A stretch of 56,395 bases of DNA. It comes from Cephaloticoccus sp. GTDB lineage: Bacteria; Verrucomicrobiota; Verrucomicrobiia; Opitutales; Opitutaceae. Positions within the stretch are counted from its first letter, which is position 1, and every line of letters starts with the position of its first letter. A model generated the notes under the pieces. The model ran no database searches, was not told where the DNA came from, and saw only the letters and a program-made list of their open reading frames with translations. Both the position numbers and the translations under genes were made by a program. Below, piece after piece: positions 1 to 56,395 of the stretch. The stretch spans positions 1 through 56,395 of the forward strand of contig JAURHD010000018.1 of assembly GCA_030833445.1 (NCBI GenBank), written 5' to 3'.

Positions 1-181
1 ATCCAGATACAACCCATAACAAGCTCCCAGACTAACACTCGGGGTGGCTCGAAAACTTGAGGCCGGTCACCTATTGAATCGCTAGTCTGACGGGGGTGGT
101 CATTCCGGCCCCGGCAAAGCCTGCCGCTTATCCAGCTTCGGGGCCATTCAGCCTAATTTGCGGCAGTTTATCGCTAACCGC

Positions 182-220
182 TTGGCGAATAGGCCGGAAT
201 ACACCTAGACTGGAAGTCTA
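182..220 (+). promoter_or_regulatory. Candidate promoter of the M16 peptidase operon, with a small inverted repeat
   Basis: TTGGCG (182-187) and TAGACT (206-211) are 18 bp apart and fit a sigma-70-like -35/-10 pair, which would leave a leader of only about 14 bases before the ATG at 232. The -10 is part of a perfect inverted repeat, TAGACT-GGA-AGTCTA (206-220), which could be an operator or chance. The rest of bases 1-181 shows no gene or RNA I can recognise. Inferred from motif matching only. Confidence 0.3.
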
Positions 221-231
221 AGTTAACTCCT

Positions 232-1611
232 ATGAAATTGAAATTCCTCTCCACGATGTTGGTCGCATCGCTGTCGACGCTATCGCTGTCGGCAAATACG
301 GCCACCCCAGTTAAAGTTGACGGCTTTTCCTACGAGAAAACCGTCGGTGATATTTCCGAATACACCCTGGATAGCAACGGTCTCACCGTTTTGCTGATGC
401 CCGATCATTCCGCCCCAGTTGTCACCTTCATGGTCGCTTACCGCGTCGGCTCCCGCAACGAGGTCACCGGCACCACCGGCGCCACCCATTTGCTCGAGCA
501 TTTGATGTTCAAGGGCTCGGAAAATTACAACCGCACCAAGGGCAACAACGTAGATCAGCTGGTTGAGGCCGTCGGAGGCAACATGAACGCCAACACGTGG
601 CTGGACCGCACCTGCTACTTTGCGGAACTCGGCAGCGAACACCTCGAGACTTACATCGCCGTCGAAGCCGACCGCATGCGCAACTTGCTCCTGCTCGAAA
701 CCGATCGCGCCCCCGAGATGACGGTCGTGCGCAACGAGTTCGAGATTGGAGAAAACGATCCCACCCAAGTGCTCGACAAGGAAATGACCGCAGTCGCCTT
801 TCTCGCACATCCTTACCACCACAGCACCATCGGCTGGCGCTCCGATATCGAAGGCGTCTCCATTGAGAAGCTAAAGGAGTTCTACGATACGTTTTACTGG
901 CCCGACAATTCCACCGTCACGATCGTGGGTGATTTCGATCCGGCCACCGGCCTGGAGTTGGTGAAAAAGTATTACGGCGTCTACCCCAGGGCGCCAAAGC
1001 CCATCCCGCAGGTCTACACCGTGGAACCTGCCCAAACCGGTCAGCGTCGGGTCATCGTTAAAAAGGCCGGCCAACTAGGCGTCGTAGGCGTCGCCTACAA
1101 GATCCCCGAGGGCAGTCATCCCGATCAGGCCGCCCTGCAGGTGCTCGGCAGCATTCTGGCTGACGGCAAAAACAGCCGGCTCTATCGCGCCCTGACCGAC
1201 AAGACCCTCACCACCGATGTATCGCAATACACCGGTTTTTTTCATGATCCCACCTTGCTCAATCTTTGGGCCAATCTCGCCCCCGGAATCACCCATGAAC
1301 AGGCCGAGAAAATTATGGCTGAGGAAGTGGAACGCTTGAAAAAGGAGGGCGTTACGGCCGAGGAAGTTTCCTCCGCCGTCAGCAAAAAACTTGCCGACAT
1401 TGCCTATGGCCGCGACGGCACCTACGCCATCGCCCAGAACCTGGTTGAGGACATCGCTGCCGGTGACTGGACGCTCTTCTATAGTATTGAAGATGCCTAC
1501 CGGAAGGTCACGGCCGAGGACGTGCTACGGGTCGCCAACCGTTACCTCAACGAAGATCAGAGTGTAGTCGGTTGGTTCATCCCCTTGATCCCGGCCGAAC
1601 CCACCAACTAA
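232..1611 (+). CDS. M16 (pitrilysin-family) zinc peptidase, catalytic subunit
   Basis: A secreted or periplasmic zinc metallopeptidase of 459 residues. The N-terminus is a signal peptide (positive start, hydrophobic stretch, cleavage probably near residues 20-24). The inverted zinc motif HLLEH is at residues 86-90 and the third ligand Glu fits E169 in VVRNEFE, the usual spacing for the family. The M16 N-terminal domain fills roughly residues 45-200 and the M16C domain follows to the C-terminus. The next gene, 24 bases downstream in the same direction, encodes the companion M16 protein without the zinc motif, the standard two-gene arrangement of bacterial processing-protease-like M16 heterodimers. 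The substrate cannot be read from sequence. Family assignment is firm. Confidence 0.95.
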   Translation: MKLKFLSTMLVASLSTLSLSANTATPVKVDGFSYEKTVGDISEYTLDSNGLTVLLMPDHSAPVVTFMVAYRVGSRNEVTGTTGATHLLEHLMFKGSENYNRTKGNNVDQLVEAVGGNMNANTWLDRTCYFAELGSEHLETYIAVEADRMRNLLLLETDRAPEMTVVRNEFEIGENDPTQVLDKEMTAVAFLAHPYHHSTIGWRSDIEGVSIEKLKEFYDTFYWPDNSTVTIVGDFDPATGLELVKKYYGVYPRAPKPIPQVYTVEPAQTGQRRVIVKKAGQLGVVGVAYKIPEGSHPDQAALQVLGSILADGKNSRLYRALTDKTLTTDVSQYTGFFHDPTLLNLWANLAPGITHEQAEKIMAEEVERLKKEGVTAEEVSSAVSKKLADIAYGRDGTYAIAQNLVEDIAAGDWTLFYSIEDAYRKVTAEDVLRVANRYLNEDQSVVGWFIPLIPAEPTN

Positions 1612-1635
1612 TCCAAACCCGAAATAATTCTTACC

Positions 1636-2967
1636 ATGAAAATCATGCGCATTCTCGCTCTCTTCGCCACCGCGGGTCTCTGCCTCGCGGGTGCCGGCAT
1701 TGCCGAAAATATCGTCCGCAATGACATCGACGGCATTGATCTGCTGGTCCTGAAAACCGGCGCCAGAAATGTCGTCACCCTCAAGGGCTCCCTCCCCGTG
1801 GGTAAAGCCGCTTCCCCTGAGTCCAATCCCGCTCTGGCCAATCTGACTGGCAGCATGCTCGACAAGGGCACGACCACTCATGACAAATTCGCCATTGCCG
1901 GTCTGCTGGACAGCGTCGGTGCCACCTTGGGATTCGGCGTCGGCAATGAAACGCTGGGGATCAATGGCAAGTGCCTGGCCAAAGACGTGCCGTTGGTCAT
2001 TTCCCTGATCGCCGAACAGCTACGCTTTCCGGCGATGGACGAGGCCGAATTCACCAAGGTGAAGAAGCAGTATATTGCCGCACTCAAGCAAAGCCTCGAC
2101 GATACCAACCAACAGGCGGCGGATAACTTTTCCCGCGCCATTTACCCACTGGGTCACCCCAATCGTAAAACTCCCACGGATGAAATCATCGCCGCCGTCG
2201 AGCGGACCACTCTTGATGAGGTCAAAGCCTTCCACGCCGAATACTACGGCCCCGCTTACCTGACTCTCATTTTGGTGGGGGATGTGGATGCAGCCCAGAT
2301 TAAATCCGAAGTAACCAAATCGTTTGCCGGCTGGACTGGTGGCAAGGAACCTGAAATCCCCGCCGTCGTGGGTGGCCAACTGGATGCTCCGCGCGATCAA
2401 GTCGTATTCATGGCCGATAAGACGAATGTCTCGATTTTGTGGGGCCAAGCCACCGGGCTGCGTTACAGCGATGAAGATACCCTCGCCCTGCGGCTCGGCA
2501 CCGATGTATTGGGCGGCGGCTTCACCGCTCGACTGATGAGCAATGTCCGCGACAAGGAAGGTCTGACCTATGGCATCTACGGCTACATGACCAACGACAA
2601 CATGCGCGATGGTGAATGGCGCATCTGGGCGAATTTCGCGCCCAACTTGCTCGACAAGGGTATCGAGTCCACCAAGCGCCAACTCGTCAAATGGCACGAT
2701 CAAGGGATCACGGCCGATGAATTCACGAAGAAAAAATCCGAGTTCATCGGTTCCTACAAAGTCGGCCTCTCCACCAGCAATGGGATGGCCACCAGTATTC
2801 AGAACACGCTGCAACGCGGCTATGAACTGGATCGCATGGACGATTATCCCGCTGCCGTCGAGGCCCTCACGCTCGATCAGGTCAACGGTGCGATCAAAGA
2901 GCACCTCGATCCGGATAAGATGGTCATCGTCAAGGCCGGCACGGTGACCGAGGTCTCGACCAAGTAA
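1636..2967 (+). CDS. M16-family peptidase-like protein, non-catalytic partner
   Basis: This 443-residue exported M16 protein starts with a signal peptide (MKIMRILALFATAGLCLAGAG) and has the M16 fold from about residue 28. Where the catalytic paralogue has HxxEH this one has no such motif (the matching region reads around LTGSMLDKGTTTH), so it cannot bind the catalytic zinc. The C-terminal half keeps the glycine-rich loop and the R/Y pair region (DKEGLTYGIYGY) that binds substrate in M16 heterodimers. It is co-transcribed with the upstream catalytic subunit and followed by a strong terminator. It is best read as the regulatory or substrate-holding subunit of that protease; a chaperone-like role on its own is possible but less likely. 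Confidence 0.92.
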   Translation: MKIMRILALFATAGLCLAGAGIAENIVRNDIDGIDLLVLKTGARNVVTLKGSLPVGKAASPESNPALANLTGSMLDKGTTTHDKFAIAGLLDSVGATLGFGVGNETLGINGKCLAKDVPLVISLIAEQLRFPAMDEAEFTKVKKQYIAALKQSLDDTNQQAADNFSRAIYPLGHPNRKTPTDEIIAAVERTTLDEVKAFHAEYYGPAYLTLILVGDVDAAQIKSEVTKSFAGWTGGKEPEIPAVVGGQLDAPRDQVVFMADKTNVSILWGQATGLRYSDEDTLALRLGTDVLGGGFTARLMSNVRDKEGLTYGIYGYMTNDNMRDGEWRIWANFAPNLLDKGIESTKRQLVKWHDQGITADEFTKKKSEFIGSYKVGLSTSNGMATSIQNTLQRGYELDRMDDYPAAVEALTLDQVNGAIKEHLDPDKMVIVKAGTVTEVSTK

Positions 2968-3017
2968 GGCTACTCCCTAAGGACGAGGCCAGAGACCCCG
3001 CCCACTATTCCCGTTCA

Positions 3018-3046
3018 AACCCGCCGATTCGTCGGCGGGTTTTTTA
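3018..3046 (+). terminator. Rho-independent terminator of the M16 operon
   Basis: A perfect 10-bp stem AACCCGCCGA / TCGGCGGGTT closes a TTCG loop and runs into six T residues. It lies 50 bases after the stop of the second M16 gene. Confidence 0.93.
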
Positions 3047-3065
3047 TGTCCGTTTGCGCGGGCAC

Positions 3066-3103
3066 AAAAAAAACCGAGGTGAAGGACTGCTCCTTCACCC
3101 CGG
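3066..3103 (-). terminator. Rho-independent terminator of small-protein gene copy 1
   Basis: On the minus strand a 13-bp stem (CCGGGGTGAAGGA / TCCTTCACCTCGG, one wobble) is followed by eight U residues, 15 bases after the stop codon. The bases just before the stem (AGAAAACTACG) are shared with the terminator of the second copy at 3531-3566. Confidence 0.9.
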
Positions 3104-3117
3104 CGTAGTTTTCTGTA

Positions 3118-3387
3118 TTAAGCGGCCTGACCGAGTTTTTGCACCCGGCGAGCCAGCGGCAACCAGACTGTGCGGCGAATCACCTCAGGGAGGCGAACGA
3201 CCGCCTGTGTCCAGTTGCGGTTATCGTCAGTCTGTCGGGTCACTGCGGTGGAATGCACTTCCTTCGCGAGAGTCGGATAGCTTTCACCTTTCGAGTTATC
3301 TTCATACTCGTAGGACGAAAACATCGTTCCCCCGGAACTGAAACCACCGGGTAGCACGACAAACATGGTCTTGGTCTTTTTATTCAT
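3118..3387 (-). CDS. Small protein of an unnamed family, paralogue copy 1
   Basis: I do not recognise the function. The protein is 89 residues from the ATG at 3387 (MNKKTKTMFVV). No signal peptide or membrane segment is evident. It aligns with the product of the neighbouring gene at 3585-3839: both begin MN..T, share a central S-aromatic-E/D..ED.S segment and an ATRQ/AVTRQ-like stretch with DD, and end with RLP...R...LP..R followed by a short Ala-containing tail. The frame stays open upstream to 3507, but I prefer the ATG at 3387: the leader before it carries a hairpin shared at nucleotide level with the paralogue, while reading frames further upstream diverge. It forms its own transcription unit with its own terminator. 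The basic, arginine-rich C-terminus could bind nucleic acid or a membrane; that is a guess. Confidence 0.65.
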   Translation of the reverse strand: MNKKTKTMFVVLPGGFSSGGTMFSSYEYEDNSKGESYPTLAKEVHSTAVTRQTDDNRNWTQAVVRLPEVIRRTVWLPLARRVQKLGQAA

Positions 3388-3395
3388 GATCAGAC

Positions 3396-3429
3396 GGAGG
3401 GTTCGGGGATTTGAAAAACCAAACCCTCC
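3396..3429 (-). promoter_or_regulatory. Leader hairpin sequestering a GGAGG sequence, copy 1
   Basis: On the minus strand the leader of the small-protein gene can fold GGAGGGTT (3429-3422) onto AACCCTCC (3403-3396), a perfect 8-bp stem with an 18-base loop, ending 8 bases before the ATG. The only Shine-Dalgarno-like sequence is inside the stem. The same arrangement recurs before the paralogue at 3848-3878. A translational control hairpin is a plausible reading, untested. Confidence 0.5.
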
Positions 3430-3530
3430 CAGCCGACCACAAACGGAGAAAGAACGAGGGACGCGTAACGTGATAAATTTGTCCCGGGCGTCAAGCGGAT
3501 GTTCCAAGATTGATCGATTGCCGGGTTCAT

Positions 3531-3566
3531 AAAAAACGGGGCAGAGGTGAAAACACCCCTGCCCCG
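3531..3566 (-). terminator. Rho-independent terminator of small-protein gene copy 2
   Basis: A 13-bp minus-strand stem, CGGGGCAGGGGTG / CACCTCTGCCCCG with one wobble pair, closes a TTTT loop and is followed by six U residues. It lies 18 bases after the stop codon of the gene at 3585-3839. Confidence 0.92.
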
Positions 3567-3584
3567 CCGTAGTTTTCTTAACGA

Positions 3585-3839
3585 TTACTCAACCAGAGCC
3601 TTGCTCGATTGCCGTGATATCTGGGGCAGGAAATGCCGCCAAAACCCCGGCAGCCGATTGGCTTTCCGTGGGCAATCATCACTCGTATTATGCTGTTGCC
3701 GCGTGGCTGGCTTGGTGGAACGCAGCAGGTAATTGGCGGCCCGGCGTGAGGGATCTTCCGATCCATCCCACGACAAACTGCCCAAACTGCTTCCATAGAC
3801 CGGCATGGCGGTAACAGACTGTCTGGTTGGTTGGTTCAT
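3585..3839 (-). CDS. Small protein of an unnamed family, paralogue copy 2
   Basis: I do not recognise the function. The product is 84 residues from the ATG at 3839 (MNQPTRQSVTAMPV). It is a diverged paralogue of the downstream gene at 3118-3387; conserved points are the MN..T start, SW/SY followed by acidic residues and ED.S, an ATRQ segment followed by DD, and a C-terminal RLP...R..LP..R motif. It is 11-12% Arg plus Lys and has no signal peptide or membrane helix. The reading frame is open upstream to 4028, and an upstream ATG exists, but the start at 3839 is supported by the equivalent ATG of the paralogue and by the shared GATC-ATG junction. Each copy has its own hairpin leader and terminator, so the pair arose by duplication of an entire transcription unit. 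Confidence 0.62.
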   Translation of the reverse strand: MNQPTRQSVTAMPVYGSSLGSLSWDGSEDPSRRAANYLLRSTKPATRQQHNTSDDCPRKANRLPGFWRHFLPQISRQSSKALVE

Positions 3840-3847
3840 GATCAGAT

Positions 3848-3878
3848 GGAGGGCTGACGGTTGACCCACCAAACCTCC
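3848..3878 (-). promoter_or_regulatory. Leader hairpin sequestering a GGAGG sequence, copy 2
   Basis: On the minus strand GGAGG (3878-3874) can pair with CCTCC (3852-3848) just upstream of the ATG at 3839. The stem is shorter than in copy 1, but the flanking bases (GTTTGTGATC before it, ATCTGATC-ATG after it) match copy 1 closely, so leader and hairpin are shared. Confidence 0.42.
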
Positions 3879-4160
3879 TGCCTGATCACAAACCGAATAA
3901 AGAACTTCCTGCAAAGGAGCCCATGGGACCCGGGCCGTCAACAGCGTGTTCCGTTCCATTGTCGTTACGGAGTGTTTGGTGCTCCCTTCGGGTCGCTGCA
4001 AACTGTGACGACTGAAGCCAATCCGCATAGTCCGGCAAAAGCTTAAGTTTTTTAGCCATTACCGGGCAGTCATTTGCAGACTATTTTTTTCGTTCGGTGA
4101 ACTACCGGACGCTTAGCCGTTCTGTTGTGTGGAGTAGAAACCCGAAACCGAAAATAAAAA
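3879..4160. other. Divergent intergenic region between small-protein copy 2 and the Ala-rich protein gene
   Basis: The part up to about 4040 is the rest of the leader and the likely promoter of the minus-strand small-protein gene. The part from about 4040 to 4160 must hold the promoter of the plus-strand Ala-rich protein gene and ends in an A-rich stretch (CCGAAAATAAAAA) directly before the ATG, with no Shine-Dalgarno sequence. I could not place -10/-35 boxes with confidence and see no RNA gene. Confidence 0.5.
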
Positions 4161-5033
4161 ATGAAAAACCAAACCATCCCCAAACTGTTGATCGCAACCA
4201 TGGCTGCCCTCTCGGCAACCGCGTTTACTTCCGCCCAAGTCAGTGGCAGTCTGGATTCTGTTACTTCGGCCACATCGTCAGTCAATGCGGCCGGCCAAGC
4301 GAGTCAGGCGGCACAGAATGCCTCCGCGGCTTCCGCTAACGCGGCGCAATCCGCCAATGCTGCGGCCAATGTGGCGGCTACGGCGGCCAACCAAGCGGCG
4401 CAAGTTGCCACCCAAGCGGCGCAAGACAGCGCGGCGGTTGCCGCAGCCACGGCGGCCAATGCCCAAGGTCAGGCCGCTGCCGCCGCCCACAATGCCAGCG
4501 AGACGGCGAAGGCCGCGACGGTAAATGCCGGCATGGGCGTGGACACCGCTGCGGCCGTGCAAGCGTCCCAATCCACGAAAAACGTTAGTGCCAACGTAGC
4601 TGGCAACGGCCGCGCTGCAGGTTCAGCTGCACTCGGCAACAACACGATGGACTTGAACCAAAGCGCCGGTTTCGCCGCCTCGGTGAACAGCGCCGAGACG
4701 ATGACGGCCATTCGCAATACCACGGCGGCCACCCGGGCTGAAGTCATCGCCCGAGTCAACCAGAGCCGGGCAACCATCTCCGCAAAGATTAATGATGCCC
4801 GGGCCACGGCAGCCTCCGCCCGCGGCACCGCCCGGGCTGAAATCAGCCGGACTATGGGTAAAGTGAAGAGTGCCGAAGCGAAACTGGATGCCTCGATCAG
4901 TGCGATGGAAAAGGCCCAGGCCGATGAGGTTGCCGATACGCGCGACGATCTGGAATCCAGTTACACAGCCTATGTAGATGCTGCGGCCGAAGCCAATGCC
5001 GCCGCCGCCGCATCGGCTGAATCCAGCGAATAA
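4161..5033 (+). CDS. Secreted alanine-rich coiled-coil protein
   Basis: A 290-residue exported protein of unknown function. Residues 1-26 are a signal peptide ending TAFTSAQ. Residues 35-115 are a low-complexity stretch built almost only from A, Q, N, S and T in a 3-4 spacing (repeats like NAASAA and QAAQVATQAAQ), which predicts a long alanine coiled coil. Residues 175-270 form a second helical region with regular charges (ARVNQSRATISAKINDARAT and on to DTRDDLESSYTAYVDAA), again coiled-coil-like. No cysteine, lipobox or LPXTG-type anchor is present. A terminator directly downstream separates it from the outer-membrane barrel gene. A structural role in the cell envelope, Lpp-like or surface-layer-like, is an inference from shape only. 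Composition makes database matches to other Ala-rich proteins untrustworthy. Confidence 0.8.
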   Translation: MKNQTIPKLLIATMAALSATAFTSAQVSGSLDSVTSATSSVNAAGQASQAAQNASAASANAAQSANAAANVAATAANQAAQVATQAAQDSAAVAAATAANAQGQAAAAAHNASETAKAATVNAGMGVDTAAAVQASQSTKNVSANVAGNGRAAGSAALGNNTMDLNQSAGFAASVNSAETMTAIRNTTAATRAEVIARVNQSRATISAKINDARATAASARGTARAEISRTMGKVKSAEAKLDASISAMEKAQADEVADTRDDLESSYTAYVDAAAEANAAAAASAESSE

Positions 5034-5048
5034 TAGTCGTGTAGTTTG

Positions 5049-5084
5049 AATCGGGTTTTCGCACGTGCGGAACCCCGATTTTTT
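5049..5084 (+). terminator. Terminator after the Ala-rich protein gene
   Basis: AATCGGG-TTTTCGCACGTGCGGAAC-CCCGATT forms a stem with inner CGCACGTGCG pairing and runs into six T residues (5079-5084), 16 bases after the stop codon. Confidence 0.85.
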
Positions 5085-5121
5085 CGCCCGGCGTAATGCC
5101 ATCACCCTTTCTGACCAACCA

Positions 5122-5898
5122 ATGAAAATCTCACTGATAAAACTTGGCACCGCTGTGCTCGTCAGCGCTTTTGCCATCACGGGCTTCGCTCAAACCACCA
5201 ATCAGCCACCTGAACCCTTGTTGTGGAACCTTGAAGTCGGACTCAATTACGTGACCGGCGACTATGGTCTCCCCGAGGACACGGACGTATGGGTGCAAAC
5301 CACCACAATCCACTACGAACAGGACGCCTGGCATTTCCAAGCCACCGCACCACTCATCTCCATCAGCGGCCCGGCCTCGGTCGTCGGCAATGTCGGTCGC
5401 GCCAATACCTCGACCAAGCGGGGCTTGGGCGATGTCACGCTCGGTGCTACCTACAAGTTGACCGATGCCGCCACCGGGGCGTCGGATTTCGATTTTGGTG
5501 CGCGGGTCAAACTGCCCACTGCCAAAGAAAACGACGGATTGGGCACCGGTGAAGTGGACACCTATTTCGAGGTCAACTACCACCATACCTTCGGCACGAT
5601 CACTCCCTTCGCCACCCTCGGCTACCGGTTCCTTGGCCGCAGCCCGGCCTACCCGCTTGAAGATGGTTTCTACACCACGGTGGGTGTCGCCGCCCCGCTG
5701 GCGGATCGGACCACCGGTGGTCTCGCCTATACCTGGCGTGAACGCATCGTGACCAATGCCGATGACGCCTCGGAGCTGATGGCCTTCATTTCCCATCAAT
5801 TAAACAACCGATGGAAATTGCAGGGTTATGTGCTGACCGGGTTCAACGACGCCAGTCCCAAATTCGGGCTTGGTGCATTGGTCGGTTACAAATTCTGA
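5122..5898 (+). CDS. Outer-membrane beta-barrel protein
   Basis: A 258-residue exported protein predicted to be a small outer-membrane barrel. I chose the ATG at 5122 because it opens directly into a signal peptide (MKISLIKLGTAVLVSAFAITGFAQ); an in-frame ATG at 5065 would add 19 polar residues and start inside the preceding terminator. The mature part is a run of alternating amphipathic beta strands with aromatic girdles (WNLEVGLNYVTGDYG, TYFEVNYHHTFG, LGYRFLG, GGLAYTWRERI) and ends in GYKF, the C-terminal aromatic signature recognised by the BAM complex. It resembles the transporter-like barrels annotated as phenol-pathway or DUF-type outer-membrane proteins. The substrate is unknown. It stands alone between two terminators. 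Confidence 0.82.
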   Translation: MKISLIKLGTAVLVSAFAITGFAQTTNQPPEPLLWNLEVGLNYVTGDYGLPEDTDVWVQTTTIHYEQDAWHFQATAPLISISGPASVVGNVGRANTSTKRGLGDVTLGATYKLTDAATGASDFDFGARVKLPTAKENDGLGTGEVDTYFEVNYHHTFGTITPFATLGYRFLGRSPAYPLEDGFYTTVGVAAPLADRTTGGLAYTWRERIVTNADDASELMAFISHQLNNRWKLQGYVLTGFNDASPKFGLGALVGYKF

Positions 5899-5916
5899 TC
5901 GCTACAAATCGACTCA

Positions 5917-5952
5917 AATCCTCGGTGCACCCTGAGTGTCCGGGGATTTTTT
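5917..5952 (+). terminator. Terminator after the outer-membrane barrel gene
   Basis: AATCCTCGG (5917-5925) pairs with CCGGGGATT (5940-5948, one wobble) around a 14-base loop and is followed by a run of T residues. It is 18 bases after the stop codon. Confidence 0.82.
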
Positions 5953-5976
5953 GTGCCCTGAATATCTGGATCGCAA

Positions 5977-6570
5977 TCACTTCTCTATCTTCCGCAACGC
6001 CTTGTTGATGCGTTCAAGATCGCACCGCGCGGCATCATAATCGGGACCCAACCACTGCAGCCATTCGCGACCCAAGTCGGTTTCCGGCTCCTTGATGCAA
6101 GCCAGCATGTCGTGGAAGGCCTCGATTCCGCCACAATCCTCGGGCGGTCCGCCCCGCTCACCGGCCAGACACTGCGGATAAAACTGCGCCTTCACCACTG
6201 TCAGGACTTTCTCAACTTTGATCTCAACCTGCCAGCCTTCGCCAAAGTGATACTCATAGATGAAGCGACCCCGGTGCTCCAGATCCAGATCGGCCAAAGG
6301 CACATCACGGTCATCTTCAATGATGCCCTCTTCGCGACGCACCGGATTTCCCAAACGCAGGTCATCGAGGACAAAGGCGTGGGTTTGGTAATCAAACCAG
6401 TCAAACGCGACCTGAATAGTGTCATGCAACTTGGATAACCACATCGACTCGCGCACCAGCACCCGCCGCCAGATGCGTGGCTCGGTCCCGGCTACATCCA
6501 GCCGCAAGGCGAACACCTTTTCCGGCGCCTTCTTCTTGGCCGAACCTACGCCATCGAGCAGCGATATCAT
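5977..6570 (-). CDS. Plasmid pRiA4b ORF-3-like family protein
   Basis: This 197-residue cytosolic protein matches the pRiA4b ORF-3 / IS1096 passenger family. The diagnostic N-terminal block is present: ALRLDVAGTEPRIWRRV at about residues 21-37, followed by the LHDTIQVAFDWFDYQTHAF segment at about 48-66 and the later YEYHFGEGWQVEI strand. The family is widespread on chromosomes and plasmids and its biochemical role is unknown; the name comes from plasmid and transposon hitch-hikers, but nothing mobile flanks this copy. It is convergent with the barrel gene and sits downstream of the thiamine-type receptor gene with a 91-base gap. The ATG at 6570 is the natural start. Confidence 0.85.
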   Translation of the reverse strand: MISLLDGVGSAKKKAPEKVFALRLDVAGTEPRIWRRVLVRESMWLSKLHDTIQVAFDWFDYQTHAFVLDDLRLGNPVRREEGIIEDDRDVPLADLDLEHRGRFIYEYHFGEGWQVEIKVEKVLTVVKAQFYPQCLAGERGGPPEDCGGIEAFHDMLACIKEPETDLGREWLQWLGPDYDAARCDLERINKALRKIEK

Positions 6571-6661
6571 GCCGGCAATTCAACGCGTCGCCCCGATAGG
6601 TGCAAGAGCGACACGAATGGCCTGAAGGAATAATGACTTCAAACCGCAGTAGAGCTGAATG

Positions 6662-8779
6662 TCAGAACCGATAGGAAACCGTAATCCCGATCTGCCGCGG
6701 ATCCGCAATGTCTTCGTAGCGGGTCTCCACATAGTTCGGGTCCTCGTTACCGAAGAAGAACACGCGCTTGTCGTAGCGCTCATCGAAAAGGTTTTTTGCC
6801 CAGAGGGTCAGGGTCCAGCGTTCCCACGCATAACCGAGGCTTGCGTTGACGACTTGGAAGGCCCGGCGCGCTTCGTTCTGGTTGTTGGAATCGAACTGCC
6901 GGCCACGACCACTCAGATCAGTGCTGGCAAAGAACCCGCGGGCTGCGCCATAACGCGTGCCAATCGTATAACCGTAACGAGGCGTGTTCGCGAGTTCGCG
7001 GCCACCACCGGTATTGCCGTTACTCAGGGTGAATGGCTCCAGTTCCGAACGCATCAACCCCAGCGAACTTCGCAGCGACCATTTCGGGGTAAGCGCAAAC
7101 GCTGCCGAAGCTTCGAGTCCGTAAACGTGCGATGCCTCACCGTTGTCCGTGAAGAACCGGTAGCTGCCACCAAAGCCCGCCGAATCGCGCACCTGGGTAT
7201 CTTCCCGTTGCAGGTAGAAGCCCGTGACCTCGCCCGTGAGTCGGCGGTCGATCCAGTTGCCGCGCAAACCGGCTTCGAAATTCCAGAGCGTCTCCGTGTC
7301 GTAGGTCAACGGATCGGTCGCCGGGTTGATGCGCGCATCGATGTTGATGCCGCCGGCCTTGTAACCGCGCGTGAGGGAAACAAACGCGAGTTCATGCTCA
7401 CTCAGATCGTGCTCCAGCGTGAACTTGCCACCGATCAACGTGTCGTCGAACTGCGGGGTCAGCGTCCCGATGGGGTCGTAGGTGCCGGGGCCTTTGCGAA
7501 ACTTGCGACTGAGGCCGTCGCCTTCCATTTTAATCTGTTCGCCACGCAGGCCCACGATCAGCCGGGCGCTGGCGCCGAGATCGAAACCCACTTGCCCGAA
7601 CAAGGCGGTATTCTTCGCGTGATAGGTCGTCTTGAGACTGCGCAGCGTCCACGGGTCCTCGTTGGTGTAGCGCGAGACCTCATCGGTCGCGTTATAAAAT
7701 GCTCCCAGCGTCCAGCGCTTGAGTCCCGATCCGGTATCGCGTGACTTTTCAGAGTCCAAACGCAGCTCCTGATTCACGACCCACCGCGTGCGGTTCAAAT
7801 CACTGAAGCCCATGTAGGACGCCGCGGTCCAGTCGTCATCGTAGGCATAGCGGGAGCGACTGCGCGCACCACTTGTGACGGTGCTCAAGCGCAACTCATC
7901 CCAGCCGTTGAACGTGCCGCGCAGGCTGCCGGCCAGAGTGGCCTGTTCATCGCGCCCTGGTTGATCGCTGTAGGTTTTCTCGCCGTTGTTATCGAGGGCG
8001 TATTCGTCAAAGCCGTTGTCAAAATCAGCCGAAACCACCGCGACCTGCCATTGCCACAGCGCGTTGGGATTCCACGTCAACCGCAGTCTCGAAGTGAATT
8101 CGTCACGGTCATTCGTGGCGCTATTCACCATTTCATTGTGACGGAATCCGTCGCTATTGCTCTGCTGCAGGGCGAGCCGCACCATCAATTGCTCCGGGTT
8201 GGCCTTCACCAACGGGCCGCCGACGGCAAAACCCACACTGCGCAACGCATCATCCCCGACCGTGGCCTCGCTCTGACCAGTCCAGTAGGACGTCGGTGCA
8301 TTGGAGACCAACCGCACCACGCCGCCCGCCGCATTGGCACCAAAGGCTCCCGCCTGCGGCCCACGCAACACCTCGACCTGTTGCAGATCAAAAGTGGTTC
8401 CCACCGAACTGAGACCGGTGAGATCAAGATCGTCCAAAACAAACCGCACGGCGGAGTCCGGGGTCTCGCCTTCATATTGGGAGTTTTCACCAATTCCGCG
8501 GATTTGCAGATAACGCGGTCGCGAAGTCGCGCCAGTCCAAGTGAGATTGGGCAGTTGATCCACCAGATCGCCGAAATGCCGGATCTGACGCTCGCGCAGC
8601 GCCGCGTCGTCCACCACGGTCACGCTCGCCGCGATGCGGTCGAGCGGTGAGGCCCAGAGATCGGCGGTCACGCGCACTACCTCAAGCGTGACTGGATCGG
8701 GCACCGTGGTTTGCGCGCGGCCACACAAGGCGGTCGCACCGAGCGCAGTAAAGAGGAGGATTTTTGTAGGGAGTTGCAT
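6662..8779 (-). CDS. TonB-dependent outer-membrane receptor, predicted thiamine/thiamine-precursor transporter
   Basis: A 705-residue TonB-dependent receptor. The ATG at 8779 opens into a signal peptide (MQLPTKILLFTALGATALCGRAQ); the longer reading from TTG at 8800 adds seven residues. A TonB-box-like segment (TLEVVRVTA) follows, then the plug domain at about residues 40-160 with the typical LQQVEVLRGPQAGAFGANAAGG motif, and then a 22-strand barrel that ends in VSYRF. The gene is directly preceded by a well-formed TPP riboswitch on the same strand, with no other gene between. That supports import of thiamine, its phosphates or a pyrimidine/thiazole precursor across the outer membrane, with expression falling when TPP is plentiful. 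The receptor class is certain; the substrate rests on the riboswitch. Confidence 0.9.
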   Translation of the reverse strand: MQLPTKILLFTALGATALCGRAQTTVPDPVTLEVVRVTADLWASPLDRIAASVTVVDDAALRERQIRHFGDLVDQLPNLTWTGATSRPRYLQIRGIGENSQYEGETPDSAVRFVLDDLDLTGLSSVGTTFDLQQVEVLRGPQAGAFGANAAGGVVRLVSNAPTSYWTGQSEATVGDDALRSVGFAVGGPLVKANPEQLMVRLALQQSNSDGFRHNEMVNSATNDRDEFTSRLRLTWNPNALWQWQVAVVSADFDNGFDEYALDNNGEKTYSDQPGRDEQATLAGSLRGTFNGWDELRLSTVTSGARSRSRYAYDDDWTAASYMGFSDLNRTRWVVNQELRLDSEKSRDTGSGLKRWTLGAFYNATDEVSRYTNEDPWTLRSLKTTYHAKNTALFGQVGFDLGASARLIVGLRGEQIKMEGDGLSRKFRKGPGTYDPIGTLTPQFDDTLIGGKFTLEHDLSEHELAFVSLTRGYKAGGINIDARINPATDPLTYDTETLWNFEAGLRGNWIDRRLTGEVTGFYLQREDTQVRDSAGFGGSYRFFTDNGEASHVYGLEASAAFALTPKWSLRSSLGLMRSELEPFTLSNGNTGGGRELANTPRYGYTIGTRYGAARGFFASTDLSGRGRQFDSNNQNEARRAFQVVNASLGYAWERWTLTLWAKNLFDERYDKRVFFFGNEDPNYVETRYEDIADPRQIGITVSYRF

Positions 8780-8816
8780 TAGTTGAAATGCCCAACCCAA
8801 ACGAACTCCCGAGTCA

Positions 8817-8853
8817 GGGGCGCCGGGCGCCCCAAGGCGCGCTATGCGGCGCC
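8817..8853 (-). promoter_or_regulatory. GC-rich hairpins between the TPP aptamer and the receptor start (putative expression platform)
   Basis: Two stable stems lie between aptamer and coding region: GGCGC/GCGCC at 8836-8853 and GGGGCGC/GCGCCCC with a three-base loop at 8817-8833. Neither is followed by a U-tract, so control at the level of translation, or a terminator needing other factors, is more likely than classical intrinsic termination. Confidence 0.45.
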
Positions 8854-8860
8854 TGCTGTT

Positions 8861-8948
8861 TCCTTCGTCGGCATGATCCGTTCAGGTTCGAAGGGTCCGG
8901 CGGCCGAGTCGTGCCACCATCTCAGTCCTCCGCGGAGGACACCCCTAC
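8861..8948 (-). promoter_or_regulatory. TPP (thiamine pyrophosphate) riboswitch aptamer
   Basis: On the minus strand the conserved THI-element blocks appear in order: GGGGTG at the 5' side of the junction, a self-complementary TCCTCC-GCGGAGGA stem, CTGAGATGG, then GGACCCTTCGAACCTGAACGG and ATCATGCCGACGAAGGA. The CTGAGA and GAACCTGA blocks bind the pyrimidine and the pyrophosphate in known TPP riboswitches, and the last block closes the P1 side. The element lies 82 bases upstream of the receptor ATG at 8779 and downstream of the gamma-glutamyltransferase stop, so it controls only the receptor. Confidence 0.93.
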
Positions 8949-9011
8949 AGGCAAGAGGCACACAATTCCGATCTGCCGGACGTGCAACAAAAACTTCTGT
9001 CCTAAACGCAA

Positions 9012-10715
9012 TCAGTAGCCCACGGCCGCATTGGTGCGGCGGGGGTCGGCGTATCCGGTATAGCTGCCGTCGGTGTTGAGCTCGATGACATTGATCCCGC
9101 CGAAATGACGTCCGGTGCCCGCGGCTTCCGGCAGCTCCACTTGCCAACCAAGGGCCTTCAAATCTGTCACCACCGTATCGGGCAAGGTCCGCTCCGCTTC
9201 AATTGTCGCTTCACCGTTCCAACCTTGGCCACCGGTCAAATGAATGCGGGTATCGCCAATGGCATCAGCCATGGGTCGGTGCAGCACCAACCGATCAATC
9301 AACGCTTGGAAAATGGCGGTGGGAATGCGCGATGCACCGGGGATACCAATTGCAAAGAGCGGCCGGTCACCTTGAAACACCAGCGTCGGTGAAATGGTGG
9401 AGCGGGGTCGTTTGCCCGGCGCAATCGCGTTGACACTCTTCGGGTCAAAATAGGCGAAGTTGCTCATCGTGTTGTTGAGCACGATGCCGGTGCCGGGTGC
9501 AGCCACCCCAGCGCCAAAGTGCAGACTCAACGATTGGGTCGCGCACACGATGTTACCGTGAGCATCCGCCACCGCGAAATGGGTGGTCGCGGCCATGGCA
9601 TCGTCCGTAAACGAATCATCAAACCACATGGCCACTTCCTGTTCGGGCTCGGTCGGGGCATTGCTGCGCACCTTTTCCCGCAGATCGCTGATCGAGTCGG
9701 GGGCGATCATTTTTTCAAAATTGAACCGCGCCTGCTCCACATCAGCGATGCCGCTTTGCACCAACGGTATAACCTGCCGCCATACGCGGCCAATCTGATC
9801 AAGGTTGGTCGACGTGCGTAAAGGACCGCCGGCAAAATCTTCCTCTTCGAGCACCTTGAGCATGGTCAGAATCAACGCCGGGCCGCTCGCCGGTGGCGGG
9901 GCAGCGACGACGTGATAGTCGTGGAAGTCCACGGCGATTGGTTCGGTCAACCGTGCTTCATATGCGGCGAGATCCGCGAGGGTCAGCACACCGCCGCCTG
10001 CAATGGAAGCCTTGACCAAGGCTTCCGCCACCGGACCGCGGTAAAAGCCATCCCGGCCATGCTCAGCCACCAATTCGAGGGAATGCGCCAGATCGGGATT
10101 CGCCAGCTTGGTGCCGATTTTCGGCAACTGACCGCCAGGCAAGTAGAGCCGCGCAATTTCTGCATCGCCCCGACGCAGTTTCTTTTCCTGTTCGGCAAAG
10201 AACAAATAAGTCTTGGGCAAAATCTCAAAACCATCGCGAGCCAAGACAACGGCCGGGGCCACGTCATCCGCCCACGGCCGGCTGCCCCAAGTCTGATGCG
10301 CCAACCAGAGTCCCGCCGCCAAACCTGGCACGCAGACCGCACCATATCCATAACTGTGATCTCCCTTGGGACGCAGTTGGTAAGCCTCCACATCCAGTGC
10401 CCCCGCCGCGTCCATCGCATCGATGACGTAGGTGCGCCCGGAAGCGGCCTCGTAGTAAAGCAACATCAGCTTGCCGCCGAGTCCGGAGCCGTAGGGCTCG
10501 GCCACATTCAACGCCAGTGAAACGGAGATGGCCGCATCAATGGCATTCCCTCCGGCTTGCAAAGTCTGCAAACCCGCCGCCGCCGCTTGGGGATGTCCGG
10601 CCACGACCATCCCATGCCGGCCAATTACCGGCGAAACTTCCACCGGCACGGCACCATGCAAGATGGCGACGGCCAGAGAACCAAAAGCTAGAAACCAGCG
10701 GATTGAGTGCATCAT
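9012..10715 (-). CDS. ggt: Gamma-glutamyltransferase (glutathione hydrolase)
   Basis: A periplasmic N-terminal-nucleophile hydrolase of 567 residues that cleaves gamma-glutamyl bonds such as that of glutathione. It has a signal peptide (MMHSIRWFLAFGSLAVAILHG), the GGT start motif VVAGHPQAAAAG with GGNAIDAA at about residues 38-62, and the autocleavage site TTHFAVAD with catalytic Thr at residue 377. The small subunit after this Thr keeps the glycine-rich GIPGASRIPTAIFQ loop. In most GGTs the text before the glycine loop reads SSMSPTIV; here it is STISPTLV, a conservative change. The gene lies directly behind the second receptor gene on the same strand, separated by a terminator hairpin that ends only a few bases before its ATG, so it depends on read-through or a hidden promoter. 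Confidence 0.95.
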   Translation of the reverse strand: MMHSIRWFLAFGSLAVAILHGAVPVEVSPVIGRHGMVVAGHPQAAAAGLQTLQAGGNAIDAAISVSLALNVAEPYGSGLGGKLMLLYYEAASGRTYVIDAMDAAGALDVEAYQLRPKGDHSYGYGAVCVPGLAAGLWLAHQTWGSRPWADDVAPAVVLARDGFEILPKTYLFFAEQEKKLRRGDAEIARLYLPGGQLPKIGTKLANPDLAHSLELVAEHGRDGFYRGPVAEALVKASIAGGGVLTLADLAAYEARLTEPIAVDFHDYHVVAAPPPASGPALILTMLKVLEEEDFAGGPLRTSTNLDQIGRVWRQVIPLVQSGIADVEQARFNFEKMIAPDSISDLREKVRSNAPTEPEQEVAMWFDDSFTDDAMAATTHFAVADAHGNIVCATQSLSLHFGAGVAAPGTGIVLNNTMSNFAYFDPKSVNAIAPGKRPRSTISPTLVFQGDRPLFAIGIPGASRIPTAIFQALIDRLVLHRPMADAIGDTRIHLTGGQGWNGEATIEAERTLPDTVVTDLKALGWQVELPEAAGTGRHFGGINVIELNTDGSYTGYADPRRTNAAVGY

Positions 10716-10747
10716 GACAAAACAGGCGGATCCGTTAAGATCCGCCT
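10716..10747 (-). terminator. Terminator of the large TonB-dependent receptor gene
   Basis: AGGCGGATC / GATCCGCCT is a perfect 9-bp stem with a 6-base loop; on the minus strand it runs into GTTTTGTC and immediately into the ATG of gamma-glutamyltransferase. The U-tract is short, so leaky termination is likely. Confidence 0.8.
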
Positions 10748-10773
10748 GGGTTTCAATTGTTCACCGGGATAGG

Positions 10774-13542
10774 TTAGAACTTAAACGAAGCCTCGACGTA
10801 AGTCATCCGGCCACGGGGATCGGAGTAATCCGAATTGTAACCGCTGGAGCTCGCGGGGTAGAACGGAGGATTCTCGTCGAACACATTGTTCATACCCACT
10901 CGCAGACGCAGGCCCTTGAGGGAACCTTCGCTGAAGGCATAGCCAACACTGGCGTTGGTGACCCAGTATGCCTCCACGGCGCGACGCTGACCGGCGGCCG
11001 AGTAGGTGGTGGAGGCCAAATAATCATCGGTGACGCGCTCGGAAACCGAGGCGGACCAACCCTTCAGACTCCAGGTGAGGGTGGACGTGCCCTTGTAACG
11101 GGGATTGCCGTTGGAGCGGATGAGCTGGGCCACATTGCCCCGTTCATCGACCGTGATTAGCTTGTCGGTGTAGCTGATATCGGCCTTCAGGCCGAAGCGG
11201 CCAACGGGAGTCTGTGGGCTGCGATAATCGAACCCAACATCAAAGCCTTTGATCTCACGCAGGGAGCGGTTTTGGTAAGTGCTGATGACTTCCACTAACA
11301 CACCGGGGATACCGGCATTGATGTCGTCCTGCGTGCGGGCGGCGCGGATGACCAACGGATTGTTACCACCGTTACTGGTCCAGAGATCGGCATCGATTTC
11401 CAGTTCATTCTGAGCCGAGGTATTGTCGATTTGGTTGAACTGCCGAATGTGGAAGTAATCGCCAAAGAGCGTGAGACCCTTGACGCCGGGCACTTCAATC
11501 ACGACGCCGATATTGCGTGACTCGGATTCCTCGGGTTTGAGCAATGAGTTACCACCCGTAACAACCCGCTTGGTGATGTTGGTGGCGGAGTCAGGCTGGC
11601 CCGGGCGGGCCGGATCAACAAATCCTTCCGTGCGACGGCCGATGGCGGGTGTAAACAGTTCCACGATGCTGGGAGCACGGAAGCCTTCGTTGTAGGAAGT
11701 GCGCACCATGAACCAGTCAATCGGCCGGTAATCGAGGCCCACGCCTGGTTTGAGCGCATCAAATTCCTTGTAGTTTTCATAACGAACCGCCGCGCGAAAA
11801 TTGAGACTTTCCAGACCGGGCATGCGGTTCTTCTCGCTGACCAACGGCACCACGACTTCGAGGAAGGTCGCGTAAAGATCGCGGGAAGCATCGACGTCCA
11901 TCTGTTCGGACTGGGCGATGACATCATCGGCCAATCCGTAAGGGTCATTGCGCTGCTTCATGGAGTCCTGGCGGTATTCAGCACCCAGTCCGAGCGAGAT
12001 GGCCCCGCCGCTGAGTTCGTAGATTTCACCGGAAGCCTTGCCGTCGAATGACGTCATGCTGCCGACACCGTCGTCCCAGATGGAGATCACAAAGGGCTCA
12101 ACCTGGGCCGCCGTGTTGGAGCCGGGAGCACCGAAGGGATTGAACGCATTGGGAGTATTGAGCGCGAGCTGCTGCAGGAATTTGCTCTGCGAAATGTGAC
12201 CGCCGTTAACCTGATAGGCGTGGCCGCGCATATGGAGCGCAGCGGCTTCCCAAGTCCAACTGTCAAACGGCAGCTCGCCACGCAGACCGGCCAGCAAGCG
12301 AATGCTGTCTGAGTCGGTTTCGTAAGTGCGCAAACCGGCATCCAACACGCGGTAGTTGCGGATGAGCACATCGCGTGGGGTCGCCACTCCGGAGTTAACG
12401 CCCACGGGACTGTAGTAATTGGTCTTAGGAATGATGACGCCGTCCGTGCCGGAGGAAACCGGTATGGAATCCGTGTAACCGGCGGAGTTGGACTCGTAGT
12501 AGGAGAGTTCGCCAAAGAATTCCAAGGTGTCACTCAGCTCATGCTTCAGCGTGGCGAAGAGATTGTAACGCGTCGTATCGGGAATGAGCGTGGTGTTGGG
12601 CTGGAAGTTATAAGTCGCGGTCGGGCCGGCACCGGTGGCTCGCACGCCCGTGCCGGGAATGTAGTGGAACTGACCGTTGGACGCGGTCACACCGGGGACA
12701 GAAACACTCGAGCCCGTATCGGTCACCGCCGTGAAGCGGCCATAAGGACCGGAGCTGCTGAGGCGGTTGTAGGCCCTCACCGTATCCCAAGGCGCCCCAA
12801 CGTAAGGCCGCTTGTCGGCGTCAGCCGCATATGCGCGATCCTTGGCGGTGACGCCTTCGCGATCATAGAAACCGAAGAACACGCCGAGATTGGACTTGCC
12901 CTCATTGAAGGTGACGCCCGTCGAAGCGGAAAAATCGAGTTCGCGTATGGCGGTGTTGTCCCAGGCGTAGCGCAGGCTGGTGTCGTATCCGCTGAAATCG
13001 TCCTTGAGGATCCAGTTGACGACCCCGCCGATGGCGTCGGAGCCATAAACGGCGGAGGCACCGTCACGCAACACTTCCACGCGTTTGACGGCGGTGCGAG
13101 GGATTGAGTTGACGTTGACGAACTGCACCGGCGGCGTGCCGGGCGTCACACCATAGGCAGCCATGCGGCGGCCATTGAGCAGGACGAGTGTGCGCCCAGC
13201 CCCGAGGTTGCGCAAATTGATCGTGGCAACGTCACCGCGAGCCCCGTTCGGGCCGGTCTCGGAATCGTTGATCGAAAGGTTGCTCGAAAACGGCAGCGCC
13301 TCGATGAATTCGGCAATCGTGCCATAACCGGCGGCGGTAAAGTCCTCGGCGGTCACCACCGTGACGGGCATGACTTTTTCCGTATCAATACCTTTGATAT
13401 TCGAACCGGTAACCGTAAAGGCTTCGAGACGGACAGTCTCGTCAACCGCGGATGTATCTTGGGCCAGCAGCCCCAACGGGGCGAACAGGGCCAAAACGGG
13501 AGTCAGGCGCAAAATCGCGCTGAGGGTGGATTTCATATTCAT
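10774..13542 (-). CDS. TonB-dependent outer-membrane receptor, large, substrate unknown
   Basis: A 922-residue TonB-dependent receptor counted from the ATG at 13542 (MNMKSTLSAILRL), which leads straight into a signal peptide ending GLLAQ; the open frame reaches 13758 but that extension is not signal-like. After a TonB-box region (RLEAFTVTGSNI) comes the plug domain with TLVLLNGRRM and RVEVLRDGASAVYGSDAIGG, the hallmarks of the Caulobacter/Xanthomonas-type receptor group. The barrel ends in VEASFKF. There is no riboswitch or sigma/anti-sigma pair beside it. The gene after it on the same strand encodes gamma-glutamyltransferase, so import of gamma-glutamyl peptides or their products is conceivable, but that is a guess from position only. 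It faces the broken response-regulator gene across a 238-base divergent gap. Confidence 0.92.
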   Translation of the reverse strand: MNMKSTLSAILRLTPVLALFAPLGLLAQDTSAVDETVRLEAFTVTGSNIKGIDTEKVMPVTVVTAEDFTAAGYGTIAEFIEALPFSSNLSINDSETGPNGARGDVATINLRNLGAGRTLVLLNGRRMAAYGVTPGTPPVQFVNVNSIPRTAVKRVEVLRDGASAVYGSDAIGGVVNWILKDDFSGYDTSLRYAWDNTAIRELDFSASTGVTFNEGKSNLGVFFGFYDREGVTAKDRAYAADADKRPYVGAPWDTVRAYNRLSSSGPYGRFTAVTDTGSSVSVPGVTASNGQFHYIPGTGVRATGAGPTATYNFQPNTTLIPDTTRYNLFATLKHELSDTLEFFGELSYYESNSAGYTDSIPVSSGTDGVIIPKTNYYSPVGVNSGVATPRDVLIRNYRVLDAGLRTYETDSDSIRLLAGLRGELPFDSWTWEAAALHMRGHAYQVNGGHISQSKFLQQLALNTPNAFNPFGAPGSNTAAQVEPFVISIWDDGVGSMTSFDGKASGEIYELSGGAISLGLGAEYRQDSMKQRNDPYGLADDVIAQSEQMDVDASRDLYATFLEVVVPLVSEKNRMPGLESLNFRAAVRYENYKEFDALKPGVGLDYRPIDWFMVRTSYNEGFRAPSIVELFTPAIGRRTEGFVDPARPGQPDSATNITKRVVTGGNSLLKPEESESRNIGVVIEVPGVKGLTLFGDYFHIRQFNQIDNTSAQNELEIDADLWTSNGGNNPLVIRAARTQDDINAGIPGVLVEVISTYQNRSLREIKGFDVGFDYRSPQTPVGRFGLKADISYTDKLITVDERGNVAQLIRSNGNPRYKGTSTLTWSLKGWSASVSERVTDDYLASTTYSAAGQRRAVEAYWVTNASVGYAFSEGSLKGLRLRVGMNNVFDENPPFYPASSSGYNSDYSDPRGRMTYVEASFKF

Positions 13543-13780
13543 GCTTGGAGGTGTAGTCAGGTGCACAGCGTCTTTGAAGAGACCGCGACGGAGGATTTCC
13601 AAGGGAAAACTCGCCGACCGTCCCTTTTTAAGACGAAACAAAAACGCTGATGCAACGAATTCAGAGTAGTGGAAAACCTGGAATTTGACTATGGTGACGA
13701 GTGCACCCCCTGATGGCGTAATTCTACTTAATCCAGTCCAACCTTGCCGCCACCGCAAACATCGGTGTTTTTAGGGATAC

Positions 13781-14443
13781 ATGTCCGGCGGTTCATCAGC
13801 ACCTTTCAGCAAACTGCACTTTGTCCTCGTGGACGACACCGCCAGTTTCCGGGAGCTGCTCAAGGGCTCGCTGCAAAAGCGCTTCCAGCCCAAAACGTTG
13901 TTGGATTTTGCCGACGGCCGGGATGCCTTGGCCGCCTGTCTCGCCCATCCGCCGGATTTGCTGATCGCCGATCTCTAGCTGCGCGATATTGATGGCCGGG
14001 ACATCGTTAATGAGCTCAGACGCCGCGATCTCAATACGAGGGTCATCATGCTCACCGCCCATCCCGAAGCCCAGTTGCCGGCCGAGCTGCTCTCCATGGG
14101 TGTCGCCGGCTTCGTGGATAAAAATTCTCCTCTCGAACAGATCGACCGGGCCGTGCAATGCGTGCTCGACGGGGGGATGTTCTTCTCCGCCACGGTGCCG
14201 CCGCCGGTGCCAAAACTTACGGCTGAACCCACCCTGCCCCGCTTGGGAGCCGAGGCGCTGTCGGAGCGCGAACGCGAAGTCGCCCGGCTCGTAGCGCGCG
14301 GACTGCTCTCCAAGGAAATCGCGGCGCAACTGGATCTCAGCACCCGCACGGTGGAAAAACATCGCGCCCGCATTCTCGCCCGGCTGGGGCTGCATGATAC
14401 GCCCACCCTGGTGCGCTGGTGCATGCGCAACGGTCTGGGTTGA
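13781..14443 (+). pseudogene. LuxR/NarL-type response regulator split by an in-frame amber codon
   Basis: One continuous frame encodes a 220-residue two-domain response regulator except for a single TAG at 13976-13978. Before it lies the first half of the receiver: acidic pair at residues 18-19, phosphoacceptor Asp64 in LLIADL, then the stop at codon 66. After it the same frame reads LRDIDGRDIVNELRRRD, the rest of the receiver (IMLTAHPEA, then FVDKNSP with the conserved Lys), a linker and a LuxR helix-turn-helix (LSEREREVARLVARGLLSKEIAAQL). A CAG to TAG change (Gln) is the simplest cause. Without suppression the cell would make a 65-residue stub, and possibly a 131-residue DNA-binding half from the ATG at 14048. 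Its stop abuts the stop of the convergent histidine kinase gene (TGATCA). Confidence 0.85.
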
Positions 14444-16489
14444 TCAAACCGTCGCAGCCGGCTGTGCCACCGGGAGCAGCACCCGAAACACTGCGCCGCT
14501 GCCAGGATGCGACTGCACTTCCAAACGCCCACCCTGTAGGGTCAGCAATTCACGGGCGATCACCAGACCCAGTCCACTCGAGTCGCCCTGCTTGCTGGTG
14601 TCCGGTGTGAGCCGGGCCGGCGGAGCGAAAATCTTGGCGAATTCCGCCGGGCCAAGACCCGGACCATTGTCGCGCACTTCCGCGAAGGCCCAGCCCCCGG
14701 CCTCGCCAAAGGCTACCTCAATCCGACCGCCGGCCGGGGTAAACTTAATGGCGTTGCCCAACAGATTATCGAAAACTTGGCGCAATCGGTCCGCATCCGC
14801 TTCAATCAAGGGGAGTTCATTCGCCGGTTTGAGAAAGACCAATGCCTGGCCCTTGGCACTCGCGACCGGCTGCAAGGTGTCGACCGCCGCTTGGGCCAAG
14901 GCGGCGAGATTAATCTCCGACGTATGCAACTGCAGGTTCCCTTCCTCGATGGCCGCCGCATCCAAAAAATCCCGGACCAGACTGCGCAATCGGGCCGTGT
15001 CGGCCCGCATGATATCCGCGAGTCGTTGCACAATAGGCGCGTCGCTGGACGAACGTCCAACTAGCTCAGCCGTGGCATTCAATGCGGCCAAAGGAACCTT
15101 CAAGTCATGCGAAGCCATCATTAATAGTCGCGACTTCAGTCTTTCGGCTGTCTCGGCCTTTTCACGGGCGTGCTCGGTGGTCGCCTGCATCCGGCGCTGC
15201 GCCCGCATCCGCACCCGGTGCAACAGCAGCACCGCGCCAAAGAGCACCAACCCCAAGGCCAGCCCGATCACGAGGACCAGATTTTGCAGACGGCGGCGGT
15301 CAATTTCACCGGCCTTCAAATCCTGATCGCGGCGCAGCAGGGCGATTTCCAATTCGCGTTGCTCCGCGTTGTAGTGGGCCCGCAGCTCACTCATGCGTTG
15401 CCGATCCTGATCCCCGCGCATTTCCTCATTCGATGCCGTGAGCTTGCGTTCATAGGCCAACGCATCCGCAAACTGTCCCCTGGCCTCGTGGGTGGCGGCA
15501 TATTCCTGATAGATGGCTCCTAGCACTTCAGCACTGCCGAGGTTGACCGCTATCTCATAAGCCTGATCAAGATGAGTCAGTGCCTCCGCCGTGCGACTGG
15601 TTCCGCGCATCACCGTGGCAAGCCGCCGGTGCGTGTTGGCAATGTAGCGCCGCAGCTTGAGGGGCTGATAAATCGCCAAGGCCTGCTCCAAATAAACCAG
15701 CGCTTGGGCGGAGTCCCCTTGGGCATCCGCCACCAGACCCAGATTGGTCAATGAATCGGCGATCGCCCGTCGCTGGCCGAGGGCCTCGCGAATCGACAGG
15801 GCCTGACGGTGCAGTTCACGGGCGCGCGGGAAATCTTGTTCAGCCAAAAAATAATTCCCCAGGCTGTTGAGGATACTCGCCAGTTGCCGCTGGTCACCGG
15901 CCGTCTGGGCCAGTCGCAGGGCTATATCGAAATGAGTGCGGGCATCATCCCGATTGCCAAACCGTTCGTAAGTCAGTCCGAGCGCTACATGCGTCCGCGC
16001 CAGCAAGGCATCATCCCCCAAGGCCGGCACCAGTTTCAGCTCCTCCAAATGGGTTTCAATGGATCGCGGATAATCGGCCAGATTCCAATGCATGCGGCCC
16101 ATCAAATAGAGAAACTCCACCTCCAAGCGCTTATCACCCAAGGTCCGGGCCTGCTCCAATCCCTCACGGGCCATGGCCAGCCCCGTCGTGTAATCACCCC
16201 GACGTCGTTGCAGGTTAACCAAGGCAGCCATCGCCTGTAGTTTAGTCCGCTCATCGGTTGCGGTGGCCAGGGCATGTTCAGCCTGAGCGTAAGCTTCATC
16301 CCCTTCGCCGGGGTCCGTATCGATCGGCTGAGTCACGTTGGACTCTCCGTCAATGGGCGACCCCCTCAGGCCGGGCGCGGTTTGCACCCACAAGGTCAGA
16401 GCCAACGAAATTCCCGCCACCCAACCGGCTACACCACCCAACCGGAACTCCCGGCCAGTAATTCTAAGCGGGCTTTCCACGGGTGACAT
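14444..16489 (-). CDS. Sensor histidine kinase with TPR ligand domain
   Basis: A 681-residue membrane histidine kinase. An N-terminal membrane segment or signal anchor (about residues 18-37) is followed by an extracytoplasmic array of about seven tetratricopeptide repeats (residues 64-345, for example SLTNLGLVADAQGDSAQAL), a second membrane helix at about 402-424, a coiled-coil linker, the HisKA domain with the phosphoacceptor His461 in MMASHDLKVPL, and an ATPase domain with N box DNLLGNAIKF, G1 VRDNGPGLG and G2 GLGLVIA. It ends back to back with the neighbouring response-regulator frame, the only regulator nearby and therefore the likely partner, but that regulator carries a nonsense codon. 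The stimulus is unknown; TPR sensors of this layout often sense through a partner protein. Confidence 0.93.
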   Translation of the reverse strand: MSPVESPLRITGREFRLGGVAGWVAGISLALTLWVQTAPGLRGSPIDGESNVTQPIDTDPGEGDEAYAQAEHALATATDERTKLQAMAALVNLQRRRGDYTTGLAMAREGLEQARTLGDKRLEVEFLYLMGRMHWNLADYPRSIETHLEELKLVPALGDDALLARTHVALGLTYERFGNRDDARTHFDIALRLAQTAGDQRQLASILNSLGNYFLAEQDFPRARELHRQALSIREALGQRRAIADSLTNLGLVADAQGDSAQALVYLEQALAIYQPLKLRRYIANTHRRLATVMRGTSRTAEALTHLDQAYEIAVNLGSAEVLGAIYQEYAATHEARGQFADALAYERKLTASNEEMRGDQDRQRMSELRAHYNAEQRELEIALLRRDQDLKAGEIDRRRLQNLVLVIGLALGLVLFGAVLLLHRVRMRAQRRMQATTEHAREKAETAERLKSRLLMMASHDLKVPLAALNATAELVGRSSSDAPIVQRLADIMRADTARLRSLVRDFLDAAAIEEGNLQLHTSEINLAALAQAAVDTLQPVASAKGQALVFLKPANELPLIEADADRLRQVFDNLLGNAIKFTPAGGRIEVAFGEAGGWAFAEVRDNGPGLGPAEFAKIFAPPARLTPDTSKQGDSSGLGLVIARELLTLQGGRLEVQSHPGSGAVFRVLLPVAQPAATV

Positions 16490-16548
16490 GCCTTAACCCC
16501 GCAAACCCTCCGGCGATTTTCAATCCAATAGGGATATCGCCGCCCCTA

Positions 16549-16647
16549 AACACAAAGGCCGCCTCTTTCGAGGCGGCCCGAGTGACCTAACACCAAGCAA
16601 ACTATTTGAACTACAAACATCACTGTATTGAGCACAGTGGTGACTAC
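16549..16647 (-). ncRNA. Candidate small RNA, copy 1 of a tandem pair
   Basis: The minus strand shows TTGAGC (16683-16678) and GTCTAT (16659-16654) at an 18-bp spacing, a conserved CYGAATGTA at the expected start, a short hairpin CACTGT/ACAGTG unique to this copy, the shared block GTTTGTAGTTCAAA and TTGGTGTTAGGTCACT, and a terminator with a 9-bp stem GGCCGCCTC-GAAA-GAGGCGGCC followed by a U-rich tail. A 24-codon frame exists (ATG near 16621) but it is destroyed in copy 2 by a missing ATG and a length change, so I read the unit as non-coding. Predicted length is about 100 bases. No known RNA family matches by eye. Confidence 0.55.
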
Positions 16648-16752
16648 ATTCGGATAGACGCGCGATGGTCAGGAAACGCTCAATCTTTCGTGAAGTATTT
16701 TGCGGGGCATTTTTGAGGACACAAAACCCTGCAATCGAGATCGTTTACTCCA

Positions 16753-16847
16753 GAAACACGAAGACCGCCTCTTTCGAAGCGGTCTAAGTGACCTAACACC
16801 AAACAAACCTTTTTGAACTACAAACTACACTATGAAATATTGCTTAC
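16753..16847 (-). ncRNA. Candidate small RNA, copy 2 of a tandem pair
   Basis: This has the same organisation as copy 1: TTGAGC (16882-16877), GTCTAT (16859-16854) at 17 bp, CTGAATGTA at the start, the shared block GTTTGTAGTTCAAA and TTTGGTGTTAGGTCACT, and a terminator GACCGCTTC-GAAA-GAGGCGGTC with a U-rich tail. Relative to copy 1 the terminator stem has a G-C to A-U exchange and a C-G to U-G change, both keeping the pairs on the minus-strand RNA. The central hairpin of copy 1 is missing through a deletion of about 10 bases. Predicted length is about 95 bases. Confidence 0.55.
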
Positions 16848-16971
16848 ATTCAGATAGACGTAGCTGAGTGCAAAACGCTCAAAATTTGTTGAAAGTTTTT
16901 TCCGATAAGTTTCATGAGGTTGTATCTAGCTTTCATACAGCTGTTTATGAATATAAAATGTTCGAAAATCC

Positions 16972-17451
16972 TTACTCAAATTGCTTGGATAAACTTAAAA
17001 CCAACACCTGATAGGTGCTCGTTCCCTCATCAACGCCGCCCATAAATGAACCCGCTACCTGCCGCTGACCCAATCTCACACTCACTCCAGTATGAAAGGC
17101 CATGGTGGAAGGAATCGTATCTGACCCGATTTGAATCTGCTCAACCAATGCGAAATCCGAAAAAATCCTGTAAGCACCTTCCTTTGCGGGGTTGATCTTT
17201 GCATCGATTTTCAAGGTAAACACTCCGATGCGCACGGAGCTCCGCGCAGTGCCGTCCGGTTGGATTGCGATCGATTGGGTAATTGACGGTTCTCTATCCC
17301 CCAACAGTGCCAACTGGGCTTCCGGCGATTTATCCTTCAGCAAACCCGCCTCTCCTTCGAAGCGATAAATATCCAGCCTCAGATTGAGTGATTCGGCCGC
17401 CAAGGCATTCAAACCCAACGCAAATAAGGCCACCGCCAGCAGAGTTTTCAT
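16972..17451 (-). CDS. Secreted protein of unknown function
   Basis: I do not recognise this 159-residue protein. The ATG at 17451 opens into a clear signal peptide (MKTLLAVALFALGLNALAAE), so it is exported; the longer open frame from 17487 adds a basic stretch that would spoil the signal. The mature part is rich in beta strands (SLNLRLDIYRFEGEAG, SSVRIGVFTLKIDAKINP, VSVRLGQRQVAGSF) and has no cysteines, much like small periplasmic or outer-membrane-associated proteins that resemble type-II/III secretion secretin-associated or DUF families. It follows the lysine aminomutase gene by 42 bases on the same strand and may be co-transcribed, with no evident functional link. Two small-RNA units lie just downstream. 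Confidence 0.75.
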   Translation of the reverse strand: MKTLLAVALFALGLNALAAESLNLRLDIYRFEGEAGLLKDKSPEAQLALLGDREPSITQSIAIQPDGTARSSVRIGVFTLKIDAKINPAKEGAYRIFSDFALVEQIQIGSDTIPSTMAFHTGVSVRLGQRQVAGSFMGGVDEGTSTYQVLVLSLSKQFE

Positions 17452-17493
17452 GACCGCGAGGTAACTACGCCGCCGGGCTAAACGCAAAACGCT

Positions 17494-18693
17494 TCAGTCA
17501 ATGCGCAGCTCGGCCACCGGAATTTCGCGGGCAACTTCGGCACCCGATTTGGGCAATGGCGTGGTCGTTAGCGGATAGCGGAATTGTTTGCCCTCGAAAT
17601 TGCGGAAGATGACTTCCTCATCGGTGATCTTCTCCACGTAGTCCGGATTGACCGGCACCTTGCCACCGCCGCCGGGTGCATCGATGACGTATTGCGGCAC
17701 CGCGTAACCCGTAGTGTGGCCACGCAGCGCCTTGATGATCTCAATCCCCTTGCGCACATCCACCTTGAAGTGGCTGCCGCCGGTAATGAGATCCATCTGG
17801 TAAATGTAATAAGGCCGCACCCGCATCCGCAGCAGCCGGTGCACGAGCGCCTTCATGACTTCAGGGTCGTCGTTCACGCCCTTGAGCAGCACGCTTTGAT
17901 TGCCCAACGGCACCCCGGCGAAAGCGAGGCGGTCGCAGGCATCCTTCAATTCCTGGGTCGCTTCCTTGGGATGGTTCACGTGAATGCTCATCCAGATCGG
18001 GCCGTATTTTTTGAAAATCTCACAGAGTGCCGGCGTAATTCGCTGCGGCAGGAAAACCGGGATGCGCGAACCGATGCGGATGAACTCCACGTGCTTGATG
18101 CCACGCAGCCGGGCGAGCAAGTGTTCGAGTTTCTTATCGGAGAGCAGCAACGGGTCCCCTCCGGAAAGCAGCACGTCCCGGATTTCGGGGTGGGCCTCGA
18201 TGTAACGCAGGGCCTGTTCGTATTCCGGATGAAAATTGTAGTCCTGCGCGTTGGAAACCAATCGGCTGCGGGTGCAGTAACGGCAGTAGGCGGCACAGCG
18301 ATCGGTCACCAGAAACAAGACCCGGTCCGGATAACGGTGCACGAGCCCGGGCACGGGCGAGTGTTCGTCCTCCCCGAGTGAATCGAGCATCTCCTCGGCA
18401 GCGATCTGAGTCTCACCGGAGCGTGGGATCATCTGCTTCCGAATCGGGCAGTCGGGATTGTCGCGGTCGATCAGGTTGAAAAAATAGGGGGTGATCGCTA
18501 GAGAGAGCTTCTTGTCGGCAAACAGGCATCCGGCCTTTTCCTCGGGCGTCAGCGTCATATAACGCTCCAGCTGCGCGACGCTGGTAATGCGATTTTTCAG
18601 CTGCCAGATCCAGTCGCGCCAATCGGCTTCCGGGACGTGCTGCCAAAGGCCCTGGCCTTGGAACCAGACGGCGCGATCTTCTTGGTAAGGCAT
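17494..18693 (-). CDS. kamA: Lysine 2,3-aminomutase (radical SAM, PLP-dependent)
   Basis: A 399-residue cytosolic radical-SAM enzyme that converts L-lysine to beta-lysine. The iron-sulfur motif is C133-x3-C137-x2-C140 (CAAYCRYC), followed by VLLSGGDPLLL for S-adenosylmethionine binding. The PLP lysine is K345 in DAPGGGGK, and the two aspartates that hold the substrate lysine in KamA, in YIYQMDL (D301) and VIDAP (D338), are both present, which favours lysine over glutamate. The C-terminal extension beyond the barrel distinguishes it from the shorter EF-P modifying EpmB. No beta-lysine acetyltransferase (ablB) or elongation-factor gene lies nearby, so beta-lysine could serve as osmolyte precursor, fermentation intermediate or EF-P substrate. 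The following gene on the same strand encodes an unknown secreted protein. Confidence 0.92.
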   Translation of the reverse strand: MPYQEDRAVWFQGQGLWQHVPEADWRDWIWQLKNRITSVAQLERYMTLTPEEKAGCLFADKKLSLAITPYFFNLIDRDNPDCPIRKQMIPRSGETQIAAEEMLDSLGEDEHSPVPGLVHRYPDRVLFLVTDRCAAYCRYCTRSRLVSNAQDYNFHPEYEQALRYIEAHPEIRDVLLSGGDPLLLSDKKLEHLLARLRGIKHVEFIRIGSRIPVFLPQRITPALCEIFKKYGPIWMSIHVNHPKEATQELKDACDRLAFAGVPLGNQSVLLKGVNDDPEVMKALVHRLLRMRVRPYYIYQMDLITGGSHFKVDVRKGIEIIKALRGHTTGYAVPQYVIDAPGGGGKVPVNPDYVEKITDEEVIFRNFEGKQFRYPLTTTPLPKSGAEVAREIPVAELRID

Positions 18694-18815
18694 GGGTTTG
18701 AGGGAAATTGGTAAGGCGCCTAACCAGCGCTGTCAAACGGCCGGGAAAGTTTTTCTGGGGCCGCGCGAGATTTCCCCTTGGCAGTCCGGTTACGACACCT
18801 TTTCGTCAGGCTTTA

Positions 18816-19988
<1,173 letters not shown>

Positions 19989-19991
19989 ACG

Positions 19992-20228
19992 ATGCCGGCC
20001 CCGACAGGATTCACCTACCGGGAGCATAAGGACGGCTCGGTCAGCATTACCCATCAGGGCAGCTTGGCGGCGACTTTGCGCAAGCGCGAAGCGGTCGACT
20101 TTCTCGGTGAGGTCACCTCGATCGACGCGGCGGACGCGCAGGAATTGATGGCCCGTCTGACCGGCAATTATAAGCGGGGCAACGAAGGTCGGGCCGCGGA
20201 CCACTTTCGTAATCGTGAAGCAGATTAA
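19992..20228 (+). CDS. Small conserved-looking protein downstream of carA
   Basis: I do not recognise this 78-residue protein (starts MPAPTGFTYREHKDGSVSI). It is soluble and mixed alpha/beta, with a strand-turn-strand start resembling an SH3-like or KOW-like fold followed by a helix (AADAQELMARLTG) and a polar tail (KRGNEGRAADHFRNREAD). Its ATG lies three bases after the carA stop, so it is almost certainly translated from the carA mRNA. Codon use matches carA. Whether it takes part in nitrogen or pyrimidine metabolism cannot be told from sequence. Confidence 0.72.
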   Translation: MPAPTGFTYREHKDGSVSITHQGSLAATLRKREAVDFLGEVTSIDAADAQELMARLTGNYKRGNEGRAADHFRNREAD

Positions 20229-20406
20229 GCGACCAGGGCACCGGCTAATTGGCTCGGAAATTGTTCCACACTGACCATAGATGCTGCCTGCACGACACGT
20301 GATCCTGAAATCCAGATGATAATCACGAATTTGAAGCCGCCCCGGTAATGCCAACCCGCGACCCATCAACATACCCGTAAATGCAGGGATCAAAATTCAC
20401 TCAGGC

Positions 20407-21036
20407 ATGGCTGGTTGGGTAAATATTGGCGTGCTGCTTTGTCGGAACCACTGCCACCTGTGCACAAGTGGAGACATCCGATAGTGAGTCAGGGGGGTTA
20501 CCGCTGAGCATGGCCGAAGCCATTCGTCTCGCCCTGCAGAACAACCGAACTTTGGAAAAGGCCGGTTTCGACCGGGAATCCCAGCGTTTCGACTTGCGGG
20601 TGGCCGAGGATGAATTTCGGCCCAACCTCGATTTGATCTACGGCGTAGGCTACAACCCTGTCACCACCTCGGGCACCGAAGTCACCACGCGCAGTAATAG
20701 CGTCACGACGGCGGTTACTCAACGTCTGCCGACTGGAGCCCGCTTCGGGATCGTGTGGGACAATTTCGAGACGGACCGATCCAGTGCCACGACCAAGGTT
20801 TATGATTCAAACATGTCCCTCCAGTTTGACCAACCACTGCTGCGCGGTGGTGGCTTGCAGACCAACTTGGCGGGACTGCGGATAGCACGCCTGACCGAGT
20901 CGACCAACGTTCTCGAATACAAGAAAACCATCATCAATGCCGTCACCAGTGTGATCTACACCTACCGGGCATTGCTGCAGTCCCAGCGTCAGGTCGAAGT
21001 AACGCGATCCGCGGTGGAAAAAGCCCGCCAGCCCGC
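20407..21036 (+). pseudogene. Remnant of a TolC-type outer-membrane efflux protein
   Basis: The frame from about 20426 encodes the N-terminal half of an outer-membrane factor: LSMAEAIRLALQNNRTLEKAGFDRESQRF (the entry helix), a beta section (VTTAVTQRLPTGARFGIVWD, then MSLQFDQPLLRGGG), and the second helix (LAGLRIARLTESTNVLEYKK to YTYRALLQSQRQVEV). It is broken at both ends. At the 5' end a plausible signal peptide (MAGWVNIGVLL from the ATG at 20407) is in a different frame from the body (FVGTTATCAQ), which implies a one-base indel near 20431-20443. At the 3' end homology stops near 21030, where the frame runs into the antisense of kdsB, so the whole C-terminal half is gone. No membrane-fusion or pump gene is adjacent. 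Confidence 0.78.
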
Positions 21037-21061
21037 GCAAGGGGCATATGCCATGCAGGCC

Positions 21062-21805
21062 TCACCCCAGCCACGCTTCGAACTTCGCGGCATCCTTCAG
21101 CGTGTCCACACCGATCGTCGGATCGTCGGTAATCGCGCAGTGAATATCGTAGCCATTTTCCAGCACGCGCAGTTGCTCCAGTTTTTCGATCTGTTCGTAA
21201 CGGCCGAGCGGCAGTGATCCGAGTTTGGCCAACAGGTCTGCCTGGTAAGCGTAAAGCCCCAAGTGCCGATGACAGGGATTGGTCTTCACCCACTCGTCGT
21301 CGATCGTGAGTCCCAGATCGCGCGAAAACGGCAGCCGGGAACGCGAAAAATACAGGGCCCGACCATCAGACCGCATGACGACCTTTACCTGATTCGGATC
21401 ATAGAAATCGACGATGCGCTTAAATGGGGTGGCCAAGGTGGCCATGGCCGCCCCACCTGCCAGCAATCCGGCCAGGGCCTTGATCTGAGCGGCACTGACC
21501 AAGGGCTCGTCGGCTTGCACGTTGATGATGTGCGCGGCCTGAACCGTGCGATTGGCCTCCGCAATGCGATCGGTCCCGCTTTGATGGGCTGGATTCGTCA
21601 TGATGGCCTGAAACCCCGACCCGGTCACACAGTCGCGCAGTTCGGCATGATCGACGGCAAACCAGAGCGGAATTTCCGGCGCTTGGGCACGAATTCGCTC
21701 GGCCACCCAAAGCAACAACGGCTTGCCCTTGATCTTATGCAAGAGCTTGCGGGGGAAGCGGGTGGACTCCAACCGGCAGGGGACGATGATCGCAATATCG
21801 GGCAT
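21062..21805 (-). CDS. kdsB: 3-deoxy-manno-octulosonate cytidylyltransferase
   Basis: A 247-residue enzyme that joins CTP to Kdo to give CMP-Kdo for lipopolysaccharide inner core synthesis. The ATG at 21805 gives the canonical start MPDIAIIVPCRLESTRFPRK, with the CTP-binding P-loop-like RLESTRFPRK; the frame upstream to 21964 is not conserved. The family blocks AVDHAELRD, NPAHQSGTDRIAEA, INVQADEPLV and the late GLYAYQADLLAKL, LEQLRVLENGY are all present. Its 3' end is 26 bases from the broken end of the TolC remnant on the other strand. Presence of kdsB supports an LPS-bearing outer membrane. It starts divergently from the HPr gene. Confidence 0.95.
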   Translation of the reverse strand: MPDIAIIVPCRLESTRFPRKLLHKIKGKPLLLWVAERIRAQAPEIPLWFAVDHAELRDCVTGSGFQAIMTNPAHQSGTDRIAEANRTVQAAHIINVQADEPLVSAAQIKALAGLLAGGAAMATLATPFKRIVDFYDPNQVKVVMRSDGRALYFSRSRLPFSRDLGLTIDDEWVKTNPCHRHLGLYAYQADLLAKLGSLPLGRYEQIEKLEQLRVLENGYDIHCAITDDPTIGVDTLKDAAKFEAWLG

Positions 21806-21877
21806 CGATGCCGAGACTGGCGGCTGGTTTTTAAGTTGCAAGCCGGGCGCTCTTAACGGAATTTCCGCCGTTTCGTA

Positions 21878-22186
21878 ATGACAGCAAGCAACCAAAGCGC
21901 CGCCACCTCTGCTCCTCAACAACTCAGTAAGGAGCTTTTGGTGCAGAACAAGATGGGTATTCATGCCCGCCCCGCTGCCATGATTGTGCGGGTGACCAAC
22001 AAGTTTAAAGCCGATGTCTTCGTCGAAAAGGACGAGGAGCAGGTTAACGGTAAAAGCATCATGGGCTTGATGATGCTAGCCGCCGGCAAGGGTTCCAAAG
22101 TGAAGTTTTTGGCCACGGGCGCAGATGCCGCCCAGATGCTGGAAGAGCTGGCTCAGCTCTTCGCGCGTAAATTCGACGAAGCCTGA
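21878..22186 (+). CDS. ptsH: HPr phosphocarrier protein
   Basis: A small (102-residue) HPr-family phosphocarrier. The active-site His is residue 29 in GIHARPAA, and the regulatory serine of Gram-positive-type HPr is present at residue 60 in NGKSIMGLMML, so phosphorylation by an HPr kinase is possible. The first 14 residues are an unusual polar extension (MTASNQSAATSAPQQ) before the standard KELLVQNKMG start; the ATG further in would delete the conserved first strand. No enzyme I, EII or hprK gene is in the window, so it could serve a sugar PTS or, as in many Verrucomicrobia and proteobacteria, a regulatory nitrogen/carbon PTS. It converges on the TatD gene with only four bases between stops. 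Confidence 0.92.
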   Translation: MTASNQSAATSAPQQLSKELLVQNKMGIHARPAAMIVRVTNKFKADVFVEKDEEQVNGKSIMGLMMLAAGKGSKVKFLATGADAAQMLEELAQLFARKFDEA

Positions 22187-22190
22187 GTCG

Positions 22191-22988
22191 TTAGATTCCG
22201 TAAAACGACCGGGCGTTTCGCGTGGTGATTGCGGCCAGTTCGTCATAGCCGACGCCATATAACCCCGCGCAGAACTCTGCGGTATGTCGCACATAGGCGG
22301 GCTCGTTGGGTTTGCCCCGCTTAGGCACTGGCGCCAGATAGGGGGCATCCGTCTCGATCATCAAGCGGTCCAAGCCCTGTAGCTTGGCCGCTTGCCGGAC
22401 ATTCTCCGCACTTTTGTAGGTGATGATGCCCGTGAACGACCCGCGGCCACCCCGCTCCATTAACTGGGCCATTTCGGTTGGCCCTTCGGCAAAACAGTGA
22501 AAGACCACCCGGTTCCAGTTCACACCACTGGCGTCAATCATGGCCAAACATTCGGCAAAGGCACCGCGGGAATGAATCACCACCGGACAGTTCAGTGATT
22601 TGGCCAGTGCCAACTGCGCGGCGAAGGCGGCTTGTTGTTGGTTAAACAGGGCCTCGGCTTCAGTTGCTTCCTTGGGCAGGTGAAACCGGTCCAGGCCACA
22701 CTCACCAAGCGCGACCGGCAAGGTCTGGCCCGCCTCGAAATAACCGGGCAAAAGCGCCACCTCATCGGCCCAGTTCGCCTCCACATAACAGGGATGCAAT
22801 CCGACCGAATAATGCACAAAACCAAGCCGTGCCGCGGCGATGTCGCGGTAAGGGCTCCAATCATCCGAGGCGGTGCCAATCGCGATCATGGCTTCGAGGT
22901 CCGCCGTGCGAGCCCGCGCCAAAGCCGCTTCCAAATCGCCAGCGACGGCAAATGACTCCAAGTGGGTATGCGTATCAATCAGGCCCAT
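22191..22988 (-). CDS. tatD: TatD-family metal-dependent hydrolase (putative DNase)
   Basis: A 265-residue TIM-barrel metallohydrolase of the TatD/YcfH family. The metal motif LIDTHTHLES is at the very start, Glu in ALGECGLDRF at about 95, His in VIHSRGAF and HCFAEGPTEM, and Asp in METDAPYLAPVPKRGKPNEPAYV at about 206-228. I chose the ATG at 22988, which puts THTH at residues 6-9 as in the family. It begins two bases after the stop of the M32 carboxypeptidase gene, so the two are translationally linked. Members act as 3'-5' exonucleases or D-aminoacyl-tRNA deacylase-like enzymes; DNA quality control is the usual assignment. Confidence 0.93.
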   Translation of the reverse strand: MGLIDTHTHLESFAVAGDLEAALARARTADLEAMIAIGTASDDWSPYRDIAAARLGFVHYSVGLHPCYVEANWADEVALLPGYFEAGQTLPVALGECGLDRFHLPKEATEAEALFNQQQAAFAAQLALAKSLNCPVVIHSRGAFAECLAMIDASGVNWNRVVFHCFAEGPTEMAQLMERGGRGSFTGIITYKSAENVRQAAKLQGLDRLMIETDAPYLAPVPKRGKPNEPAYVRHTAEFCAGLYGVGYDELAAITTRNARSFYGI

Positions 22989-22990
22989 GC

Positions 22991-24490
22991 TTACGCACAA
23001 TATAGCGGCAGGTAGCGTTCGCGCAAATAACGCAACAACGGCTGTGGCGACAGTTCCTGGCCGGTGATCCGCTTGGTCAACGCGAGCGCATCATGGCGCT
23101 TGCCCTGGGCATGCACGTTGGTCTGCAACCATTTCAGCAGCCACGAGAAATCCCCGCGGGCAAAATCGGCGGTCAGGTCAGGTCGTAGTTCCAAGGCATG
23201 ATACCAAAGCTGGGCGGCAATCATGTTACCGAGACAGTAACTTGGGAAATAACCGAAGGCCCCGTCACTCCAATGCACATCTTGGAGCACGCCCATGCGA
23301 TCATCGGGCGGGGTCAAGCCGAGCAGTTCCTCTGCGGATTGATTCCAGGCTTGCGGCAGGTCCTTCACCGCCAAGGTGCCGGCGAACAATTTTTGTTCGA
23401 TCTCGAAGCGCAGGATGATGTGCAGGTTGTAAGTGATTTCGTCTGCTTCCACCCGGATCAACGTCGGTGACACCTTGTTGACGGCGAGGTAGAGTTCATC
23501 CGAGGTGACGTCACTGGTCTGCGCGGGAAATTCCTCACGAAACCGCGGTTCGAAAAACGCCCAAAAGGCGCGACTGCGGCCGACTTGATTTTCCCACATC
23601 CGGCTCTGGGATTCATGCACACCCATACCTGCGGCCTGCCCGAGAGCCGTGGCATGGTGGGCGAGCGGCAGCCCCTGCTCATACAACCCATGGCCGGTTT
23701 CGTGAATCGAACCAAACAACGCGCCGAGGGGCTCGTCCTCGCGGAAACGCGTGGTCATGCGGATATCCGCGCCATTGCCGGAGCAAAACGGATGCAGCGA
23801 CACGTCGATGCGACCCCGTCGGTAGTTGAAGCCAAGCTTTTCCGTGACTTCGCGCAAAAACTTGAACTGCCCGTCGACGGGAAAACCCGTCAGCTTGTCG
23901 CTACGCGGTTTGACCTTGGAGCTCGTTATTTGCCGGACCAGTGGCACCAGTTCGGTTTTCAATTCGCTGAACAACTTTGTGATCACTGCCGCCGTCATGC
24001 CGGGATCGTGTTTGTCGATCATGTAGTCGTAAGACCGGTCGCCCCACCCCAGATAACCCGCCTCCTGTTTCGCCAGTTTGATGTTCTTTTCCAGCACGGG
24101 GATGTAACTGGCAAAATCGGAAGCGGCCCTGGCCTTCGCCCATGCATGGTAACCCACGCTGCCCTGAATCGCTTTTTCGCGCACGTAGTCCGCAGGCAAC
24201 TTGGTCGCTCGATCGTATTCCTTCCGGGCCTCGCGCACCACAACCTGCTGATCAGTGGAAAGATTTATCGCCGCTTGCTCGAGTTCAGTCAGGAGCGTTC
24301 CAATCCGTGAATTAGTCGCAGCCTCGTGCGAGAGTTCGGCCAGCACGGCATTCTGTTCGGCGCGTTGATCCGCGCTGTCGGGCGGCAGGTTGACTTGCTC
24401 ATCCCAGCCCACCAAGGAAGCAACACTTCCCAGGTAGTGAACACGTTTCAAGTGGGTGAGCAGTTCGTTGTAGGCGGTATCAGTTGACAT
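22991..24490 (-). CDS. M32 family metallocarboxypeptidase (carboxypeptidase Taq type)
   Basis: A 499-residue cytosolic zinc or cobalt carboxypeptidase. The catalytic HExxH is H263-ETG-H267 in GSIHETGHGLYEQG, preceded by the family HPF motif at residues 233-235 (SLHPFCSG) and followed by the ESQSR segment (GVHESQSRMWEN) and the late VRVEADEITYNLHI motif. I chose the ATG at 24490; a TTG-type reading from 24505 adds five residues. It sits upstream of and directly adjoins tatD, forming a two-gene string with the DUF4097 genes further upstream on the same strand. It probably trims C-terminal residues from peptides in the cytoplasm. All family motifs are intact. Confidence 0.94.
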   Translation of the reverse strand: MSTDTAYNELLTHLKRVHYLGSVASLVGWDEQVNLPPDSADQRAEQNAVLAELSHEAATNSRIGTLLTELEQAAINLSTDQQVVVREARKEYDRATKLPADYVREKAIQGSVGYHAWAKARAASDFASYIPVLEKNIKLAKQEAGYLGWGDRSYDYMIDKHDPGMTAAVITKLFSELKTELVPLVRQITSSKVKPRSDKLTGFPVDGQFKFLREVTEKLGFNYRRGRIDVSLHPFCSGNGADIRMTTRFREDEPLGALFGSIHETGHGLYEQGLPLAHHATALGQAAGMGVHESQSRMWENQVGRSRAFWAFFEPRFREEFPAQTSDVTSDELYLAVNKVSPTLIRVEADEITYNLHIILRFEIEQKLFAGTLAVKDLPQAWNQSAEELLGLTPPDDRMGVLQDVHWSDGAFGYFPSYCLGNMIAAQLWYHALELRPDLTADFARGDFSWLLKWLQTNVHAQGKRHDALALTKRITGQELSPQPLLRYLRERYLPLYCA

Positions 24491-24540
24491 GCGTCCACAT
24501 GACACATCCCACCGCGCAAAAGCCAGCGCACAGTCCGGGT

Positions 24541-25494
24541 TTACTGCGCAAAAAGGGGCTCGCCCGGTTTGAGCCGCACGGATCCTCCATGCGCTTGGAG
24601 CTCGAGCTGGGGTCCGCCCCCGCGGTAATCGCCAGTCATGCGAGTGCGGCCCATTTTTCCCGTCACTTCCTCAGAGGCCAATTCGCTGATAATTTTTCCC
24701 CAACGCGAATGCGCCTTGATGCTAAATTTTTCCTCCGGATTCAGCACAGCCGTGACATTACCCAACGCCGTCCGGATGGACGACGGTCCGGCAATTTGGG
24801 CAAATCCCGCGCTGATGTCACCTTCCGCCGCCTTGGCCATCACGGTGCTGTAGGCGCTCATGACTTCAATGTCGCCATTCACCGTTTCCAAGATCGCCCG
24901 GCCCCCCACCGTGCCGATCCGCACGTTGCCTTGACTGGCACGCAAGTCGGCCGAACCGGAACAGCGCGAAACAACCACATCGCCGGCTTGCGAGCGTGCC
25001 GTCACATTCCCATGGATTTGGCGAAAGAAGATCGAACCGATTTCCGTGCGGGCCTTCATATTTCCGACCAAACTGTCGACCGTAATGCCACCTTCCAAGG
25101 TGGTCAGGTCGAGGTTACATCGGGATGGCACCGTAATCTCAAAATAAATCTCCAGTTTCTGCAGTTCGACAATATCCAAGCGCAACCCGGTTTCGGCAGG
25201 ATTGGTGGCAACCACCCGAATCTCATTTCCCACCTGCTCGATCCGCAGTTGCAGGGTATCCAAGGCGCGGGCGGCCTCCGCTTCATCCTGCTTCTGACTA
25301 ATGGAGCGGACGTTGATTTCGACATTGGACGTATCCCCAACGGTCACGTTGATCAGGCCACGGTAAGAATCGATTTTCACCGTGCCATTCGTCGGCAAGG
25401 GATAGGTCTGAGTCACCACCCGCTGCATGCCTTGCACCGATAGGCAGGTCGCCAAGGCGAGGCCGATAAGGATCAAAAGTCGTTGCAGCTTCAT
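24541..25494 (-). CDS. Exported DUF4097-type beta-repeat protein, paralogue 1
   Basis: A 317-residue exported protein with a signal peptide (MKLQRLLILIGLALATCLSV) from the ATG at 25494. The mature part is a DUF4097-like right-handed beta structure built of short strands of about 20 residues: VKIDSYRGLINVTVGDTSNV, LTTLEGGITVDSLVGNMKARTEIGSIFF and ADLRASQGNVRIGTVGG. It ends GGPQLELQAHGGSVRLKPGEP, closely matching the end of the neighbouring paralogue (GGPRLKLHTSGGDIDILTR), so the two genes are duplicates that have drifted. The function of the family is unknown; members are often adhesin- or anti-sigma-linked cell-envelope proteins. The promoter region upstream holds a 10-bp palindrome. Confidence 0.85.
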   Translation of the reverse strand: MKLQRLLILIGLALATCLSVQGMQRVVTQTYPLPTNGTVKIDSYRGLINVTVGDTSNVEINVRSISQKQDEAEAARALDTLQLRIEQVGNEIRVVATNPAETGLRLDIVELQKLEIYFEITVPSRCNLDLTTLEGGITVDSLVGNMKARTEIGSIFFRQIHGNVTARSQAGDVVVSRCSGSADLRASQGNVRIGTVGGRAILETVNGDIEVMSAYSTVMAKAAEGDISAGFAQIAGPSSIRTALGNVTAVLNPEEKFSIKAHSRWGKIISELASEEVTGKMGRTRMTGDYRGGGPQLELQAHGGSVRLKPGEPLFAQ

Positions 25495-25611
25495 GCTGCA
25501 AAAACGTTCGTTCAGAATTCCAACTACCCGCAAGGACCTGTCGTTAGGTATGAATACACCCCTACTACGTAGTTATACGAATATTGAATCTGAACGAAAA
25601 GCCCCGGCGAT
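25495..25611 (-). promoter_or_regulatory. Leader/promoter region of DUF4097 paralogue 1 with a 10-bp palindrome
   Basis: The 117-base gap contains the perfect palindrome ACTACGTAGT (25564-25573) inside CACCCCTACTACGTAGTTATAC. A loosely similar sequence, CACCCC..(8 bases)..CGTAATTCTAC, lies at 13704-13727 between the large receptor and the response-regulator remnant. Possible operator; evidence is weak. Confidence 0.3.
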
Positions 25612-26568
25612 TTAACGCGTCAAAATGTCGATATCGCCACCACTGGTGTGCAGCTTTAGCCGTGGACCACCCCCGTTAACTTCACCCGACAGTCGGCTTT
25701 TGCCGATGCCACCGCGTTGGATTTTGATGGTCAGTCCTTCCGCTTCGACGTCGCCGCCACTGGTGGATGCATCCAAATCAAAACCCACGCCGGCATCCAC
25801 GGTTACCCGGACATTGCCGCCACTGGTGCCGAGGGAGCAATCATCGACCAAAGCGCCCTTGATGCCCGCCGTAACATCACCGCCGCTCGTGTGGGCGTTT
25901 AGCCGGCCTTCCACGGTTTCAATTCTGATATTTCCACCCGACGTGGAGAGCTCTGCCGGACCGAAAACCTTGCCTACCTTGATATCTCCACCGGATGTTT
26001 CCAAGTGGGCCAAGCCGGTGGACTCCTGCAATCGGATGTTACCCCCGCTCGTATGAACGGAAATTTCGCCGTCGATTTTACCGAGTGTGATATCCCCACC
26101 CGAGGTGTGGGCATTCATCTTGCCGGTCAAATTTCCTATCACGATATCGCCGCCACTGGTCCGTAATACCGTGCCGTAACTCGATGGCACTTTGACTTCA
26201 AAACTTACCGCCACGGGTGGCCACGAACCAAAATGAAAGCCGATGGGCCGTTGCTCATACTTGGCGGAGGCAGATACATCATTGCCCGATTGCTCAATTT
26301 TCAACTCCAGCTTTTCCAGGAGTATGTCGGCATCGGTTTGGCTGTTCGTGCGGATCATCTGCCGGGCGATCACATGCACTTGCTCATCCGCACCCGGCGT
26401 GACCCGAATGTCGCCTCCGGCGGTATCGATCTTGAGCACCCCGCCAGGTTGGACCGTAAAGGTTTTCTCAACCACTCGCTCAATTTTGGCGTGGGCCGCA
26501 ACCGGGATGACGACAAGGAGAGTGGCGGCGAGACACGAGGATAGGATTTTCATAGTGATCACATTCAT
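25612..26568 (-). CDS. Exported DUF4097-type beta-repeat protein with nine TSGG motifs, paralogue 2
   Basis: A 318-residue exported protein of the DUF4097 family. A signal peptide ends at about residue 27 (VAAHA); I kept the ATG at 26568 because AGGCGG lies just before it, though the ATG at 26553 (MKILSSCLAA) would also give a good signal. The body contains one TAGGD and nine TSGGD/N motifs spaced about 18-22 residues apart (for example AHTSGGDITLGKIDG, VHTSGGNIRLQ, LETSGGDIKVG), the loop-turn signature of a stacked beta solenoid. A DNA-level echo of the repeat is visible as recurring CCGCCACTGGT. It lies between the ArsC-like gene and paralogue 1. A passive envelope or adhesive role is an inference from fold. 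Confidence 0.87.
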   Translation of the reverse strand: MNVITMKILSSCLAATLLVVIPVAAHAKIERVVEKTFTVQPGGVLKIDTAGGDIRVTPGADEQVHVIARQMIRTNSQTDADILLEKLELKIEQSGNDVSASAKYEQRPIGFHFGSWPPVAVSFEVKVPSSYGTVLRTSGGDIVIGNLTGKMNAHTSGGDITLGKIDGEISVHTSGGNIRLQESTGLAHLETSGGDIKVGKVFGPAELSTSGGNIRIETVEGRLNAHTSGGDVTAGIKGALVDDCSLGTSGGNVRVTVDAGVGFDLDASTSGGDVEAEGLTIKIQRGGIGKSRLSGEVNGGGPRLKLHTSGGDIDILTR

Positions 26569-26628
26569 AACCCGCCTGACCGGTCAAAAGTTACAAGAAA
26601 TCCCAACGCAAATCGGGCATAGACCCAG

Positions 26629-26991
26629 TTAGGCTAAAAGAGCCGCTCGCCAAGCCGGTTCAGCAAACCCCACCAGGGCTACCTTAGGGCCGATCAAGAA
26701 AGGACGTTTTACCAGGTTTCCGTTATCGGCCAGCAGGGCCAAGGCCTCGGCCGGTTTCATGGTCGGCAGCTTTTCGCCGAGTTGCAGTTCCCGGTAATCC
26801 TTCCCCGACGTATTGAACAGCCGGCGCAATTCACCGTCGTAGGCCGCCAGCATCATGCGCAGCTCGGTCGGTTTGGGCGGCGTCTCCCGGATCGGTTTTT
26901 CCTGATAGGCTATTTTTTGCGCTTGGAGCCATTTTACCGCCTTCCGGCAGGTATCACAATTGGCGTAGGTGTAGACGGTCAGGGTTTCCAT
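26629..26991 (-). CDS. ArsC/Spx-family thioredoxin-fold protein
   Basis: A 120-residue protein of the ArsC/Spx/YffB family: thioredoxin fold with the redox-type motif CDTC (residues 13-16) after VYTYAN, the KAVKWLQ helix, and the family block FNTSGKDYRELQLGEKLP with KRPFLIGPKVALVGF near the C-terminus. The missing part compared with true arsenate reductase is the arginine trio that holds arsenate, which I cannot confirm here, and there is no ars operon in the window, so I do not call it an arsenate reductase. It could be a glutathione- or thioredoxin-linked reductase or a regulatory Spx-like protein. Its ATG overlaps the end of the upstream EEP-family gene by 13 bases, so the two are translationally coupled. 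Confidence 0.85.
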   Translation of the reverse strand: METLTVYTYANCDTCRKAVKWLQAQKIAYQEKPIRETPPKPTELRMMLAAYDGELRRLFNTSGKDYRELQLGEKLPTMKPAEALALLADNGNLVKRPFLIGPKVALVGFAEPAWRAALLA

Positions 26992-28484
26992 GTGATCCAG
27001 CTTTCGTCACGGATGATCAATTGCCAACGACCTTTGTATTGGCCGAGCTCGGCATAGAACCGGATGCGATCCTCCGCTTTGTATTTTGCCCGCAATTTGT
27101 CGCGCAGGGCTGGCTCAAAACTCCAGACGTCATAGACGTCATTGCGCACCATGACGGTTAGTTTTTTCCCGGGGCGCACTTCGCCCACCACTTTTATGAT
27201 CTTACCGATATATTGTTCGTTCCGCAGACTCGTGCCTTTGGGCAGTTTCCCCAAATCCAAGGCCACCTTGGCCACATCGATTTTGCCGAAATCAATCTTG
27301 TTCACACTGGCCAGGCCGGTGTCTTCCGATGGATTGCGCAGTGAAATATAGCGGTCATCCCGGTTGTCTGTCACTGTCAGGAATTTCGCATAGATCGGCA
27401 GATGGTCGGAGAATCCACTGCCGGCCGGGCCGTCAAAAGACCAACGGATGGGCAACCCCTTGTCATCGAGGTTCAGGCCCGGGATCTTTGCCACCCCGAA
27501 GGAATCATCCACATATTGCACTCCGCGGTAGTCGTAGAGCCCACGCGAAATAATCAGCTGCATCAGGGTGCCCCACTCCCCCTGATAGGTATCACTGCCC
27601 CGATCTTCTGCGGGCAGTTCAAACCACAAATTGTAGAGATCACGGTTTTTGCCGCGGATCACCAGCTCGTTGCCTTGGGAGCCGAGCACATCGTTAAGGC
27701 CCGTCTCCTTCATGTTTTTGTAACGGACTTTCTGGTTATACTGGGAGTTGAAATCACCGCCGATGATGATGTCCGCATTCGGATCATCCTTGAGGATCTC
27801 GTCGAGTCGCGTGCGCAGGGTTTTCGCATTGGCCGCCCGGGTCGGCTCGGTCTCCACATTCCCCGCACCGGATTTCCAGTGGTTGTTGAAAAGGTAGAGC
27901 AACGCTCCGTCCACGTCGACCTGCACCTCCAGGATGGCCCGCGCATTCAGGGTCGGGTGCGAGATAGCCTGCTTCACCGGGAAGCGGGTGAACACCACGC
28001 ATTTCTGAGCCAAACCATTGCGGCTGGCCGCGCCCCTCACGTTCTCACCGCGCACGATGTGATAATCCTTCATGCCGCGCTCTGCCATCGCTTTGGCCAG
28101 CAGGACCTCGGCCGGCAGGTCGGCAATCTCATCGGAAAATTTTGGACCCAGCATTTCGCCTATGGTCAGGCCGGCATAGCGCCGCAGAATGGCATCATAG
28201 TCAGGCACCTCGATCGCATTGGTCAGGTCCTGTTCGATCTCTTGAAATAGAATAATGTCCGGACCCCGCCCGTCCACAAAACGGCTGACGACCTCGGCCA
28301 CGTTCCGGACCTTGGTCAACACATGTTGCCGGCTGTAGCGCGCCGGTTGGTAATCCTCGAACATCGCCTTCGAGTCCGCGTCGAACAGATTTTCCACATT
28401 ATAAACCAGCACGATGAACGGCCGGGCCGACAGCGAACCGGCCCAAAGTATCCCCAATACAAGAAAGCTGAACAGGTGCCGCAT
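26979..28484 (-). CDS. Exported endonuclease/exonuclease/phosphatase family protein with C-terminal OB-like domain
   Basis: A 501-residue exported metal-dependent phosphodiesterase/nuclease. I chose the ATG at 28484 (MRHLFSFLVLGILWAGSLSA, a signal peptide); in-frame starts at 28490 and 28502 are also possible. The EEP fold shows VLVYNVENLFD (N-terminal Asn/Glu metal region), ILFQEIEQ (catalytic Glu), LYLFNNHWKSGAG, IIGGDFNSQYN (metal Asp/Asn) and FSDHLPIYAKF (the SDHxP motif). After about residue 385 a second domain (GKIIKVVGEVRPGKKLTVMV, RWQLIIRDESWI) looks like a small OB-fold, a layout seen in some secreted nucleases. Likely substrates are extracellular or periplasmic nucleic acids or phosphodiesters. 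It is translationally coupled to the ArsC-like gene. Confidence 0.9.
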   Translation of the reverse strand: MRHLFSFLVLGILWAGSLSARPFIVLVYNVENLFDADSKAMFEDYQPARYSRQHVLTKVRNVAEVVSRFVDGRGPDIILFQEIEQDLTNAIEVPDYDAILRRYAGLTIGEMLGPKFSDEIADLPAEVLLAKAMAERGMKDYHIVRGENVRGAASRNGLAQKCVVFTRFPVKQAISHPTLNARAILEVQVDVDGALLYLFNNHWKSGAGNVETEPTRAANAKTLRTRLDEILKDDPNADIIIGGDFNSQYNQKVRYKNMKETGLNDVLGSQGNELVIRGKNRDLYNLWFELPAEDRGSDTYQGEWGTLMQLIISRGLYDYRGVQYVDDSFGVAKIPGLNLDDKGLPIRWSFDGPAGSGFSDHLPIYAKFLTVTDNRDDRYISLRNPSEDTGLASVNKIDFGKIDVAKVALDLGKLPKGTSLRNEQYIGKIIKVVGEVRPGKKLTVMVRNDVYDVWSFEPALRDKLRAKYKAEDRIRFYAELGQYKGRWQLIIRDESWITWKP

Positions 28485-28593
28485 GCACATTTCTGTGGGC
28501 ACTTTGATTCCGGAGGCAAAAGGAAAACCGCCGGGGTGTCATCTTCCGGTCGCACGCTTGACCCCCGCGGTCGGCCCAACCCAACATCGCCGC

Positions 28594-29397
28594 ATGCCCG
28601 CCGCCTCGCGAACGCCCATTCTGTCGGTCCACGACCTGTTCATCCGCCGGGATCGCACCGTCATTCTGAATCGGGTCAACTGGCACATCGAGCGTGGTGA
28701 AAATTGGGTGATTCTCGGCGGCAATGGCTCGGGCAAGACTTCGTTGTTACGCGCACTCACTGGCTACCTGGCCCCCACCTCCGGCAATATTGAGCTGCTG
28801 GGTAAAACCTTTGGCCGCAGCGACTGGCGCAAACTGCGCGAGCGGATCGGCATCGTGATCACTTCGTTCAGTGTGCTCATCCCGGTGTGCGAGACCGCCC
28901 TTGATACTGTGATCAGTGGCAAGTTTGCCCAACTGGATTTATGGATGCCGGTTAAAGAGGCTGATCGGATGGCCGCTCGCCGACTGCTCAAACGCGTGGA
29001 TGCCGCCCACTTGGCGAAACGCGAATGGCAGCACCTTTCCCAAGGCGAACGACAGCGCATTCTCATCGCCCGCGCCCTCATGGCGCGCCCGCGTTTGCTG
29101 ATTCTCGATGAACCCTGTGCCGGTCTCGACCCCGTCGCCCGACGGGATTTCCTGCAACTGGTCGATGGACTGGCCCGTCTGCGGGGTGGACCTACTTTGG
29201 TGCTGGTAACTCATCATGTCGAAGAGATCACCCCGGCCTTTACCCACGCGCTGTTGCTCAGGGGCGGCCAAGTCGTCGCCGCCGGACCAAGGAAAAGCAA
29301 GCTGACCTCGGCCAAGCTTTCCGATGTATTCGGCACCCAGACCCGGCTCTACCGGGACGGCGAAGGCCTGCGGTTGGGATTTCCGCAGACTGCTTAG
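28594..29397 (+). CDS. ABC transporter ATP-binding protein without adjacent permease
   Basis: A 267-residue ABC ATPase. It has a Walker A motif GGNGSGKTS (residues 42-50), a Q-loop-like region at IVITSF rather than the usual Q, the signature LSQGERQR, Walker B LLILDEPCAGLD and the switch His in VLVTHHVEEITPAF. The ATG at 28594 matches the normal domain start (ILSVHDLFIRRDRTVIL); the frame upstream to 28414 is antisense to another gene. No permease or binding-protein gene is next to it, so it may partner with a distant permease or be a soluble ModF/YlmA-like ATPase. Its stop overlaps that of the convergent lipoprotein gene. Confidence 0.9.
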   Translation: MPAASRTPILSVHDLFIRRDRTVILNRVNWHIERGENWVILGGNGSGKTSLLRALTGYLAPTSGNIELLGKTFGRSDWRKLRERIGIVITSFSVLIPVCETALDTVISGKFAQLDLWMPVKEADRMAARRLLKRVDAAHLAKREWQHLSQGERQRILIARALMARPRLLILDEPCAGLDPVARRDFLQLVDGLARLRGGPTLVLVTHHVEEITPAFTHALLLRGGQVVAAGPRKSKLTSAKLSDVFGTQTRLYRDGEGLRLGFPQTA

Positions 29398-29864
29398 CGC
29401 AGGATTTTCCCTGTCAAGCGGACAACATCACCTGGCAACAACGCGGGATTAGCCAACCTCTGTTGCGCCACCCGGTAGACGAGTTTGCCTTCGCGCACCA
29501 ACGCCACGGAACGTTGCGCCAGCTTAACCTGCGCAGCGGCGCCACCTGCATAGAGGGTCATCCCTTCAGTCCAGGGCACCCGCACAATCGTTCCCGTCGC
29601 CACGTCGAAAAATGTGACCATGCCCGCCTGGGCCAAAGCCGCCAACGCATCGATGGTTGTCGCCGTCAGTGCGCCACTACCGGTGATCGCACTGTTGGCC
29701 ACGCGCCCGGTGGCCTTGACGGCCGTCGTCGCCGTCTTGCCCGCGACGATTACGGTTGTAGCCGCAAGTTCCCCGGTGGTCTTGACCGCCTTGTAGGCCA
29801 GGCACCCGGTCTGCCCGAAGAGCAACACCACGGCCAAACCCGGCAAGAGGCAGCGCAAACACAT
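29394..29864 (-). CDS. Predicted lipoprotein of unknown function
   Basis: A 156-residue lipoprotein. The N-terminus has a signal peptide with a lipobox, LFGQTGC (the cysteine at about residue 21), so it is lipid-anchored, probably to the outer membrane. The mature part begins with an Ala/Thr/Gly-rich stretch (KTTGELAATTVIVAGKTATTAVKATG) and continues with a beta-rich second half (GTIVRVPWTEGMTLYAG, KLVYRVAQQRL, LPGDVVRLTGKILR) resembling a small SLBB- or capsule-export-like domain. I do not recognise a family. It overlaps the stop of the ABC ATPase gene by three bases and follows the dienelactone hydrolase gene by nine on the same strand, so co-transcription with that gene is likely. Confidence 0.8.
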   Translation of the reverse strand: MCLRCLLPGLAVVLLFGQTGCLAYKAVKTTGELAATTVIVAGKTATTAVKATGRVANSAITGSGALTATTIDALAALAQAGMVTFFDVATGTIVRVPWTEGMTLYAGGAAAQVKLAQRSVALVREGKLVYRVAQQRLANPALLPGDVVRLTGKILR

Positions 29865-29873
29865 TACGCTGCT

Positions 29874-30674
29874 TTATTGAAACAGCTCGTTCAGGAACAG
29901 TTTCATGTGTTCCCAAGAACGCATGTTGGCGTCATCATTGTAGCCAATGCCATCGATGTGATTTTGAATCGCATACTTGTCGGCCAGCGGATTGCTGAAT
30001 GCGTGCTTGGCTCCGGCGTAGGCGATGAATTGATAATCAATGCGACTCTCGTCCAGTGAGCTCAAAAAGCCGTCCAGATTTTCCTTGGGCACGAAGGGAT
30101 CAACGGCACCGTGACAAATCAAAAACTTGGTGTGGTTCTGCCTGACACGTTCCGCTGCTTCCGCCGAGGCGGCGATCGGACCGCCATGAAAACTGACGAT
30201 GCCGGCCAAGGGCGCCCCGCTGTAGGCCAGGGCCATCACGGTGGATCCACCAAAACAATAGCCAATCGCAGCCAGCTTCTTTTCGTCAACGAGGCCACTC
30301 GCGAGCAGTTGGTCGAGACCGGCCCGGGCCCGGGTGGCCATCAGCGGACTGCCGTAAAACTTGCCCGCATACTCTCCGGCCACCTTGGCGTCGGTCGTTG
30401 TGAAAGCCTCGCCATACATATCAACCGCAAAAGCGACATACCCCAGCTCGGCCAGCTGATGCGCGCGCACCTTGACGTAGTTTGTGCGCCCCCACCATTC
30501 GGGCACCACCAGCACACCCGGCAATTTGCCCTGCGCGGTCTTCTCATCGTCATACACGAGAAGGCCAATCAGCTTCACTCCTTCATGTTCATAAGGGACG
30601 GATTGCGTGACAATCTTGGCTTCAAGCGTTGCGCAAACACCCAGCACACTCAATAGGGCGAATAGTTTTTTCAT
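29874..30674 (-). CDS. Exported dienelactone hydrolase-family protein
   Basis: A 266-residue alpha/beta hydrolase with a signal peptide (MKKLFALLSVLGVCATLEA) from the ATG at 30674, so it is exported. The dienelactone hydrolase signature is complete: LPGVLVVPEWWG, the nucleophile elbow IGYCFGGSTVM with a Cys nucleophile in place of Ser, Asp in HGAVDPFVP, and the catalytic His in YAGAKHAFSNP. In true dienelactone hydrolases the nucleophile is also Cys, so this looks catalytically competent. The natural substrate is unknown; exported members act on esters or lactones in the envelope. It precedes the lipoprotein gene and follows the CBS-domain gene by 64 bases, all on the same strand. Confidence 0.9.
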   Translation of the reverse strand: MKKLFALLSVLGVCATLEAKIVTQSVPYEHEGVKLIGLLVYDDEKTAQGKLPGVLVVPEWWGRTNYVKVRAHQLAELGYVAFAVDMYGEAFTTTDAKVAGEYAGKFYGSPLMATRARAGLDQLLASGLVDEKKLAAIGYCFGGSTVMALAYSGAPLAGIVSFHGGPIAASAEAAERVRQNHTKFLICHGAVDPFVPKENLDGFLSSLDESRIDYQFIAYAGAKHAFSNPLADKYAIQNHIDGIGYNDDANMRSWEHMKLFLNELFQ

Positions 30675-30738
30675 AAGGGAAAGTAAGCCAGCCCAGCGTG
30701 CGGCTTGGGGTGCCAGCGTCAATTCAGCCCGCGGGTCT

Positions 30739-31182
30739 TCAGGTGGAAAACCCGCCGTTGATGTATTCCTTCAACTGATCGGCCTCCGCGCGGTGCATGC
30801 TGGAGAGCCAACGGGAAATATCGCCGACCGAAATCAAGCCAATGACTTTGCCGTCATCCACCACCGGCAGATGGCGGCAGACTTTTCCGGTGAAAATTTC
30901 CAGCGCTTCTTCTATGGTTGTCTGGCGGGTCACGGTGGTCACGCCCTTGCTCATCACATCAGCCATCGTGACTTTGGCGGGGTCCAGGTTGGCACCCACC
31001 ACGCGACGCAAAACGTCACGCTCGGTGAAGATGCCGGCGAGCCGGCCGGCATCCATGATCAGCACAGAACTGACCTTGTGGGTGTTCATCAGCTGAACCG
31101 CATCGGTGACGGTCGTCGTGGGAGATACGGAGCGAATCTCAGAGTCTCTGCGCTCCAGCAGGGCGGATAGGGAGGTTTTCAT
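30739..31182 (-). CDS. CBS domain-pair protein
   Basis: A 147-residue protein made of two CBS domains and almost nothing else. CBS1 (about residues 17-72) and CBS2 (about 82-140) show the usual VSPTTTVTDAVQLMNTHKVSSVLIMD and VTRQTTIEEALEIFTGKVCRHLPVVD segments. Such stand-alone Bateman modules bind AMP, ATP or S-adenosylmethionine and often regulate another protein, so partner and ligand cannot be read from sequence. It is upstream of the dienelactone hydrolase and lipoprotein genes on the same strand and immediately downstream of hrpA, with 87 bases between. Confidence 0.9.
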   Translation of the reverse strand: MKTSLSALLERRDSEIRSVSPTTTVTDAVQLMNTHKVSSVLIMDAGRLAGIFTERDVLRRVVGANLDPAKVTMADVMSKGVTTVTRQTTIEEALEIFTGKVCRHLPVVDDGKVIGLISVGDISRWLSSMHRAEADQLKEYINGGFST

Positions 31183-31269
31183 GGGGCAACAACGATTGGG
31201 GGTTCCCCAAAGGTTAAGCGGCCACCCCGCACCGACAACCGCAAATTCCCTTTTGCGGGCGGCATCCGC

Positions 31270-34200
31270 CTAGCCCCGAAACAATTTGTCGAGCGCCCCC
31301 AAGCTCTTGACCGGCGGCTTCTTCGACGTCGTAACCGGAGGGATGTGTGGGGCCGGCCGAGTGGATTTTTTTGGCGCCTCCTCCGTCGATTCAACCCGGC
31401 GCAGTTGCGCAATCAACCGGTCCAGCTTTACCGCCGAAACCGGCTCGGCCGTCCCCAACTCCTGCGCAAACAAACTGACGCGGTATTCCTCGACCAGCCA
31501 ACGCAACACGCCGCCACCCGATTGTGCCGCCAGTTCTTCGTTCAACTTGAGGTAGGGCGCGAGTTGCGCGACCCGTTCTTTTTCCTTGGCCGGATTTTGC
31601 CGCCAGCGTTCGGCGCGCAGCTTCATCGCCTTCAGGTAACGGGGCAGATGTGCGAGCTGGGCGTAGGGGGTGCGCCGCAGGAAATCCGCCGGTAGCAACA
31701 AGTGCAGATCATCCAGTAATCCGGCGTAGGGCTGTGGATGAATGAGCAGTTCCTGTCGCAAGGTGAGAATTTCACGCAACCGATCGCCCAGTCGGGGCAC
31801 GATGCCTCGCAGATCCGTTTTTGCCTGCTGCAATGCGGCTTCGAACTTCGCTTCTCTTAAAAAACGACCATCCGGTGCCGGTGCGTCCTCGATCACTCGA
31901 GCCGCATCACATACCCAATCTCGCAGTAATTCGTAGGCGTGCCCCTCCAGTTCGTTGATCGGCACCAGCGTAGCCGTGAGAGTGCCGAGCGTGCGCAGGT
32001 CCTTTAGATCGCGTTGCAGCCAGCCCAAATCATGGCGGAGCTGCAACTCGAGCAATGCCGCGACTCCCCGATGGCTGACCGCCATGGCTTCGTCCGCGGT
32101 TTTGAACAAACGCAACGCGACGCCGGCGGCCCCCGGCTTGATTCCCGGAAAAGCATAGACCTGCACTCCCGCCTGTTCGGTCACAAGGATTTGCCGCGGC
32201 ACATCGCCGAAACTCCACTCGTTTTGATCAACCTTCTCCCAGTTGGTCCTCGCCTGTTTCCACGCCTTCGGGTCCTCGCGTGATACCAGCGTGCTGGCCT
32301 CGTTCTGTCGCGCCTCCAGTGCGCGGCGAATTTCTTCCAGTTCACGGCTCGCGCACAATTCGTTGCCGTTATCATCCAACAGGCGCACGCGCACCCGCAA
32401 ATGATCGGGCAGCGGTTTCTGAGTCCAGATGTCCGGCGAAATACGAATCCGGAACCGTTCGTTCAGCGTAACGGCCAGTGCTTCGGTCAGAGACTCGCGC
32501 CGATCGGTCAACCGGTCACGCGCGGCCAATTGTTCCGCCACGCTTTTGGCCGTTTCAGCCAATGGCACAAAGGCCCGACGTAGTTCCTTGGGTAGCGCCT
32601 TCAAATAGTGTTCCACCTTGGCCTGGAGATGCCCGGGAACCGCCCAGTCAATCGCCTTTGGGGTGAGTGTCTCGGCCTCGCGCACATTTACATCGAGGGT
32701 CACTCCATCATCAACCTGCCCCGGGCGGTAAGCGTAATTGAGCGCCAGCGCACGATTCTCCAAAGGCAGCGCCTCAGGGAAAGCAGTCGTATCCTGCGCC
32801 AGGGTTTCCGGATCGCGCAGGTCCTCCGCTTGCATCTCCAAAAAGTCGGGTTCGGCACCCTTTCGCTCGCGCACGAGGTCGACCAGTTCAGCCACCGCGG
32901 TGACATTTTCCAACCGCACGGCGTAGAAGCGATAGATCGCCTCATCCAGATTGAGAAAACCACTGTCCCGGGTGCGGGTCAGAATATTCTCCACTTTCTG
33001 ACGCACCTCCCGGTTGTGGCCCAGAAAATCAAAGGGCCACTTGACCGTGTCGTTCACCAAACCTTCGCGAATAAATATCTCCGTCGCGTCGCGTGGATTG
33101 ATTTTGCCGTAACTCACGGCGCGGCTTTCGAGCTCCAAGCCGTAGAGGCGCGAGCGTTGCTTCACCATCACCCGGCCCTTGGCCTCATCCCAAAACGGCT
33201 CACTGTGCGCGACCTTCAACAGATGCGAACCCAGCTCCACCGCCCAAGTCGGGTCCAACCGCGCGCAGGTGCGCGCATACAGCCGCGTGGTCTCCATCAT
33301 CTCGCCCGCCATGATCCAACGCGGCGACTTCGAACTCTTTTTCTGGGCGCCTCGTTGCGGGCCGTCCGGGGTTTTCGTTTTTCGTTTGTCCTCCCGCCGA
33401 AACAACACCGACCCAGGAAAGAGTGAGACCTTTCGGTCATGGGTCGCCTTGTAGAGACCACTTTCCTCATCGAGTTGCGCGATGTTGCTGAGCAATCCCG
33501 CCAGCACGGAACGATGAATCACACGGAAGGCCGGTGACCCGAAAGCGGTGGTCTTTTCATCCACGGTCTTCAACCCGTGGTAGGCCGATGACAGTCGGTC
33601 GGACTTTTTTTCGGCCACCACCTCACGCAACTGGGCATGGATATCGCGCCACTCTCGCATCCGAGTGTAGCTGAGAAAATGATCGCGACAGAACTTGCGC
33701 AGCTTCGATTGTGACATCGTCTCGAACTCGCCGTGATAGGCCTCCCAGATGTTGAGCAGCGTCAGAAAATCCGAATCGGGATGCAGGAACCGGCGATGGG
33801 CCGCATCCGCCTGGGTTTGCTTTTCGAGCGGACGTTCACGCGGATCCTGGATGCTAAGGCCCGCCGCAATCACCAGCACTTCCGTCAGGGCCTTTTCCTG
33901 CCGCGCCTGCAGGATCATGCGACCGATCGTCGGATCGACCGGCAGCCGGGCCAGTTCCCGGCCGATGGGCGTAAGCTGTCGGGTGGCTGCATCGCATTCA
34001 TTGTCCAGTGCACCCAATTCCTCCAGCATCGCGTAACCCGACCTCACAGACTTGGCCGCAGGCATGTTGATAAAGGGAAACCGTTCGATGTCACCCAAAC
34101 CAAATGCTTTCAGCCGCAGGATCACATCCGCCAGGTTCGCGCGCTGAATCTCCGGCTGGGTAAAACGCGGACGCTCCAAGTAATCCTTCTCGGAATAAAG

Positions 34201-35355
34201 CCGGATGCAGAAACCCTCGGCCACGCGGCCGCTGCGACCTTTGCGCTGATCGGCGCTTGATTGTGCCACGGGCTCAATCGGCAGGCGTCGCGTGCGGGTC
34301 TGCGGTGAATAGCGGCTGATGCGCGCCAAGCCCGTATCCACCACGAATCGAATCCCCGGAATCGTCAGCGAGGTTTCGGCAATATTGGTCGCAATCACGA
34401 GTTTGCGGCGCTGGGTGGGCGCAAACACGCGCTGCTGCTCTGCATTGCTTAGTCGGCCGAAGAGCGGGACGAGTTCGCAGTTGGGCAATCGCCGACCCTC
34501 AAGCAATTCGCAAACCTCGCGTATATCCCGCTCACTCGGCATGAACACCAACAGGTCGCCGCTGGAGCTTTCTTTCACGACGCGCAGGACAGCCTCAACC
34601 GCACCATCGATGTAGTGGAGTGCTTCTGATTTGGATTCACGCTCATCCCCCTCAGCGGCATCGCTCCCGAATTCGTCCAAGGGCGCGTAGATCACTTCGA
34701 CGGGGAAGGTCCGACCTGAAACTTGGATAACCGGGGCATCATCAAATGCCGTGCTGAACATCGCCGTGTCGATGGTCGCCGAAGTGATGATGATTTTCAG
34801 CTCCGGCCGTTTGTAGCGCAGCGTGCGCAGGTGCCCGAGCAGGAAATCGATATTCAAGGAACGCTCATGCGCCTCATCGATAATCACCGTGTCGTATTCA
34901 CGCAGCAGCGGATCACCTTGCACCTCGGCAAGCAGCATGCCGTCTGTCAGGAACTTTATCACGGTCGCACCTGAGGTCTGGTCGTTGAAGCGGATCTTGC
35001 AGCCCACCTCGCGCCCCCAGTCGACGTTGAGCTCGTCGGCTACCCGTCGGGAAACCGACAGCGCAGCGACCCGACGCGGCTGGGTGCAGGCAATCCGCCC
35101 CCTGGTCCCTCTTCCCGCCGCCAGACACATCTTGGGAATTTGCGTGGTCTTGCCCGAACCCGTCTCACCCGCCAGAATCACCACCGGGTGCTGTTGGATG
35201 GTCGCCACAATCTCTTCCGCCCGGGCACTGATGGGCAGCTCGGGTGGAAAATCGAGTCGGAATGAAAATGGCTTGGACGGCGGCTTGGACACGAAGATCC
35301 AGAGATTTCGCTTCCGGCTGCGAATGACAACCCTTCGCTGCGCTCGCACTTGCAC
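31270..35355 (-). CDS. hrpA: ATP-dependent RNA helicase HrpA
   Basis: A 1361-residue DEAH/RHA helicase that unwinds RNA in the cytoplasm. It has Walker A GETGSGKTTQ (about residues 63-72), DEAH in VIIDEAHERS, SAT in IIITSATID and motif VI QRKGRSGRVAEGFCIRLYS, followed by HA2 and OB domains and the long C-terminal extension (DUF3418) that defines HrpA rather than HrpB. No ATG precedes the conserved region; the start must be a GTG, either at 35355 (full open frame) or at 35292 (VSKPPSKPFSFRLDF), which leaves a shorter and more family-like N-terminus. The C-terminal tail is Lys/Thr/Pro-rich and variable. Divergent from the oxidoreductase gene across a 29-base gap. Confidence 0.94.
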   Translation of the reverse strand: MQVRAQRRVVIRSRKRNLWIFVSKPPSKPFSFRLDFPPELPISARAEEIVATIQQHPVVILAGETGSGKTTQIPKMCLAAGRGTRGRIACTQPRRVAALSVSRRVADELNVDWGREVGCKIRFNDQTSGATVIKFLTDGMLLAEVQGDPLLREYDTVIIDEAHERSLNIDFLLGHLRTLRYKRPELKIIITSATIDTAMFSTAFDDAPVIQVSGRTFPVEVIYAPLDEFGSDAAEGDERESKSEALHYIDGAVEAVLRVVKESSSGDLLVFMPSERDIREVCELLEGRRLPNCELVPLFGRLSNAEQQRVFAPTQRRKLVIATNIAETSLTIPGIRFVVDTGLARISRYSPQTRTRRLPIEPVAQSSADQRKGRSGRVAEGFCIRLYSEKDYLERPRFTQPEIQRANLADVILRLKAFGLGDIERFPFINMPAAKSVRSGYAMLEELGALDNECDAATRQLTPIGRELARLPVDPTIGRMILQARQEKALTEVLVIAAGLSIQDPRERPLEKQTQADAAHRRFLHPDSDFLTLLNIWEAYHGEFETMSQSKLRKFCRDHFLSYTRMREWRDIHAQLREVVAEKKSDRLSSAYHGLKTVDEKTTAFGSPAFRVIHRSVLAGLLSNIAQLDEESGLYKATHDRKVSLFPGSVLFRREDKRKTKTPDGPQRGAQKKSSKSPRWIMAGEMMETTRLYARTCARLDPTWAVELGSHLLKVAHSEPFWDEAKGRVMVKQRSRLYGLELESRAVSYGKINPRDATEIFIREGLVNDTVKWPFDFLGHNREVRQKVENILTRTRDSGFLNLDEAIYRFYAVRLENVTAVAELVDLVRERKGAEPDFLEMQAEDLRDPETLAQDTTAFPEALPLENRALALNYAYRPGQVDDGVTLDVNVREAETLTPKAIDWAVPGHLQAKVEHYLKALPKELRRAFVPLAETAKSVAEQLAARDRLTDRRESLTEALAVTLNERFRIRISPDIWTQKPLPDHLRVRVRLLDDNGNELCASRELEEIRRALEARQNEASTLVSREDPKAWKQARTNWEKVDQNEWSFGDVPRQILVTEQAGVQVYAFPGIKPGAAGVALRLFKTADEAMAVSHRGVAALLELQLRHDLGWLQRDLKDLRTLGTLTATLVPINELEGHAYELLRDWVCDAARVIEDAPAPDGRFLREAKFEAALQQAKTDLRGIVPRLGDRLREILTLRQELLIHPQPYAGLLDDLHLLLPADFLRRTPYAQLAHLPRYLKAMKLRAERWRQNPAKEKERVAQLAPYLKLNEELAAQSGGGVLRWLVEEYRVSLFAQELGTAEPVSAVKLDRLIAQLRRVESTEEAPKKSTRPAPHIPPVTTSKKPPVKSLGALDKLFRG

Positions 35356-35384
35356 CGCGCCGACCAGACACTAACGTATGCGGC

Positions 35385-36026
35385 ATGTCGAAAGAGCGTT
35401 ATATCGCCGCCAAGCAAAAGTGGGCCGAGAAACAAAAAGCCAAAGGCGTGACCGCCCAAGCCGTCGCCTCGGCCGACCGTCTGCCACCGGGCCAGAAACT
35501 CACGACCGGCTTTCCCGTGCTCGATCTCGGCGTGCAACCGGAAATACCACTCAAGGACTGGACGCTCACGCTCGATGGTATGATCGACAAGCCCACCACG
35601 CTTTCTTGGGATGCCTTCAATGCTTTGCCTCAGGTCGAGGATGTCAGTGACTTCCACTGCGTGACCACGTGGAGCAAATATGACTGCCGTTGGGGAGGTG
35701 TCGCCTTCACCACCCTGTATGAGCTGGTCGCCCCGCAGGTCGGCGCGAAGTTCGTCTATTTCACCAGCTACGACGGCTACTCCACCAATGTGCCGTTGGA
35801 ACAATGCCTCGATGACGATGTGCTCGTCGCCACTTCATTCGACGGTGCACCCGTTTCACGTGAACACGGCGGCCCGGCCCGCATCATCATTCCCAAGCTC
35901 TATGCGTGGAAGGGCGCGAAATTCGTGAAAGCCATCACCTTTCTCGCCGAGGACAAACTCGGGTTCTGGGAAGTCCGCGGCTACTCCAACACCGCCGATC
36001 CCTGGACCGAAGATCGCTACGCTTGA
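35385..36026 (+). CDS. Sulfite-oxidase-type molybdopterin oxidoreductase, cytosolic
   Basis: A 213-residue protein of the sulfite oxidase/MsrP (YedY) fold that binds mono-pyranopterin molybdenum cofactor. The Mo-ligating Cys is in SDFHCVTTWS at about residues 86-95, followed by WGGVAFTTLYELV, the FTSYDGYSTNVPLE region and GGPARIIIPKLYAWKGAKFVKAI. Unlike MsrP it has no Tat signal and no dimerisation domain, so it is a short cytosolic member. Electron donor and substrate are unknown. It is next to mobA, but this enzyme class uses the cofactor without the nucleotide that MobA adds, so the pair is a shared-cofactor neighbourhood rather than an obvious chain. Confidence 0.9.
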   Translation: MSKERYIAAKQKWAEKQKAKGVTAQAVASADRLPPGQKLTTGFPVLDLGVQPEIPLKDWTLTLDGMIDKPTTLSWDAFNALPQVEDVSDFHCVTTWSKYDCRWGGVAFTTLYELVAPQVGAKFVYFTSYDGYSTNVPLEQCLDDDVLVATSFDGAPVSREHGGPARIIIPKLYAWKGAKFVKAITFLAEDKLGFWEVRGYSNTADPWTEDRYA

Positions 36027-36038
36027 GGCATATCAAGC

Positions 36039-36599
36039 TCATGCCGGCTCGTTCCAGTTTTCGAACATAGCGGCTTCCTCTTTGCCGATTTCAACTGCCT
36101 TCATCGCAGTGCCTGCCGCAGCAATGAATCGCTGCAAGGCATACTCACCGCGCGTCAATCTACGCACGGCATCGGCCACGAGTTCACGCGGATAGATCGC
36201 GGCCAACGGCTCGTAGAATCCGTCACACAGTCCCACTGCGCCAACCCCCGGCTCGCAAAGTTCCTTCAGTCGCTCAAACCAAACCGGTTGCATCTGCGGC
36301 AAATCCACCGCCAGCACGATGAGATGCGTCTGCCGCATCTTTTCCAATGCTGCCGCGATCCCTCCCAATGGCCCGGCGTCCGCCAACGCGTCCCGCACCA
36401 CGTTCACGCCAGCGGGCGCCCAAGTCTGCTCAGGGCGCACGGACAGTATGATCTCACTCGCCCGGGTTCTCGCCAATACCGCCCATTGTCTTTGCCATAG
36501 TGCCATGCCGTCAACCGGCAGCAGTGCTTTGTCCGTGCCCATGCGGGTAGAACGGCCCGCAGCGAGCAGCACGGCACTAAATGAAGGGGTGTCGGACAT
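36039..36599 (-). CDS. mobA: Molybdenum cofactor guanylyltransferase
   Basis: A 186-residue cytosolic nucleotidyltransferase that adds GMP to molybdopterin, giving the bis-MGD used by DMSO-reductase-type enzymes. The start has the family motif AVLLAAGRSTRMGTDKALLPVDG (residues 9-31), the DALADAGPLGGIAAALE block and VLAVDLPQMQPVWFERL, then the FYEPLAAIYPREL segment. MocA (CMP) and MobA share these motifs; the length and TDKAL favour MobA. Convergent with the molybdopterin oxidoreductase gene with 12 bases between stops. No other moa/moe gene is in the window. Confidence 0.87.
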   Translation of the reverse strand: MSDTPSFSAVLLAAGRSTRMGTDKALLPVDGMALWQRQWAVLARTRASEIILSVRPEQTWAPAGVNVVRDALADAGPLGGIAAALEKMRQTHLIVLAVDLPQMQPVWFERLKELCEPGVGAVGLCDGFYEPLAAIYPRELVADAVRRLTRGEYALQRFIAAAGTAMKAVEIGKEEAAMFENWNEPA

Positions 36600-36679
36600 T
36601 AGTGCAGTTAGACGGCAAGTGAGCGCACACGCAACTTACCGTTCGACACCGCTCAGGTCGCTCCGTAAAAAGTCACTCC

Positions 36680-37999
36680 ATGGCTGGATCAAGCAAGACG
36701 CTCGCTAACCGGATTCTCATTGGACTCGTGATCGGTGCCGTCGCCGGCGCGATTACCCTCGGCATCGGCCACTTCTACCCGCCCTTGCTGAGCTTCATGC
36801 AAAAGGTGTCGACGAGTGTGTTTGACCCGTTGGGCCAGGTATTCCTGCGCATGCTGTTTTTCGTGGTCATCCCGTTGGTATTCGCGTCGCTCGCCAGCGG
36901 CGTCACCCAACTCGGTCGACTCGACAAACTCGGCCCGCTCGCCGGCCGCACCTTCACTTTCTTCATCGCCAACATGGCTATCGCCGTCGCGTTGGGCCTG
37001 ATCATGATGCAGGTAGTCAACCCCGGCGGCCACCTCAGCCCCGAAGCCAAAGACGTGCTGATGGCGGAATTCGGCGGCGATGCCCTCAAGCACGTCGCGA
37101 CTTCCGCCACCCAGCCCAAGTTCAGTTTCAGCCTGGTGGTGGACATGTTCATGCCACGCAACCTGCTTGGCGCGGTGACCGGCCAGAACCGCGGTGGTCT
37201 GGGCGAGGTGCTGCCGCTGATTCTCTTCGCCATCCTTGTCGGGGCCGTCGGCACGCAGCTGCCGGAGGATAAACGCAAAAAACTGCAGGACAGTCTCGAT
37301 CTCGTGACCGACCTGATGACGGGTATCGTCCACTTCGCCCTGCGGCTCGCGCCCTACGCCGTGCCGGCAATGATTTACAGCGTCGTGGTCAAGATCGGCG
37401 TCGATATCATACTCGCCCTTGGCGTCTTCGTAATCGGCTGTATCGCCGTGATGGCGCTTCACCTCTTCGGCACCATGTCGATCTGGCTGAAATTGTTCAC
37501 CAAGCGTTCGCCCAAAGTGTTCTTCCAACAAATCCGGGCCGTGCTCATCACCGCCTTCTCCACCAGTTCAAGCAGCGCGACGATGCCGACCTCGATCGAT
37601 TGCGCCCGCGACACCCTGAACGTATCGGCCAGCACCCGCGGTTTCGTCATTCCACTCGGGGCCACCATGAACATGAGCGGCACGGCCTTGTATGAAGGGT
37701 GCGTCGTGCTCTTCGTGGCCCAAGTCTTCGGGGTCGACCTCACCTTTGCGCAGGAAATCACGCTGCTGGTCTTGGCCGTGCTCAGTGCGATAGCTGTAGC
37801 AGGTATCCCTGGCGGTTCATTACCGTTGATCGCAGGATTGTTAGCCACCTTTGGCGTGCCGCCGGAAGGCATTGGCATCGTGCTCGGCGCCGACCGCCTG
37901 CTCGATATGGCTCGCACGACCGTCAACGTCGGTTGCGACCTCGTGACCACCGTCATCGTGGACGAAAAGACGAAGGTGGCTGAATCGTCGACTGTGTGA
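36680..37999 (+). CDS. Dicarboxylate/amino acid:cation symporter (DAACS family)
   Basis: A 439-residue inner-membrane transporter with the glutamate transporter (GltP/DctA) fold: eight membrane helices and two re-entrant loops. HP1 carries SSSSATMPTSIDCA (about residues 294-307), TM7 carries the cation motif GATMNMSGTALYEG and HP2 the VAGIPGGSLPLIAGLL region. Substrates are dicarboxylates or acidic amino acids coupled to sodium or protons; which one cannot be decided here. The C-terminus is short and charged. It is alone, in a stretch of mostly unrelated single genes, and is followed 73 bases later by the secreted ParB-like gene on the same strand. Confidence 0.94.
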   Translation: MAGSSKTLANRILIGLVIGAVAGAITLGIGHFYPPLLSFMQKVSTSVFDPLGQVFLRMLFFVVIPLVFASLASGVTQLGRLDKLGPLAGRTFTFFIANMAIAVALGLIMMQVVNPGGHLSPEAKDVLMAEFGGDALKHVATSATQPKFSFSLVVDMFMPRNLLGAVTGQNRGGLGEVLPLILFAILVGAVGTQLPEDKRKKLQDSLDLVTDLMTGIVHFALRLAPYAVPAMIYSVVVKIGVDIILALGVFVIGCIAVMALHLFGTMSIWLKLFTKRSPKVFFQQIRAVLITAFSTSSSSATMPTSIDCARDTLNVSASTRGFVIPLGATMNMSGTALYEGCVVLFVAQVFGVDLTFAQEITLLVLAVLSAIAVAGIPGGSLPLIAGLLATFGVPPEGIGIVLGADRLLDMARTTVNVGCDLVTTVIVDEKTKVAESSTV

Positions 38000-38072
38000 C
38001 GCAGGTAAATAATTAACCCAAGTGTCACGCAGGCGGGCTTCCCGCGGACCGGCTAATCGCTAACTTCGGATC

Positions 38073-38798
38073 ATGAAGCTAACGTTGTTTTGGTCGTTCA
38101 CGTTCTGCGTGGGATTCGTTGCCTCGGCTGCAACCTGCGCCGCGGAAACCTATGCCCCCTTCAAGCCGGACATGCCGTCGGGCGCGGCTTACACCCTCGA
38201 CGCGTTGGCCTTGCATCCCACGCAGTTCTCCACCGGCCAACGCGAAATCAATTACAAGCGCAGCAAGTTCGACAAGATGGACCGGGCGGAAGTGACCGCT
38301 TACTTACAAAAGAAGGACGTGCCAGTCGTCGTGGGACCGGGCGGTGTGCCCTACCTGACCGACGGGCATCACACCATCAGCGCCTTGATCGCCTGCGTGC
38401 ACCCCGACAAGACCGTCTATGGTCACGTCCTCGCCAATTGGTCGAACCTGCCCGCCGCCGATTTCTGGGCGAAGATGCAAAAACAGGGCTACACCTTCTT
38501 GCGCGATAGCTCGGGCCAAATGCGTAGCCCCATTGAATTGCCGGTTTCCCTAAACGAAATGAAACCCGATCCCTATCGCGGTCTCGCTTGGGCGGTGATG
38601 CAGGCCGAGGGATTCAAGGAGATCAAACCACCTGAAATTTTCTTTCAGGAGTTTTATTGGGCGGATTTCTTTCGCGATAAAATCACTTGGGACGACACCG
38701 ACAACGCGGCGTTCGCCCTAGCCGTGCATAAGGCGTTGGAACTAGCCCACAGCCCGGCTGCTGCCGGACTGCCGGGTTACGTCGCAGCCAAGGACTGA
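38073..38798 (+). CDS. Secreted ParB-like nuclease-fold protein (ParBc_2 type)
   Basis: A 241-residue exported protein (signal peptide MKLTLFWSFTFCVGFVASAATCAAE) whose body matches the putative ParB-like nuclease family: ALALHPTQFSTGQREINYKR, then KKDVPVVVGPGGVPYLTDGHHTISAL, the equivalent of the ParB GxxR/GHHR box, here DGHHT, and the AWAVMQAEGFKEI and FQEFYWADFFRD segments. It has nothing to do with chromosome partition by location. Substrate and activity are unknown; homologues occur in plant pathogens and environmental bacteria as secreted proteins. Convergent with the M14 peptidase gene with six bases between stops. Confidence 0.85.
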   Translation: MKLTLFWSFTFCVGFVASAATCAAETYAPFKPDMPSGAAYTLDALALHPTQFSTGQREINYKRSKFDKMDRAEVTAYLQKKDVPVVVGPGGVPYLTDGHHTISALIACVHPDKTVYGHVLANWSNLPAADFWAKMQKQGYTFLRDSSGQMRSPIELPVSLNEMKPDPYRGLAWAVMQAEGFKEIKPPEIFFQEFYWADFFRDKITWDDTDNAAFALAVHKALELAHSPAAAGLPGYVAAKD

Positions 38799-38804
38799 CC
38801 GTGA

Positions 38805-41441
38805 TCAGTGCGATTCCGCCGCGTCACCGCTCCCGGTGCTGCGGATAGCTTGGATGGCGCGACCGTAGAAGAGCGCGTTGAAGAACACGCGGTTGCCGCC
38901 ATACCAGAACCCGCGGAAATTCGGATCATCTGGCAGGGCAATGACCACGCCGTTGCCTTGCGTCAACGCGAGCACAGCCGCCGAGTTGGCAATCGCCTTT
39001 TGATTGGCCTCGTTGGCGTAACCGCTGCGCAGCGGCGTCGCAGTGTAGACCGCCGGCGTCTCGTAGGGCGACTTGGCGGGCTTGAGCAAAATGCGGTTGG
39101 TGCGGCAGAACGCGAGATGGTCACCATTGAAGCCGAAGCCCAACGGATGCGTGGTATCAATTGAGGCGGAGAAAATGGCCCCGGACACCAGGTTGAGGGC
39201 CTCGCGGTCCCAGGCCGTGCCGTAGGGCTGGCGCTGAACGGGCTCGGCCTTCTTGTCTCCTTCGGCTTTGTCAGCCACGAGTTCAATCGCGGCGATACCC
39301 TTCTTGGCGGCCCATTCGGTAGCTTTACCGGTCAGCACCAGAGTCCCGCCGTTATGCACCCAAGCCTTGAGGGCGGCGACTGACTTGTCGCTCACCGCAT
39401 CGACGTAGGTTCCGTCGGCAAACAGGATCACGGTATAACGCGAGAGGTCGGCCCGACTGACTTGCGCCAGATCCAGCAAGGTCGGCGTCAGACCCAGACG
39501 CTGATCGAGCACGTGCCATGCCGCGCCAATTTCCTGCGCGTCCACGCCCCGCCCGGTGATGAGCGCGACCTTGGGCAGTTCAAGATGTGCAAAGGACCGG
39601 CTGCCGAAATCCACTCCCCCGGGAGTCAACCCGGTGGCACAGCCATATACCGTAACCGCGTCCTCGCGCACGATGGTGTCGATGAGCTCGCGAATCTGCG
39701 CCGCCTTCTCGGTCTGAATCCCCACCGGGATAAGCACGGCGCCGGGGGCCAATTGCGCTGGGGTGCCATCGGCCGCGACTATGTCGATCGGGGCCTCGGT
39801 CAGTCCCTTGACCAGAATGCCGGCCTGCTCCAATCGCCGCAGGGCCCGGGGGGCGTAGTAACCCGACCAATCGATCAGGTAGGCGTAGTCGCTGTGACCG
39901 CCGACCAACCGGCCGGTCGGGAAAGATGGTGCGGCCGCCAATACCTCACCGCTTGACGGAACCTTGGCCAATTCCGCAAATGGCAGGTTGAAGGCCAGCG
40001 GCAGAGTCCAAGCCGAAACGTCGTAGAAGATGTTGTCCTCAAACTTTGTGCGCTCGACAAAGATTTCGTGCAGCAGGCGGTATTGAATTTGGTCAGTAGG
40101 GACGACCCAGGCATGACCGGGAGTGAAGGTTTGGTCGTCGACTTTGAGTTCCGATTTGAGCGGACGAACCTCAATATGATGGCGCATTAACAAATCGACG
40201 AAGGCCCAGGCTCGGGCCGGGTCGCCATCGTCGCCAAACACATAGGCGCGCACTTCATCCTTGGCGGCCAGCTCGGCGGTGTCCTTGGCAAAGTCACGCT
40301 GCATCGCAAGCAGGTCAGTGCGCAGGGCCACGGCCGCTTCGAGGGTGCTGAACGAAGTGAACACTTGATTCCGGATCGCGTAGGCAAAGGTAAGCACGCC
40401 GTTGTCGCTTTCCTGCGCATGGCCGCGGGCACTCGCCTGCTCGAAGAGGATGCCCACGGTGCCGTGCAAATCCGGATAAGTGGATCCCTTGCCGGGGTAG
40501 AAATCGTCGTAACCTTGCTCGGAGAAATACAACACGCCATACTGATCGAGGTCACGCTGGTGATAAGCCGCGACCTTGCGGGTCAATTCAAACACGCGCT
40601 GAGCTGAACTCGGGTTGTTCCGGCTGGGCACGCCGGGCTGAAAGAAGAACGTGCTGGCGGAACTCATCTCGTGATGGTCCGTGAGGAGATTAGGCCGCCA
40701 TTGGTGAAACAGTGCGGCCCGCACGCGAGCTTCGGGATGCACCAAGGGGAGCCAGTCGCGGTTGGGATCAAAAAGGTAGTGGTTGTAACGGCCGTTGGGC
40801 CACGCCTCGTTGTGCTCGCGGTCATCGGGATCCGCCGAGGGAGCGCTAAGTGATTTGTGCTGGTTGAACCACTGGGCGGCACGGTCGCCGCCGTCGGGAT
40901 TGCGCTGGGCCTCGATCAAGATGACGGCATCGCGCAATTGCGCCTCGATCGCCGGTCCGCGCGCCGCAGCCAGATAATAGACGTAGAGCACCATGGCATT
41001 GGTTCCGCTCGGCTCATTGCCGTGGATGCTGTAACCCTGATTCACCACCACGGGCATCTTCGAGATGTCCACCTGGCCGGACTTGGCCGGATCGAAAAGC
41101 GCGAGGTGTTGCGTGCGTATGGTCTCAAGATTCCGGAGGTTTTCCGGCGAGCTGATCGTGAGCACGATGAGCGGTTTGTGTTCGTAGGTGAAACCGGCGA
41201 TTTCGAGTTTCACCCGGTCTGGGGCTGCGGCTGCCACCGCTTGGAGGTAGCCGGCGATCAATTCGCTGCGCAAATGCCACTCACCCACTTGCCACCCGAG
41301 AAACTGCTCGGGGGTGGGCACCTTGGGGTCATAGTCAGTGCCTGCTGGCAGGTAATAATCGAGCGGCACCCCGGCGCGCATGATGGGCGAAAGCCAACAG
41401 GTCAGAACAAGGAAAAGGGTCGCAAGTTTCCGGGAGAGCAT
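38805..41441 (-). CDS. M14-family zinc carboxypeptidase-like exported peptidase
   Basis: An 878-residue exported peptidase counted from the ATG at 41441, which opens into a signal peptide (MLSRKLATLFLVLTCWLSPIMRAG); the frame reaches 41507. The M14 zinc motif HGNE is in NQGYSIHGNEPSGTNA (about residues 135-150), the substrate Arg region follows (EAQRNPDGGDRAAQWFN, FDPNRDWL) and the second zinc His is in LLTDHHEM. Beyond residue 400 is a long extension with a class I amidotransferase-like flavodoxin fold (VALITGRGVDAQEIG, YTVILFADGTYVDAV), typical of this large M14 subgroup in Bacteroidota and Verrucomicrobiota. It probably digests peptides taken up from outside. The substrate is not known. 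Confidence 0.92.
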   Translation of the reverse strand: MLSRKLATLFLVLTCWLSPIMRAGVPLDYYLPAGTDYDPKVPTPEQFLGWQVGEWHLRSELIAGYLQAVAAAAPDRVKLEIAGFTYEHKPLIVLTISSPENLRNLETIRTQHLALFDPAKSGQVDISKMPVVVNQGYSIHGNEPSGTNAMVLYVYYLAAARGPAIEAQLRDAVILIEAQRNPDGGDRAAQWFNQHKSLSAPSADPDDREHNEAWPNGRYNHYLFDPNRDWLPLVHPEARVRAALFHQWRPNLLTDHHEMSSASTFFFQPGVPSRNNPSSAQRVFELTRKVAAYHQRDLDQYGVLYFSEQGYDDFYPGKGSTYPDLHGTVGILFEQASARGHAQESDNGVLTFAYAIRNQVFTSFSTLEAAVALRTDLLAMQRDFAKDTAELAAKDEVRAYVFGDDGDPARAWAFVDLLMRHHIEVRPLKSELKVDDQTFTPGHAWVVPTDQIQYRLLHEIFVERTKFEDNIFYDVSAWTLPLAFNLPFAELAKVPSSGEVLAAAPSFPTGRLVGGHSDYAYLIDWSGYYAPRALRRLEQAGILVKGLTEAPIDIVAADGTPAQLAPGAVLIPVGIQTEKAAQIRELIDTIVREDAVTVYGCATGLTPGGVDFGSRSFAHLELPKVALITGRGVDAQEIGAAWHVLDQRLGLTPTLLDLAQVSRADLSRYTVILFADGTYVDAVSDKSVAALKAWVHNGGTLVLTGKATEWAAKKGIAAIELVADKAEGDKKAEPVQRQPYGTAWDREALNLVSGAIFSASIDTTHPLGFGFNGDHLAFCRTNRILLKPAKSPYETPAVYTATPLRSGYANEANQKAIANSAAVLALTQGNGVVIALPDDPNFRGFWYGGNRVFFNALFYGRAIQAIRSTGSGDAAESH

Positions 41442-41544
41442 GGGATGATGCTTAATTTGGATGCCGGCCGCGCCAACCCCAATCCTTGGCGTAAGTTTAC
41501 TTAACAAACCCTATCCCACCCTGGCCAGTCGTCGCAAGGCTGTG

Positions 41545-41575
41545 CCATGCGTAGCTCCAACGGAGCGTAGCATGG
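41545..41575. repeat. REP-like palindromic element at the 3' end of tRNA-Leu
   Basis: CCATGC-GTA-GCTCC-AAC-GGAGC-GTA-GCATGG is a nested inverted repeat with a 6-bp outer stem, a symmetric internal loop and a 5-bp inner stem. Its right arm includes the CCA end of the tRNA-Leu gene. There is no U-tract on either side, so it is not a typical terminator. It looks like an extragenic palindrome; no second copy is visible in this window. Confidence 0.6.
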
Positions 41576-41657
41576 TGCCCAAGGCGGGACTCGAACCCGC
41601 ACACCGTGAGGCACAGGCTTCTGAGACCTGCGTGTCTACCAATTCCACCACCTGGGC
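41573..41657 (-). tRNA. tRNA-Leu (anticodon CAG)
   Basis: The minus strand folds into a class II tRNA of 85 bases including encoded CCA: acceptor GCCCAGG / CTTGGGC with one wobble, D arm with GGAATTGGTAGAC, anticodon stem CAGGT/GCCTG around loop CTCAGAA (anticodon CAG), a long variable arm and T arm GCGGG-TTCGAGT-CCCGC. The long variable arm confirms leucine. Confidence 0.95.
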
Positions 41658-41749
41658 GCGTTGGAAGGGGCAAAAGATACGGCGCAGGCGACTGGCGCAA
41701 GAAAATAGATTTCCCTCCCCGCCCAGGGCCGCTCAAGCTGGCCCTCCCC

Positions 41750-42388
41750 ATGAAAAAAGACGCCGTGCTCTCCAAAATCCGCGCCGAGAAGGTCGTGGCG
41801 CTTATTCGCGCCGATAATTCCGACGGTTTGCTCGACTGTGCCAAGGCCCTCGCTGAGGGCGGATTGACCAGTATTGAGCTAACCATGACCACCCCGGGCG
41901 CCATCCGTATGCTGGAAAAAGCCACGGCAGAGCTACCTGATTTTATCTTTGGACTAGGCACGGTGCTCGACGCCGAGACCGCCCGGATGGGCATTCTCGC
42001 CGGCGCCCAGTTCGTGGTCACGCCAGCGCTTCGTCCCGACGTGATTACCCTCTGCCGCCGCTACAGCATTCCGGTATTTTGCGGTGCTTTTACCCCCACG
42101 GAGATCGTCAACGCGTGGGAAGCTGGCGCTGATGCCGCCAAGGTTTTCCCGGCAGAATTCTTCGGCCCCGCTTACATCAAGTCGATCAAGGGTCCGTTAC
42201 CACACATCGAAATCGTGCCAACCGGCGGCGTGAGTGCGGAAAATGTGGGCGATTTCCTGAAGGCTGGCGCCATGGCGACCGCCGCCGGCAGTTCCCTGGT
42301 CGATGCCAAATCGCTCAAGGAAAAGAACTGGTCCGCCATCACCGCCAAAGCCAAGGCCTTTGTCGCGGCGGTGGCTGCCTGCAAATAA
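41750..42388 (+). CDS. eda: 2-dehydro-3-deoxy-phosphogluconate (KDPG/KHG) aldolase
   Basis: A 212-residue class I aldolase that splits KDPG to pyruvate and glyceraldehyde-3-phosphate, the last step of Entner-Doudoroff and hexuronate breakdown. The family blocks are intact: VVALIRADN, GGLTSIELTMTTPGA (Glu that activates water), FGLGTVLDAE, AGAQFVVTPALRPDV, and the Schiff-base lysine in GADAAKVFPAEFFGPAYIKSIKGPLP, then VPTGGVSAENV. I chose the ATG at 41750; the frame back to 41606 runs through the tRNA. No edd or kinase gene is next to it. It may serve the hexuronate operon 7.4 kb away. A strong terminator follows. Confidence 0.93.
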   Translation: MKKDAVLSKIRAEKVVALIRADNSDGLLDCAKALAEGGLTSIELTMTTPGAIRMLEKATAELPDFIFGLGTVLDAETARMGILAGAQFVVTPALRPDVITLCRRYSIPVFCGAFTPTEIVNAWEAGADAAKVFPAEFFGPAYIKSIKGPLPHIEIVPTGGVSAENVGDFLKAGAMATAAGSSLVDAKSLKEKNWSAITAKAKAFVAAVAACK

Positions 42389-42409
42389 GCCAATTCAGTC
42401 ACAAATTGT

Positions 42410-42435
42410 GCCGGTCGAATTGGCCGGCCTTTTTT
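42410..42435 (+). terminator. Terminator of the KDPG aldolase gene
   Basis: GCCGG-TCGAATTGG-CCGGC is followed by CTTTTTT. It lies 22 bases after the aldolase stop and before the stop of the convergent P-loop-like gene. Confidence 0.88.
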
Positions 42436-42443
42436 GCGACGCC

Positions 42444-43196
42444 TTATTTCGTTGCCGGTAAATAATCGGCAATGCCGGGGATTTCCTTTACGCGCCGGCC
42501 ACCCGTGTGACGGGTCAGGTAAGGGTCTTCCTCGGGAGCCGCTTGAATTTCCTCATCCCCTTCAGCCTCGGATTCATCCACTCCACCGGTAATGATCCAC
42601 TCCTGCTCTTCCTCGAAATAATGTGAGATCCGCAAGGCCACCGGATCGAGCACCACGGAGGCACTCTTTACCCGACCCGCTTTGACGAATTCGATCAGGC
42701 AGGGGAAAAACTGATCCTTATAGCGTCCCTGAAAGTCGGAAATCCATTTGTTCAACACGCCTTCGCGCAGGTTTAGCAGCACCACATCGCTGAAATGCAC
42801 GCAGGCATCATACCACGCCAGCAAGGGCGGGTGCGCCTCCCCGAGCTGGCAGTTTACCACGGTGATAACTCGGCCCATTTCGGCGCCATTTTGATCAATC
42901 CAAGGTTTCAGTGCTTCAATTTGATCCACCGGACTTCCCCGGCCATCACTGATCAGAAAGACATGGGTCGCTGCAGCCGGAAATTCCGCCTCAATGGCCG
43001 AACCGGTCCACGCCCAGCGGGTAACTGCGGGTAGTTTTTCGTCCACCGGTGTGCTGGCTTCGTTCTCGCACAGCAATACGGCCGGTTGATCCGTTTTCGG
43101 CAACCCATCTGCAATCAAGTCGAGTAGCACGCTACGACGGCCGGAACCGGCTGCGCCTAGAATGAAGTATACCAGTGGCTTGTCCGTGGAAATCAC
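42444..43196 (-). CDS. CobW/HypB-like protein with degenerate nucleotide-binding motifs
   Basis: A 250-residue protein with the overall strand order of CobW/UreG-type GTPases, but the motifs are eroded. The P-loop position reads GAAGSGRRS (residues 14-22), where Lys and Ser/Thr of GxxxxGK[ST] are Arg, and the position of the NKxD base motif reads LLNLREGV. The switch-like HFSDVVLL and late ASVVLDPVALRISHYFEE are kept. The tail (about 205-250) is acidic and disordered (ESEAEGDEEIQAAPEEDP). It starts with GTG seven bases after the aroC stop, so it is co-transcribed with chorismate synthase. A metal-chaperone or structural role is possible, but GTP hydrolysis is doubtful. Confidence 0.68.
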   Translation of the reverse strand: MISTDKPLVYFILGAAGSGRRSVLLDLIADGLPKTDQPAVLLCENEASTPVDEKLPAVTRWAWTGSAIEAEFPAAATHVFLISDGRGSPVDQIEALKPWIDQNGAEMGRVITVVNCQLGEAHPPLLAWYDACVHFSDVVLLNLREGVLNKWISDFQGRYKDQFFPCLIEFVKAGRVKSASVVLDPVALRISHYFEEEQEWIITGGVDESEAEGDEEIQAAPEEDPYLTRHTGGRRVKEIPGIADYLPATK

Positions 43197-43203
43197 CGGT
43201 GAA

Positions 43204-44295
43204 TCAAAATTTGAAGATACGGTTTTGCGCCAAGTGACGCATCCAATGATCCAGCAGAACCAGAGCAGTCATGGCCTCAACAATTGGGACCGCACGGGGA
43301 ACCACACACGGGTCGTGCCGGCCCCGGGCAGCCAGTTCAGTATTCTCGCCCTTCACATTCACGGTCTTCTGCGATTGCAGGATCGTGGCGGTCGGCTTGA
43401 AAGCGGTGCGGAAAATCAATTCCTCGCCATTGCTGATGCCACCTTGCACCCCACCCGAACGGTTGCTCGTCGTGTGCACCTGACCATCCCGCATTTCGAA
43501 TGGGTCATTGTGTTCGGAACCCTTCATCCGGGAACCGGCAAATCCACTCCCGACTTCGAAACCCTTGGTCGCCGGCAGGGAAAGCATCGCCTTGGCCAGA
43601 TCGGCTTCCAAACGATCGAAGACCGGTTCACCCAGACCAACTGGCATTCCGCGCACGCGGCACTCGATCGCCCCACCAACGGAATCACCTTGGCTGCGCA
43701 CTTCCTTGATGCGTGCAATCATCTGTTCGGCGATCAACGGATCGGGACAACGCACGGGACTGGCCTCTACTTCCGCCAATGTAGGAAATTTCTGCAGGGG
43801 AGGCATCTCAATGTCGTGAACCTGCGTCAGGTAGGCACGGATCTCGACCGAACCCGCCATGCGCAGGATCTTCTTGGCAATCGCCCCAGCGGCGACCCGA
43901 CCCACGGTTTCACGCGCCGAGCTGCGACCGCCGCCACGTGGGTCGCGCAGACCGAATTTGGACTGGTAAGTATAGTCGGCATGCGAAGGCCGGTATTTCT
44001 CGACCATCTCGTCATAGGCGCCGGGACGTTGGTCGGCATTGCGCACCAAAAGGGAAATAGGCGTGCCGGTCGTGCGACCCTCGTAAAGTCCGGAAAGAAT
44101 TTCCACCGTATCAGATTCCTTGCGCGGGGTTACGATATCACTCTGGCCCGGTCGGCGGCGATCGAGCTCGACTTGGATTTCCTCAATCGTCAGCGGGAGA
44201 TTCGGTGGACAGCCATCAATTACCACGCCGACGGCGGTCCCGTGGCTTTCACCCCAGGTCGTGATCGTAAAAAGAGTTCCGAAGCTGTTCGGCAT
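43204..44295 (-). CDS. aroC: Chorismate synthase
   Basis: A 363-residue FMN-dependent enzyme that makes chorismate from 5-enolpyruvylshikimate-3-phosphate, the end of the shikimate pathway. The ATG at 44295 gives the canonical start [19 protein letters not shown] (first signature with the catalytic His in GESHG), followed by [15 protein letters not shown], the [18 protein letters not shown] signature at about residues 121-138 and [12 protein letters not shown] near 300. The frame back to 44460 is not conserved. No other aro gene is nearby, but a degenerate P-loop protein is co-transcribed downstream and a membrane glycosyltransferase gene lies 76 bases upstream on the same strand. Confidence 0.96.
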
Positions 44296-44371
44296 ACAGT
44301 TGCCAAGGTTGGTCTGGGGCCCGGGTGCCGCAAGTGCGAAGTATGCAACCGCGGCTGGCAGCTGCCCACAC

Positions 44372-45841
44372 CTATTGCCGGCGATAGATAAACCAGTCCC
44401 AACCCGAGAGGGCTGCATGCGGGTAAACCATTTCCCGGACATAACGATTCCCACGGGCATCCGCGATCATCTCGGGTGGCGTTGGGCCATCGTCCAAGCG
44501 ATGCAACAGCAGCCAGTCAACCCCCCATGGCGGTCGCTGATCCATGGGATGGTAAGTAATTGATTTCGGTGCGACCACTCCGCGGTAGTAATCCACCAAG
44601 ACTTGATTACGGAAATCATGATCACTCCCGATCGCAATGTCCGACGTTGGTGTGCGCTGGGCAATTTCCCGCAGCGCCGACCGGTATTGTCCGCGACCGA
44701 ATTGCACCAAGCGGGTAACATGAACGGCATTGCCGACCACAAAACAAATCAGGCCCAGCCCAACCAAGATGCGGGCCCATCCACCGCGCAACCACACGCA
44801 CGTAAGCCCATAACCTGATACCACCAGCGCAAAGGTGGCGTTGAGCAGAAAATAGCGCGGATAGAGCAGGTTAAATTTACTGAAGACGATACCGAGCGCA
44901 GGGGTAACGAAGATCAAAAGACCGAATAGGAATGCGTTGCGCCATCCCCCGACCCGACCCATCAACCACAAGCTCATCCCCACCAACACAAGGATCAGAG
45001 GCAGAGCCAATCCAACACCTGAATCGACAGGCAGCCCCATCACATAGGCCGCGGCTTCAACCAAGACGCCCATCAACGTGCTATCGGGTCCACCCCCGAT
45101 TTCGATTTTGCGGATAAATCCAATGTAGTAGACGCCAAAGCCGAGCCATGGCAGCAGGTGCCACCCCAGTATTTTGCGCAACTCAGCCAGCCGCCCGACC
45201 TTGGGTTGAATCAGACCCAAGAGCGAAAATCCCAACCCAGCGATCAGCACTTGCACGGTAGCCAGATGAGCCAGCAGACCCAGGCCGCAAGCCAACCAAT
45301 ATACCATCGCCCAACGGAGGCCGGCTTTCTCCCCAGCATGTTGCAAGGCGAAGATCGCCAACAAGCTGAACATCACCGCCGGAGCATACCCACGGGCTTC
45401 AGAGGAATAATGAATAAGCAAATACGACGCCCCAACGAGTATGGCGGTCAGTATGCCGGCAATCATTTCATTGCGTGGCAAAGCCTGGGGATGCTGTTGC
45501 CGGTATTGCTTCCGGGCAATCAAGGCGGCGAGCCAGACACTCAAGCTGCCGCTAAACCAAGATAACAACCGGAAGGTCCAATCTGCATCGGCCGGCAGCA
45601 GATAGTAGATGAACAGGGAGTTAAGCGGATGGTTATTGTCGTGCCGGAGACTGGTCAGGATCTCGAAAGGTGACTTGATTGATTCGACCATCCGGACTGA
45701 CCAAATCTCGTCGAGCCAGAGATCGTTAAAAACCCCGAGCAATCGCACCGCGGCAAACCCCAGCAGCAAACCCCCTAATAAACCCCACATCCACCAATCA
45801 ATGGCGGCCTTTGTGGTCTGCACTGCCGGGGGTTTGCTCAT
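44372..45841 (-). CDS. Multi-spanning membrane glycosyltransferase, GT39/GT83-like
   Basis: A 489-residue integral membrane protein with roughly 10-12 hydrophobic helices. After the first helix (residues 13-34) it has [12 protein letters not shown], which matches the acidic catalytic loop of PMT/ArnT-type C-class glycosyltransferases, and a second loop ([16 protein letters not shown]) similar to the DNHPPLY motif of these lipid-linked-sugar enzymes. The C-terminal 90 residues form a soluble domain ([25 protein letters not shown], then WDWFIYRRQ). It probably transfers a sugar from a polyprenyl carrier to a lipid, protein or glycan. Acceptor and sugar are not known. It follows the MetW-like gene by 24 bases. 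Confidence 0.8.
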
Positions 45842-45865
45842 TGCAAATTTCAGTTCTGCGCCGGC

Positions 45866-46513
45866 TCACTCACATTCAAAAATGGCCACAATCGAAAACA
45901 TATTCGGCCAGACCTGGGGAATGATCGGCAAGCGCCCCTTGCCCAGCGCCGGGCCCAAATGATGCTGTCGGGTAACGTTCATGCCCCGATCACGACAATA
46001 GGCGCGAAAATCAGCCACGCTGAGCTGATGGATATGCCCGGTGCTATACCAATCGTAGCCAAAGATCATCGGCTTGGCCATGCGGCCGTGAAACAGCAGG
46101 TCAAAGCGATTGGTAATGTAGGCAAAGTTGGGAAACGAAATGATCTGCCGTTTCGCAATGCGCTTCATTTGGGTGAGCAACACTTCCGGGAAGCTCACCA
46201 TTTGCACAGTCACATTGCACACCGCGTAATCGAACTGCTGGTCGGGATAGTCCGCATAGCTGGAATCAAGATCGATGGCGGCGACCCGGGCCTTGAGTCC
46301 ATGCCGCAGGCAATTGTCCACCCCCGTCGGAGCCAATTCCAAACCTTCACAGTCCGCTTGTCTCTGCTCCTGCAGCAGCTTCATCAGGGATCCATTGCCA
46401 CAGGCCAGGTCGATAACCTTGGCCTTGGGGGTGATCCAATCGGCAATGACTTGATACTCGTCCCGCACGTTGAATTTCCAGTCCGTGTAGTCGTAGTTGC
46501 GGTTATCATTCAT
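45866..46513 (-). CDS. MetW-like SAM-dependent methyltransferase
   Basis: A 215-residue class I methyltransferase of the MetW group. I chose the ATG at 46513 (MNDNRNYDYTDWKFNVRDEY); the upstream frame to 46699 is unconserved. Motif I is VIDLACGNGSLMKLL at about 32-46, followed by EGLELAPTGVDNC, the acidic DLDSSYADYPDQQFDYAVCNVTVQMV and the conserved ISFPNFAYITNRFDLLFHGRM block found in MetW. Classic metW genes follow metX in methionine synthesis; here metX is absent and the neighbours are the membrane glycosyltransferase and a WYL regulator, so a role in glycan or small-molecule methylation is just as possible. Symbol withheld for that reason. Confidence 0.82.
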   Translation of the reverse strand: MNDNRNYDYTDWKFNVRDEYQVIADWITPKAKVIDLACGNGSLMKLLQEQRQADCEGLELAPTGVDNCLRHGLKARVAAIDLDSSYADYPDQQFDYAVCNVTVQMVSFPEVLLTQMKRIAKRQIISFPNFAYITNRFDLLFHGRMAKPMIFGYDWYSTGHIHQLSVADFRAYCRDRGMNVTRQHHLGPALGKGRLPIIPQVWPNMFSIVAIFECE

Positions 46514-46565
46514 GGAGTATGGCCGTGCAGATTTGTCCGATGAAGCGGCAAGTGAAAGCCTGTAA

Positions 46566-47558
46566 TCAGGTTCGCGCTTGGTAGCGTTGAGTGAGTCGCG
46601 CAATGGTGCGCTGGATGTTGGCGCGTAGTTCGGGCGGCCCGACCACTTCTGCAGCCGCACCCCACCCGAGAATCCATTGCTCCGCTTCCTCCAAGGCACC
46701 CAGCCTCATCTCCAATTCCAGTTCACCGTCTTTGAGTTCGCGCAACTTCTGGGATTCATGCCATTCACGTTCGCGCACCCGCTCGGCGGCGGCGGCGCTG
46801 AAACGAATCATCACCCGGTAATTGCCCGTGCCGCCCAGCACCCCGAGGGCATTGGCAAAAAAAGTCTCCGGTGAAAAATCCGCCGGCCGCTCAAACTTTG
46901 ACTTGGTCCTGACCACTCCACTGATGCGCGGCAGAGCGAAGGTGCGCAGGGCCTGCCGCTCCACATCGAACCCGATGAGATACCACAGGTTTTCCCGGTT
47001 AGCCAAATGGTAAGGGTGCACCCGACGTTCGGGGGCCTGCGCGGTGCCCGGTTTACGATAGCAAAACACGACTTCCTCATGCCGGAGCACCGCCGCACTG
47101 AGTGGGTTGAAGGTGGCGAGGTCGGTTTTACCAAGACCGATGTTTCGGAAAGATACCGTCCTGAGCTCATCGGCCGGGGAAAAGGAAATTGTATCTCGCA
47201 GCGCGCCGGCCAGTTTATCAAAGGCGATCTCCAATTGGTGATGGAACGGTGTGCCGCGGTATTGCTCGAGTGCTCGTTGGGCGACGAGCAGTGCCAGCAA
47301 TTCCCCTTCAGTCACGTTGACCGTCGGAAATGAGGATACCGGCGAAGTATAACGATAGGCACCCAATTTGGAGTCGAATTCGATCGGCAGGTCCAGCTGG
47401 TCCCGCATAAACGCGATGTCGCGCACAATGGTCTTGCGCGAGACCTCCAGGGTCCGGGTCAACTTGGTGCAGTTGACCAAAGCATCACTCCGCAGGGCAT
47501 CATGGATCTTCATCATCCGGGCAAGCGGAGGCCGGGAAAGCTGCGGTTTGGAGGGCAT
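46566..47558 (-). CDS. WYL-domain transcriptional regulator
   Basis: A 330-residue DNA-binding regulator. From the ATG at 47558 the order is a winged helix-turn-helix (about residues 14-62: MKIHDALRSDALVNCTKLTRTLEVSRKTIVRDI), a linker, the WYL domain (about 145-215: RRVHPYHLANRENLWYLIGFD, RTFALPRISGVV) and the WCX extension at the C-terminus. In the WYL motif the core residues are WYL in ENLWYLIGFD, intact. WYL regulators sense nucleic acid or other ligands and act as activators or repressors, often of defence or DNA-repair genes. It is divergent from an unknown gene across an 88-base gap with a perfect palindrome, so that gene is its most likely target. Confidence 0.92.
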   Translation of the reverse strand: MPSKPQLSRPPLARMMKIHDALRSDALVNCTKLTRTLEVSRKTIVRDIAFMRDQLDLPIEFDSKLGAYRYTSPVSSFPTVNVTEGELLALLVAQRALEQYRGTPFHHQLEIAFDKLAGALRDTISFSPADELRTVSFRNIGLGKTDLATFNPLSAAVLRHEEVVFCYRKPGTAQAPERRVHPYHLANRENLWYLIGFDVERQALRTFALPRISGVVRTKSKFERPADFSPETFFANALGVLGGTGNYRVMIRFSAAAAERVREREWHESQKLRELKDGELELEMRLGALEEAEQWILGWGAAAEVVGPPELRANIQRTIARLTQRYQART

Positions 47559-47578
47559 GAAAATAATCTGCACATTTT

Positions 47579-47592
47579 TTGGCCTGGGCCAA
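47579..47592. promoter_or_regulatory. Candidate operator between the WYL regulator and the unknown divergent gene
   Basis: TTGGCC-TG-GGCCAA is a perfect 6+6 inverted repeat in the 88-base divergent gap, 21 bases before the regulator start and 55 before the other gene. Its position fits autoregulation and control of the neighbour. The site is inferred, not known. Confidence 0.4.
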
Positions 47593-47646
47593 GCAATGTC
47601 CCACCCCCCTTGGTATTCTGTGGACATGATCCTTACCCAACGTCCC

Positions 47647-48255
47647 ATGAAAAACACCCTCCCCATCGCCCTTAGTTGGGCCCACTACGGCGAACTGCAC
47701 CGTGTAACCCCGTGGCCGGAAGTCCGCTTTGAGCGCCTTTACGGCGATGACTGGATTGCCATCAACCCGACCAGCGAACTGCTTGAAGCCGCTTCCTTGG
47801 CCTGCCGTAACCGCGACTGGCGGCCCTATCTGGAATTCGTGCCAACGGTGGTTCGCACCTTTCTCGCCGGCTTCTCCTTCAATCGGATGGAAGCCCTGCA
47901 AGTCGCCGCCCGCTGCCCTGCGTTGCTGCCCGACTTGATTGATACCCCCGCCTTGACGTCCTTTCTGGCCGACCATGTGAGCCTGCGCGGCGCCACGGCA
48001 GCGTGCTGGACCGAGATTGTGGCGGTGCACGAGCGAAATGGGGTCTTCGGCGTGCTTGAATGGCTGGGCCTGCCGGCGTCGCGTCAGACGCTCAAAATCC
48101 TGTCCCAGCTCGAGTCTCCGGATTTGCCCAAACGATTCCTGGAGCCACTACGCACCCAACTTTGGGAACCCCGCACCATTTTCGCGCTGCAACGTGTGCC
48201 AGCCATTACGGATCGTCACTTGGCCAGCTATTGTCGCCACGCTATCGCTGCCTGA
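47647..48255 (+). CDS. Unknown protein encoded divergently from the WYL regulator
   Basis: I do not recognise this 202-residue soluble protein. The ATG at 47647 (MKNTLPIALSWAHYGELHRV) is the best start; an in-frame ATG at 47626 adds seven residues and overlaps the promoter region. It is helix-rich with a run of short amphipathic helices (SELLEAASLACRNRDWRPYLEFVPTVVRTFL, ALQVAARCPALLPDLID, TLKILSQLESPDLPKRFLEPL), somewhat HEAT-repeat- or TPR-like, and conserved Trp/Pro-rich turns. It has no nuclease, protease or membrane motif I can see. Since WYL regulators often govern stress or defence genes, an auxiliary role is possible, but I do not claim one. Confidence 0.7.
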   Translation: MKNTLPIALSWAHYGELHRVTPWPEVRFERLYGDDWIAINPTSELLEAASLACRNRDWRPYLEFVPTVVRTFLAGFSFNRMEALQVAARCPALLPDLIDTPALTSFLADHVSLRGATAACWTEIVAVHERNGVFGVLEWLGLPASRQTLKILSQLESPDLPKRFLEPLRTQLWEPRTIFALQRVPAITDRHLASYCRHAIAA

Positions 48256-48397
48256 AGACAGCTCGATCTTATTGGCCTGAAATACAACCGCACCGGTCGA
48301 TTATTTTTGGGGGCGATACGCCATGGCTTGAGCCAGGGTCGAAATATCCCTAGTGAGGCCGGGTTGTCAATTGGACCACCATGGCCATGATATCCAC
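48256..48397. other. Intergenic region before the PilZ gene
   Basis: 142 bases with no recognisable RNA gene or clear terminator. A GTG at 48353 would extend the PilZ frame by 15 residues. The region ends with two ATGs in a different frame (48379 and 48385) that open an 18-codon frame with no apparent coding value. Confidence 0.4.
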
Positions 48398-49132
48398 GTG
48401 GTTTTTTTTAAACGTATACTGAACTTCAATCCTCAGAGCGCGGACCAAAGGGAAAAGCGTCACCACAATCGCTACGACCTGCCCAGTGGGTCACCCATTC
48501 AATGTTCTATCACCCACGGCACTCAGAATCTGAGCTGTAGCATCAATAATCTATCAAGCAATGGGGCCAGTCTTGTTGTTAAGCCTGATGTCTCGCTCAG
48601 GAAGGGCGATACCATTAAGGTAACCCTGAAACTGGAATCACAATCTCTCACCACTGCCGCAAATATTGTCCATACAAGGACCACCAATTCAGATTTAACC
48701 GTTGGTTTGGTTTTTGAATTTGCCGATTTTGAAGCCCGCAAAGCCTACCTGCAATTATTGGAGCCCGTTTCAATTGGCGTGAGCCTGAGCAATCGGCCCG
48801 TTCCAAGCCGTGACACCGAACCTGGTTACGACACCATCTGTTTCCACGGCATCAACAAAACACTCCTTACTGTCTGGCGCGACCAGGAGCATATGGCGAT
48901 TACCGGATTCGAATTTAGGATGAATGACTATTATGTGCGCAACGGCAAAGAGCCGCACAAGTTGGCCATCTACGTGAGTGCCCCGGAATCGTCCTCACTC
49001 TACGATGGGGTTGAATTGAAGCGCACTGATTTGGAAACAGCAGAGGTCAGACAGCTTTACCGCTGGACGGTCGCTCATCTCAATCCGGCATTACCGACTG
49101 AAGTCCGTGAACTGATGCAGCACTACACCTAA
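48398..49132 (+). CDS. PilZ-domain (c-di-GMP-binding) protein with unknown C-terminal domain
   Basis: A roughly 244-residue cytosolic protein. The start is uncertain: I favour the GTG at 48398, giving VVFFKRILNFNPQSADQREKRHHNRYDLPSG, over the GTG at 48353. The PilZ domain has the two c-di-GMP motifs, RxxxR in RHHNR (about residue 21-25) and NxSxxG in NNLSSNG (about 47-53). A second globular domain (about 125-244: DTICFHGINKTLLTVWRDQE, AIYVSAPESSSLYDGVELKR) is of no family I know and may transmit the signal. No cyclase or phosphodiesterase is nearby. It ends 10 bases before the stop of the convergent uxaC gene. Confidence 0.85.
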   Translation: MVFFKRILNFNPQSADQREKRHHNRYDLPSGSPIQCSITHGTQNLSCSINNLSSNGASLVVKPDVSLRKGDTIKVTLKLESQSLTTAANIVHTRTTNSDLTVGLVFEFADFEARKAYLQLLEPVSIGVSLSNRPVPSRDTEPGYDTICFHGINKTLLTVWRDQEHMAITGFEFRMNDYYVRNGKEPHKLAIYVSAPESSSLYDGVELKRTDLETAEVRQLYRWTVAHLNPALPTEVRELMQHYT

Positions 49133-49141
49133 GTGATGGGA

Positions 49142-50557
49142 TCAACTAAACTCAGGAGCTAGTTCGAGACGGAAATAATCGCGGGCATTGGCAAAGCAGA
49201 TGTTTCGCACCATGCCACCGACAAGCGCGAGATCATCGGGCAGTTCCCCACGCTCAAGCTGGCCGCCAAGGAGGTTACACAGCACGCGACGGAAATACTC
49301 GTGGCGGGTGTAACTGAGAAAACTGCGTGAGTCGGTCAGCATACCAACGAACCGGCTGAGTAAACCGAGGTTGGCCAGCGCAGATAGCTGCCACTCCATC
49401 GCTTCTTTCTGGTCGAGGAACCACCAACCGGAACCGAACTGCATCTTGCCGGGGATGGAACCATCCTGAAAGTTGCCGGCCATGGTGGCGAAGACGTAAT
49501 TGTCGGCAGGATTGAGGTTGTAGAGCACGGTGCGAGGCAGCTCGCCCGTGAGATCGAGCGCGTTGAGGTAGCCACTGAGCGCACGAGCTTGATTGAAGTC
49601 GCCGATGCTGTCGAAGCCGGTATCGGGACCAAGCGCTTGTAAGAGGCGGGTGTTGTTGTTGCGCAGCGCACCAAGATGCAGCTGTTTGGCCCAGCCCGCC
49701 TTGGCGTCCCAGCGGCCAAACTCTAGCATGAGGTATGAACCAAATTTGCTCCAATCAGAGGCTGAAGCAGCGGTGCCGGCACGGGCAGCTGCGAAAATAG
49801 CTGCGGCCTCGGCATGGGTGCAGGGCTCAGACAGTGCTGTTTCCATCCCATGGTCGGAAAGGCGACCACCGGCCGCGTGGAAATCGGCGTGACGTTGCCG
49901 CAGGGCGTTAAGTAGATCATCAAAAGTCTTGATGGTAATCTTCGTCGCACCACCAAGTTTTTCGAGCCACGCATTGTAGGCGGGCGGCGTGTTCACGCCG
50001 AGAGCCTTGTCGGGGCGAAAAGCTGGATAGACCTTGGTCTTGATATCCAGCCGGGCTATGCGGGCATGCTCCGCGAGTGAATCGGCCGGGTCGTCGGTAG
50101 TGCATATGACGGCAACCTTGTTAGCAGCGAGGACATCCTGCGACCGCATGTCAGCCAGTTTCTCATTGGCTAGCTGCCAGATTTTGTCGGCTGAGGTGGG
50201 GTTGATAGTTTCTGTGATACCAAAATAGCGGGCCAGTTCGAGATGCGACCAATGGTAAAGCGGGTTGCCGATGGTGTGGGGCACGGTCGCGCACCAAGCA
50301 TCAAATTTCTCGCGGGGCGCAGCAGCGCCGGTGCAAAGGCGCTCTGGAACGCCATTGGCGCGCATAGCCCGCCATTTGTAGTGGTCTCCCCCGAGCCAGA
50401 TCTCGGCCAGATCGGCGAATCGGTGATTGTCTGCAATCAGCGCAGGCGGAAGGTGGCAGTGGTAATCGTAGATCGGTTCGGCCTTGGCGAAATTGTGATA
50501 CAGATCACGGGCCGCATCGGTCTGTAAGAGAAAGTCGTCGTGAATGAAGGGCTTCAT
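49142..50557 (-). CDS. uxaC: Glucuronate isomerase (uronate isomerase)
   Basis: A 471-residue TIM-barrel metal-dependent isomerase converting D-glucuronate to D-fructuronate and D-galacturonate to D-tagaturonate. Family blocks are complete: MKPFIHDDFLLQTDAARDLYHNFA, IYDYHCHLPP with the metal HxH (residues 33-35), WLGGDHYKWRAMRANGVPE, NPLYHWSHLELARYFG, VICTTDDPADSLAEH, LHLGALRNNNTRL and GMLTDSRSFLSYTRHEYFRRVLCN. It is the third gene of a minus-strand operon with the SDR and the UxaE-like gene; its ATG overlaps the upstream stop in an ATGA, so translation is coupled. Confidence 0.96.
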   Translation of the reverse strand: MKPFIHDDFLLQTDAARDLYHNFAKAEPIYDYHCHLPPALIADNHRFADLAEIWLGGDHYKWRAMRANGVPERLCTGAAAPREKFDAWCATVPHTIGNPLYHWSHLELARYFGITETINPTSADKIWQLANEKLADMRSQDVLAANKVAVICTTDDPADSLAEHARIARLDIKTKVYPAFRPDKALGVNTPPAYNAWLEKLGGATKITIKTFDDLLNALRQRHADFHAAGGRLSDHGMETALSEPCTHAEAAAIFAAARAGTAASASDWSKFGSYLMLEFGRWDAKAGWAKQLHLGALRNNNTRLLQALGPDTGFDSIGDFNQARALSGYLNALDLTGELPRTVLYNLNPADNYVFATMAGNFQDGSIPGKMQFGSGWWFLDQKEAMEWQLSALANLGLLSRFVGMLTDSRSFLSYTRHEYFRRVLCNLLGGQLERGELPDDLALVGGMVRNICFANARDYFRLELAPEFS

Positions 50558-52383
50558 GGAGAAATGTCATTCATCATCGCGTCGAGGCTGGTGTAGGAAG
50601 TAAGCAGCTTGCTCGCCGCGGTGCAGCACTCTTTTGTGGCCAAGCCGGTGTTTTCGGCGAGGAAGATGAGGTAGGCAGCGATGCGTTTGGCAAAGAGCAG
50701 CTGAGTCTCGGCACTAACAGCATAGAAACGGGCGCGCTGGGTATAGCCGGCCGGAGTGTGATTACCAAGGGCCGATTTCTCGGGTTTACCTCCGGCGGCA
50801 AGCACATAGAGAAAGTTGTATTCGAAGAAGATCATGTGATCGGCCGAGGGCGGCAATGCATCGAGAGCCATCCGACAGGTGGCGGACGATGCGAAAACGT
50901 CGGTCCGCTTGCTGGCTGACTTCAGCGACGTTTCAACGAAGATCCGCGCCATCTTTTGTTCGGTCGCATCGGTGCTGAAAGCACCCTTAACCGCCATATC
51001 AACTGTGAACTGATACCAGTCGTGCCAGAGGGCCACATCGGTCGGGTTCTTGGCCTGTGATATCGCTACCCCCATCTCGTAGGTGTAGCGGCCGCTGGTC
51101 TTGATTTCGAGTGCACGGCCGGTCACCTGCCCCATTACTTGGTAGTTTTCGGCAGATTTTCCGGAGCCAGAATGGAAACCGATGCTGACGCCAAACTTGG
51201 CGCATACGTTCCACTGGGCCTCAATCAGTTTCTGTAGCGCGGCGTTGTCAGGATAAGGTGTGTTTTTCTGGAAGCCGAAGGCTGGTGCCACGAAATTGAC
51301 TGGCATCTCCAGCGCCTCACACAACGCGAGCATAATCGCCGTGGTTTCCGGTGTGGTCAGCCCGGGGAGTTCGTCGATCGATAGTTCGCGCAAGTAGGCG
51401 CAACCGACGGGCGTCGTAAACGCGGCGGCGCGAGCAGCCGCGTATTTTTCGTCGCGGGTCTTCATCTTCACCAGCGAAGGCCAGACAGTGACGAGCAATT
51501 GGTTGAAGGCGGCTTCGTCGAGCGTCAGCCCCGCCGCGGACACTCGGGCCCGCGTCTTCGTGACGATGTCGGCAGGCACGTCGGCGAGATTCGCCGGTCG
51601 GTTCAACGCCAACTCGGGCGAAAGATCGAATGTTATGTAGCTGGCGAGCAGGCTGCCGCGCACGAGTGCATCCTCGCGACTGTCGAACTTGCCGCCGATG
51701 GGCTGGTGGTCAGCGTTGAAAGACCAAGCAATTCGTCGGCGATGGAAGCCCGTCTTGAGTTTGGAGAGCACGCAGCCGTGACTCATTCCTTCGACGCATT
51801 GGCCTTGGTGCCCTTCGGGGACATGGGTCCCAATGAATGGGAACGGAACGGTATCGAGTCGGTTACCAAGCATCGCATCCACATCGTAGACGAGCTCGCG
51901 CGGAATAGAATTTTGATTGGCAGTCATGCCCAATTCGAGCGCACTCATGGCCCATTCCACCGCCGGCCAATGCAATGTAGTGAAGCGCGCGCCGACCCCC
52001 AAGGTCGATCGGCCGAGTTTGGCACCGGATGAAGGGAAGATGGACGAGTCGGTGTCATGCTCTTGGATCAAGTTCTTGAGTTTGAGCAAATTTTCCCACG
52101 AAGCAGGAAAGTAGGTCGCGGTGGCATGCACCATACCTTCGTCCATCGGTGAGGCTATAGCGTGGAGTTTCCAGGCACAGTCACCACTAGCGTCTTCGAC
52201 GAGTGTAAATTCGCCAACTTTGGTGGCGAATCGACTCTTGGGATATTCTGTAACCTCCCCGGTTATGATAGCGGCGGCCAACGCGGGCCAGTCGAGGCAG
52301 AAGTCGGGACTGACGCAGGGATTCGTTGCTATACGCAGATTATTCCTGAGCAAAAAGACGTTGATCGGCTTGTTGGGACTCAC
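50554..52383 (-). CDS. uxaE: Tagaturonate epimerase-like protein (UxaE family)
   Basis: A 609-residue protein that starts with GTG at 52383 (MSPNKPINVFLLRNNLRIAT). The best reading is the UxaE tagaturonate epimerase family, which swaps D-tagaturonate and D-fructuronate: it has the metal-binding-like YDVDAMLGNRLDTVPFPFIGTHVPEGHQGQC region and the typical GFHSGSGKSAENYQVMG motif with a following YTYEMGVAI block. It is longer than the roughly 480-residue thermophile enzymes, mostly through the first 150 residues. Position strongly supports the call: the gene lies between an SDR oxidoreductase and uxaC, with overlapping or nearly overlapping ends (ATGA to uxaC, two bases after the SDR stop). Assignment is by motif and context; symbol is provisional. 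Confidence 0.65.
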   Translation of the reverse strand: MSPNKPINVFLLRNNLRIATNPCVSPDFCLDWPALAAAIITGEVTEYPKSRFATKVGEFTLVEDASGDCAWKLHAIASPMDEGMVHATATYFPASWENLLKLKNLIQEHDTDSSIFPSSGAKLGRSTLGVGARFTTLHWPAVEWAMSALELGMTANQNSIPRELVYDVDAMLGNRLDTVPFPFIGTHVPEGHQGQCVEGMSHGCVLSKLKTGFHRRRIAWSFNADHQPIGGKFDSREDALVRGSLLASYITFDLSPELALNRPANLADVPADIVTKTRARVSAAGLTLDEAAFNQLLVTVWPSLVKMKTRDEKYAAARAAAFTTPVGCAYLRELSIDELPGLTTPETTAIMLALCEALEMPVNFVAPAFGFQKNTPYPDNAALQKLIEAQWNVCAKFGVSIGFHSGSGKSAENYQVMGQVTGRALEIKTSGRYTYEMGVAISQAKNPTDVALWHDWYQFTVDMAVKGAFSTDATEQKMARIFVETSLKSASKRTDVFASSATCRMALDALPPSADHMIFFEYNFLYVLAAGGKPEKSALGNHTPAGYTQRARFYAVSAETQLLFAKRIAAYLIFLAENTGLATKECCTAASKLLTSYTSLDAMMNDISP

Positions 52384-52385
52384 GA

Positions 52386-53189
52386 TCAGATGGTCATCGA
52401 ATGGTAGCCGCCGTCGACGATCAGTTCTTCGCCTGTGATGAAGGACCCGGCTCCATCCGACGCCAGCAGGAGGGTGGCACCGATGAGTTCACGGGCCTCA
52501 CCGAATCGTTTCATGGGGGTATGACCCATGATACTGGCGACGCGGTCGGGGGTGAGCACCTTCTTGTTCTGCTCGGCCGGGAAAAAACCGGGGACGAGGA
52601 CGTTAACGCGCACCTTGGCGGGAGCCCACTCGCGGGCAAGGTTGAGGGTAAGATTGTGCACGGCGCCCTTGGTGGCCGAGTAGGTGAATACGCGAGAGAG
52701 CGGCACAACGCCGGACATCGAACCGAGATTGATGATCGAGCCCCCCTGCCCTTGCTGGACCAGGTATTGACCGAAAACTTGGCAGCCGAGAAATACGCTT
52801 TTGAGATTAACGTTAACAATCCGGTCGAACTCTTCCTCAGTGATATCTAAAAACGGCGTCGCCGAGTTGACGCCGGCTCCGTTGATCACGATATCGATTC
52901 GACCTGACCGCTGGACGACCGAATTGCGCAGCTCTACGAGCTCAGACTTACTGGTGGCCTCGGCGGCATGAAACCATGCTTTACCTCCGGCCGAGGCAAT
53001 TTTATCGAGTCGGGTCTGTGCTTTCACGCCATTGCGGCCGACGAGAACAACTTCAGCGCCCGCGCCAGCCAAACCTTCAGCCATCGCCCCGCAGAGTTCG
53101 CCCGTGCCACCAATTACAATAGCAACTTTACCTGCGAGACCGAACAACTGTGAAAGATAATCAGATGAGGGCATAATACGAGTGGACAT
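52386..53189 (-). CDS. SDR-family oxidoreductase, probable fructuronate reductase (mannonate oxidoreductase)
   Basis: A 267-residue NAD(P)-dependent short-chain dehydrogenase. The Rossmann motif is [28 protein letters not shown] (about residues 27-53), NGAGVNS is the NAG motif, and the catalytic Ser-Tyr-Lys are in NLGSMSG and YSATKGAV. The ATG at 53189 ([18 protein letters not shown]) was chosen; the ATG at 53174 is also possible. It resembles the gluconate 5-dehydrogenase/mannonate-oxidoreductase SDR branch used by Bacteroides and Opitutus in place of classical UxuB. As first gene of the uxaE-uxaC operon its product most likely reduces D-fructuronate to D-mannonate. The 97-base gap upstream holds its promoter and that of the divergent larA-like gene. 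Confidence 0.8.
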
Positions 53190-53286
53190 ATCCTGCCAAT
53201 CCCCGCCCTCGAAACAATCAAAAGACGCACGCCAGCATATTACGACATTGTGAAACATTTGGCCGAATAGTATTCAGTCAGTCCAT

Positions 53287-54585
53287 ATGAATGGCCCTAG
53301 TGCGTCTATTGTAAGGAAACCGAAATCAGGTCCGCTGAGCCGTGAAGAGGTCATAAACACCGTGGCACAGGTTTGTGACCCGATTGATTACGGCAGTAGA
53401 CGAGTGCTCCTAATCATTCCCGATGGCACGCGGACCGCCCCAATCGGCATGATGTTTAAAGCCCTGCACGCCCGGATCGGTGGAGTGACAAAGAAATTTG
53501 ATGTCATGATCGCGCTGGGCACCCACCCCGCCATGTCCGACAAGGCAATCAATACCCGGGTCGAGATCACGGCGGAGGAACGCGCAACCACTTACCGGAA
53601 CGTGGAATTCATCAATCATGAGTGGGATAATCCCAACGCATTGCGGGATCTGGGCGTAATCCCAGCCGATGAAATCAAAGCTTTGTCGGGAGGTTTATTT
53701 TCGATGGATGTGCCGGTGCACATAAACAAACGACTCTATGACTATGACCAAATCATCATCGTGGGACCGGTTTTCCCTCACGAAGTCGTGGGATTTTCCG
53801 GAGGGAATAAATATCTGTTTCCCGGAGTAGGTGGTCCGGGCATATTGAATTTTTTCCATTGGCTGGGCGCGGTAGTGACCAACCCGATGATAATCGGCAA
53901 CAAATGGACGCCTGTGCGTAAAGTCGTCGATCGCGCCGGTGCGATGGTGACCGTGCCCAAACTCTGCTTCAGTCTCGTCGTGGAGGGACATGGCGCATTG
54001 GCCGGCTTGTTTGCCGGCACGCCTGAAGAGGCTTGGGATGCAGCCAGTGAACTTTCCAAGGAACTTCACATCACTTACAAAGACCGGCCATTTCATACCG
54101 TGTTGTCCTGTGCCCCTCTGATGTATGACGAACTCTGGGTGGCGGGAAAGTGCATGTATAAGCTGGAACCGGTCGTCGCCGATGGCGGCGAATTAATCAT
54201 CTATGCGCCCCACCTAGATCACGTTTCCATCACTCATGGGGAACACATTCGCCGCATTGGCTATCATTGTCGGGATTATATCCTGAATCAATGGGATCGA
54301 TTCAAAGATGAACCTTGGGGCATCCTGGCGCATTCCGCCCACGTTTATGGCATCGGCGCTTACGATGCAGAAACGGGTATTGAGACCCCACGGGTAAAAG
54401 TGACCTTGGCGACGGGATTGAACGAAGCCGAATGCAAGGAGCTAAATTTGGGTTACCGGGACTGGCGCACCATCAACAAGGAAGACTTCGCCAATCGAGA
54501 GGATGAGGGTATCCTTTTTGAGCCAAAAGCAGGTGAACGGCTCTATCATCTGCGCAACAAACCAGTTTGGGCGGGCGGGACCTAA
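53287..54585 (+). CDS. LarA-superfamily nickel-pincer hydroxyacid racemase/epimerase
   Basis: A 432-residue protein of the LarA (lactate racemase, DUF2088) superfamily. All catalytic residues known from Lactobacillus LarA are in place with fitting spacing: Asp46 in DGTRTAP, His80 in GTHP, His165 in PHEVVGF, Lys175 in SGGNK (the residue that links the pincer cofactor) and His191 in FHWLG (nickel ligand); the His-Lys-His distances (10 and 16) equal those of LarA. It should therefore bind the nickel-pincer nucleotide. The substrate is a 2-hydroxyacid. Since the gene is divergent from a glucuronate/galacturonate operon, an aldonate such as mannonate or gluconate is the best guess, by analogy with gluconate 2-epimerase members. 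larB, larC and larE are not in the window. The ATG at 53287 is the only likely start. Confidence 0.88.
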   Translation: MNGPSASIVRKPKSGPLSREEVINTVAQVCDPIDYGSRRVLLIIPDGTRTAPIGMMFKALHARIGGVTKKFDVMIALGTHPAMSDKAINTRVEITAEERATTYRNVEFINHEWDNPNALRDLGVIPADEIKALSGGLFSMDVPVHINKRLYDYDQIIIVGPVFPHEVVGFSGGNKYLFPGVGGPGILNFFHWLGAVVTNPMIIGNKWTPVRKVVDRAGAMVTVPKLCFSLVVEGHGALAGLFAGTPEEAWDAASELSKELHITYKDRPFHTVLSCAPLMYDELWVAGKCMYKLEPVVADGGELIIYAPHLDHVSITHGEHIRRIGYHCRDYILNQWDRFKDEPWGILAHSAHVYGIGAYDAETGIETPRVKVTLATGLNEAECKELNLGYRDWRTINKEDFANREDEGILFEPKAGERLYHLRNKPVWAGGT

Positions 54586-54618
54586 CCCACGATGTAGCAG
54601 GATCATCCCATTGCGGAC

Positions 54619-54695
54619 TGGTGGGGCCGGCGGGAGTTGAACCCACAACCCTTTCCTTAGGACGGAACAGCTCTATCCAATTGAGCTACGGCCCC
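54619..54695 (-). tRNA. tRNA-Arg (anticodon CCT)
   Basis: The minus strand gives a 77-base tRNA with encoded CCA: acceptor GGGGCCG/CGGCCCC, D arm GCTCAATTGGATAGAGC, anticodon stem TTCC/GGAA with loop GTCCTAA (anticodon CCT, reading AGG), a five-base variable loop and T arm GTGGG-TTCAACT-CCCGC. The pair below the anticodon stem (G-A) is a mismatch, which some tRNA-Arg(CCT) tolerate. Confidence 0.94.
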
Positions 54696-54762
54696 AGACC
54701 ACAGCCATCAACAGGCCTTCCCGAGTGACGGTCAACCTTCCAATCGAGCCGAAATTCCCGGG

Positions 54763-54790
54763 TTGACAACCTAGACTGACGCCCAATCTT
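54763..54790 (+). promoter_or_regulatory. Candidate promoter of the S18 gene
   Basis: A consensus -35 box TTGACA (54763-54768) lies 16 bp upstream of a weak -10 AATCTT (54785-54790), leaving about 13 bases of leader before the ATG at 54810. Only the -35 is a strong match. Confidence 0.35.
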
Positions 54791-54809
54791 CTTCCCTTCC
54801 ATTTAAGCC

Positions 54810-55004
54810 ATGAGCACCACCGAAGAAAAGCAACAGAGCCTGACCCCCGAGAATTTCCCTTTCACCGACCCTCAGTTGATGAACCGTTACGTCACGGACA
54901 CCGGAAAGATTCTCCCCCGCAAGTATACTGGTCTGTCTGCCAAGCAGCAGCGCGCGGTGACCAAGACCATCAAGCAGTCCCGGAATAACCTGTTGGCGCT
55001 CTAA
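54810..55004 (+). CDS. rpsR: 30S ribosomal protein S18
   Basis: A 64-residue ribosomal protein that binds 16S rRNA with S6 in the small-subunit platform. The core is clear: FPFTDPQLMNRYVTDTGKILPRKYTGLSAKQQRAVTKTIKQSRNNLLAL, with the diagnostic YTGLSAKQQRAVTKTIK stretch. The N-terminal extension (MSTTEEKQQSLTPEN) has no CxxC zinc ribbon, so it is a zinc-free form. Unusually it is not beside rpsF, ssb or rplI but stands alone between a tRNA-Arg gene and sua5, with its own promoter and terminator. Some Verrucomicrobia carry two S18 genes, so this may be a second copy. Confidence 0.95.
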   Translation: MSTTEEKQQSLTPENFPFTDPQLMNRYVTDTGKILPRKYTGLSAKQQRAVTKTIKQSRNNLLAL

Positions 55005-55030
55005 GCCACAGTAACCACACTGTCATCTCG

Positions 55031-55058
55031 AGCCGGAGTCATTCGCCTCCGGCTTTTT
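55031..55058 (+). terminator. Terminator of the S18 gene
   Basis: AGCCGGAG (55031-55038) pairs with CTCCGGCT (55047-55054) around an 8-base loop and is followed by TTTTT. The next gene starts only seven bases later. Confidence 0.9.
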
Positions 55059-55064
55059 CATGCA

Positions 55065-56063
55065 ATGAAGCAAGGATCCGGCGCACGTATTTTTCGCAGC
55101 ACGCCACGCAATTTGGCCATGCTGGCGCGTAAGCTTCAAAACGGAGCTTTGGTTGGTGTGCCTACGGAAACCGTTTATGGATTGGCGGCCAATGCCTTGG
55201 ATTCCGTAGCCTGTCGCAGGATATTCCGGGTCAAAGGCAGGCCCAGCACAGATCCGTTGATCGTGCACATTCATAATCACGATCAGCTTACATCGATTGC
55301 CACCACGAACCCAGTTGCGGAGCTATTAGCCAATCAATACTGGCCGGGACCATTGACCCTGATCCTGCCCAAAAAACCCTGTATCCCAGATATCGTGACT
55401 GCGGACTTGGATAGTGTAGCTGTGCGCATGCCGAGCCATCCGATCATGCGCAGATTATTGCGCGAGTGCGGACTCCCGCTTGCGGCACCGAGCGCCAATA
55501 TTTTCGGCTATGTCAGTCCTACCACCGCTGACCACGTGAAGACCGGATTAGGACGTAAAATTGGCTACATCCTGGATGGAGGCCCCGCGCAAATCGGCTT
55601 GGAGTCGACCATCGTCGATGCTCGCAATCCGTCTAAAATACGTGTGCTGAGACCCGGGGCGGTCACACCCGAGCAACTCAGCCGGACTATTGGCGCTCTA
55701 GTCATTGAATATCGACCTAAACGCGCGCAGGTATCGGACAATCAAGTTTCACCCGGTTTGCTCAAGCAGCACTACAGCCCCAAGGCCCAGGTTCTTTTGC
55801 ACAAAGATCTGAATCACGGCCATGTGGGTAAGTTGAGCCCGAAGGAAGCGTGTTTGTATTTTTCAAAACCCAAGTTCATTCGAAACAAGCAATCCTACTG
55901 GCTGTGCCAAAATAATAATCAAGCGGAGGCTGCACGGAACTTATTTGGCCAATTGCGCAGTTTGGATAAACAGGGCTTCAAAGTTATCCATGCCGAATTG
56001 GCGCCGGCTGGCCCGATGGCTGCGGCGATAAATGATCGTTTGCGGAGAGCCGCTGCTCATTAG
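55065..56063 (+). CDS. tsaC: Threonylcarbamoyl-AMP synthase (Sua5 type)
   Basis: A 332-residue enzyme that makes threonylcarbamoyl-AMP for the t6A modification of tRNAs reading ANN codons. The YrdC domain (about 10-205) has LARKLQNGALVGVPTETVYGLAANA, the KGRPSTDPLIVHIH motif with the K-R of the active site, and PSANIFGYVSPTTADHV (SxN motif), and the C-terminal Sua5 domain (about 215-330) is present from VSPGLLKQHYSPKAQVLL to the end. The C-terminal domain marks it as long Sua5 rather than short TsaC. It starts seven bases after the S18 terminator, so it may have its own promoter or rely on read-through. A translation-linked neighbourhood with S18 and tRNA-Arg. Confidence 0.94.
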   Translation: MKQGSGARIFRSTPRNLAMLARKLQNGALVGVPTETVYGLAANALDSVACRRIFRVKGRPSTDPLIVHIHNHDQLTSIATTNPVAELLANQYWPGPLTLILPKKPCIPDIVTADLDSVAVRMPSHPIMRRLLRECGLPLAAPSANIFGYVSPTTADHVKTGLGRKIGYILDGGPAQIGLESTIVDARNPSKIRVLRPGAVTPEQLSRTIGALVIEYRPKRAQVSDNQVSPGLLKQHYSPKAQVLLHKDLNHGHVGKLSPKEACLYFSKPKFIRNKQSYWLCQNNNQAEAARNLFGQLRSLDKQGFKVIHAELAPAGPMAAAINDRLRRAAAH

Positions 56064-56094
56064 TCAGATTCTGACTATCAAAACCAAACGGATC

Positions 56095-56349
56095 TCAGGT
56101 CCGCCCTTGTTCATCGCCAGGCTGAACCACGTAATAATCCTTGTAGGACTTGTCGTAGTATTGTGCGTAGTAATAGCCCGAAACGGCAACATTCAGGCCG
56201 TTTAGAATCGCGCCAAATGTTGGCACGTTGGATTCTTGCAGACGCTTGGTCGCAAACTGGGCCGCCTTGCGCCGAACCTTGTTGAAGTAAATATTGAAGA
56301 GCGATCCATCCATCATTGGGAGTGACCTGACCTCGCTATTTTGAGCCAC
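56095..56349 (-). CDS. C-terminal fragment of a bacterial tyrosine kinase (BY-kinase, Wzc/CpsD type)
   Basis: Only 84 residues are visible, from GTG at 56349. They match the end of exopolysaccharide tyrosine autokinases: MMDGSLFNIYFNKVRRKAAQ, then QESNVPTFGAILNGLNVAV and the tyrosine-rich tail SGYYYAQYYDKSYKDYYVV that is the autophosphorylated cluster. The P-loop and Walker A' motifs of the kinase are not here. The frame stays open upstream to the window edge, but the upstream residues are not kinase-like and a 7-bp hairpin (GTCTGGG/CCCAGAC at 56361-56386) lies in that stretch, so this looks like a detached tail or a remnant rather than the end of a full gene. The window ends 46 bases further on, so I cannot exclude a frameshift or a longer partial gene. 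Confidence 0.6.
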   Translation of the reverse strand: MAQNSEVRSLPMMDGSLFNIYFNKVRRKAAQFATKRLQESNVPTFGAILNGLNVAVSGYYYAQYYDKSYKDYYVVQPGDEQGRT

Positions 56350-56395
56350 CTTTGATGTTAGTCTGGGCCCCAGAAAGGACCCAGACCATGAAAGG

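Follow-up and report, generated by a model that had tools for sequence, protein, structure and literature searches.

We identified two tandem minus-strand units in the window (the whole stretch of 56,395 nucleotides that was analysed) as members of a new, unnamed RNA family belonging to a known kind, the sibling sRNAs. Taken as a whole, the reading that we prefer is probable: the units would be trans-acting sibling sRNA genes of Opitutaceae, with a dedicated, probably ECF-type promoter and a core that serves as seed without Hfq. This is apparently a small RNA of family-wide occurrence in Verrucomicrobiota, carried by hosts without detectable Hfq, and no published account of this Verrucomicrobiota RNA was among the literature matches listed. 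A "regulatory RNA family" had been proposed in the first-pass annotation. A conserved and covarying RNA family is indeed present, and we infer that the window RNA regulates.

As had been claimed, the two units stand in tandem and both lie on the minus strand (Table 1), and the motifs listed for them (TTGAGC, GTCTATC, YGAATGTA, GTTTGTAGTTCAAA, TTGGTGTTAGGTCACT and the GAAA loop) are present. Both copies are built alike: TTGAGCGTTT follows an A/T-rich lead, GTCTATC comes after a spacer, and a 5' segment leads to the core GTTTGTAGTTC...GTTTGYTTGGTGTTAGGTCACT and then to a 10-bp GAAA-loop hairpin with a CAC/GTG base, behind which copy A has a short T-rich tail. With its promoter a unit measures 129-136 bases, and the cores of copies A and B are 206 bases apart. 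The changes between the copies in the terminator stem keep the pairing of the minus-strand RNA, in agreement with the earlier description: one change is double-sided (A-U to G-C) and two are one-sided (A-U to G-U and U-G to C-G). The minus strand of both copies folded better than 200/200 shuffles (z -5.0 and -3.6). As the plus strand also folded below its shuffles (z -3.2 and -5.3; 1 and 0 shuffles equally good), fold energy is no guide to the strand, which is given by the relatives.

Table 1. Positions of the RNA units, their parts, the adjoining genes and related features (window coordinates unless another sequence is named).
Feature	Position	Strand	Remarks
Copy A, RNA model match	16754..16859	(-)	R1 107 bits, E 4.4e-20; begins at the -10 element
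Copy A, estimated RNA	about 16754-16849	(-)
Copy A, promoter-like element	16853..16882	(-)	pattern matches: TTGAGCGTTT-N12-CGTCTATC (TTGAGC, 17 bases, GTCTATC)
Copy A, conserved G/U-rich core	16787..16825	(-)	GTTTGTAGTTC...GTTTGTTTGGTGTTAGGTCACT; pattern match, near-invariant columns
Copy A, terminator-like hairpin	16757..16790	(-)	CAC..GTG base, 10-bp stem, GAAA loop; fold and covariation
Copy B, RNA model match	16548..16659	(-)	R1 114.4 bits, E 1.1e-21
Copy B, estimated RNA	about 16548-16649	(-)
Copy B, promoter-like element	16653..16683	(-)	18-base spacer
Copy B, 5' hairpin (CACTGTG..TACAGTG)	16621..16639	(-)	covariation over 58 representatives; reduced in copy A
Copy B, conserved core	16581..16618	(-)	GTTTGTAGTTC...GTTTGCTTGGTGTTAGGTCACT; pattern match
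Copy B, terminator-like hairpin	16551..16584	(-)	fold and covariation
TPR/histidine-kinase ORF	14444-16489	(-)	directly downstream of the RNA units
171-aa ORF	16972-17487		between the kamA gene and the RNA units
KamA-family radical SAM protein (lysine 2,3-aminomutase-like)	17494..18693	(-)	TIGR00238 369.8 bits, cut-off 199.2
Short form in the window's own genome	G000:C8:52824-52923
DUF11 (OmcB-like) envelope protein gene	L370:302-2016, L371:302-2016	(-)	leader complementary to the core

Covariation was evaluated in 121 distinct copies (127 matches from 97 sources). In the terminator 97.9% of the cells are paired, and double-sided changes were observed at 12 of the 13 pairs (161 cells, against 5.6 pairs and 32.7 cells in shuffles and at most 36 cells in slid versions); the alignment behind these values was fitted to the model's own structure and therefore leans towards that structure. 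For the 5' hairpin, an alignment of 58 representatives by sequence alone gave 62 double-change cells (shuffle mean 21.7, maximum 36 in 500 shuffles), with 83.2% pairing vs 72.1% in shuffles. This is the hairpin that had been described as extra in one copy. It is present in copy B, but it is no addition, because 91 of the 121 distinct copies have the long 5' part, which is thus the commoner form; in copy A the hairpin is reduced. The U tail of the long-form terminator is often short and broken (GUGUUU), and a T run follows the hairpin in L178, L362 and L363. The core columns are near-invariant across copies, and the core is partly paired in the folds. The earlier view of an unpaired segment was not upheld, as the folds do not leave the core clearly single-stranded (unpaired probability averaging 0.3-0.7 per position in 111 copies); TTGGTGTTAGGTCA itself may be unpaired.

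No conserved open reading frame was found in the family. A complete ATG, GTG or TTG frame of at least 20 codons within the model stretch occurs in 3 of the 121 copies, and with ATG in 0/121; a small-peptide reading was rejected, since no frame is conserved over the distinct copies. The absence of a known name was confirmed at Rfam gathering cut-offs: among 4227 families nothing scored above its cut-off at 16548-16882, and relaxed thresholds gave the same result. The best weak match, RcsR1 (RF02552) on copy B (16.9 bits, E 0.58), lies far below the gathering score of 60 and was taken as chance.

The family is widely distributed in Opitutaceae. A 16-base piece of the core, with one mismatch permitted, is present in 10 of 38 genomes, and promoter and hairpin accompany it in 13/13 distinct units. 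A covariance-model search had been proposed as a check on the family. When it was carried out with model R1, built from 13 copies and used at a threshold of E <= 0.01, conserved structure with strong covariation was recovered in 150 of 200 Opitutaceae genomes (35 of 49 genera). In at least two of the 50 genomes without a match, G008 and G013, what looks like a divergent relative stands behind the family's promoter type, and divergent members retain only about GGTTTGCTTG. In G008 there are two copies of such a relative (L184 and L198), with TTCTTTGCTTGTGTTGTTGTG behind a TGGAACGTTTT promoter, the one nearest to the textbook ECF -35. A class-wide sample of 384 genomes gave matches in 32, of which 29 are Opitutaceae. 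Spread beyond the family was rejected, as the other three matches are unconvincing (two bare hairpins and one without core and promoter); likewise, an order-level match in G025 (E 0.01) lacks the TTGYTTGGT motif. When an exact 21-base pattern was searched in one genome per species of 84,980 species, 83 stretches were obtained. Among the 80 of these whose titles were listed, 79 are named Opitutus, Opitutaceae, Opitutae, Opitutia, Opitutales, Rariglobus, Cephaloticoccus or unspecific Verrucomicrobia, and one is a "bacterium".

Matched genomes hold one to four model matches, the top count including weak ones. Two copies are found at 26 of 92 distinct loci, always on the same strand and with 55-141 bases between the model ends. 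The description of the window units as duplicated and diverging was borne out in part. The identity of copy A to the first copies of the congeners G001 and G004 is 0.81-0.82, against 0.72 to copy B, which suggests that the duplication predates the Cephaloticoccus species compared, but no such order is seen for G002, whose first copy has an identity of 0.60 to copy A, or for copy B, which is 0.64-0.74 identical to other second copies. In addition, a short form of about 60-70 nt without the 5' hairpin lies elsewhere in the genome (on other contigs or far away); seven of the nine genomes of the genus have a match to it (G000, the window's own, and G002-G007). All ten short forms inspected have the promoter type (L210 with TCGAAC), and eight of them have the 17-base core.

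Both copies and most relatives are preceded by an element of their own that is promoter-like by sequence. TTGA[GA]C stands before 104 of the 126 family matches with enough upstream DNA, at a spacing to the model start of 17 bases in 101 cases and 18 in 3, and TTGAAT is found instead in 15 of the other 22. A profile of 109 aligned promoters, out of 119, reads TTTTTGAGCGTTTTG...GCGTCTATCT. Its members score at least 17.3 (median 37.6), the same promoters having trained the profile, and 0.8 Mb of G069 contains one match over 12 (14.8), much as is obtained with column-permuted profiles (mean 0.6, maximum 5). Scanning the window's own genome with an 18-base spacer recovered copy B alone. The 17-base-spacer scan of 23 genomes gave 32 matches vs 11 in reversed controls (13 inspected), and a relaxed scan gave 48 vs 19; 2 of the 15 relaxed-scan matches inspected are RNA-like, and the remainder look like coding-region chance and were set aside. 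Short RNA-like units (hairpin and T run, no full core) also lie behind the same promoter type in two family genomes (L191:1500-1640 and L245:3000-3130), so the promoter may drive further RNAs.

The promoter is probably of the ECF sigma-factor type (TTGARC-N17-RTCTAYC). It has the pattern of that class, a GAAC-type -35 and a CGTC/GTCTA-type -10 about 16-17 bases apart, although the majority -35 here is GAGC and not GAAC. The S. coelicolor sigma-E promoters, which are of ECF type, include GGGAACGTTCC...CGTCTA (PMC6767563); their layout is similar, with a spacer one base longer. Sigma-70 region 4_2 gave 20 matches in the window's genome, 16 of them over the cut-off, and genes for a candidate sigma factor are therefore present.

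Synteny in related loci was assessed by tblastn. In 74 of the 81 related loci that include 1.5 kb or more of upstream DNA, the RNA is preceded by a KamA-family gene on its own strand, and the TPR histidine kinase was matched in 5 of 92. Within 14048-16489 of the window, a LuxR-type response-regulator ORF (+) is placed tail to tail with the TPR histidine-kinase ORF (-). A TPP riboswitch (RF00059) is present in the window at 8843-8956 (-). Seven related loci (L084, L097, L110, L112, L140, L141 and L163), chosen because an ORF there resembled the riboswitch, also have one, downstream of the RNA and on its strand, within about 200 bases in six and about 2 kb away in L084. A TPP riboswitch near the RNA is a recurrent neighbourhood.

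Hfq (PF17209) was found in none of 29 genomes, 19 from Opitutaceae and 10 from other families of the order, with controls positive in 5 of 14. Hybridisation of the core to 543 gene starts was not clearly above that of 60 shuffled cores (for the best 20, 0.067 of shuffles were as good), and 6-9-base core complements were not enriched at gene starts in 0.8 Mb of G069; these general tests are weak because the sample is about 19% of one genome and the gene starts are crude. Near-perfect complements of the core number 53 in 61 family genomes. Fifty of these are the RNA genes themselves, 44 by model-match coordinates and 6 by inspection, with the promoter. The other three, against five for reversed-pattern controls, are one site in G010 and G071 and a third at L367.

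At the site in G010 and G071, the leader sequence CCTAACACCAAGTAAACC can pair with GGUUUGCUUGGUGUUAGG over 18 contiguous bases with one G-U. Between the end of this site and the ATG are 14 nt; the gene encodes a 560-aa protein that contains DUF11 repeats (PF01345, E 2.1e-38) and also matches Chlamydia OMP6, though below threshold. By a rough estimate, about 2% of random matches would fall in this orientation no more than 40 nt from a start. Conservation of the site adds little, because G010 and G071 belong to a single genus and have leaders that are similar over their whole length; no ortholog of the protein was found in the retrieved related sequences. The target search with the core that had been suggested at the outset yielded one candidate leader with an 18-nt complement, which speaks for pairing through the core, but no signal in the general tests. 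The OmcB-like envelope mRNA is a candidate first target.

A copy was also detected in a phage. Among six IMG/VR contigs with the 17-mer, the sole clear model match (42.8 bits, E 3.8e-7) is on L296 (IMGVR_UViG_3300005529_000089, 26,156 bases); the other five scored at most 19.6 bits and were judged chance. The element, at 3970-4083 of L296, consists of the core and a strong hairpin, and over 34 bases its core has the same sequence as the host copies in L090, L148 and L248. Two same-strand ORFs of the structural module flank it, with one small ORF between it and the preceding major capsid gene (SU10_MCP, E 1.1e-32; PHROG major head protein, E 9.2e-26), and the promoter is absent within 200 bases of it. 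Searches with a further two core patterns and a promoter pattern added no true viral match, and a pattern-based search found no second contig with this capsid protein. As evidence for a phage strategy, this one contig is thin.

The main rival, which we regard as rather unlikely, is a protein-binding RNA, in which the core would be a site for an RNA-binding protein or RNA polymerase and the RNA would titrate or tune it like 6S or CsrB-type RNAs. A core longer and more invariant than a pairing seed requires speaks for it, as do the negative general target tests, short forms that reduce to core and terminator, and a phage that holds only core and hairpin. However, repeated GGA motifs, a feature of CsrB, were not seen by reading, the long bulged helix of 6S is absent from the folds, and Rfam gave no match; the reduction of divergent members to about GGTTTGCTTG and the leader with the 18-nt complement argue in the same direction. 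Compatible with our main reading is a possibility to which we give a clear minority of the weight, namely that the RNA is as described but its promoter is of a lineage-specific housekeeping type instead of ECF. TTGAGC is like a -35 box, and the full promoter was found at 0/10 inspected sigma-factor loci; the housekeeping control consisted of tRNA promoters of 3 genes, too few. Against this, the -10 RTCTAYC is unlike TATAAT, GARC...CRTCTA resembles the listed ECF promoters, and in 0.8 Mb of G069 hardly anything else fits the profile.

It is improbable that the units are a cis element, that is, a 3' UTR, terminator or attenuator of the kamA transcription unit. The same-strand place downstream of kamA in most testable loci would suit this explanation, but each copy has its own conserved promoter, second tandem copies included, a 171-aa ORF intervenes in the window, and the short forms lie on other contigs or at a distance. 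A mobile or repeated DNA element (REP/MITE-like) with no RNA function is more doubtful still and can be given hardly any weight: there is more than one copy per genome, tandem and dispersed, yet the number of matches per genome is low, synteny is fixed, the order of promoter, spacer, RNA and terminator is maintained and covariation preserves the pairing.

According to the sibling sRNA reading, each unit would be transcribed from its own promoter as an RNA of about 100 nt, in which a G/U-rich core of 17-37 nt, optionally preceded by a 5' hairpin, is followed by an intrinsic terminator. The core would act as the seed and base-pair in trans with mRNA leaders, independently of Hfq, so that a sigma factor could alter the translation of mRNAs through the RNA. 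The mRNA of the OmcB-like envelope protein would be the first candidate partner, and tandem or dispersed duplication may raise the dose or divide the target set. A bolder version, which we consider unlikely, is an all-RNA regulon, in which one dedicated ECF-type sigma factor would have as its only or main output the sibling RNAs, and these would silence envelope protein mRNAs without Hfq via the invariant core; the phage core and hairpin in the capsid cluster would be a captured sense-strand mimic competing for the RNA's partners. Because the promoter and core are sharply defined, the regulon, sigma factor and partner are directly testable in a cultured relative; the OmcB-like leader offers a first concrete target, and the phage copy an independent handle.

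Like the intrinsically terminated trans-acting sRNAs, the units stand alone in an intergenic region and have a promoter-like element of their own, a covarying terminator hairpin and no conserved frame. The sibling sRNAs AbcR, PrrF, OmrA/B and Qrr have their own promoters and intrinsic terminators, and AbcR, PrrF and Qrr interact with Hfq. RybB and MicA are sigma-E dependent short RNAs that form an ECF repressive arm against envelope protein mRNAs, with a seed near the 5' end. The candidate target found here is likewise of envelope type, whereas the Opitutaceae RNA has a variable 5' end and an internal core, and its sigma factor is putative. GcvB has a conserved G/U-rich segment that favours C/A-rich leaders; the G/U-rich segment is alike here, but promoter and host differ, and the likeness is one without shown homology. 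In the review PMC4211561, OmrA/B are described as tandem RNAs of 88 and 82 nt, alike at both ends, that interact with Hfq, whereas the Opitutaceae hosts have no detectable Hfq and their RNA has no Rfam match. The same review (PMC4211561) presents AbcR1/AbcR2, PrrF1/PrrF2, OmrA/OmrB and Qrr, the last with a conserved 32-nt core, as sibling sRNAs, and they resemble the Opitutaceae family in their tandem or dispersed copies with common cores amid divergent parts.
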